Shown here in pieces: positions 1-31,943 of a DNA stretch of 31,943 nucleotides; the stretch's first letter is position 1; each line of letters opens with the position of its first letter. The stretch is from a virus. Under the pieces are notes generated by a model. That model was not told the DNA's origin. It did not search any database and saw only the letters and a list, made by a program, of their open reading frames with translations. The stretch is from positions 1 to 31,943 of the IMG/VR virus record IMGVR_UViG_3300042691_035467; one strand, given 5' to 3'. The position numbers and the translations under genes were made by a program.

Positions 1-3000
1 CCATTTACTGTACATCTTGCAACAAACGTGAATACACCCGCACTTCCTGTCACATCCACAAATACCGGATTGACAGCTGTTGCACCAAACGCATTGGCTA
101 ATGACATTCTTATGGTATTAGACCCTTGAATCCTCATCAATAATTGTGCTCTATGTCCTCCTGTGGTAGTTGTAACCGTTGGATTTGATGCTGCACCTGA
201 TAATGATAATTGATATGTTTTTTGGTTGGCGTTTGATGTTGATGAAAATAATCCATCGGCAACAATCGTCATACCAACCTGAAGTCCTGTAATATTAAAT
301 GTTGTGATTGTAGTAACCGTAGTTGCCGTAGTATTTCCAACATTCACAGCATTTGGTAATCTATAAATGACTTTAGGTGTGTCATCGGCAGTGATGGTTG
401 TTGCTGAGATGGTATTAGCTGTAACACCTCCTGTAAAATTAGTTGCACCTGTCACAGTCCCACCTGTGAAAGAATTTCCTGCAGATAGACCAACTTGTTT
501 GGCTACAACTATTAACGACGGTGATACAGGTCTTGTTGGTGTGACAAGTCCCGAAAGTGTTGTTAATTGAACATCTTGGTTATCCGAAGAGAAGTAAAAT
601 TCAACATAATCATTAGCGTTCAAATCTAAAATATATGAAACGAATGGTAATTGATACACACTATTAGAAACTAAACCCAATGTAGATGAACTCCTATCAA
701 CATCATTACCATTTACTTTCGCCCATATCGTAACATTCGCTGATGTGCCCTGAGTTTTCTCAATTTGAGCGGAATATCCAATCTCATAAATTCCTTTATT
801 CGCCACTTGTATTCTTGAACCTCCACTAATACTAATTCCGTTTGAAAGTTCGGTTGTATTTAATCTCCAAACCGTTGCGGTGTTAGCACCACTTACAGGT
901 TGGTTTGTTGTGTCGGAAAAGGAACCATAATAATTGGCAGATAGTCCCGATGCGGTTACACCAGTAACGGTGAATGTTCCACCTGTATTATTTGTGAATA
1001 ATAATTGACCACCATTATATGTTCCACCTGTAACAAACACATCAACACCTGATGGGTTACCACCTCCCGTACCTGCGGAAAATATTAAGGTATTGTTTGT
1101 TCCTGAAACTATATTAACATTAACACCACTAAAGTTAATAAATGTGTTAGTGTTTGCTGAAAATTGTGGTGTGTTATTAATTCTAACGTGATTGAATACG
1201 TGTGTTAAACCACTACCATTACCATAATATGTCGAACCTGAGAAGTCACCATTTGCTCTAATAAATGACGTGGTTACATCTGATGCGTTAATCCCTTCTA
1301 ATAGGTTTGTTGTGTTATCAGGATTACCTGTACCATTTTTTATTGTTAATCCGTCTAAAGCTGCGTTAATAACTATTTCAGGTGTTGTGGAATTATCATA
1401 AGCTTGTTGTAGTGTTGTCGTTGATATTCCACCCGTTCCTCCTAATACTTCACCGAACTTTGATACAGAATTAAACTTAGCGGTGGTTGGGTCATTTAGA
1501 ACGGTAATACCTCTTTGTAATGATATAATACCAATTAAAATACCATTTTCCGAGTTGAGAGAATACTCAACAAATTGTTCTGTTTGAGAAGCAGCGACCG
1601 CCGCGGCGAGTGATGCGTAAACTTGTTGTCCATATTGAATCCTAATCAAACCTGTTGGAAACAAATATACTCTTTGATTGGTTGCGGAATTTGAACCACC
1701 ACCAACAGCCGTTACAACACCATTCAAATCGTAGTTGTTAGGGTCAATAAAGGTTGTGTTACCGGTGTATGGTCCAGTACCACCTGTTATAGGTCCATTC
1801 CTTGTTCTATATTGAAACGTAATCGGTGATTGTGAAGAGATATTAACACTATCAGGATTTAATTGATTTGTTACCCATCCAATACCATTACCCCATAGAA
1901 CACCCGATGATGAATTTATACTTAAATTCGCCCCATTCGATGTGATAATCACACCTTGATTTATCAATTTTAGAGGAACCCATAAATCACGAAGTGCTGA
2001 CATAGGTGATACGTCAAAATCAACCGTTTGGTTAATACTTGTGATTGTTGTTCTATTTGGATGAACAACCTTACCTAAAAATATGTTTTCCCTTCTTTGT
2101 TGTGGTGTTGGAAAAGTTGTTTGTTGAACTAAGGTAGAAGCTGAACTAAGTAAGATAAAAGTAGAATCCGCACTATTCAGATAAATTAAAGGTATGTTCG
2201 TACCACCCGAATATATAACATTTATCACTTCAGGTAATGTTGCAAAGGTATATGTATTAAGAGCAATCCATCCCCTCGCCAAGGAGACATTTATGGTTTG
2301 TCCTGTACCTTGTGTCATACCTGTATATTCATATACACCGGTTGAGATAACATTACCTTCAAGAATATTTCTTTCTTTATCGGTCAATGAAAGATTACTA
2401 TCTTCATTATTTATATTCACATAAATTTTACCCGTGGTTGAACCTGTTTCAAGAACATATCCTATTTCGTTGGTTCTCGCGGTAAACGCTAATGATGATG
2501 TTGTATTTACATAATCACCAGGAACGGTATCTGAAAGATATAGAACATCACCGTTTGAAAATGTGTTAAGTGTAATACCACTTAATATACCATTATTTAT
2601 CACCAAACCTTCGCTACCATTTGGTATATTTTCTGCAGCCAACCCGATAGGTCGTGCGGATGTAATTCCCCGAGTATTAACTGATAGTGTGGCACTTGGT
2701 AATCCATTTGATGTTCCCGTGATTGAAATTATTTTACCTTTATCTATTTGAGTTCCCGTTGCGTTCCATACTCTCGTATATAATTGTTGACCCATCGCGA
2801 TTGCGACATTACTACCGATTATATTATAATATGATAGTGCCTTAGAATCGTTATCAAAAAATACTCGACCTCCAATCAATGATGGATTAGTTGATCCTGT
2901 ATTAAAATCAATATATAATGTTTGTGATATTGTATTTGCTGTTACACCACTATTAGCAACTAACCCTCCCGTTAATGTTCCACCACTCAATGGTAAATAA

Positions 3001-3257
3001 TCACCTGAAACAGTACCTCCCGATCCTGATGGTGGTGCCCCCCAATACGCATTTCCTGATCCGTCTGAATATAAAACATATCCATTTTGTTCGGTTCCGT
3101 TACTATACTTAAAATTATCAAGAATGGTTAATCCTGATGAAAATGTTGGATTAACAGGAACATCCCCACCTATTCTATAAACATAACCTGTTGATAAATC
3201 GGATTGAAGAACGTAATTATATGTATTTTTTACTAATTGGTCTTTTATATCTGCCAT
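1..3257 (-). CDS. Tail fibre-like structural protein, 3' end beyond window
   Basis: One uninterrupted frame of 1085 codons runs from ATG at 3257 to the left edge; I checked the frame line by line and saw no stop. The protein starts MADIKDQLVKNTYNYVL. Near residue 85 it has the repeat-type sequence YLPLSGGTLTGGL, common in phage tail fibres, and it is very rich in Gly, Ser, Thr and Asn with few charged residues. Near the visible C-terminal part it repeats FTGG/TANTIS-type segments. This composition is typical of long beta-structured fibre or adhesin proteins that contact the host surface. The C-terminus, where a chaperone or receptor-binding tip would sit, is missing. The gene is divergent from the surface-type gene at 3338, so this is probably a host-recognition locus. 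The function is inferred from composition and the SGGTLTG motif. Confidence 0.8.
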   Translation of the reverse strand, partial: MADIKDQLVKNTYNYVLQSDLSTGYVYRIGGDVPVNPTFSSGLTILDNFKYSNGTEQNGYVLYSDGSGNAYWGAPPSGSGGTVSGDYLPLSGGTLTGGLVANSGVTANTISQTLYIDFNTGSTNPSLIGGRVFFDNDSKALSYYNIIGSNVAIAMGQQLYTRVWNATGTQIDKGKIISITGTSNGLPSATLSVNTRGITSARPIGLAAENIPNGSEGLVINNGILSGITLNTFSNGDVLYLSDTVPGDYVNTTSSLAFTARTNEIGYVLETGSTTGKIYVNINNEDSNLSLTDKERNILEGNVISTGVYEYTGMTQGTGQTINVSLARGWIALNTYTFATLPEVINVIYSGGTNIPLIYLNSADSTFILLSSASTLVQQTTFPTPQQRRENIFLGKVVHPNRTTITSINQTVDFDVSPMSALRDLWVPLKLINQGVIITSNGANLSINSSSGVLWGNGIGWVTNQLNPDSVNISSQSPITFQYRTRNGPITGGTGPYTGNTTFIDPNNYDLNGVVTAVGGGSNSATNQRVYLFPTGLIRIQYGQQVYASLAAAVAASQTEQFVEYSLNSENGILIGIISLQRGITVLNDPTTAKFNSVSKFGEVLGGTGGISTTTLQQAYDNSTTPEIVINAALDGLTIKNGTGNPDNTTNLLEGINASDVTTSFIRANGDFSGSTYYGNGSGLTHVFNHVRINNTPQFSANTNTFINFSGVNVNIVSGTNNTLIFSAGTGGGNPSGVDVFVTGGTYNGGQLLFTNNTGGTFTVTGVTASGLSANYYGSFSDTTNQPVSGANTATVWRLNTTELSNGISISGGSRIQVANKGIYEIGYSAQIEKTQGTSANVTIWAKVNGNDVDRSSSTLGLVSNSVYQLPFVSYILDLNANDYVEFYFSSDNQDVQLTTLSGLVTPTRPVSPSLIVVAKQVGLSAGNSFTGGTVTGATNFTGGVTANTISATTITADDTPKVIYRLPNAVNVGNTTATTVTTITTFNITGLQVGMTIVADGLFSSTSNANQKTYQLSLSGAASNPTVTTTTGGHRAQLLMRIQGSNTIRMSLANAFGATAVNPVFVDVTGSAGVFTFVARCTVN

Positions 3258-3286
3258 ATTATAACATTAAGAAAATGTGTTAATCT

Positions 3287-3293
3287 ATAAATA
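3287..3293 (-). promoter_or_regulatory. TATTTAT motif upstream of the tail-fibre gene
   Basis: On the minus strand this reads TATTTAT, inside CTATTTATAG, 29 nt before the ATG at 3257. It matches the motif found before many virion-type genes in the window. It is a candidate late-promoter element, and weaker than the others because it sits further from the start. Confidence 0.4.
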
Positions 3294-3316
3294 GTTTGTA
3301 AGTTGTGTTATAATTG

Positions 3317-3323
3317 TATTTAT
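3317..3323 (+). promoter_or_regulatory. TATTTAT motif upstream of the Thr-Pro protein gene
   Basis: TATTTAT (in TGTATTTATAG) lies 14 nt before the ATG at 3338. With the minus-strand copy at 3287-3293 it makes the 80-nt intergenic region a likely divergent promoter. Confidence 0.5.
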
Positions 3324-3337
3324 AGTAAATAATATAA

Positions 3338-4606
3338 ATGGCGTTTTATCCGGTAACTTCTAATTATGGTTCTTCCATTGGTGGTATTTGTAATAATCCA
3401 CCGATAACGTTTTACGTTCAAAATACAAACGTATTAAGTGTAGGTAGTGTTATTTATACTGATATTACAGGAAGTGATACTTTCAAAAATACTTGGTTTT
3501 ATATTACAGAACCAACCGATTATAATTTTAATAAGGTTTTTGAAACTGATGGTACCGGTGAGATAATCCAATTAGGTGTCCCATCCGACTTTGGTGTTCC
3601 TGTTTTTGGAATAATATATGCTGGCGATAGTTGTTGTCATACCGGTAAAGGTCCTTATTATTATGATGCTTCGCAAATATTTGATCTTGGTCTAAACATT
3701 TATGATGACAAATGTTTAACAATACTATCCACCGATGTTACAGACCAAAAAGTGTGGATACCTTCTTATTCCTTCACTATAAGTTATACTATCACAACTG
3801 TTGGTGGTTCTGTGGTTGATATAACTGAAGACGGTGAGTGTATTGTAACTGACCCATACCTATTTGAATTAGGTAGTTTGGTAAGCCCTTGTGACACATC
3901 CCAAACATATTATGTTAATTATTTTCCGGATATCAACCCAATACAAGTTGGAACGACACTATGGGTGGTACCACAACTTAATGGTTGTGATGTAACAAGT
4001 GAAATGACTTTAACTGATGGTTATGATCCAAATATCTATTATGATTTGGATGGTGGTGGTGTGGTAACCGCAATAAATACCTGTGCCGTTACACCAACCC
4101 CCACTCCGACCCCAACAGAAACACCAACACCTACCGTTACACAAACACCTACTAATACAACCACACCGACATCATCTGTTACTAAAACTCCAACACCAAC
4201 ACCGACAGTTACACCAACATCAAGTGGTGGTCCTGTAACGACTCCCACACCAACACCAACACCGACAAGAACACCGGGTGAACAATTTTGTTATACTTGG
4301 GCAAACGCGGAACAAATTTGGGACACAAGTGAATTAACATGGGCGGAATTTTGTATTATCATTCCAATTGTTACCCCTGCGATTAGTGGTGGTGGATCAA
4401 TGGCGATGGTCCGAGATAGATTGAGAAAATTACCCGAAGAAGAGAAAAAAATCATCATTGGATTATTCACAAGATTGGAAGTTGATGAGATTACTTTTGA
4501 AAAAAGAGAGAACAAACAAAAGAACACAAAAGTAAAAATTAAAATTTCTGATGTGGATGTTACAATCAAAGAGAGTAAAAAGGTAAATGTGAAGATAATT
4601 ATATAA
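3338..4606 (+). CDS. Thr-Pro-repeat surface/virion protein
   Basis: This is a 422-aa protein. Residues 1-250 are beta-rich and hold several Cys residues. Residues 252-313 are a low-complexity Thr-Pro linker. Residues 314-345 hold Trp-rich WANAEQIWDTSELTWAEF. The last 70 residues are charged, starting near RLRKLPEEEKK, and are rich in Lys and Val. The layout of globular head, extended stalk and small C-terminal module is common in phage decoration, fibre or adhesin proteins, but I recognise no named family. It is divergent from the tail fibre-like gene and 11 nt ahead of the next virion-type gene, so it probably belongs to the same structural group. There is no signal peptide. The role in surface binding is inferred. 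Confidence 0.7.
   Translation: MAFYPVTSNYGSSIGGICNNPPITFYVQNTNVLSVGSVIYTDITGSDTFKNTWFYITEPTDYNFNKVFETDGTGEIIQLGVPSDFGVPVFGIIYAGDSCCHTGKGPYYYDASQIFDLGLNIYDDKCLTILSTDVTDQKVWIPSYSFTISYTITTVGGSVVDITEDGECIVTDPYLFELGSLVSPCDTSQTYYVNYFPDINPIQVGTTLWVVPQLNGCDVTSEMTLTDGYDPNIYYDLDGGGVVTAINTCAVTPTPTPTPTETPTPTVTQTPTNTTTPTSSVTKTPTPTPTVTPTSSGGPVTTPTPTPTPTRTPGEQFCYTWANAEQIWDTSELTWAEFCIIIPIVTPAISGGGSMAMVRDRLRKLPEEEKKIIIGLFTRLEVDEITFEKRENKQKNTKVKIKISDVDVTIKESKKVNVKIII
4091..4276 (+). repeat. In-frame hexanucleotide repeat coding Thr-Pro
   Basis: About 186 bp of degenerate ACN-CCN hexamers encode an alternating Thr-Pro stretch broken by short ETP, VTQ, NTT and SSGGPV segments. Third-position variation shows that the protein pattern is maintained although the DNA repeat has decayed. 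The repeat also opens a false minus-strand frame. Confidence 0.85.
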
Positions 4607-4617
4607 AAAGAGATATC

Positions 4618-5154
4618 ATGGCTTATAAATTATTTTCAGATAAAGCAAACAAATTTAGTTGTAACATACAAGTTGAGGGAACCTCATTCGCAAATTCTAA
4701 ATTAAGAATGATCCTTGAAACGGATGAATTGAATTATATGTTCACAGGTTATATTCATGAAACGGGTGTTTGTGATGTTAATATTCCAAAGACTAAACAT
4801 TTTCTTCCCGAAGGAACTGTAGGTAACATGAGATTGGAAGTCATTGCCGATGATGTTTATTTTGAACCTTGGTCATCAGACTTCGTTGTTGCAACCGAAA
4901 AGAAAGTTGCAGTTGTAGTTCAAGAACAACAAGAGGATGAAAAACCAAAGGTTAGAGTTGAAGTATTCCAACAACCTGAAGAAAAGAAGGTGGTTAAAGA
5001 ATCCCCAAAACCTGTGGTTACCAAAGAAGAACCTGTGATTGAAGAAAAAGTTGTTGAGAAACCAAAGATCAAAGAATCCGTGGTTAAGAAAGAAAGAACT
5101 CTTAAATTTACTCAGGAACAAATCCGTCAGTTAATGAAACAAGGTCTTATTTAA
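4618..5154 (+). CDS. Virion-type protein with Lys/Glu-rich tail
   Basis: This 178-aa protein starts MAYKLFSDKANKFSCNIQVE. Residues 1-95 look like a compact beta domain. Residues 96-160 are a Lys/Glu/Val/Pro-rich, probably extended segment. The end, FTQEQIRQLMKQGLI, looks like a short amphipathic helix and may be a docking peptide. I recognise no named family. It follows the Thr-Pro protein gene by 11 nt on the same strand, so the two are probably co-transcribed. Its stop codon overlaps the stop of the convergent metalloprotease gene by 3-4 nt. A structural or assembly role is inferred from the neighbours. Confidence 0.65.
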   Translation: MAYKLFSDKANKFSCNIQVEGTSFANSKLRMILETDELNYMFTGYIHETGVCDVNIPKTKHFLPEGTVGNMRLEVIADDVYFEPWSSDFVVATEKKVAVVVQEQQEDEKPKVRVEVFQQPEEKKVVKESPKPVVTKEEPVIEEKVVEKPKIKESVVKKERTLKFTQEQIRQLMKQGLI

Positions 5155-6218
5155 CCAATATTTTTATTATCTCCTTTTTCTACCGATACAAAATAATCTT
5201 GGACGTGAGACGCGATTGAATAATCCACGTAAAAATACCCTTCCAACTTTAATGTGGTGATAAGGTTCATCATCCAAGTAACATCGTTTGCATAGACCTT
5301 GAAGTCCTCTAAAAATTGTTTGAAGTCACCCTTATACCAAAACCCGATATTTACACCCCTTTCGTCCTCAATGGCGAATTCTTTACTTGTTTTTGAGATC
5401 GGATTTTGTCTTTTAGTTTTTGGTAAATTTTTGATTTTGTTAAACTCTTCAGGCGTTAGTTGTGGATATTTTGAATAAATGTTTTTGAATTTATTCATCA
5501 TAATACCCTTCATTTGTTCAGGAGTATAAGTTTCGTCTGACTTAATACCTAAGATCTTTCTAAATTCCGCCATTCTTGCTAAAATCTCGGAAGTATCATA
5601 AGTGTATGGGTCGGTGTATTGTGTAAATCCTGAATATTTGTTATTTGAAACAACTGTCGGTTTTGGTTTATTCATATCCCACATAAAATTCGTGTAATCG
5701 GTTGGAATATAATACACCTCACTTAAAGTATCGTATAAAAAGTGCCTTAATTCGTGTGTTATAACTCTGGTCAATTCAGATTCAGGTGTTATGTTTTGTT
5801 TAAGTGCAGATTTGATGATAGATTTACGATTGATTGATATTGAAAAATCCTTAATTGACCATTCACCCGATGTTGTCGGTGCCAAACTATCCGAATATAA
5901 GAACTTAACCGTTTTTAGTTTCGGAATAAAAATCTCATTCAAAAATTTGTTATATAAGTTAATATCATTCTCAGGTGTTACTTTACGAGGATATTCTGCA
6001 ACCTCATAACCCATAATTTTCTTTTTTGCCGCATCCGATTGAACATCTTTCAAAAGTTGTTCTTTAATAGGTTCTGCAAATTTTGTTAATTCAATATCGT
6101 TTTGAGGTAATGATGTTGGAATATCCGACTCTTGTTCCTGCAATAAACTTTTCTTATAACTCTCATGTAATGCAAGAATCTCCCTACGTTCAGATTCCGA
6201 TATAACAAACTTCCCCAT
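5151..6218 (-). CDS. HExxH zinc metalloprotease-like protein with virion-type leader
   Basis: This 355-aa protein carries HELRH at residues 155-159, preceded by hydrophobic VIT, the classical HExxH zinc-protease signature. A downstream acidic helix, TSEILARMAEF (residues 209-219), could supply the third zinc ligand (E211 or E218). The leader MGKFVISESERREILALHES, followed by LLQEQES, closely matches the start of the protein at 21613 (MGKFIITESEK...FLFEQES), so it is likely a targeting or propeptide module. LLQE fits the (L/I)xE rule of T4-type prohead proteases. I infer a virion-carried protease; the substrate is unknown and could be a host surface protein or a virion precursor. The start is fixed by the match to the paralogous leader and by the TATTTAT motif 14 nt upstream. 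Confidence 0.7.
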   Translation of the reverse strand: MGKFVISESERREILALHESYKKSLLQEQESDIPTSLPQNDIELTKFAEPIKEQLLKDVQSDAAKKKIMGYEVAEYPRKVTPENDINLYNKFLNEIFIPKLKTVKFLYSDSLAPTTSGEWSIKDFSISINRKSIIKSALKQNITPESELTRVITHELRHFLYDTLSEVYYIPTDYTNFMWDMNKPKPTVVSNNKYSGFTQYTDPYTYDTSEILARMAEFRKILGIKSDETYTPEQMKGIMMNKFKNIYSKYPQLTPEEFNKIKNLPKTKRQNPISKTSKEFAIEDERGVNIGFWYKGDFKQFLEDFKVYANDVTWMMNLITTLKLEGYFYVDYSIASHVQDYFVSVEKGDNKNIG

Positions 6219-6249
6219 ACTTACTTTTATTTATAAATATGGGGAGTTT
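6207..6249 (-). promoter_or_regulatory. Hairpin over the metalloprotease start codon with TATTTAT in the loop
   Basis: Arms at 6238-6249 and 6207-6219 pair over about 12 bp with one bulged A. The second arm contains the ATG (6216-6218). The 18-nt loop (6220-6237) and its edge hold the TATTTAT motif (minus strand, 6239-6233). A transcript reading through from the RNA ligase gene would fold over the start codon. One starting at the motif would lack the first arm. The design is like that known for the T4 lysozyme gene e; the functional reading is inference. Confidence 0.5.
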
Positions 6250-6250
6250 A

Positions 6251-7303
6251 TCATAATTTCATAAAAGTTGGTTTGATCATCTTCCATATGATATGGTCAT
6301 AGGCTTTTCCATCCCACATATTGAATAGAACCCCTTGAAGTGGTCTTGGTCTTTGCAACACATAATCAACATATTCCCTTCTTGTGGGTTCGGATGTTTT
6401 TTCACCATTTTTACCATATCTGAAAGTAACGTAATGACTTAAACAAGTATCATAAATGTCATTATAATCATTCTTTAATTGATTTACATATACGTCAACT
6501 TTCTTGTAGAACTCATCAGGAACATCTTTAAGGATGGTCATTATGTCATCACCTTTGGATAAACATTCCCATACTGAAGTGGTGGATAATCCGGTCATAA
6601 CCTTATGTAACCTGATATACTCAACACCTTTAACCTTCATTCGGTCACCATTGGAGAACTTAACCACAAAACCCTCAGCATCATCCTTAACCATTCCCTT
6701 CAATAAAGAATAATCGGTGATACCATCATACTTCTTAACAACATCCAACGGACCAACATATTCTTGGAATTCATCGGAACGTAAGGTATCCAAAGAAAAC
6801 TCATCACCGGTTTCGGTATCAACAATTCCAAGTAAAACCAAACGTTCTTCACCGTAATCAACAACGATCCTGTTCCAAGGTGCGATATATTCAAACAAGT
6901 AAGTGTTTCTTCCACCCTCAAATACCTTATCCAAATTATTTTCAAAGAAGTATTTGGTTGCAGCAATTGCTTGATCAGAGGTGAATGAACCACGAGTACA
7001 TAACACCCACTCACTTTGATAAATGAATGCGATGATTAAACTACCATCCATTTTTTCATAAACTTCAAAGTCAGGGGTTGCGGTATGTCTTCCTTCCTCA
7101 ATGTTGAAGAACTTACGGAATGGTCTCGCAACCACATCACCATTAGAGTTGGTAACCAAACCTCGAGTTTGTAGAGTTACGTCATCAAAAAGTCCGTCAT
7201 ACTGCACCTTCTCGGTATAATTCCATATGGTAAGGTCTAAAGTTGGATGTACTTGATTATAAAGTAACCCATTGTCCAAATAAGATTGTAGAGTTGTGTT
7301 CAT
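6251..7303 (-). CDS. RNA ligase, T4 Rnl1 family
   Basis: This 350-aa protein is close to the 374 aa of T4 RnlA. Nucleotidyltransferase motif I is EKMDGSL with the AMP-accepting Lys at K84. Further motifs are a conserved FEYIAPWNRIVV block (residues 137-148), motif IV EGFVVKF (210-216) and motif V RMKVKG (K223 and K225). The enzyme joins 3'-OH and 5'-phosphate RNA ends through an adenylated intermediate and in T4 reseals tRNAs cut by host anticodon nucleases. A PNK-like kinase, a phosphoesterase and a CCA-adding enzyme lie on the same strand upstream, which suits an RNA-repair pathway. It ends just before the hairpin controlling the metalloprotease gene. No Shine-Dalgarno is visible. Confidence 0.92.
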   Translation of the reverse strand: MNTTLQSYLDNGLLYNQVHPTLDLTIWNYTEKVQYDGLFDDVTLQTRGLVTNSNGDVVARPFRKFFNIEEGRHTATPDFEVYEKMDGSLIIAFIYQSEWVLCTRGSFTSDQAIAATKYFFENNLDKVFEGGRNTYLFEYIAPWNRIVVDYGEERLVLLGIVDTETGDEFSLDTLRSDEFQEYVGPLDVVKKYDGITDYSLLKGMVKDDAEGFVVKFSNGDRMKVKGVEYIRLHKVMTGLSTTSVWECLSKGDDIMTILKDVPDEFYKKVDVYVNQLKNDYNDIYDTCLSHYVTFRYGKNGEKTSEPTRREYVDYVLQRPRPLQGVLFNMWDGKAYDHIIWKMIKPTFMKL

Positions 7304-7321
7304 GAGGACAAAGGTAATAAA

Positions 7322-7591
7322 TTAATCTTTAAGTTTCATCACTTCTTCTAAAAATTGTTCCACAGAGTATTTTTTGAAGTCAATATTCACATCACCGGTA
7401 TTCACACCAGTAGGAATACAGATATTCTCAAAAACCTCAACAATTCTTTCATCATTCCTATCCAACATAAATTCCCACATGATGTAAATGATAGAATCAA
7501 TATGGGAATTTATTTCTCTTGGATTGGTTATGGTATAGTCGTTATTTTCTATTTTTTTTTTAATTATTTCATAATACTGTTGTAAGTTCAT
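7322..7591 (-). CDS. Small unknown protein
   Basis: This 89-aa, mainly helical, acidic protein starts MNLQQYYEIIKKKIENN. I recognise no family. A GAGGTG sequence just upstream of the ATG can act as ribosome binding site. The start overlaps the end of the large restriction-like gene by 23 nt, suggesting translational coupling to it, and the stop lies 18 nt ahead of the RNA ligase start. A partner or immunity role for the large protein would be a guess. Confidence 0.6.
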   Translation of the reverse strand: MNLQQYYEIIKKKIENNDYTITNPREINSHIDSIIYIMWEFMLDRNDERIVEVFENICIPTGVNTGDVNIDFKKYSVEQFLEEVMKLKD

Positions 7592-10500
7592 TTACCACCT
7601 CGACATTTAACTTAGGTTTATCCTTTTTGTCATATGTCATGACAAGGTTTCGTTCCTCATCAGTTAAATTAAAATAATCGAACAGTTGTTCATCAGTCCA
7701 TTCTCTATCAAAGGGAACCATTGGGATCCACTTACAAGTGTCTGGTTTAATATGTTGTGATATTTTCCTTAATGATAATAAACAATTAGCAAATTTTGTG
7801 GAAATATAAGAAAGTAAAGATTTAGCTTCTGTTTCATTATTAACTTCAAAAACATCATAACTCTGATTACAAACTTCATTTGGATATCCTATAAATGAAT
7901 TACCAAATTTACCCAACATTTTATTGGAACCGGATGCTTCTGCAGTTACTACTTTCCATTTACTTAAATCAACGGATTTTTTAACATCAGTTCTTTTAAT
8001 CCATTTTTCTAATCCATTTACTTGACTAACATAACATTTGATATAAGAATCATCAACTTTAACTTTTGATAATCTATTATCGTTTGTTTTTATCCCAGAA
8101 TATGATTGTCCTTTACAAATTGTATCTAATCCAACTCTTCCTGATAATTTACTCAATATTGAATAGTATTTTGGATTCACAATTATATCAAATTTAGATA
8201 AATCAACTAAATTACCATTGAACACACAATTTCCATTATATTCTTCATCAATTAAAGAATATGAAATACCACCCTTTATTTCAACACCATTACCAAAAAC
8301 CAAAGTTGGGTCTTCTATATGACAGATTTCTTTTAAGTTTTTATTTGAAAGCATCATGTTTCTAAAATTATCCAATCCTTTACCACCAGCAAACCATCTA
8401 CTTGGGTTAATTGAGATAACCCTTTTAGAATCCTTTATAGCCTTTTCAATGAAAAGATTATAAAGAGGTTTAGCCGAGCCTCGTTTAGTTTTTAATTCTT
8501 CCTGATAAGGACTATTCATACAAATCAAATCAAATTTCTCAACCCCAAAGGTTTCTTTAATATTTAATGTCAAATAATCACCCCTGTAGAAGTTCATTTT
8601 GTATTTGTTTTCAGGATCGAATAATTGTAGATATATGAATAGGTTTTTACTTTGATATTCATTAACACATATGATTTCTTCTAATATCCATTTTAATCGT
8701 TCCTCTGAGTCCGGTATTTCGTCAGATAATCCATTCATGAATTTATCAATTAAAACAACAGAGTAATTTCCAATTCCCGCACATGGGTCTAAAACCTTAA
8801 CATCTTTTCTTTTCCAAAAAGAATCCTCCATCAAATTTAATTGGTCTTCCACACAACCTGGCTTTCCGTATAATGGTGTGAACACCTCACCTAACAACCT
8901 TTTCTCGGTATTAGAAGGTTTTAAATAACTATCAATCAATTTTAATACTTCGGGTAACATCATATTTATAATATTAGGATTTTTCCTCATATTATCAAAT
9001 ATAAATATCACTTTTCTATTGAACTCGAATAGTTTTTTATTGATGTTATCCTTATCAAAAACGTTATCATAAATATACTTAATAGTGTCTAAATCAACAT
9101 TTTCCGCATCATTAATACCCAATAATAATGTGTCTAAATACGCTTGTTTTTGTTCAGGATGGTTAGAAATAACTTCAAAATTTTTATCAATATCGTCATG
9201 CTCAAATCTATTGAATATTGTCAGAAGCATCGTCTTATCCAACAATGCTTTTGCAATCTCAATAAGTTTATTAATATCAATCTCGGAAGGTTTATCTTTA
9301 TTTGATGGTGATAGGTTTTTAGTGATCTTACTCTTACCCTTATCGATCCCATCATCATTAAGTTTTGTTTCAGAAGATGATGTTCCATCTTTTAAACCGA
9401 AACTTAACAAGGATTTAGAAATATCATCATCAGTTAATTTATCAAAATTAATCGTATTTTGATAATCAAACCTTATTCGTTTGCTTATGGTATTTAGGTA
9501 TTCGGTAAAGAACGTATTAACATCGACAGGTATGAACTCACCATCAATTCGGTTATAGATATTAACACATTCCACCCACTCTTTAATTTGATCTTTTAAT
9601 TCGTTGCCGGTATATTTTGAAATAATGGTTTGATATTCACCCATCATTTCAAACGATCTTGCAGCATTAAAATCAACAACCCAACATTTTTCTTTACCTT
9701 CTCTAGGTGATTGACATCTGAATGATGCTTGAATGTATTTGTCCATTGACAACCAATCATTCATCATCATCACCATATCACAATCTTCCAATGTGATACC
9801 CATCGTTAATTGGTCAACGGCAATGATTAAACTTCTCTTACTTTTTGAAGTGAATTCTCCTCTAACTTTATTGATTAACATTTTTGAAGAGTTAATCTCA
9901 CTATTTGTTATGTGGATATCAAAATCTTTATAATATTCATTGTTCAGTAAAAGTTCTTTTAATTTTTCTTGTACTGAAATATTAGGGACAAATAAAAGAA
10001 CCGATCTAACATCAGAGAAATCTCCTTGATTTTTTAATGGGTATTTTGTACCCAACTTATCACGACCACAAACCGAACGGTCACCAATTAATCTTTTGAA
10101 CAGAAATTCAATATCCGATTGATAATAAAAATTACCATTCTCAATTCGGAAAAACTTATCAAATTTGAATTGTTCCTCATCTGAAAAATACTTTAAGTTA
10201 GATTTCTCATTTTTAGAAAGATTCCACAATAAGAAGTTTATATCGGCATAAGGGTATTGATCGGGAAATTGTAATTTCATCTTCTTTTCATCTGACAATC
10301 CGTAAATATGAGTATGTTCCTTAGCGAATCTCCCAACTAAAAGGTTCTTACTCGGTGTTGCGGATAGACCTAATAATCTCTCATAATTAACTTTTGTCAA
10401 AAACTCGGTGGTTTTTTCCGTTTCAACACCGTGATGACACTCATCGATGATAAGTAGATCGATTTTAGTATGTATAAGATTCTTGAATTTATCTTTACCA

Positions 10501-11234
10501 AAAACTTCATCCCCACCTTTAATATCCTGTAATGATAAGAAAATAATTCTCTTTTCATTTAATTCAAAATCCACTTCAGAAATATTTTCTTTATCTATAA
10601 TACTATAATCCATGAATCCTTGATGAGTATCAAAGAATCCAATCCATTGGTAATTAACCGTTGGTTGATTGGTTACAAACAATACATTATCGTATCTGTT
10701 TTCTTGGATGTGTTTTCCTGTTATGAATGTTTTCCCACTTCTACATTTGTGGAATATCAAACATTTCTTATCATCGGAATCGAATCTTTCATTGATAAAT
10801 TTTGACGCTTCTTTTTGATGGGGTAATAACGATAATATTTTCTTAAAGGAATCCGTATTGTTTAATACTATACTTAGAACGTTTCTGAAGATCTTAATAG
10901 GATCACCAACTAACATAAACCACTCCTTTCCGTTTTTTACGAGGTAACCTAACTTTGTTAGAATATCATGAACTTCCCCCTCCACAACATGAAGAGGTTT
11001 GTCTGTTAATTTTGAAATGTCAATGGAGTCAATAAAATAAGGATCATCAATTGAGAATGCACTTTTTGATGTTTTACTTCTACTGTGCATGTTTTTAGTT
11101 AAACCAATTTTGTAATAACCTTTTTGTGCCTCACTATCCACCGATGCTAGATAAATAAACTTACCATCGGTTAAGGGTAGATTTTTTAAATCAAGTTTTT
11201 CCATACTATCAATAATAAAAAAAGGATTTGACAT
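7569..11234 (-). CDS. GIY-YIG nuclease / SF2 helicase / N6-adenine DNA methyltransferase single-chain protein (Type ISP-like)
   Basis: This is a 1221-aa protein, numbered from ATG 11234. Residues 24-111 match the T5orf172-type GIY-YIG nuclease: IYLAS, YYKIGLTKN (40-48), VEGEVHDIL, then NGKEWFML. Residues about 138-540 are an SF2 helicase/translocase: Walker A HKCRSGKT (162-169), DECH (264-267), SATP (291-294), DQLTMGITL (474-482) and motif VI Q..FR....R (502-511). Residues about 650-780 are helical and resemble a coupler. The methyltransferase starts with GEVFTP (782-787), then SAM motif I DPCAGIGN (816-823) and motif IV NSPY (907-910). The C-terminal 250 residues would be target recognition. 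The order matches Type ISP restriction enzymes such as LlaBIII, with GIY-YIG in place of the Mrr-like nuclease. Likely role: cutting unmodified competitor or host DNA while methylating its own. The start could be Met11 (11204), or TTG at 11240. Confidence 0.85.
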   Translation of the reverse strand: MSNPFFIIDSMEKLDLKNLPLTDGKFIYLASVDSEAQKGYYKIGLTKNMHSRSKTSKSAFSIDDPYFIDSIDISKLTDKPLHVVEGEVHDILTKLGYLVKNGKEWFMLVGDPIKIFRNVLSIVLNNTDSFKKILSLLPHQKEASKFINERFDSDDKKCLIFHKCRSGKTFITGKHIQENRYDNVLFVTNQPTVNYQWIGFFDTHQGFMDYSIIDKENISEVDFELNEKRIIFLSLQDIKGGDEVFGKDKFKNLIHTKIDLLIIDECHHGVETEKTTEFLTKVNYERLLGLSATPSKNLLVGRFAKEHTHIYGLSDEKKMKLQFPDQYPYADINFLLWNLSKNEKSNLKYFSDEEQFKFDKFFRIENGNFYYQSDIEFLFKRLIGDRSVCGRDKLGTKYPLKNQGDFSDVRSVLLFVPNISVQEKLKELLLNNEYYKDFDIHITNSEINSSKMLINKVRGEFTSKSKRSLIIAVDQLTMGITLEDCDMVMMMNDWLSMDKYIQASFRCQSPREGKEKCWVVDFNAARSFEMMGEYQTIISKYTGNELKDQIKEWVECVNIYNRIDGEFIPVDVNTFFTEYLNTISKRIRFDYQNTINFDKLTDDDISKSLLSFGLKDGTSSSETKLNDDGIDKGKSKITKNLSPSNKDKPSEIDINKLIEIAKALLDKTMLLTIFNRFEHDDIDKNFEVISNHPEQKQAYLDTLLLGINDAENVDLDTIKYIYDNVFDKDNINKKLFEFNRKVIFIFDNMRKNPNIINMMLPEVLKLIDSYLKPSNTEKRLLGEVFTPLYGKPGCVEDQLNLMEDSFWKRKDVKVLDPCAGIGNYSVVLIDKFMNGLSDEIPDSEERLKWILEEIICVNEYQSKNLFIYLQLFDPENKYKMNFYRGDYLTLNIKETFGVEKFDLICMNSPYQEELKTKRGSAKPLYNLFIEKAIKDSKRVISINPSRWFAGGKGLDNFRNMMLSNKNLKEICHIEDPTLVFGNGVEIKGGISYSLIDEEYNGNCVFNGNLVDLSKFDIIVNPKYYSILSKLSGRVGLDTICKGQSYSGIKTNDNRLSKVKVDDSYIKCYVSQVNGLEKWIKRTDVKKSVDLSKWKVVTAEASGSNKMLGKFGNSFIGYPNEVCNQSYDVFEVNNETEAKSLLSYISTKFANCLLSLRKISQHIKPDTCKWIPMVPFDREWTDEQLFDYFNLTDEERNLVMTYDKKDKPKLNVEVVNELTTVL

Positions 11235-11250
11235 AATCAAATCCTTTTTT
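11217..11250 (-). terminator. Intrinsic terminator-like hairpin overlapping the start of the large restriction-like gene
   Basis: GGATTTGA and TCAAATCC form a perfect 8-bp stem around a 5-nt loop, flanked by A7 on the left and T6 on the right (plus strand), so it can act on either strand. On the minus strand it lies just after the 11268-11717 gene, and its loop contains the candidate ATG (11234) of the nuclease-helicase-methyltransferase gene, with AAGGA in the stem 7 nt before that ATG. It may be a simple terminator (with the true start at 11204) or an RBS-masking leader. Confidence 0.6.
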
Positions 11251-11267
11251 GAAAAGTAAATACTTAA

Positions 11268-11717
11268 TTAACGAAATTTTGGTTCTTCTGGTAAAAACTC
11301 ATAAAGATATCTATTGATGTCTTTAACCAATGATTTGTTGATTAAATCACCATTAAACAAACCAATATAATCGGAATGACCATTACCTGATAATGTGAAT
11401 TCATTGTTTTTATGCCACAGACTAATTTCATACGTTATACCATCAATAACCAACTTGAAACATGAGATATTACCAAAAGAAGGTGATTCGTGGGTCTCAA
11501 CATAAGAAAGAGAGTCGTATGATTTTGTTTTCAAAATCTTCAAAAGAGTTATCCTATTTTTATAATATGTCCTCTCTACGAACATAGAGTAAAAAAATAA
11601 AAACCCTATACCGAGTGTAAAAAGTGCGATAAAAAAGAATACGCCTTCCTTATCCTCATAATATTTGAAAGGTCCTTTATTTTTTACAGGTTGGTTGTAA
11701 ATAGATTCTTTGTTCAT
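11268..11717 (-). CDS. Single-pass membrane protein, unknown
   Basis: This 149-aa protein has a short cytoplasmic N-terminus and one strong hydrophobic segment, VFFFIALFTLGIGFLFFYSMF (residues about 26-46). A basic stretch and a roughly 100-aa beta-type soluble domain follow. I recognise no family. It sits downstream of the YqeY-like gene with a 6-nt gap and ends before the hairpin at 11217-11250, so it is probably the last gene of that transcript. A membrane role during infection is possible, but nothing in the sequence decides it. Confidence 0.6.
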   Translation of the reverse strand: MNKESIYNQPVKNKGPFKYYEDKEGVFFFIALFTLGIGFLFFYSMFVERTYYKNRITLLKILKTKSYDSLSYVETHESPSFGNISCFKLVIDGITYEISLWHKNNEFTLSGNGHSDYIGLFNGDLINKSLVKDINRYLYEFLPEEPKFR

Positions 11718-11723
11718 AATTCT

Positions 11724-12116
11724 TTATTTTAAGTTTTGTTGAAGAAACATTGATACCTCTTTACCGTCGTATTGTCCGGCATAGTTTGATTTCATCTCAC
11801 CCATAATGGTTTTCATATCCGATTTGTTAGGATATTTTGAAACCATTTCCACCAAGATTTTATTTAACTCAGATTCGGTTAATGATTTAGGAACGAACAT
11901 TTCATAAACTTCCAATTCCATTTGAGAAGTTTCTGTAGGGTATTCCTTAACACCATTAATCATTTTGGTCAATACAGAGATTACCTCAGCATCCGTTGGA
12001 TTTTTGGATGGTAATCGTTGTAACTCACCGATAACGGTTTTTAAGAAGTTCGTTCTTGGATTTTTTTCCACCATCCAAGATTGAGTGGTTTTTTGAATTT
12101 GTTCCAAAAGTGTCAT
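11724..12116 (-). CDS. GatB/YqeY-like domain protein
   Basis: The protein is 130 aa from ATG 12116, starting MTLLEQIQKTTQSWM. An in-frame start further upstream would run into the CCA-enzyme gene and is not needed. The sequence follows the YqeY pattern: FLKTVIGELQR near the start, a central KMI segment, then EMFVPKSLTESEL, DMKTIMGEMKSNYAGQYDGK and a C-terminal VSMFLQQNL. YqeY proteins are helical relatives of the GatB C-terminal domain of tRNA-dependent amidotransferase; their function is uncertain but tRNA-linked. Its place just after the CCA-adding enzyme supports a tRNA-related role here, which is inference. It is slightly shorter than typical bacterial YqeY (about 150 aa). Confidence 0.75.
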   Translation of the reverse strand: MTLLEQIQKTTQSWMVEKNPRTNFLKTVIGELQRLPSKNPTDAEVISVLTKMINGVKEYPTETSQMELEVYEMFVPKSLTESELNKILVEMVSKYPNKSDMKTIMGEMKSNYAGQYDGKEVSMFLQQNLK

Positions 12117-12127
12117 AAAAAAATAAT

Positions 12128-12862
12128 TTATTTTGTTTCTAATGTTGGTTTTAACCAAAGAATGTTCTCTTTGAAGATATAATTCCTAAGAGCAGGAAAC
12201 TCGTGTAAGGTTTTGAGTGTCTTAATCGTGTCGTGTTTGAAACACTTATACAACTCCTCACGGATTCTCTCAACAGACACCACGGGCATTTTGGTTTCAT
12301 AATCATAATCTTGCATAACACCATCCATATAAGGTGAAATGAAAAACCCTTTTGTAATACAAAACCTGATCGCTCTTAAAATTCTCAACGGATCATCATC
12401 AAATGTGATCTTGCAATCTATTGGTGTTTTAAGATAACCTTTTCTTAAATGTTCCAAACCTCCGAAGTAATCAATGATATTACCATCACCATCTTTGGCT
12501 AGAGCATTTAAGGTAAAATCCCGTCTTTCCAAATCATCGTATAATGTTCCAGGAACCACAAGTGGTGTCCTTGTTCCGGGAATATATCCGATTTCCTTTC
12601 TTGCCATAACAAAATCTGCAACACCCGAATATTTGTGTCCTTGAGGAAACTTCGCTCTAATTGTGAAACAATCCGATGTCACCAAGAAGATTTCAAACCC
12701 CTCTTCTTTGAGGTACCCCTCAAGAATGTTAAACATAGAATGTGCCGAATTCACATCTTTCAATAAATCCTCACCGGGTACCGCAACATAATCAACGTCT
12801 TTGGACTCAATCTCCAAGATCTCATCTCTGACTTTTCCGCCTACCTCATAAAACTTGAACAT
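12128..12862 (-). CDS. CCA-adding enzyme / tRNA nucleotidyltransferase
   Basis: This 244-aa protein belongs to the class II poly(A) polymerase/CCA-adding family. Motifs seen are VGGKVRDEIL (7-16), the catalytic KDVDY (D22 and D24), DLERRDFTLNALA and DDPLRILRAIRF. These make up the head and neck domains that bind tRNA 3' ends and add C, C and A. It is shorter than most bacterial enzymes (about 400 aa) and lacks the usual C-terminal body and tail, so it is a compact phage form. It sits between a terminator and the YqeY-like gene. Together with the RNA ligase, kinase and phosphoesterase on this strand it would complete tRNA end repair. Confidence 0.9.
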   Translation of the reverse strand: MFKFYEVGGKVRDEILEIESKDVDYVAVPGEDLLKDVNSAHSMFNILEGYLKEEGFEIFLVTSDCFTIRAKFPQGHKYSGVADFVMARKEIGYIPGTRTPLVVPGTLYDDLERRDFTLNALAKDGDGNIIDYFGGLEHLRKGYLKTPIDCKITFDDDPLRILRAIRFCITKGFFISPYMDGVMQDYDYETKMPVVSVERIREELYKCFKHDTIKTLKTLHEFPALRNYIFKENILWLKPTLETK

Positions 12863-12889
12863 ATCTTTGGTTTAATATTCCACAAAGAT

Positions 12890-12918
12890 AAAAAAAAGGT
12901 TTGGAATAACCAAACCTT
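12890..12918 (-). terminator. Intrinsic terminator
   Basis: On the minus strand AAGGTTTGG, a 5-nt loop and CCAAACCTT form a perfect 9-bp stem followed by a run of about 8 T. It lies 12 nt past the stop of the 12931-13698 gene and before the CCA-enzyme start. Confidence 0.8.
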
Positions 12919-12930
12919 CTCTAAAAATTT

Positions 12931-13698
12931 TTAACCAAATAATTTAATTAAATGTAACATTCGGGAAACACCCTCATCTAACTTACTGTAAGGGTTTTTC
13001 TTTCTTGAGAATTTTGATTGGATCTCATCACATTTTACAATTTGTTTTGCAAACATTCTTACCAAATATTTCATAACCAATTCACTAACATCATAGTGGA
13101 TTTGTTCGTTCATAAATGAACTAACTCTACCACCACCTGATGAAGCAGCAATCAGATTTAATAGTTCAGGTGAAAAAGAAACGGTTGATTTCCCACCTTC
13201 CTCAAACATTGAGTTACGATCGTCCATAACCTCACCTTCTTCATCTAATGGTGTTGGAAAACACTCAGAATAAAATTCACCATCATCAATTAAGAATCGT
13301 TTCGCTTCCATATCAATTAAAACACGAATGGAAAAACCAAAAACTTTACTTCTGATGTTGTATTCAAACTCTAAGTTATTACCATTACCGCGAGGATCGT
13401 GTAAGATGTTATATGATTTAGAGATGATATCAGGTAATGGTGTTTTCATTATCTTATCTCTCTGTTTGAGATTACCAATATTTAAACCAATCCAACCTTT
13501 ATCTTTATATAATTCGTAAGTTTTCGCGATTCTTGATTTTTCATCAGAAATTTCACTACTGCTGAATAATTTATTTATTCTATCTGTTAAATAAGCACCA
13601 TTAAAAATGGCAGTATTAAGAGTTCTTTTGGTTGTATCTTTCTTAAATCTTCTACCACCTAAATCTCCTGACGCTTCGGTAAATTCATTGTATTCCAT
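12931..13698 (-). CDS. Unknown protein, possibly virion or assembly related
   Basis: This 255-aa protein has an N-terminal basic, Gly-rich stretch (GDLGGRRFKK), a middle part rich in beta segments and a helical C-terminus ending HLIKLFG. I recognise no family or catalytic motif. The upstream region reads TATATTTAT 4 nt before the ATG, the motif otherwise found before virion-type genes, and the gene ends in its own terminator. It may therefore be its own late unit inside an otherwise non-structural block. That reading is inference. Confidence 0.55.
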   Translation of the reverse strand: MEYNEFTEASGDLGGRRFKKDTTKRTLNTAIFNGAYLTDRINKLFSSSEISDEKSRIAKTYELYKDKGWIGLNIGNLKQRDKIMKTPLPDIISKSYNILHDPRGNGNNLEFEYNIRSKVFGFSIRVLIDMEAKRFLIDDGEFYSECFPTPLDEEGEVMDDRNSMFEEGGKSTVSFSPELLNLIAASSGGGRVSSFMNEQIHYDVSELVMKYLVRMFAKQIVKCDEIQSKFSRKKNPYSKLDEGVSRMLHLIKLFG

Positions 13699-13702
13699 AC
13701 CA

Positions 13703-13711
13703 ATAAATATA
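13703..13711 (-). promoter_or_regulatory. TATATTTAT motif
   Basis: Minus-strand TATATTTAT ends 4 nt before the ATG at 13698. This is one of the shortest spacings, which would imply a near-leaderless transcript if it is a promoter. Confidence 0.45.
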
Positions 13712-13714
13712 CGG

Positions 13715-14308
13715 TCATGGCGAAAATAACACTGTGGGGTTATTACAATGAATATCTATATCAGGAAATTTAATTTTGAACTTTGATTTATCAAATGGTC
13801 GAGTGATTAAGTGAAACCCGTTTCTTGTTGGAATCGTCGCAACATACTTTGTATCACCGAAGGGTTGACACTCAGATTCAATAAAATCCATTATCTTATC
13901 ACCTAACTTATGTCCTTCATCACCGGGTAAGTCAATATCAATAATCCAACTCTTTGGTTTAATACCATATTCACCACAAACTGAATTATAAGCGGTATGT
14001 GCTGACTTATAATCCTTATTCAAGATTTGATCTGTAACTTTTTTCAAATGTTGGAACGCCAATTGTTCAAAACTTCTCGGTGTTAAATTGATATATGCTC
14101 TTGCATTATGGAATTCACATAAACAAACAATCTCAGGACCTACCTTATCCAAATATTCCTTTGATTTGATGTAATACGTTTTAACCAAATAAGAGTTGGA
14201 TCCCACATCAGGATTCTCTTTCTTCCTCTTCAATATTTGGAGGTGATAAAAAGTATCCTCAGATGGGAATTCCAACAACTCAATTATTCTTTCAAAATTA
14301 TCTACCAT
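13715..14308 (-). CDS. AEP primase-like fold protein (tentative)
   Basis: This 197-aa protein contains FHNARAYINLTPRS (67-80), then WIIDIDLPG with an Asp-x-Asp pair (D124 and D126), and TRNGFHLITRPF with His166. An Asp-x-Asp pair followed by a Gly-x-His strand is the core pattern of archaeo-eukaryotic primase-like catalytic domains. The protein is shorter than full primases, and its C-terminal DIHCNNPTVLF is unfamiliar. It begins 6 nt after the stop of the kinase gene and is in the same operon. A nucleotidyl-transfer or RNA-end role is possible; a structure prediction could overturn this. Confidence 0.45.
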   Translation of the reverse strand: MVDNFERIIELLEFPSEDTFYHLQILKRKKENPDVGSNSYLVKTYYIKSKEYLDKVGPEIVCLCEFHNARAYINLTPRSFEQLAFQHLKKVTDQILNKDYKSAHTAYNSVCGEYGIKPKSWIIDIDLPGDEGHKLGDKIMDFIESECQPFGDTKYVATIPTRNGFHLITRPFDKSKFKIKFPDIDIHCNNPTVLFSP

Positions 14309-14314
14309 AATTGT

Positions 14315-14683
14315 TTATAGTTTAACCTCGAACCTGTTTTTCATAATATCTAACTTATCTTGGGGTACATTGTGGGTATTTGTTCCACCGTGACGATTTT
14401 CCACAATTAACGAATGAACTCTATATCCGTAGGTTTCCGCCAATTTGTAATAATCTTCCATCTCCCATTCTTGGGTAAATGTGTTTGATACTACAACAGG
14501 TGAATGTTCGTATTTCATTGCGAACTCAATCTCTTCTTTGCACCATTTGTGTGCGTTTTTGATTTCACTTGGTTTGAAATTGTAATTTCCATCACTATCC
14601 ACAAAATACATATCCGCTTCTTTGTGGCAATAATCTTTATCACCAACTAACATTTTTGCTAATGTTGACTTACCACTTCCTGG
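14315..14683 (-). pseudogene. P-loop PNK/N4BP2-like kinase, 3' part of a split gene
   Basis: These 122 codons begin at the P-loop, PGSGKSTLAKMLVGD, and continue to the stop. Other conserved parts are KEADMYF, NAHKWCKEEIEFAM, VVVSNTFTQEWEM, YYKLAETYGYRVHS and THNVPQDKLDIM. This order matches phage and eukaryotic PNK-like and NEDD4-binding-protein-2-like kinases, which phosphorylate nucleic-acid 5' ends or related substrates. The natural beginning, MKELFLLRGI, lies 1.04 kb away at 15757-15728, cut off by an insert. The codon directly upstream in frame is TAG. A shorter start at Met 14653 would lack the P-loop. As it stands the gene is probably inactive unless spliced, read through or restored. 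Confidence 0.8.
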
Positions 14684-14749
14684 CTAAGGAACCCCCCTCA
14701 AGAGAATCAACTCTTTTACTGGGGGGTTCGTGTTTTTTTTAATATCCAT
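14684..14749 (-). other. Diverged duplicate of the kinase N-terminal coding sequence, ending in TAG
   Basis: The frame ATG (14749) to TAG (14686-14684) reads MDIKKNTNPPVKELILLRGVP. Its KELILLRGVP part matches the expected kinase start MKELFLLRGI(P), with mostly synonymous DNA differences (GAG/GAA, TTG/TTA, AGG/CGT). It abuts the P-loop part in the same frame; only TAG-CCA separates it from GGA-AGT-GGT-AAG. It looks like a replacement 5' end carried by the insert. Removing 6 nt would give a normal GVPGSGKS P-loop. Confidence 0.75.
14689..14740 (+). terminator. Strong GC hairpin with T8 at the left edge of the insert
   Basis: GAACCCCCC (14689-14697) pairs with GGGGGGTTC (14721-14729), with an inner AAGAG/CTCTT stem, followed by GTG and eight T. 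Read on the plus strand it is a textbook intrinsic terminator. It precedes the endonuclease gene and would block plus-strand read-through into it. On the minus strand the same bases encode the duplicated kinase start. Confidence 0.7.
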
Positions 14750-14822
14750 ACTATTTATTGTTAGGGGTTTACTTGGTTTAGACTACAAAGATAATTAAAT
14801 AAAAAACAAAAAACAAACTTTA

Positions 14823-15710
14823 ATGAGCAAATATACTAGAAATTGTCCATTGTGTAATAAAGAACTTACATATTCTAGCAAATACAACTACCAAAAAGCG
14901 AAACTAAAGAAAAGTAAATGTAAAAGTTGTGGAATAAAAGAATCAATCACAGATGAAAGACGTGAAAAAATGAGAGATCGAGTTGAGGGTAGAAATAATC
15001 CTATGTTTGGTATGAAAGGCGAATTAAATCCGTTCTTTGGTAAAAAACACACTGAAGAAACAAAAATTAAAATTGTTATAAATAGAGACATGTCTGTTTA
15101 TCGTAGTGATGAGTTTAGGAAAAAAATGAGTGAGGTAACAAAGGGTGAAAATAATCCTATGTTTGGTCGTTCATTTTATGATGTATGGGTTGAACGATAT
15201 GGGAAACAACTCGCTGATGAAAAAATGAAAAAGTACAGAGAAACTCAATCTATAAATAATTCTGGTACTAAAAATAATATGTTTGGTAAACCATCACCAA
15301 TAGGTTCAGGAAATGGATGGTCGGGTTGGTATAAAGGGTGGTATTTTAGAAGTTTAAAAGAGTTAACTTATATGATTAAAGTCATAGAAAGATATAATTT
15401 AGAATGGGAAAGTGCCGAAACAAAAGATTTAACTATAAGATATTTAGACTATAATTTAATTGAGAGGTCATATACTGCCGATTTTATCGTTAATAATAGA
15501 TATATGGTTGAGATTAAACCTAAGAAGTTATGGGATAGTCCTCTTATAAAATTAAAAACGGGTGCGGCTATTGAATTTTGTAATTTAAGAGGTCTTAAAT
15601 ATAAGTTAATTGATATTGATAGGTTATCAAATCAAGAAATTATAACGTTATTGGATAACAACTTAATTAAGTTTATTGATAGATATCATAATATGTTAAA
15701 CAACCCTTAA
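14823..15710 (+). CDS. NUMOD3-containing homing endonuclease with PD-(D/E)XK-type C-terminus
   Basis: This is a 295-aa protein. A four-Cys zinc motif, CPLC (8-11) and CKSC (33-36), lies at the N-terminus. NUMOD3-type DNA-binding repeats follow: NNPMFGMKGELNPFFGKKHTE (58-77), NNPMFGRS (110-117) and NNMFGKPSP (151-159). The C-terminal half has YFRSLKELTYM (174-184) and TADFIVNN...MVEIKPKK with D220, E230 and K232, the Asp...Glu-x-Lys core of PD-(D/E)XK nucleases. Such enzymes cut an intronless or insert-free allele and spread by repair. The gene lies antisense inside the split kinase gene, 18 nt from one junction. Its AT-rich codons differ from the neighbours, a sign of transfer. It is a full-length frame with no decay seen. 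Confidence 0.85.
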   Translation: MSKYTRNCPLCNKELTYSSKYNYQKAKLKKSKCKSCGIKESITDERREKMRDRVEGRNNPMFGMKGELNPFFGKKHTEETKIKIVINRDMSVYRSDEFRKKMSEVTKGENNPMFGRSFYDVWVERYGKQLADEKMKKYRETQSINNSGTKNNMFGKPSPIGSGNGWSGWYKGWYFRSLKELTYMIKVIERYNLEWESAETKDLTIRYLDYNLIERSYTADFIVNNRYMVEIKPKKLWDSPLIKLKTGAAIEFCNLRGLKYKLIDIDRLSNQEIITLLDNNLIKFIDRYHNMLNNP

Positions 15711-15727
15711 ATAAATCCCAAAATAGA

Positions 15728-15757
15728 TATTCCACGTAATAAAAATAATTCTTTCAT
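15728..15757 (-). pseudogene. 5' fragment of the split kinase gene
   Basis: ATG 15757 opens MKELFLLRGI, the strand-1 sequence that precedes the P-loop in PNK-like kinases. It then runs into insert sequence and stops at TAA (15707-15709). The ATG overlaps the stop of the 59-aa gene upstream as ATGA, showing it was the natural start of the kinase in this operon. Confidence 0.8.
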
Positions 15758-15933
15758 TTCTTTTCAGTTAAGGTTGCTGTTAGTTTGGTAATCCCAAATT
15801 TATTTTTATCTGAGTTATCAAACATCTGTCTTTGTAGTTCACCTGATAAAATAGTATTCTTTAGTTCTTGGAACTCTTCATTCATTTCATCTTTGATTGT
15901 GATAGTAAATTTTAATTCGTATGTCTTACTCAT
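15754..15933 (-). CDS. Small unknown protein, 59 aa
   Basis: The protein reads MSKTYELKFTITIKDEMNEE... and ends KLTATLTEKK. A strong Shine-Dalgarno, GGAGG, lies about 7 nt before the ATG. It overlaps the gene before it (ATGA) and the kinase start after it (ATGA), so all three are translationally coupled. It has a beta-strand start and a helical middle. I recognise no family. Confidence 0.7.
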   Translation of the reverse strand: MSKTYELKFTITIKDEMNEEFQELKNTILSGELQRQMFDNSDKNKFGITKLTATLTEKK

Positions 15934-16151
15934 TTGTTACCTCCTTGTAGTTTATCTCTCATCCATTTAGCACCCTTACAAAATAATCCACCTGCGGCTG
16001 CACCTAATGTTTCTTCTATCTCCTCATCCGTTGGTAGTTCTATGGGTGTTAGTTCACTTATTAGGCTCTCCTCAGTATCACCCTCATAGAAATCTTGCCA
16101 AAATGCTTTTTTAAGCAATTTTCTTACTTGTTCTTCTGTGTATAGTTTCAT
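15930..16151 (-). CDS. Small acidic unknown protein
   Basis: The protein has 73 aa from ATG 16151 (MKLYTEEQVRKLLKKAF). I chose this start because AAGGAG lies just upstream, whereas the longer frame would overlap the previous gene. TEEQVRKLL is a helix seen near the start of many small phage proteins. The central part is acidic (DTEESLISELTPIELPTDEE). The C-terminal half has GGLFCKGAKWMRDKL. The function is unknown. It belongs to the small-gene cassette between the phosphoesterase and the kinase. Confidence 0.65.
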   Translation of the reverse strand: MKLYTEEQVRKLLKKAFWQDFYEGDTEESLISELTPIELPTDEEIEETLGAAAGGLFCKGAKWMRDKLQGGNK

Positions 16152-16152
16152 T

Positions 16153-16392
16153 TTATTCTCCTTTAAATTCAATACACCTAACAGAAAATCTACACTCTTC
16201 ACCTTCTGTTTGAGGGTCTTTGTAATAATACCAACCTTCTAAATCATCAGGGTACTTTGGATTGTAAGCTTCATATCTGATAGGTGTATTGTTGTTATAC
16301 TCATTGAGGGCTTGTTCCAGTAACTCTCTATTAGGTGCCGCTACTACAGGAATACCATCCCATACTGCAACATATATAAATGTTTGATTCAT
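16153..16392 (-). CDS. Small unknown protein
   Basis: This 79-aa protein starts MNQTFIYVAVWDGIPVVAAPNRE and is rich in Tyr and acidic residues, with beta strands at both ends (RFSVRCIEFKGE). It ends 1 nt before the next gene of the cassette and starts directly at the stop of the previous one. I recognise no family; it resembles short accessory phage proteins of the kind that accompany the neighbouring 224-aa protein. Confidence 0.6.
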   Translation of the reverse strand: MNQTFIYVAVWDGIPVVAAPNRELLEQALNEYNNNTPIRYEAYNPKYPDDLEGWYYYKDPQTEGEECRFSVRCIEFKGE

Positions 16393-16647
16393 TTAGTTAA
16401 ATTTAATTTGAAAAACATTTTGTATGTCAATCTTAACACCATCTTTCCAAGCGTGAGTAAGGGTAGCACTATCACAATCAAATGTTGATTGAATACCTTC
16501 ACCATACAGTACAACTCTTACAGGATATTGTTTAGTTGGTTTAGATGGTTGTTTGTTCATCCAAACACCAACAATTAGTCCAATACAAAAACTTGATACT
16601 ATTACTAAAATATTTATTGTAGTACAAATTGATTCTCCTCTTTCCAT
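16393..16647 (-). CDS. Small membrane-anchored unknown protein
   Basis: The protein has 84 aa from ATG 16647 (MERGESICTTINILVIVSS), 1 nt after the stop of the preceding gene; the longer frame would overlap that gene and has no better start. Residues about 8-29 (CTTINILVIVSSFCIGLIVGVW) form one transmembrane segment. A short soluble beta-type tail follows. It is probably an inner-membrane protein of unknown function. Confidence 0.6.
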   Translation of the reverse strand: MERGESICTTINILVIVSSFCIGLIVGVWMNKQPSKPTKQYPVRVVLYGEGIQSTFDCDSATLTHAWKDGVKIDIQNVFQIKFN

Positions 16648-16648
16648 T

Positions 16649-17323
16649 TCATTTCTTTTTAAATTGTTCAAACCAATCATGTAAATTATCATAAGATTCT
16701 GTTTGTTGTAATCTTAATAATAATTGTAAAACTTCCTCCTCACTATACATTCTTTCAGCTTGCCAATTAGCACCAAATTTGTGTCCTGTTAATACTCCTA
16801 CTTTTAAAACTTCTAAAATATCTTCCCATTTAACCACACCTTTTTTGGGGTTACTGTCTTTGGTAAATTTACTTAGTGCAAATTCTTGAGCCTCTTCTAA
16901 AGACCATTTACTATCAGCTCCTTCAAGTGTTTCTTGTTTTGGTTCTCCTAAAACTTCATTGTCAGGCAAATGTATTATATACCCTTTATCATTGCTTTGA
17001 AAAGGTTTTAATACTTCATAACTAACCTCAACTTCCTCACAACTTGGATTCTTAACAAACCATTCTAAGAACTCATCATCAATCTTTTGTACACCATCAT
17101 TGATTAAGTCTTGGTCTGTTGTTAGGATGATTTTTTTAAATTCGTCTCCTATAATATCTTCAATACATTTATGCAATTTACATCCTGCATATAATGACCA
17201 ATCACCTGATTTAGGTTTTTCATCAGATGTGATGTAGATGTTTTGGAATTGCATGTTTTGTTCCATGTAATTAGTTACATACCTACTTAGTTTGTCTGTT
17301 GGTATTAAGTGTATGTTTTTCAT
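16649..17323 (-). CDS. Conserved phage-type unknown protein
   Basis: This 224-aa protein starts MKNIHLIPTDKLSRYV and contains KIILTTDQDLINDGVQKIDDEFLEWFVKNPSCEEVEV split over residues about 64-100. I associate this motif with many small accessory phage proteins of unknown function. The C-terminal third carries W-, E- and Q-rich helices (KWSLEEAQEFALSKF, MYSEEEVLQLLL). No catalytic residues are evident. The ATG overlaps the upstream stop (ATGA), and the next gene starts 1 nt after its stop. Confidence 0.65.
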   Translation of the reverse strand: MKNIHLIPTDKLSRYVTNYMEQNMQFQNIYITSDEKPKSGDWSLYAGCKLHKCIEDIIGDEFKKIILTTDQDLINDGVQKIDDEFLEWFVKNPSCEEVEVSYEVLKPFQSNDKGYIIHLPDNEVLGEPKQETLEGADSKWSLEEAQEFALSKFTKDSNPKKGVVKWEDILEVLKVGVLTGHKFGANWQAERMYSEEEVLQLLLRLQQTESYDNLHDWFEQFKKK

Positions 17324-17568
17324 TTTGTATTTAGTTTAGCGTAGATGATTCTACCTGTAAATTTAGGATGGATAATAGTTTCAAACTCTACTTCAGGTGA
17401 TGATAGTACACGAGCTTCAAAGTTATCAAATCTCTCCTTCATCTCAGCAAAGTAGGTGAGGTCATCAGGGTGTAAAGGTATCCAATCTGGGATTGATTCA
17501 TCAGTATGGTTCATTACACCCCAACCCCATTCTTCATGTAGGTTTATTGTTCCTTCCATAACTTTCAT
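17320..17568 (-). CDS. Small unknown protein
   Basis: The protein has 82 aa if started at ATG 17568 (MKVMEGTINLHEEWGWGVM); ATG 17559 is also possible. The upstream in-frame extension to 17610 codes only hydrophobic filler and is less likely. The central part is Asp/Pro/Trp-rich (SIPDWIPLHPDDL), with a helical then beta end. It overlaps the next gene by 4 nt. Function unknown. Confidence 0.55.
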   Translation of the reverse strand: MKVMEGTINLHEEWGWGVMNHTDESIPDWIPLHPDDLTYFAEMKERFDNFEARVLSSPEVEFETIIHPKFTGRIIYAKLNTK

Positions 17569-17617
17569 TTTTAATATCGGTAAAGATAAAACCAAAATTT
17601 TAATTCTCAAAACTTTT

Positions 17618-18274
17618 TTACAATCTTTTTTCGTGATGGTCCTTCGGTAGTGTTAATTTACGTATTGGTTGGTTGTGCATAATATTCAAAATCTCATAAA
17701 TCTCAATCGGAACAATATTGTTACCATCAACACCGACATCCATCGCTTTACCATCAGCAACTCGTAAATGTTTAGGTAAGTGAACGTGTCCGTGTAAATG
17801 GATATTCCCGTTATTCATACCATCCCAAGATGCGATTGGGTAGTGCATACAAATCAAAGTGTGTCTATCAACAAGTTTACCTGTTTTATTAACCCGAAGA
17901 TCAATCATCAAATAATCTTGAACAGATGAGAACAATGATTTAACTCCGCCCTTATCTCTCCTAATATGGTGATCGTGGTTTCCCAAGACCAAATGAATGT
18001 TTTTACATAAGATTCGGTTTCTGAATTCTTCAATATTCTCAAACCCACCGAAGGACCAATCACCCAAGTGAATTAAAATATCATCCTGATGAACGATCTC
18101 ATTGATGTTATTCACCAAGGTATCATTCATATGATCCAACGACTTAAAATCTCGAGTTAAGTTGTCACTACCGGTCCATTGAGTGGTTGCCCTACAAATA
18201 TTAGAGTGAGCGTAGTGAGTATCGCTTGTAAACCAAACTCTTCTTCTGATCCCGTGTCCTACTTCAATTTTCAT
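17618..18274 (-). CDS. Calcineurin-like metallophosphoesterase
   Basis: This 218-aa protein has all five metal-binding motifs of the family: FTSDTHYAH (D18 and H20), GDWSFGG (71-77), GNHDHH (98-103), MHYPIASW (H144) and HGHVH (161-165). Such enzymes hydrolyse phosphomono- or diesters, including 2',3'-cyclic phosphates at RNA ends in bacterial Pnkp. It heads the minus-strand block that leads to the kinase, CCA enzyme and RNA ligase, which makes RNA-end healing an attractive but unproven role. It could equally act on nucleotides or signalling molecules. No signal peptide is seen, so it acts in the cytoplasm. Confidence 0.88.
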   Translation of the reverse strand: MKIEVGHGIRRRVWFTSDTHYAHSNICRATTQWTGSDNLTRDFKSLDHMNDTLVNNINEIVHQDDILIHLGDWSFGGFENIEEFRNRILCKNIHLVLGNHDHHIRRDKGGVKSLFSSVQDYLMIDLRVNKTGKLVDRHTLICMHYPIASWDGMNNGNIHLHGHVHLPKHLRVADGKAMDVGVDGNNIVPIEIYEILNIMHNQPIRKLTLPKDHHEKRL

Positions 18275-18379
18275 GTCTTATAATTTAATGACACAAAGGT
18301 AATCAATAGTTTTTGTTTTTCCTAATAAAAAAATTCAAAAAAATACAAAACCCAACAAAAAGAAAAACTCCAATAAACA

Positions 18380-18907
18380 TCAGTTAAAATTATCAAATTT
18401 TATTTTTGATCTATCAATAAACAAACCATTTAGATCAGAACAAACCAAACCTTCATTTTCTTGCAAAAATTCAATAATCATTTCCCAAGTCCTCAATAAT
18501 TTCTCATAAGGATGTCCATAAACCCTACCATAAATTTTATCTACGGTAATGATCTCACACATATTAGTTGTAACACTAACGTGAGGTAATTCTCCCCCAA
18601 TCGGTGTTGATTCAATTGATTCAATCACTTCCATTAAATAATTCCAATCTTCGTGATACTCTAAATAAGACGGAAACTCTGAACATTCATATGGTGTGAT
18701 CACCAACATTTTATCAGCATCAACCTCCCAATGTGACGGATATAAAGTCATATCCACAATTTCCAAAGGAGTTTTTGAATAAATGTGGCATAATGTTTTT
18801 TGGTGGTTACCCATCATAGTTAGATCTTCGTAGGTAATATACCGGTGGGTATATCCCATAAAATACGCAATTAAATCGTTTCCTTCCTTGTAATCAAATG
18901 AACTCAT
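18380..18907 (-). CDS. Unknown protein
   Basis: This 175-aa acidic protein has LEYHEDWNYLMEVIESIES (residues about 82-100) and a late IIEFLQENEGL segment. This pattern recurs in small phage proteins of unknown function. I see no catalytic motif. It overlaps the upstream 70-aa gene by 4 nt. A 105-nt AT-rich gap without a recognisable hairpin follows it, before the phosphoesterase start. Confidence 0.6.
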   Translation of the reverse strand: MSSFDYKEGNDLIAYFMGYTHRYITYEDLTMMGNHQKTLCHIYSKTPLEIVDMTLYPSHWEVDADKMLVITPYECSEFPSYLEYHEDWNYLMEVIESIESTPIGGELPHVSVTTNMCEIITVDKIYGRVYGHPYEKLLRTWEMIIEFLQENEGLVCSDLNGLFIDRSKIKFDNFN

Positions 18908-19116
18908 ATGGTATATAATAAATTTGTTTTAGAATTAACTAACATAAATAAGTTTTCAATACTCTCATCATAACTATCTATGATGTCAGCATGTTTTTCC
19001 CATTTCTTAACCAACAAACTAAAAAGTTTTCTAGCGATTTTCATCTGTTCCTTCGTTTCAACAGACGTAATTGTTCTCATTACTTTAACGTAATCTTTTA
19101 CAAATTTTGAATTCAT
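18904..19116 (-). CDS. Small helical unknown protein
   Basis: This 70-aa protein starts MNSKFVKDYVKVMRTITSVE and is largely helical and charged. Its stop overlaps the start of the next gene (ATGA). It is the first gene of a minus-strand pair, divergent from the virion-type gene at 19183. The family was not recognised. Confidence 0.55.
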   Translation of the reverse strand: MNSKFVKDYVKVMRTITSVETKEQMKIARKLFSLLVKKWEKHADIIDSYDESIENLFMLVNSKTNLLYTI

Positions 19117-19161
19117 GTCACAAAAATACGAAAAGAATCTGTACTGTCAAAGAGTGACCGG

Positions 19162-19170
19162 TATATTTAT
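19162..19170 (+). promoter_or_regulatory. TATATTTAT motif
   Basis: TATATTTAT ends 12 nt before the ATG at 19183. It is the same element and spacing as before the 21613 and 27339 genes. Confidence 0.5.
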
Positions 19171-19182
19171 CTAAAAAAGTTT

Positions 19183-19800
19183 ATGAAAGACCTTATCCAA
19201 AAAGTTTTGAGAGAAGAAACAACAAAAAAGATGGTTTTAACCGAACAAGTTAATATATCGGAAAATTTGAAATATCACCTAAATGAAGGTATTAGATTGC
19301 AAGATCAAATCTTCAGACCATACTCAGATGAATTCTTTAATTTAATCAATGAAGCAAGAGAATTACACGAACAAGGTAAATTGTTCCTTGAAGGTTTTGA
19401 CAAATGGATCGTATCTATGGATATCGGAAAAACCGCGATCAATGAAGAAGGTGATGTTGTTTTCTTGGACGTTCCTTTTTTGGTTGAGGATGAGGTAATC
19501 AATGAAGCGGAATATGCCGGTAAAAAAGTAAAATTAAACTACCCCATGAGAGCGTCGGGTGGTAAGAAAAAATACCAAGTATATGTTAAAGGTGACTCGG
19601 GTAGAGTTAAAAAGATTAGTTTTGGTGATGTTCACGGTGGATTAACCGCAAAGGTGTCTAATCCTGAAGCAAGAAGAAGTTTTGCTGCTAGACATAAGTG
19701 TAAAGATAAGAAAGATAAAACCAAAGCGGGGTACTGGGCATGTCGAATCAATAGGTATGCTCACCTATGGGGCGGACGAACATATGGGGGTTATTGGTAA
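19183..19800 (+). CDS. Virion-type protein with SFGD...ARHKC domain
   Basis: This is a 205-aa protein. The N-terminus MKDLIQKVLREETTKKMVLTE resembles the targeting leaders of other proteins here and ends in VLTE, an LxE-type site. Residues 114-200 form a small basic domain: KKYQVYVKG, VKKISFGDVHGGL, EARRSFAARHKC, then KAGYWACRINRYAHLWGG. I know this domain, with its conserved Cys, Trp and Arg, from small proteins of T4-type marine and cyanophages, where it is thought to be structural. The Cys pair could bind zinc. The gene is followed by the cupin-like gene with a TAATG overlap. Confidence 0.7.
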   Translation: MKDLIQKVLREETTKKMVLTEQVNISENLKYHLNEGIRLQDQIFRPYSDEFFNLINEARELHEQGKLFLEGFDKWIVSMDIGKTAINEEGDVVFLDVPFLVEDEVINEAEYAGKKVKLNYPMRASGGKKKYQVYVKGDSGRVKKISFGDVHGGLTAKVSNPEARRSFAARHKCKDKKDKTKAGYWACRINRYAHLWGGRTYGGYW

Positions 19801-20102
19801 TGAAACCCTATGTTGATCAGATTGTTGATGAGAACACAAAAATAAGAACATTCTTATTTAATTCTAACTCAGAAGAATATCAATGGCATAGAGATGAAGG
19901 TGACAGAAAAGTTACCATTTTGGAAGTTTCGGGTGAATGGAAGTTTCAGATGGAAAACTCTTTACCTGTTTTATTAAAAAAAGGGGATGTGTTAAACATC
20001 CCCAATCATGAATATCACCGATTATTACCAAGTAACTCGTTCTTGGACAGGTTGGTCGTAAGTATAGTTGATAGCAATTTCGCCACCATTATAGGCAGAT
20101 AA
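19800..20102 (+). CDS. Cupin-like small protein
   Basis: The protein has 100 aa from the ATG that overlaps the previous stop (TAATG at 19798-19802). The sequence EYQWHRDEGDRKVTILE, WKFQMENSLPVLLKKGDVLNIPNHEYHRLLP follows the cupin plan: a His/Asp metal site early and a Gly-Asp...Ile-Pro...His motif late. Possible metal ligands are the early His and the final His. The small jelly-roll could bind a sugar or act as a metal enzyme; nothing decides which. Its last 78 nt overlap the convergent KWCTA gene. Confidence 0.65.
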   Translation: MKPYVDQIVDENTKIRTFLFNSNSEEYQWHRDEGDRKVTILEVSGEWKFQMENSLPVLLKKGDVLNIPNHEYHRLLPSNSFLDRLVVSIVDSNFATIIGR

Positions 20103-20960
20103 AGGGTTTTCAGGTGGTGCTATTGACAATTCTTCCGTCGGATATAATTTAACACCAACCGTATTCATAGACACTTTATCCTTTTGATTATCACTTAAAA
20201 GGTCATAATTACACTCACCTTTATTTATGATTGTTTTTACTTTAGATAAAATTTCAAAGGGTAATCCACTTTCAATAGAATCAATTCTGTTATCTATTTG
20301 ATTCCAAAATGACAAACCATCGTGTAATCGTTTATAAGCGGCAACCTTAAAGTTTTCAGTTTTCTTAATGATATAAATTAAACATCCTGATGACGTATAG
20401 TCATAAAAGGTGTGTGAGTCATTAGTCGCTGCGGTACACCATTTTGATCCAGCACCATATTTTCTTGAAGCCAGGTGTGATAACGGTCTAACGATTAACC
20501 ATTCATCATCTTCATAATCCTTGATTATGTATTCCATAATTTCCTTATCCTCTAAAGATAGTTCTGCGAGTTGGACATAGAAACTAACATCAGACATTTG
20601 TCTAATTTCTGAGACATCTACCTTTATTTTGTTATTTTCAACAAAACTCATAAACTTAAATAAGTCTTTGGATTCTCTCCAAGAATAAAAATCAGTAAAT
20701 AAACGAAGTATAAATGACACTCCTAAACTATTACTTTCTTTCAATTTACTTAGTTCAGAATTGGTAACACAGCTACTAAATTCTAACTCACTGATAAATT
20801 CATTGGCGGATTCACCAATTCTGTTAAATTTATCTTCTAATAACTTAGTAAATAATTCAACATATTTTGATTTTCCACTAAGGTCTACGGACCTAATCAT
20901 ATCACCTATATTCATATTTAGGTAATCTTTTTGTTCTAATAATGTTCTATACTTTCCCAT
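20025..20960 (-). CDS. KWCTA-motif protein, unknown
   Basis: This 311-aa protein has a helical N-terminal half, then VRPLSHLASRKYGAGSKWCTAA (residues 157-178), SHTFYDYTSSGCLIYIIKK and KVAAYKRL. I associate this KWCTA module with many T4-type and Bacteroidota phage proteins of unknown function; Cys175 and the nearby Lys and Trp are its hallmark. The start MGKYRTLLEQKDYL contains LLEQ, similar to the end of the virion leaders (SLLQEQ, FLFEQ), so it may be packaged too. The 3' end overlaps the cupin-like gene by 78 nt on the opposite strand. Confidence 0.65.
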   Translation of the reverse strand: MGKYRTLLEQKDYLNMNIGDMIRSVDLSGKSKYVELFTKLLEDKFNRIGESANEFISELEFSSCVTNSELSKLKESNSLGVSFILRLFTDFYSWRESKDLFKFMSFVENNKIKVDVSEIRQMSDVSFYVQLAELSLEDKEIMEYIIKDYEDDEWLIVRPLSHLASRKYGAGSKWCTAATNDSHTFYDYTSSGCLIYIIKKTENFKVAAYKRLHDGLSFWNQIDNRIDSIESGLPFEILSKVKTIINKGECNYDLLSDNQKDKVSMNTVGVKLYPTEELSIAPPENPLSAYNGGEIAINYTYDQPVQERVTW

Positions 20961-20996
20961 GTTTCAATCATATAAAAGGGAAATTATACAGTCAAA

Positions 20997-21581
20997 TTAT
21001 TTTTGAGAAATTAAATAGGATTCCAAAGGTTTTGTGGGTGCGGAATTATTAAAATAATAAATGTATTGTTTTTTTGAAAAAACAAAATAAATTGTTTTCC
21101 TAAATGAATCAGGGACAGTGGCACCTGATTTTAATTTAATTGATGATTTTGAAAATATCAATTCACATTTAACAACTATTGAGTCGGTTTGAGCCCAACT
21201 TCTTTCCTTAGATTCTAGTTCTTTCCAAATCCCACGATTTAATGAGAAGTTTTGTAATGCAGAATTACAATATGAAAAAGTGGCATACATATGATCTTTT
21301 GTATCTGAAAAACTCTCAGCGGATGCGATATGTCCCTTATCATATTCATTATTTGCATAATCAGAATTATCTGACGTATGAATGTCTTTTGGTTTATAAA
21401 AATTTAGATGACCTCGAGATACCAATGACACTGGTTTATACAACGAATATTGGATCCAAAGAGGTTGTTCATACACTTCACTATATTCACCTTTATAAAT
21501 TCCGTAGTCAAATGCTACTTTTTCTCTATAAGGTGCGGTGAAGGATATAAAGAAAAATGTAAGTAAAAATATATATTTCAT
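20997..21581 (-). CDS. Secreted DNA/RNA non-specific endonuclease (NUC1, beta-beta-alpha-Me)
   Basis: This 194-aa protein has a clear N-terminal signal peptide (MKYIFLLTFFFISFTA). The catalytic region reads YDKGHIASAESF with general-base His84 (family DRGH, here DKGH), then FSYCNSALQ with the metal-binding Asn106, and LNRGIWKELE, matching the family's N-R-G-x-W-x-x-L-E. These enzymes degrade DNA and RNA without sequence preference. With a signal peptide the product would go to the periplasm or outside, where it could destroy DNA of competing phages or scavenge nucleotides. It is short for the family but has the full core. It is divergent from the virion-type gene at 21613. Confidence 0.85.
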   Translation of the reverse strand: MKYIFLLTFFFISFTAPYREKVAFDYGIYKGEYSEVYEQPLWIQYSLYKPVSLVSRGHLNFYKPKDIHTSDNSDYANNEYDKGHIASAESFSDTKDHMYATFSYCNSALQNFSLNRGIWKELESKERSWAQTDSIVVKCELIFSKSSIKLKSGATVPDSFRKTIYFVFSKKQYIYYFNNSAPTKPLESYLISQK

Positions 21582-21590
21582 ATTAGTAAA

Positions 21591-21599
21591 TATATTTAT
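21591..21599 (+). promoter_or_regulatory. TATATTTAT motif in divergent intergenic region
   Basis: TATATTTAT ends 13 nt before the ATG at 21613. A one-mismatch copy (TATATTTAC) faces the nuclease gene on the other strand at 21586-21594. Confidence 0.5.
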
Positions 21600-21612
21600 A
21601 AGAAAAATGTTT

Positions 21613-22740
21613 ATGGGTAAATTTATTATTACCGAATCTGAGAAGAATTATATTAAAAGTCTTTATTCTAAATTTTTGTTTGAACAAGAATCAAATGATG
21701 GTAGATTGAGAATAGATTTCGGTGCGGATTTTCAACAAGGTAAATATGATGTTAAAAGTTTGAATGTTAATGACGTTTATAAGAAATTAGAACCACTGAA
21801 AAAATTCTATACGGATAATGATGGTGGTGACATTAAATTATATATTGAATCTAGTGAATCTAACTCCACACCACCTCCCGGTATGAAAGACGGTGATTTA
21901 TCAAAAAATAGATTACAAACCATTAAATCGGTTATAACAACTTGGTTAAATACAAGTATTCCTAATTGGAAAGAAAATTCTCAAATTGAAGAATACATTG
22001 TAAAACCTGAAGAAAGACAAGAAAAATATGTGAAGGGTGTTGATAAGGCAACGGATCCTAAATATTTGGCAGACCAATACGTTTATTTGGAAGTTGGTGT
22101 TGATAATACACTAAAACCATTACAAACAAAAACTCGTACACTACCGAATAAGGGTGGTAGAGGATTTGATTATGTACCGCAAGGTAATAAAATTAGTAAT
22201 TTTGGTGGGGATATATTACGATTAGATTGTAACTCATCATATGAAGTCACAGGTGGTGGTGTTGAGGTTGGTAAGCCACCATTTATCGGATTTGATCGTA
22301 AAATTGATGTTAGTGAGTATAATAAGAATTTAGAAATATATTTTAATTCACTAAGAATTCCTGATAGATTTATAATTACAAATGCCGAGTCAAATACTGT
22401 TTTATTGGATACAGGATATATGGGTTCTCCTAATTGGGTAGAGTTTGTACAATTTGTTAATCTTGCTCAAAAATATCAAAATCAAAACGCGTTTAATGGT
22501 GTTAACGTTGGAGATATTAGGATAAACCAAGACTATGGTCAACAACTTCAAGGAAGTCTAAGAAACCTTCTTAACGCTAAAAACCCCAAAACGATTAAGT
22601 TTGATAATAACACTTCTGATGATCACGAGATTGGTTTTAATATTAGTAACTTATCGGGTGTTAAAACTGTTAGATTAGTTGCGTATTCACCATTAAAAAA
22701 CACATTGTTTAAACTAAAATTATCTTGTCCAAGCAAATGA
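21613..22740 (+). CDS. Virion-type protein with shared N-terminal leader
   Basis: The protein has 375 aa from ATG 21613. The start is set by the leader MGKFIITESEKNYIKSLYSK, which aligns with MGKFVISESERREILALHES of the metalloprotease, and by the promoter spacing. The leader ends in FLFEQES, an (L/I)xE-type site. The rest is a beta-rich, Asn-rich protein with an early DFGADFQQGKYD segment, an ERQEKYVKGVDKATDPKY segment and a C-terminal jelly-roll-like part. The middle region resembles OmpA-like or peptidoglycan-proximal proteins only vaguely, so I give no function. It precedes the tandem paralogue pair with an ATGA overlap. Confidence 0.65.
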   Translation: MGKFIITESEKNYIKSLYSKFLFEQESNDGRLRIDFGADFQQGKYDVKSLNVNDVYKKLEPLKKFYTDNDGGDIKLYIESSESNSTPPPGMKDGDLSKNRLQTIKSVITTWLNTSIPNWKENSQIEEYIVKPEERQEKYVKGVDKATDPKYLADQYVYLEVGVDNTLKPLQTKTRTLPNKGGRGFDYVPQGNKISNFGGDILRLDCNSSYEVTGGGVEVGKPPFIGFDRKIDVSEYNKNLEIYFNSLRIPDRFIITNAESNTVLLDTGYMGSPNWVEFVQFVNLAQKYQNQNAFNGVNVGDIRINQDYGQQLQGSLRNLLNAKNPKTIKFDNNTSDDHEIGFNISNLSGVKTVRLVAYSPLKNTLFKLKLSCPSK

Positions 22741-23105
22741 AATTCGTAATCTCAGAAAATCAATATAAAAAACTTCAGATATTATCTGAAGGTCAAAACG
22801 TTAAAGAATTTATTAAAAACTTATTAAGTTTTGACGATAATACTATAAAAAGGATTCAAGATATTTTAGTTAAGTCGAATTTTTCAATTGATTCTTTGAA
22901 ATCTATGTTTCCTAAAGTATTAACACCGGAATTAGTATCAAAATTAGACAGTTTGAATGTTAATCAAGCAATCAATTTAGTTAGAGCGTTGTATAATGTT
23001 TTTATTAAAAACAAATATAATTTATCTGAACAAACTTCGGACGATTATGAAAAAGAATTGGTTAGTGCAATTAACAAAGTTAAACTACTTCAAAAAAATA
23101 AATTA
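22737..23105 (+). repeat. Duplicated coding segment, copy 1
   Basis: This segment aligns without gaps at an offset of 685 bp to 23422-23790. By my alignment the 123 encoded residues differ at 15 positions. It arose by tandem gene duplication; the membrane halves have diverged much more. Confidence 0.85.
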
Positions 23106-23402
23106 CCTAAAGATGAATTTAAACGTAACGTTACTGGGTTTGATTTACCTTTAGGTATTGCGCTTTCAATTGCACTTGGTTTAGCCGCGGGTTTGGGTAG
23201 CGGTGTGTTATTGACAGGTCTCGCTACTTTTGGTGTCTGTATTATTGTTTCTTTGATTATAAAGTATCTTCCAGCATTAATAAGGTATTTTAAAGTTAAA
23301 AGGGACTTAAAATATAATTTAGCGTCGTTGGAAAAAGATTTAGAAACATATAAAACAGGTAATCAAAATCAAAACTCAGTTGATATTCTAACAAAAAATT
23401 AA
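22737..23402 (+). CDS. Leader-bearing membrane protein, paralogue A
   Basis: The protein has 221 aa from the ATG that overlaps the previous stop (ATGA); an ATG 12 nt upstream is also in frame but lies inside the previous gene. The leader MKFVISENQYKKLQILSEG matches the SE-type leaders. A helical domain runs to residue 123. Residues about 138-178 form two hydrophobic helices (LGIALSIALGLAAGLGSGVL, ATFGVCIIVSLIIKYL), followed by a charged tail. It is a tandem duplicate of the next gene. It is probably virion-carried and membrane-interacting, for example during DNA ejection; this is inference. Confidence 0.7.
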   Translation: MKFVISENQYKKLQILSEGQNVKEFIKNLLSFDDNTIKRIQDILVKSNFSIDSLKSMFPKVLTPELVSKLDSLNVNQAINLVRALYNVFIKNKYNLSEQTSDDYEKELVSAINKVKLLQKNKLPKDEFKRNVTGFDLPLGIALSIALGLAAGLGSGVLLTGLATFGVCIIVSLIIKYLPALIRYFKVKRDLKYNLASLEKDLETYKTGNQNQNSVDILTKN

Positions 23403-23421
23403 AATTAAATTATCCGAATAA

Positions 23422-23790
23422 ATGAAACTCATAATCTCAGAAAATCAATATAAAAAACTTCAGGTATTATCTGAAGGTCAAAACGTTAAAGAATTTATTA
23501 AAAACTTATTAAGTTTTGATGATAATACTATAAAAAGTATTCAGGATACTCTAATTAAATCAAATTTTTCAATTGATTCTTTGAAATCTATGTTTCCTAA
23601 AGTATTAACACCGGAATTAGTGTCATTTTTAAATGGTTTGAATATTAATCAGGCTATCAATTTAGTTAGAGCTTTGTATAATGTTTTTATTAAAAATAAA
23701 TATAATTTATCTGAACAAACTGTGGATGATTATGAAAAAGAATTGGTTAATATAATTAATAAAATTAAACAACTTCAAAAAAATAAATTA
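23422..23790 (+). repeat. Duplicated coding segment, copy 2
   Basis: This is the second copy of the tandem duplication described at 22737-23105. Confidence 0.85.
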
Positions 23791-24111
23791 TCAACAACCA
23801 AAAGCGAAATCAAACGTAACCTTAGTAATGATATTCGGGGGGCAACAAAAGTAACCGCGATGTTCACTGTTATTATTGGTGCCGCATCAGGAATTGTTTT
23901 AGGTGCGGGTGCTGGCCTGTTGGTAGGTCTCTCAACGTTAGCCATTTGTATGATTGTGTATTTGATTATAGCTACTCTCCCCCCATTGATAAAATATTTT
24001 AAAGGTAATAGAAACTTAAAACATAATTTATCAACATTTGAAAAAGATTTGGAAACATATAGAGCGGGTAGTCAAAATCAAAATTCAGTTAATGGTATGA
24101 CAAAAAATTAA
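23422..24111 (+). CDS. Leader-bearing membrane protein, paralogue B
   Basis: This 229-aa protein starts MKLIISENQYKKLQVLSEG. The first 123 residues are nearly those of paralogue A. The membrane part differs (TAMFTVIIGAASGIVLGAGAGLLVGL, AICMIVYLIIATLPPLI), but the tail converges again (LEKDLETY / FEKDLETY and a final TKN). Conserved ends with a changed membrane core suggest relaxed or diversifying selection on the hydrophobic part only. Its stop overlaps the convergent thioesterase stop by 4 nt. Confidence 0.7.
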   Translation: MKLIISENQYKKLQVLSEGQNVKEFIKNLLSFDDNTIKSIQDTLIKSNFSIDSLKSMFPKVLTPELVSFLNGLNINQAINLVRALYNVFIKNKYNLSEQTVDDYEKELVNIINKIKQLQKNKLSTTKSEIKRNLSNDIRGATKVTAMFTVIIGAASGIVLGAGAGLLVGLSTLAICMIVYLIIATLPPLIKYFKGNRNLKHNLSTFEKDLETYRAGSQNQNSVNGMTKN

Positions 24112-24578
24112 ATCTCCTTATCTTCGGTTTTTTCACCACCGATAAGTTTTGTTATTCTATTTTTTGCTTTTTCACCTAATGGAATTGCGTTACCTTCTTC
24201 ATCAATACGAACGAATTTAATGTTTGTTTTTAGAATGATTTTTTGTTCACCTGTATATACGTTGTGATTACGTGCTTCCAAATATAAAGTTATGGAACTA
24301 TTCCCGTGTCTAACGGGTGATCCATAGATTTTTAATAATTGACCTTCCTTAGCAGGTTTTTCAAAAAAACATTTATCAATACTTACGGTTACCAATCTTG
24401 GTGTATCACACAATTGCATTGCATAACCGGCAGCACTTTCATCTATCATTGATAGTAATGTTCCACCGAATAATGCTCCGTGAACTCCTAAGTCTTGTTT
24501 TTTAATAATGTGCGTCGAAATGAGATCCATAGGATCAATAATAAACTTAAAATCACAATTTGGAAATACGTGATGCAA
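24108..24578 (-). CDS. Acyl-CoA thioesterase-like hotdog protein
   Basis: This is a 156-aa protein. The pattern GVHGALFGGTLLSMIDESAAGYAM, VTVSIDKCFFEKPAKEGQLLKIYG, HGNSSITLYLEARN, then KFVRIDEEG is that of acyl-CoA hydrolases of the YciA/ACOT hotdog type, with the catalytic Asp in SMIDE. Such enzymes release fatty acids from CoA. In a phage it would be an auxiliary metabolic gene touching host lipid or CoA pools. The start is uncertain: ATG 24578 overlaps the upstream gene by 26 nt, and Met17 (24530), giving MDLISTHIIKKQDLG, is a good alternative. It is convergent with paralogue B. Confidence 0.8.
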   Translation of the reverse strand: MHHVFPNCDFKFIIDPMDLISTHIIKKQDLGVHGALFGGTLLSMIDESAAGYAMQLCDTPRLVTVSIDKCFFEKPAKEGQLLKIYGSPVRHGNSSITLYLEARNHNVYTGEQKIILKTNIKFVRIDEEGNAIPLGEKAKNRITKLIGGEKTEDKEI

Positions 24579-25167
24579 GTTTTTTTATAACCTCGGCAAC
24601 TGCAGCACTAACACCAATCCCGATCAATCTTGTAACCATCTTATCCAATTCTACTTCTTCAAAATCACCACGGATAAATACCTCTTTCATAATTGGAATT
24701 AACGGTAACATAAATGCATAATTTGCCATCGACGCAACACCCGACAAACCAACACCAAGATATTCTAAAAGTTTCTTAAATGATTTTTTTAGTTCTTTTG
24801 TTTTCTTGACCACAGTTGAAAAAGTATCTGATAAACCTTTTTCTTTAATTCTATCCAACAGGACTTTTATATCGGCTTTCTTTTCAAAGAAAACCGTCAT
24901 TACTGCTGATATTGCAATGAGTGTAACCTCCATTGGTGTTATATCTGCAACATTTTCATTGATCCAACTTTCAATAGGACTGATTAAAGCACCAATACCC
25001 ACACCCCAAGTTAATAAAAATTTCAAATTAAGACCTAAGTGATCTTTAACTTTTCCATATAGATCTTTTGTGTATTTTTTTACATTTTCAATAGTTTTCT
25101 CGGTTTGCTTTTCAGCAGATTCAAGAATTACGTGTTTAATATCTGATTCGGTTATATTTATGTTCAT
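24553..25167 (-). CDS. Leader-bearing multi-pass membrane protein
   Basis: The protein has 204 aa from ATG 25167; the leader MNINITESDIKHVILESAEK supports this start over the upstream in-frame ATG at 25182. A hydrophobic segment near LLTWGVGIGALISPI, another at VTLIAISAVMTVFF, and two later (VGLSGVASMANYAFMLPLIPIM, IGIGVSAAVAEVI) alternate with Lys-rich amphipathic helices (KKTKELKKSFKKLLEY). I infer a virion-carried or membrane-active protein of unknown function. It is divergent from the gene at 25200, with the TATTTAT motif on both strands between them. Confidence 0.6.
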   Translation of the reverse strand: MNINITESDIKHVILESAEKQTEKTIENVKKYTKDLYGKVKDHLGLNLKFLLTWGVGIGALISPIESWINENVADITPMEVTLIAISAVMTVFFEKKADIKVLLDRIKEKGLSDTFSTVVKKTKELKKSFKKLLEYLGVGLSGVASMANYAFMLPLIPIMKEVFIRGDFEEVELDKMVTRLIGIGVSAAVAEVIKKLASRISKL

Positions 25168-25172
25168 AACAT

Positions 25173-25179
25173 ATAAATA
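25173..25179 (-). promoter_or_regulatory. TATTTAT motif
   Basis: Minus-strand TATTTAT ends 5 nt before the ATG at 25167. Confidence 0.45.
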
Positions 25180-25185
25180 CATTAA

Positions 25186-25194
25186 TATATTTAT
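25186..25194 (+). promoter_or_regulatory. TATATTTAT motif
   Basis: TATATTTAT ends 5 nt before the ATG at 25200. With the minus-strand copy it forms a back-to-back pair within 33 nt. Confidence 0.5.
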
Positions 25195-25199
25195 TAAAC

Positions 25200-26216
25200 A
25201 TGAAAAAAGAATTTAACCCAAAATTAGAAGTAGGTGACAGAGTTAGTTTAGTTAACATGAACGACCCATATTCACCCGTTATTGTAGGAACGACAGGAGT
25301 TGTAACCGGTATTTCTGAAGTTATGGGTGAGTTAATTTATTATATGAAATGGGATGATGGTAGTACATTAAGTTTAATTCCTGAAACTGATTTATATTTA
25401 AAAATTAACAATAGCGAAACTAAGGATAACTTAAAAGAGTCAATTAATGACAAAGAAAAAAAAAACTTAATTTCTCTCGCAAACAAACTTTTTGGTGATA
25501 AAAAATTTGAGTTTGAGTTTTTTGTGCTTGATCATGTTTTTCCTAACTATATTATTAGTTTTTATGTTCATTTTAATAAAATACGTCCGATGATACGTGT
25601 AGGTGAATGGTATGATTATTTGGAATGTGATTTAACAATGAAGATTACAGGTCCTAATCAAGAGTTAATAGATATGTTTAGAACCGCTATGGGTGAGATA
25701 GAAAAGGGTGAACCATTTGATTTGGCATATAGATATAATATAATTGCACAAGATTTAATTAAACAAGAAACTATATACATTGGAACTACTGATATTCACA
25801 TTAGAGAATCTAAATTTGAAGATACTTCTTTAAACGAGTCAACCAATGTTGATGTTCTTGTAAAACACCTTAAAATATTAAATGTGATTAGATTTAAAGC
25901 TATTGTATTTAAGTTTTTAGAATTATTAAGACAAAGTGGTTTAACTAATATGATGGGTGCCAGACCATATCTTTTGATGGGTAAAGAAGGTATGACAAAA
26001 GAGCTTGTCTATCACAAAGACGGTATTGAGGGGTATGAAGAGTTGGTTGAAGCGGCTGAAGATTGTAGAAACGAAATAATTAGAGGTGCTATGGAGATAT
26101 TATCGTCAGAAGGTAAAGACTTAGAACTTAATAGTATTGAAAGGCAGATTAGGAAAATTATGGATGCCGTTATGGAACTTTATTTTACGAATTATTCACT
26201 TGGTAAACCTAAATAA
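25200..26216 (+). CDS. Protein with N-terminal DUF4314/KOW-like domain
   Basis: This is a 338-aa protein. Residues 8-68 (LEVGDRVSLVNMNDPYSPV, GTTGVVTGIS, YYMKWDDGSTLSLIPETDLY) match the SH3/KOW-like DUF4314 pattern found in phage and plasmid proteins. The middle part (residues 75-215) is mixed alpha/beta. An LNES sequence near residue 212 resembles the (L/I)xE sites of the virion leaders. The C-terminal 120 residues are helical. I know no enzymatic role. It starts directly after a TATATTTAT motif. Confidence 0.6.
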   Translation: MKKEFNPKLEVGDRVSLVNMNDPYSPVIVGTTGVVTGISEVMGELIYYMKWDDGSTLSLIPETDLYLKINNSETKDNLKESINDKEKKNLISLANKLFGDKKFEFEFFVLDHVFPNYIISFYVHFNKIRPMIRVGEWYDYLECDLTMKITGPNQELIDMFRTAMGEIEKGEPFDLAYRYNIIAQDLIKQETIYIGTTDIHIRESKFEDTSLNESTNVDVLVKHLKILNVIRFKAIVFKFLELLRQSGLTNMMGARPYLLMGKEGMTKELVYHKDGIEGYEELVEAAEDCRNEIIRGAMEILSSEGKDLELNSIERQIRKIMDAVMELYFTNYSLGKPK

Positions 26217-26223
26217 TATTTAT
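26217..26223 (+). promoter_or_regulatory. TATTTAT motif
   Basis: TATTTAT ends 14 nt before the ATG at 26238. Confidence 0.5.
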
Positions 26224-26237
26224 AAACAAAAACAGAT

Positions 26238-26792
26238 ATGAACGGATTTTTTGCATCAGGACAAATGTCCTCAGAAGAGAAACAAAATATATTGGATCAA
26301 CACAAAACAATATATGATGGTTATGTTACAAGACAGAATCAAAACTTAAACCCACAACCATTATATGTTCAAGATTTCGCCAACGACAAGGGTGGAATCG
26401 TTGTTAACAATAAGGGTGATGTTAAACCTTATTCAAACGTTGGAATCAACGAAAGTATGGAAGAAGCGGAATGTGTTGAATGTGGTTACAATGAAGAAGA
26501 GATGACAGAGGATCTTGGAACCGAAAAACTAAAAATGGGAAAAAAATATAGAATAAAATTACCATCATATTATGAAGATGATGTTGAATTTACCGGAGAA
26601 CTTCCATTTGGTGATGAAGGAAAATCCATGTATTCTTTTAAAGGTCCAAAATCAGGACATTCAATGAATAAGAAAGGTGTTGAAGATTATGTTTTTGATC
26701 CCGAAGAAATGAATGATGATATTAAAGAATCTTTTAAAGATCATAGAAACCAAATTATTGAAATGTTTAACAGATTCAAAAACTATAACTAA
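26238..26792 (+). CDS. Leader-bearing virion-type protein
   Basis: This 184-aa protein starts MNGFFASGQMSSEEKQNIL, then DQHKTIYDGY. SSEEKQNILDQHK aligns with SESERREILALHE of the metalloprotease leader. An INESMEE site follows at residues about 73-79. Past residue 90 a KMGKKYRIKLPSYYEDDVEF segment looks like a small beta domain. The C-terminus is acidic, then helical (HRNQIIEMFNRFKNYN). It is probably a virion or prohead component. It overlaps the next gene (TAATG). Confidence 0.6.
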   Translation: MNGFFASGQMSSEEKQNILDQHKTIYDGYVTRQNQNLNPQPLYVQDFANDKGGIVVNNKGDVKPYSNVGINESMEEAECVECGYNEEEMTEDLGTEKLKMGKKYRIKLPSYYEDDVEFTGELPFGDEGKSMYSFKGPKSGHSMNKKGVEDYVFDPEEMNDDIKESFKDHRNQIIEMFNRFKNYN

Positions 26793-27076
26793 TGGAAGTC
26801 AGGGAGATAGTTGAATATTCGATCGGAGAATCAATCGTTGAGGTTCATTATAGAACCATAGATGATTCTGACGATGTTATTCGCATTAGCGAGTTTGAAT
26901 TGGATATTATTGATGATTATGGGTATGATGTGATTTCGTACCCATTAGATTTTTTGGATGAAGATGAATTCTTTGAAAATGAGGAAGAAGAAATTGATGA
27001 GGTTGAACTTATCTCATTTATGAATGAATTTTTTTTAATCAATCCCGATAAATTACCCAAACCCGAAGGATATTAA
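26792..27076 (+). CDS. Small acidic unknown protein
   Basis: This 94-aa protein is very acidic (for example DFLDEDEFFENEEEEIDEVE) with an alternating beta N-terminal half (VREIVEYSIGESIVEVHYR). The ATG overlaps the previous stop, and the next gene starts 1 nt after its stop. It may bind a basic partner; the family is unknown. Confidence 0.55.
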   Translation: MEVREIVEYSIGESIVEVHYRTIDDSDDVIRISEFELDIIDDYGYDVISYPLDFLDEDEFFENEEEEIDEVELISFMNEFFLINPDKLPKPEGY

Positions 27077-27077
27077 A

Positions 27078-27311
27078 ATGAAAATAGATTTAGATAATTT
27101 GGTATCACTTATTGATCAAATTACGGGAACTTCCAAAGAAGAAATGGAAGAACAAGATACGGGTGGAGCACCTGCGGGTGGTGGTGAGGGTTATCCCGCA
27201 GTAACTAAATGGGAAACGGGTATAACACGAGGTCTTGCCAACCCAGTTAAGGTCGGAAAATGGAAAGATCTTTATCAAACAAAAAGAGGTAAAGCCAACA
27301 CTTTATTATAA
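27078..27311 (+). CDS. Small virion-type protein with TKWETG motif
   Basis: This 77-aa protein has a helical N-terminus containing EEMEEQDTGG, a Gly-rich hinge (GGAPAGGGEGYPAV), then TKWETGITRGLANPV and a final KRGKANTLL. The TKWETG...RG.AN...RGKAN pattern recurs in short T4-type marine phage proteins of unknown role, from memory. It is likely a small structural or core protein. Confidence 0.55.
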   Translation: MKIDLDNLVSLIDQITGTSKEEMEEQDTGGAPAGGGEGYPAVTKWETGITRGLANPVKVGKWKDLYQTKRGKANTLL

Positions 27312-27316
27312 CTTCA

Positions 27317-27325
27317 TATATTTAT
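27317..27325 (+). promoter_or_regulatory. TATATTTAT motif
   Basis: TATATTTAT ends 13 nt before the ATG at 27339, followed by a run of nine A. Confidence 0.5.
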
Positions 27326-27338
27326 AAAAAAAAAGTTT

Positions 27339-27848
27339 ATGAATATCAAAGAGGGACAAGAGTCATTAAAGAGAGCTCTTTTGATGATGAATTATAAGTT
27401 AGATAAAACTTTAAATGAAAACATCAACGAAGCAACAAAAATGATTAGGTTTTTAACACCTGATGTTGTTTTAAAAATGCCTGAAAAACTTACAAATCAA
27501 TTAGTAGGTTTACCAAAAGCCAACCAAAAAAACATTGAAGACATTGTCAAAGCGATTCATGAAGCCATTTCGGGTGCGGGAACCGGAGAAGGTTTATATT
27601 ATTCCGTAAGTAACACTGACGCATTTAATTCGTTACAGAGAAGTTTAGCAATATCCTCAACATATAAAAAAAATTATGGGGAATCGTTAGGTGAATCAAT
27701 GGAGGGTGAATGGTTTGCTTCAAAATCAAAAAACCATTTAACTAAACTAATACAAACACAAATAGATCAATATTGTGCGGGTGTTGGTCAAAAAAATAAA
27801 AAATGGTGTGAAATGAAACCCGAAGGTGAAATTAAATACGGATTCTAA
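27339..27848 (+). CDS. Leader-bearing virion-type protein (KTLNEN type)
   Basis: This 169-aa protein has the leader SLKRALLMMNYKLDKTLNEN (9-28), matching SKISYLIKYDRSKTINEN of the gene at 28969; LNE fits the (L/I)xE rule. The body is helical with a conserved-looking SGAGTGEGLYYSV turn and a Cys-containing end (QYCAGVGQKNKKWCEM). It starts a run of four tightly packed virion-type genes and overlaps the next by TAATG. Confidence 0.6.
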   Translation: MNIKEGQESLKRALLMMNYKLDKTLNENINEATKMIRFLTPDVVLKMPEKLTNQLVGLPKANQKNIEDIVKAIHEAISGAGTGEGLYYSVSNTDAFNSLQRSLAISSTYKKNYGESLGESMEGEWFASKSKNHLTKLIQTQIDQYCAGVGQKNKKWCEMKPEGEIKYGF

Positions 27849-28954
27849 TGAAAAATTATTTAATTTCTGATTGGTTATCTCCCGATGAAAAATACGTCAT
27901 CTTTATGGATGAGTTATATGATATTGAGAAGAAACAAAAAATAGGTCACGTACTTGAAGACTTTAATAATTTTGTATTCTTTTTAAGACATTCATATAGT
28001 GTGTCTGACTTACCAAAAGAAATTGTTACCGAGTGCATGACAGAATTGAACAACTTGTTAATCACTGAAAACACAAAAAACATTAAGAACATATTGTTAA
28101 TGGAATTTGAGTTTGATCCTATTGGGTGGATTAAGAAAAAGGGAAGTGAGGCGGTAAGTGGTATTGGTGAATTTATTAACACCGCTGCCAAAGGAATGGG
28201 TGATTTTGTAAAGAATATATCTAAGGGTGAGTTCGCACAAGCGTTTAGTATTATTGGTAAAGGTGCTTTGTATGTAGCGAGAAAACTTAGAAGTGCTATG
28301 TACCACCCTGTTGGACTTATAGTAGATGCTATACTTGTTGCGACAGGTATTGGTAAAGCGGTACAATGGATACCTTGGGCGATTATTGTTGCCTTAGATA
28401 TCTTGGAATTAACAGGTCTTGTAGAAAAAGAAGAAGAGTTACCTTTTTGGATGAGAATTTTATTTTTAGGGATTGATGTTATTGGTTTAGTAACTACGGG
28501 TGCAGCGGCAAAAGCTGCGAAAGGACCTATCGAGTTATTACTGAAGGGTGCTAAAACTGAAGCCGATATTGCTAAAAATTTAGCAAAAAACCCAACGGCT
28601 AAAAGTTTAATGCAAAAAATGGTAAGTGGTATTAAAGAAATTCCCAAATATTTAGGAAAGGCGATTGATTGGTTATCAAAGAAATTCCCAAAAGGTGCTG
28701 AATTACTTAAGAAAGCGTATAACGCATTTAATTCTGTCGTAACAAAAATTACTAACTCATTTGATAAAATGTTAGGAAAGCAACAAGGATTTACAAAATT
28801 AGCGACCAAAACAGGTGCAAAAGAAGGTGGAAAGACCGCAGGTATTGTTTATGGTGTTGAGAAGGGTGTTGAGGCTTATGCTGAGAAGAGAGCAAAAAAC
28901 ACTGAAAAAGATATTATACAAAAACTAAAAACTTCGGATGTTGAATATCCGTAA
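27848..28954 (+). CDS. Large hydrophobic protein, likely virion-carried membrane-active
   Basis: This 368-aa protein has a soluble N-terminus followed by LLITENTKNIKNILLMEF (residues about 70-90), similar to the (L/I)xE leaders but further in. Residues 95-240 hold Gly/Ala-rich amphipathic and hydrophobic helices (GLIVDAILVATGIGKAV, IPWAIIVALDILELTGL, RILFLGIDVIGLVTTGAAA). A Lys-rich helical C-terminal part follows. Such composition is typical of internal virion proteins that form a channel during genome delivery. No family is recognised. It lies in a cluster with the peptidoglycan-binding protein, which supports a DNA-ejection role. Confidence 0.6.
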   Translation: MKNYLISDWLSPDEKYVIFMDELYDIEKKQKIGHVLEDFNNFVFFLRHSYSVSDLPKEIVTECMTELNNLLITENTKNIKNILLMEFEFDPIGWIKKKGSEAVSGIGEFINTAAKGMGDFVKNISKGEFAQAFSIIGKGALYVARKLRSAMYHPVGLIVDAILVATGIGKAVQWIPWAIIVALDILELTGLVEKEEELPFWMRILFLGIDVIGLVTTGAAAKAAKGPIELLLKGAKTEADIAKNLAKNPTAKSLMQKMVSGIKEIPKYLGKAIDWLSKKFPKGAELLKKAYNAFNSVVTKITNSFDKMLGKQQGFTKLATKTGAKEGGKTAGIVYGVEKGVEAYAEKRAKNTEKDIIQKLKTSDVEYP

Positions 28955-28968
28955 AAAAAAATATAACT

Positions 28969-31188
28969 ATGGAGAATTTAAATGAAAATTTATCAAAGAT
29001 CTCATATCTGATTAAATATGATCGATCTAAAACTATTAATGAAAATTTAGAAAGTCGTGAGTTAGACGAACAACCTCAAGCGATTTTAAAAGCGGCTAAA
29101 GATTCTAAGGGTGCGGTAAGAGTTGCTAAGGAACTTGAAATTGCTTTTGGTGATGCGTTTAGAGCAGGTTTGGATTTAAAAAGTGGTTTAAAAATTAGAA
29201 GTGCGGAAGAGTTTGTAAACGCAATTGGGTCGGCATTAAAAGGTAAAGAACTTGGTTCCGCTATTCAAAAATTATTGAACACTAACAAAATATCAGCTTC
29301 GTTGGAAATGTCATTAATCAAGGATATTGCCAAATCTAAGTCTTCAAGCATGATTGGTAAAGATTCTGCAGAAATAGTTAAAAGGTTACAACAGTCGGGT
29401 TATTCTAAAGAAATTGCCGAAGATATTGCAAAAGAAATTAAACTTATTGAAAAGGCGGGTGGTACAGCAAGTAAAACTACAAAGACCACAAGAACAACTA
29501 AGACGGCCACTAAATCACCTAAACCGATTGTACCGGCACAACGAACAAAAGTATTAAATTTTATTAGAACAAATCGTGGTTGGAATTGGAAATCTATTTT
29601 AAAGTGGGGTGCGGCTGCTGGTATAACCGCAGCAGCGTTGTATTATATCTTAAAAGAAGATGAAACTATCCCATTACCCGATGATATGCCAATAGAACCA
29701 CCGGTAGAAACAACACCAACTGTTACATATACACAAGCACCTCAATATTGTGCGGGTAAAGATATTAAGAAAGGTATGAAAGGCGATTCTGTCGGTACTT
29801 TACAAGAATATTTGAACAGTCAAAATAGAGGTGAATGGCAAACATTAGTTCCTGATAAAAAATTCGGTAGAAGAACTGAAGACGCGGTTAAAGAATGGCA
29901 AAAAAATTATGGGTTATCTATGACGGGTGTTTGGGGAACCAAAGAATGTGAAATGGCTAAAAAACCAAAAGAAACAAAACCTGAAGAACCAAAACCCATA
30001 GAAACTGGAGGTATTCCGACAACAGGATTGGATGAGATGTTCCGTAGAAAAATTAGAAAAGCACTTTTAGAACAGGCGGTATCCGCAACACCTAAAAAAG
30101 GAAATTACGCACTTAAAGATGTTATGGAATTTTGTTTGGATAACACTCAAAAGGCCAAAGCATCAATTATGAGAAATTTAACCGCGCCCGGATATCCAAA
30201 TTCGGAAGGTTTAACATATAAGAGCCCAAATCCTAAATATGATCAAAATCAAAGATTTAATCATATTATAGACGGAGAACTTCAAGTTTATACATTACTA
30301 GTCGGTGAAAGATCATTTAAAATAACTAAAAATTTAAACTGTCCTAATATTGCAACGATAGAGACTACCGCAGGGGCTGAAGCCGCTAGTAAGTTAGGTG
30401 CTGAAGCGTCAAGACCTGGAGATCTTGGTCAGTTAGAGGATTTATACAACCAATTAAAAGCATATATTAGACAAGGATATAGAGGACAGACGTTTGAAAT
30501 GGCGGCTAGATATTTTGGATCAAGTTCTAACCCAACGGTTAAACAGTATGGACAAGATTTAATGGCAAATAAAGATGCATATTGGAAATCACAGTCCGAT
30601 GAATGGAAACAAACATATAATAACTACAATCGTGGTATTGAGGACAATTATAACCAAATGAAAAATCCACCCGAAGGAACAATACAATATTATACACCAA
30701 GGACGGTTGATTTATCTGCGTTAGGTATTAAACAACCACAAACAATATATATGTTTAAAATGGGTGGTGAATCTGCGACTGTTTCAGGTGGTCAGCAAAC
30801 TAGAATTTCACCAAAAGCCCAATCATTAGGAAGATGTTTTGGTGATTTATTCTTGTTATATCACTACGCAACAACATCTGAGCCAAGTGATCCGATTATA
30901 CCGGGCACCGACATGGTAAAAAGAACAGTTCTTCAATGTATGAGAGAAGGTAATTTTGAACAAAGAAATATTATCAAACAACTTACAGATAGAAAATTTG
31001 AATCTGAGGTTGAGGCTAGTTTGGCATCATCCAAGTATGATACTATTAAAGATAATAGAGGAAAATCAAGATACAGATTAAAAGACGCTCCTAAATATTT
31101 ATCTTATGTATTATCTCCCGATGCGGGAAAATACATGGTAAATTCACCACAACCGGCAAAACCTAAACCGACTGATAACAGATTCTAA
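28969..31188 (+). CDS. Virion protein with transmembrane segment and peptidoglycan-binding domain
   Basis: This is a 739-aa protein. The leader SKISYLIKYDRSKTINEN (9-26) is shared with the 27339 gene. Residues 30-165 form a helical domain, then comes a Thr/Lys linker (166-185). A transmembrane segment spans about 209-227 (SILKWGAAAGITAAALYYIL). Residues 261-330 match the PG_binding_1 fold: IKKGMKGDSVGTLQEYL and DKKFGRRTEDAVKEWQKNYG. Residues 355-739 are an unrecognised alpha/beta domain ending in a Pro-rich tail. The combination suggests an internal or tail protein that engages the cell wall and membrane during infection. No lytic active site is seen in the binding domain; the C-terminal domain might carry one. 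Confidence 0.7.
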   Translation: MENLNENLSKISYLIKYDRSKTINENLESRELDEQPQAILKAAKDSKGAVRVAKELEIAFGDAFRAGLDLKSGLKIRSAEEFVNAIGSALKGKELGSAIQKLLNTNKISASLEMSLIKDIAKSKSSSMIGKDSAEIVKRLQQSGYSKEIAEDIAKEIKLIEKAGGTASKTTKTTRTTKTATKSPKPIVPAQRTKVLNFIRTNRGWNWKSILKWGAAAGITAAALYYILKEDETIPLPDDMPIEPPVETTPTVTYTQAPQYCAGKDIKKGMKGDSVGTLQEYLNSQNRGEWQTLVPDKKFGRRTEDAVKEWQKNYGLSMTGVWGTKECEMAKKPKETKPEEPKPIETGGIPTTGLDEMFRRKIRKALLEQAVSATPKKGNYALKDVMEFCLDNTQKAKASIMRNLTAPGYPNSEGLTYKSPNPKYDQNQRFNHIIDGELQVYTLLVGERSFKITKNLNCPNIATIETTAGAEAASKLGAEASRPGDLGQLEDLYNQLKAYIRQGYRGQTFEMAARYFGSSSNPTVKQYGQDLMANKDAYWKSQSDEWKQTYNNYNRGIEDNYNQMKNPPEGTIQYYTPRTVDLSALGIKQPQTIYMFKMGGESATVSGGQQTRISPKAQSLGRCFGDLFLLYHYATTSEPSDPIIPGTDMVKRTVLQCMREGNFEQRNIIKQLTDRKFESEVEASLASSKYDTIKDNRGKSRYRLKDAPKYLSYVLSPDAGKYMVNSPQPAKPKPTDNRF

Positions 31189-31189
31189 T

Positions 31190-31885
31190 ATGAAAAATTT
31201 AAAGAATAAGTTACACGAATCTTTGAAAGAAGTTAAAAGTAAGAAAAATTCACTATTGATTGAATCTAAGATTGTTAAATCAAGACTTTCATTATTGGTT
31301 ACTGAAAACGCAATGAATGATCAGAAAGAATTTAACAAGATGTTTGAGAAATTGATGATTGAACGTAATATTTTAGTGAATCAAGGGATCACTGAATCGG
31401 TAATTAATGAGGGTATTGTTGATTCTTTTTTGGGAATATTTGGTGGTTTTTTCTCCGAGTTTCCTGCGGTTTTAGGTGAGAGATTTACGGCTTGGTTAAT
31501 GGAAGGTTTATTTGGTCCGACTTATAAGGATTCTTTATTGGCACAAACAATTGTTGTTGGTATCGGTAATGTTATAAGAAAGGGTGAGTTTTCAAAACTA
31601 ACAGATTGTGCTTTCCTATCCAATGTAATTGCGGACTCAATAGTTGAGGGGTATTTCAAAAAGATGTTGGATCAAAAAATGGCAGGAGGTTCCTTCAGTT
31701 CAAATTTATGGGGTGGGGGTATCATTGATATGATTAGAAACCAAATATCCACATCAATATTGGACAGTCGTTTTGTTGATGGATTGGAAAATAAAATTGC
31801 ATCAGTGATTTGTCCAAAAATTGAGAAATTTGCAAGTAATACAAAAAATGTCATTGATGACGCTAAGTCAAAAATAACAACATAA
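31190..31885 (+). CDS. Leader-bearing helical membrane-associated virion-type protein
   Basis: The protein has 231 aa. The first 75 residues are charged helix with repeated (L/I/V)xE sites: SLLIESKI, LLVTENAM and ITESVINEGI. The INEGIVDSFLGIFGGFFSEF segment (72-91) starts a hydrophobic part that runs through AWLMEGLFG. A helical C-terminus follows. If leader cleavage occurs at INE, the mature protein would begin GIVDSFLG. It starts 1 nt after the previous stop and is the last complete gene of the window. A role with the two upstream membrane-active proteins in genome delivery is inferred. Confidence 0.6.
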   Translation: MKNLKNKLHESLKEVKSKKNSLLIESKIVKSRLSLLVTENAMNDQKEFNKMFEKLMIERNILVNQGITESVINEGIVDSFLGIFGGFFSEFPAVLGERFTAWLMEGLFGPTYKDSLLAQTIVVGIGNVIRKGEFSKLTDCAFLSNVIADSIVEGYFKKMLDQKMAGGSFSSNLWGGGIIDMIRNQISTSILDSRFVDGLENKIASVICPKIEKFASNTKNVIDDAKSKITT

Positions 31886-31943
31886 CCATCACGGATGGCT
31901 CCGTTGATATAAATCCGTTAATGAGAGAGGGGGGTTTATCATC

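What the first reader, a model, noticed from the sequence alone, without database searches (positions are those of the whole stretch)
14315..15757. Homing-endonuclease insert splits a kinase gene at its P-loop and carries a second, diverged copy of the kinase start
The natural kinase start (MKELFLLRGI, 15757-15728) and the rest (PGSGKSTLAK..., from 14683) join in frame to a perfect P-loop if 14684-15727 is removed. The insert holds an antisense NUMOD3/PD-(D/E)XK endonuclease. Right at the downstream junction, in the same frame, lies an ATG-started MDIKKNTNPPVKELILLRGVP, a diverged duplicate of the N-terminus with mostly synonymous changes. This looks like an element that re-supplies the 5' end of the gene it invades, similar in idea to mitochondrial endonuclease inserts that carry a duplicated gene end. 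The restoration is spoilt by TAG-CCA (6 nt) between GVP and GSGKS: a scar, a recoded stop, or a broken gene.
Basis: partly seen in the sequence, partly recalled or inferred. Interest (0 to 1): 0.85.

Follow-up and report, generated by a model that had tools for sequence, protein, structure and literature searches.

The report
Mobile ribosome stop-hop in phage genes
A selfish DNA-cutting gene has split a phage kinase but carries a replacement start of that gene, and the stop codon left at the join belongs to a conserved signal (an RNA hairpin, a proline codon, a stop and a second proline-like codon) that very probably makes the ribosome jump over the stop; about 60 versions occur in uncultured phages, always at the ATP-binding loop of a kinase or helicase gene.

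Summary
Pattern scans of IMG/VR found 62 distinct versions of the same junction: a hairpin whose base abuts CCN (Pro), then a stop (TAA, TAG or TGA), then a pyrimidine-pyrimidine codon (YYN), then GGN of an intact Walker A P-loop. Skipping 6 nt (9 nt in two variants) restores the P-loop in every case. Two scans left the skipped part free; the codon before GG is still YYN in 61 of 62, which tRNA-Pro (anticodon UGG, encoded by several of these phages) could re-pair with. The hairpin covaries, occurs in five registers and is far more stable than synonymous recodings. The downstream frame is under purifying selection. Intact, element-free relatives exist. Over half of the kinase elements have a NUMOD3/PD-(D/E)XK nuclease upstream; about half of the UvrD-helicase elements have an unrelated HNH nuclease. 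Best explanation: homing-nuclease cassettes that re-supply the gene's 5' end and use a hairpin-driven ribosomal stop-hop to keep the gene working, possibly also protecting the site from cleavage. It works like T4 gene 60 bypassing but lacks the long nascent peptide and take-off stem-loop. Not shown experimentally.

The parts
15728..15757 (-). Stub of the native kinase start (MKELFLLRGI), left upstream of the insert
   Evidence: Sequence; matches the uninterrupted start MKELFLLRGLPGSGKS of relatives such as L003 and L012
14823..15710 (+). Homing endonuclease gene, antisense to the kinase; zinc-ribbon cysteines, NUMOD3 repeats, PD-(D/E)XK (TnsA-like) catalytic domain, 295 aa
   Evidence: Pfam; invariant D220, E230, K232 in 29 relatives; model pLDDT 87.7; best structural matches TnsA (E 0.019) and I-Bth0305I
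14786..14817 (-). Possible promoter of the re-supplied gene start: TTTG (14817-14814), 20 nt, TATCTTTG (14793-14786), Bacteroidota-type
   Evidence: Sequence; TAnnTTTG at the same place in most antisense-type elements; consensus recalled from knowledge, not tested
14687..14749 (-). Re-supplied 5' end: 21-codon ORF1 MDIKKNTNPPVKELILLRGVP up to the take-off codon
   Evidence: ORF1 is 20-23 codons in most kinase elements
14690..14728 (-). Hairpin: outer stem AACCCCCC (14728-14721) with GGGGGGTT (14697-14690), apical stem above it; base directly abuts the take-off codon
   Evidence: covariation in the largest register group
14687..14689 (-). Take-off codon CCT (Pro)
   Evidence: CCN in all 62 elements; scan for non-CC take-off codons found only chance hits
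14684..14686 (-). In-frame stop TAG that is hopped over
   Evidence: TAA 38, TGA 17, TAG 7 among 62 elements
14681..14683 (-). Landing codon CCA, not decoded a second time
   Evidence: Codon before GG is YYN in 61 of 62 elements
14315..14680 (-). Remainder of the kinase (GSGKSTLAK...), AAA_33 P-loop kinase
   Evidence: Pfam AAA_33; purifying selection downstream of the stop in this family

Best explanation
The insert is a mobile cassette of a homing endonuclease gene plus a programmed in-frame ribosomal stop-hop. By homing or transposition (inferred) the nuclease inserts at the P-loop codons of a kinase, splitting the gene. The cassette brings a promoter-like sequence, a new start codon and a replacement N-terminus recoded to fold as a hairpin that ends exactly at a proline codon followed by a stop (all visible in the sequence). 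The ribosome translates ORF1 from the new ATG to this codon (CCT here) and meets the stop in the A site. The apical part of the hairpin, about 12 nt upstream, can already be folded outside the ribosome. Zippering of the outer 8 bp then pulls the mRNA, peptidyl-tRNA-Pro leaves CCT, skips TAG and re-pairs with CCA (in relatives CTA, CCG, TTA, TCA and so on), and decoding resumes at GGA, giving RGVP-GSGKS with a perfect Walker A loop (inferred from anatomy and comparative evidence). The recoded, interrupted site would also no longer be the nuclease's target, so gene restoration and self-protection come as one unit (inferred).
For: 62 distinct elements with hairpin-CCN-stop-YYN-GG in open frames. 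Two scans left stop and codon 2 free, yet all but one real element has YYN. Two variants with one extra codon (TAA ATA TCA GG; TGA AGA CCG GG) keep YYN only at the codon before GG. Hairpin MFE versus synonymous recoding: mean z -6.1, n=48. In the register-47 group the 8-bp stem is 100% paired, 4 of 8 pairs change on both sides, and 0 of 500 shuffles reach the covariation score. Five registers, stem base at the take-off codon. Apical helix ends 12 nt upstream in 30 of 46 and 10-13 nt in 39 of 46. Kinase take-off codons are depleted of CCA (3/48 vs 55/113 downstream, p 7e-8) and enriched in CCG (p 2e-6). dN/dS downstream of the stop: median 0.14, max 0.25. tRNA-Pro(UGG) in 4 element-bearing phages. 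Intact relatives in both main kinase families. Relatives of the window's nuclease sit upstream of over half of the kinase elements; HNH nucleases upstream of about half of the helicase elements.
Against: No experiment shows the product. One element (L138) has ACA as landing codon, which tRNA-Pro would not pair with well. CTA/CTT landing requires a G.U wobble at the middle codon position. What keeps release factors from terminating is not explained; there is no long nascent-peptide signal as in T4 gene 60. YYN may partly reflect descent from a native CCN codon, and the counts are not corrected for relatedness. A Shine-Dalgarno-like AGGGGG lies 3 nt before the take-off codon in many kinase elements and could be the stimulator there, although the helicase elements lack it. 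For kinases without a nearby nuclease, mobility is assumed.
Confidence: 0.83

Rival explanations
1. Ordinary stop-codon readthrough or recoding: the stop is read as an amino acid, giving RGVP-X-P-GSGKS.
For: Reading frame is unchanged across the stop. ARAGORN calls one UAA-anticodon tRNA in the phage of L100 and one CUA-anticodon tRNA in that of L120.
Against: Readthrough would put two residues (three in L166/L167) into the Walker A loop between G and GSGK, breaking GxxxxGK[ST]. All three stops are used. No stop-reading tRNA was found in the other tRNA arrays examined. The phages terminate other genes with normal stops. YYN conservation is unexplained.
Confidence: 0.05
2. RNA-level repair: the 6 or 9 nt, or the whole insert as an intron, are removed from the mRNA before translation.
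For: Joining the stub to CCA gives a perfect P-loop in the window.
Against: No Rfam intron match. Elements in L008 and L040 have no insert or stub upstream, only hairpin and stop. An intron of 6 nt is unknown. Conservation of CCN and YYN flanking a stop is a tRNA signature, not a splice signature.
Confidence: 0.04
3. Broken gene: the stop is a scar and the kinase is dead in these phages.
For: A stop truncates the ORF after 21 codons.
Against: dN/dS downstream median 0.14; P-loop intact right after the stop, also in the loci found without conditioning on it (L002, L008, L040, L041); stop site repeated in 62 distinct elements with covarying hairpins.
Confidence: 0.02
4. Regulatory leader: ORF1 is a leader peptide, and the downstream gene is translated by termination-reinitiation at an internal start without hopping.
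For: Short ORF1 with a hairpin, near the 5' end.
Against: Reinitiation at the window's next ATG (14653) would lose the P-loop. The codon after the stop (CTA, CCA, CCG, CTT...) is not a start codon. P-loop codons directly after the stop stay intact. In the ITRPSQ kinase family the codons before the stop encode the native peptide of the uninterrupted gene.
Confidence: 0.04

Closest known systems
T4 gene 60 programmed bypassing with the mobA homing endonuclease
   Same: Take-off codon followed by a stop, re-pairing at a landing codon, a 5' stem-loop whose completion is proposed to pull the mRNA (PMC5009743), association with a homing endonuclease that splits a gene (PMC2988022), and a proposed role of the bypassed sequence in protection from cleavage.
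   Different: 3-nt gap (6 in two cases) instead of about 47-50 nt; in frame; ORF1 only 9-23 codons in most elements, so no 46-aa nascent-peptide signal; no take-off stem-loop containing the take-off codon; Pro instead of Gly codons; P-loop kinases/helicases instead of topoisomerase; dozens of versions with two nuclease families.
Synthetic 'stop hops' in E. coli reporters (Weiss et al. 1987, as cited in PMC5009743)
   Same: 9 nt (codon-stop-codon) specify one amino acid; +6 movement.
   Different: Natural, conserved, with a covarying hairpin. The review states that no natural in-frame stop-hop occurrences were known.
prfB +1 frameshift site (AGGGGGUAUCUUUGA; recalled)
   Same: In many kinase elements a purine-rich SD-like run lies 3 nt before a weak P-site codon followed by a stop.
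   Different: Landing is +6 in frame, not +1; helicase elements lack the SD-like run but keep the hairpin.
Aeh1 nrdA split by mobE (PMC2988022)
   Same: Homing endonuclease insertion inside an essential catalytic region.
   Different: There two polypeptides assemble; here one polypeptide is restored by re-supplying the 5' end and hopping.
Mitochondrial endonuclease inserts with a duplicated gene end (Allomyces atp6 type; recalled)
   Same: The element carries a replacement for the gene end it cuts off (window and L041/L102).
   Different: 5' end instead of 3' end, in phage, with a stop-hop at the join.

Membership tests
T4 gene 60-type programmed bypassing | Take-off codon immediately followed by a stop codon | tested here: met
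   CCN then TAA/TAG/TGA in all 62 elements
T4 gene 60-type programmed bypassing | Landing codon that re-pairs with the take-off peptidyl-tRNA | tested here: met
   YYN in 61 of 62, often a partial match by G.U wobble; tRNA-Pro UGG present in four such phages; re-pairing itself is inferred
T4 gene 60-type programmed bypassing | 5' stem-loop upstream of the take-off site | tested here: met
T4 gene 60-type programmed bypassing | Take-off stem-loop that includes the take-off codon and stop | tested here: not met
T4 gene 60-type programmed bypassing | Nascent-peptide signal about 25-30 aa from the P site | tested here: not met
   ORF1 is 9-23 codons in most elements, too short for such a signal
T4 gene 60-type programmed bypassing | Full-length product demonstrated | not testable with these tools
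   Needs expression and mass spectrometry
Stop-hop (codon-stop-codon, one amino acid) | Matched codons flank a stop, +6 in frame | tested here: met
   60 of 62 are +6, two are +9; positions 1-2 match exactly in CCN-type landings and only by G.U wobble in the rest
Homing endonuclease (NUMOD3, PD-(D/E)XK) | NUMOD3 motifs and D...ExK catalytic residues | tested here: met
   Pfam NUMOD3 1e-16; D220, E230, K232 invariant in 29 sequences
Homing endonuclease (NUMOD3, PD-(D/E)XK) | Site-specific cleavage of the uninserted allele and gene conversion | not testable with these tools
   Presence/absence between relatives fits but no activity data
Group I or II intron | Conserved intron RNA core | tested here: not met
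   No Rfam match in the window
Stop-codon readthrough / alternative genetic code | Stop read as an amino acid compatible with the protein | tested here: not met
   Two or three extra residues would break Walker A; three different stops used; ordinary stops elsewhere

The most novel reading that the evidence does not exclude
A natural class of programmed in-frame stop-hops that need only an mRNA hairpin 'motor', with no long nascent peptide. At least two unrelated homing-endonuclease families (NUMOD3/PD-(D/E)XK and HNH) use them as mobile cassettes to invade P-loop genes without killing them, so ribosomal bypassing would be a general, repeatedly acquired partner of homing endonucleases rather than a T4 curiosity.
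Probability: 0.65. Interest if true: 0.95.

Novelty: new variant of a known kind. Interest (0 to 1): 0.92.

Why it matters
The 2016 recoding review held in the library says counterparts of T4 gene 60 bypassing over shorter distances had long been expected and that no natural in-frame stop-hop was known (PMC5009743). Here are about 60 comparative examples, with natural variation in take-off codon, stop, landing codon, gap length and hairpin, which make the mechanism directly testable. They also explain how a homing endonuclease can sit in the catalytic loop of an apparently needed gene without cost, and suggest that some phage genes annotated as broken or split may be expressed by hopping. Gene callers miss such genes: they start them too late, without the P-loop.

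Tried and rejected
Intron: no Rfam match, and HEG-free elements exist. Chance junction: refuted by the scans and the genome control. SD-like stimulator as the sole cause: rejected because helicase elements lack it. Take-off codons other than Pro: a scan with a non-C first base gave only two copies of one chance hit (restricted to AGAGGG, so not exhaustive). Other gap lengths: 4-30 nt tested, only +9 found (restricted to AGAGGGGT). Cultured phages: kinase and helicase homologues exist, but no nuclease homologue and no element turned up in INPHARED. Other gene types among held loci: hairpin-before-stop scans gave only chance-like matches, mostly in GC-rich loci. A search for native-start stubs found recognisable ones only in the window and L102/L041.

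Full report
1. Observation. The kinase on the - strand is cut after ATGAAAGAATTATTTTTATTACGTGGAATA (15757-15728). The rest starts at CCAGGAAGTGGTAAG (14683). Between them lies an antisense 295-aa NUMOD3 nuclease gene (14823-15710), and right at the downstream junction a second start ATG...GTAAAAGAGTTGATTCTCTTGAGGGGGGTTCCT, then TAG CCA GGA AGT GGT AAG. A second IMG/VR contig (3300031951_000294; L002/L069) is identical over the whole insert.

2. Relatives. A search with the kinase remainder, not conditioned on the junction, gave 67 loci. Most have an uninterrupted MKELFLLRGLPGSGKS-type start. Besides L002, three divergent elements (L008, L040 and L041, the last also seen as L042) have a stop between RG[VL]P and the P-loop: CCG TAA CCA, CCG TAA TTA, CCG TAA CTA. 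Each has a strong inverted repeat ending just before CCN. L041 also has its own antisense nuclease (54% identical to the window's), a stub of its own native start (ATGAGCGGAATATTATTTTG) and a re-supplied start; L008 and L040 have no nuclease next to them.

3. How widespread. A DNA pattern for GG-VT-CC-TAR-YYA-GG...GK[ST] hit 33 viral contigs; all 33 have the hairpin and an open P-loop gene after the stop. My rough estimate from information content was about 3 chance hits. The same pattern in 257 Gb of bacterial and archaeal genomes gave 3 hits, none with hairpin or frame. A second scan left the stop (TRR, including TGG as a sense control) and the next codon (NNN) free: 63 contigs, with TAA, TAG and TGA all in use; only L159 (TGG ATG, no hairpin) is spurious. 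A variable-gap scan (4-30 nt) gave exactly two contigs, each with one extra codon: CCG TAA ATA TCA GGA and CCT TGA AGA CCG GGT. A broader P-loop pattern revealed an unrelated gene, a UvrD-family helicase (FGPP-stop-[L/P]-G[ST]GKTT), in over ten contigs with a very different hairpin (GGGCCGAAGA...TCTTCGGCCC). A scan for non-proline take-off codons found only two copies of one chance match. A mechanical scan of 2.0 Mb of held loci for a stem directly before an in-frame stop found 62 distinct P-loop elements. It also returned 44 other matches, most of them in GC-rich loci and none followed directly by a P-loop. An earlier, stricter scan of the loci then held gave 71 hits to the element and 2 others.

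4. Codons. Among 62 elements the take-off codon is CCT 30, CCG 25, CCA 7, and the stop TAA 38, TGA 17, TAG 7. The codon right before GG is YYN in 61 (CTA, CCA, CCG, CTT, CTG, TCA, CCT, TTA), including the two +9 variants; the exception is ACA in L138. For the YYA and TAAYYN patterns part of this was imposed; for the relaxed and variable-gap scans it was not. In the kinase set CCA is depleted at take-off (3/48 against 55/113 in the downstream codons, p 7e-8), CCG is enriched (p 2e-6), and landing codons prefer a third A. This is what a tRNA-Pro with anticodon UGG would give when leaving a wobble-paired codon for one with a better third pair (inference). Four element-bearing phages encode tRNA-Pro(UGG); one of them (L153's) also has a tRNA-Pro(AGG) call; none shows GGG or CGG in the arrays examined. 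The relatedness of the sequences was not corrected for.

5. Hairpin. Against 200 synonymous recodings of the same peptide the kinase hairpins have mean z -6.1 (n=48); for the helicase and two further kinase elements the mean is -3.4. In the 46 aligned kinase elements the outer stem starts at the nucleotide before the take-off codon (in four of the ITRPSQ family one nucleotide earlier), in five registers. In the largest register group 168 of 168 cells pair, four of eight pairs show changes on both sides, and no shuffle reaches the covariation score. The apical helix ends 12 nt before the take-off codon in 30 of 46 (10-13 nt in 39). This resembles the T4 5' stem-loop model, in which the top of the stem is already folded outside the exit channel and closing the lower pairs pulls the mRNA (PMC5009743). 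In the ITRPSQ kinase family the peptide is the native one of 38 intact relatives; essentially only the codons differ, so the change serves the RNA, not the protein.

6. The downstream gene is alive. For 45 pairs, dN/dS after the stop has median 0.14 and maximum 0.25. Readthrough would put two residues (three in the +9 variants) into GxxxxGK[ST]; only skipping restores it. The phages use ordinary stops elsewhere, and only two contigs have a tRNA call with a stop anticodon.

7. The mobile part. Relatives of the window's nuclease (44-61% identical) lie directly upstream in over half of the kinase elements: antisense in the short-kinase family, sense in the ITRPSQ family and L138. Between nuclease and new ATG lies a TAnnTTTG sequence, a Bacteroidota-type promoter by recalled consensus. 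The nuclease has invariant D220, E230, K232, a confident domain model and TnsA and I-Bth0305I among its nearest structures, with weak global scores. Other relatives of it sit 20-70 nt before the starts of various P-loop genes without any stop, so this nuclease family seems to favour P-loop coding sequence. The helicase elements have an HNH_3 nuclease ending about 50 nt upstream in about half of the cases and none in the rest. So the same stop-hop accompanies two unrelated nucleases, or none.

8. Mechanism. Shown by sequence: re-supplied start, hairpin, CCN-stop-YYN, intact P-loop, presence/absence among relatives, selection on the downstream frame. Inferred: translation by hopping, re-pairing of tRNA-Pro, the hairpin as motor, homing by the nuclease, and protection of the element from its nuclease. 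Unexplained: how termination is avoided without a long nascent peptide (ORF1 is only 20-23 codons in most kinase elements and 9-12 in several helicase elements).

9. Relation to known systems. It works like T4 gene 60 bypassing and, in product, like the synthetic stop-hops, but fails two gene 60 features (take-off stem-loop, distant nascent-peptide signal), so I do not file it as a member. The 2016 review says in-frame stop-hops were not known in nature, and searches of the held open-access library found no later report; subscription journals and preprints are largely not covered.

Noticed in passing
L074, L075, L076, L078, L087, L091-L094, L098 (next to the nuclease, about 4001-4950 in most): Relatives of the window's nuclease lie 20-70 nt upstream of the start and P-loop of many different genes (thymidylate-kinase-like and others) without a stop, suggesting a nuclease family that favours P-loop coding sequence.
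   Followed up: partly
L247, L250, L253, L256, L258, L261 (up to 530 nt upstream of the element): An HNH_3 nuclease gene directly upstream of UvrD-helicase stop-hop elements, unrelated to the window's nuclease.
   Followed up: partly
L237:3458-3535 and L239:8462-8538: tRNA calls with stop anticodons (tta and cta) in the large phages that carry the L100 and L120 elements; possibly real suppressors or degraded tRNAs.
   Followed up: no
window 6251-7303 and L041 4829-5953: RNA-ligase-like proteins (by eye) near the kinase; cultured phages have a similar kinase beside an annotated RNA ligase, so the kinase may be a nucleic-acid 5'-kinase of an RNA repair pair.
   Followed up: no
window 7569-11240: A 1223-aa protein that looks by eye like a fusion of an SF2 helicase and an adenine methyltransferase (NSPY motif), resembling type ISP restriction enzymes.
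   Followed up: no
window 22725-23402 and 23422-24111: Two adjacent, clearly duplicated genes (MSKQMKFVISENQYKKLQILSEGQNVKEF... and MKLIISENQYKKLQVLSEGQNVKEF...).
   Followed up: no
window 12128-12862: A tRNA-nucleotidyltransferase/poly(A)-polymerase head domain gene (PF01743) in a window without tRNA genes.
   Followed up: no
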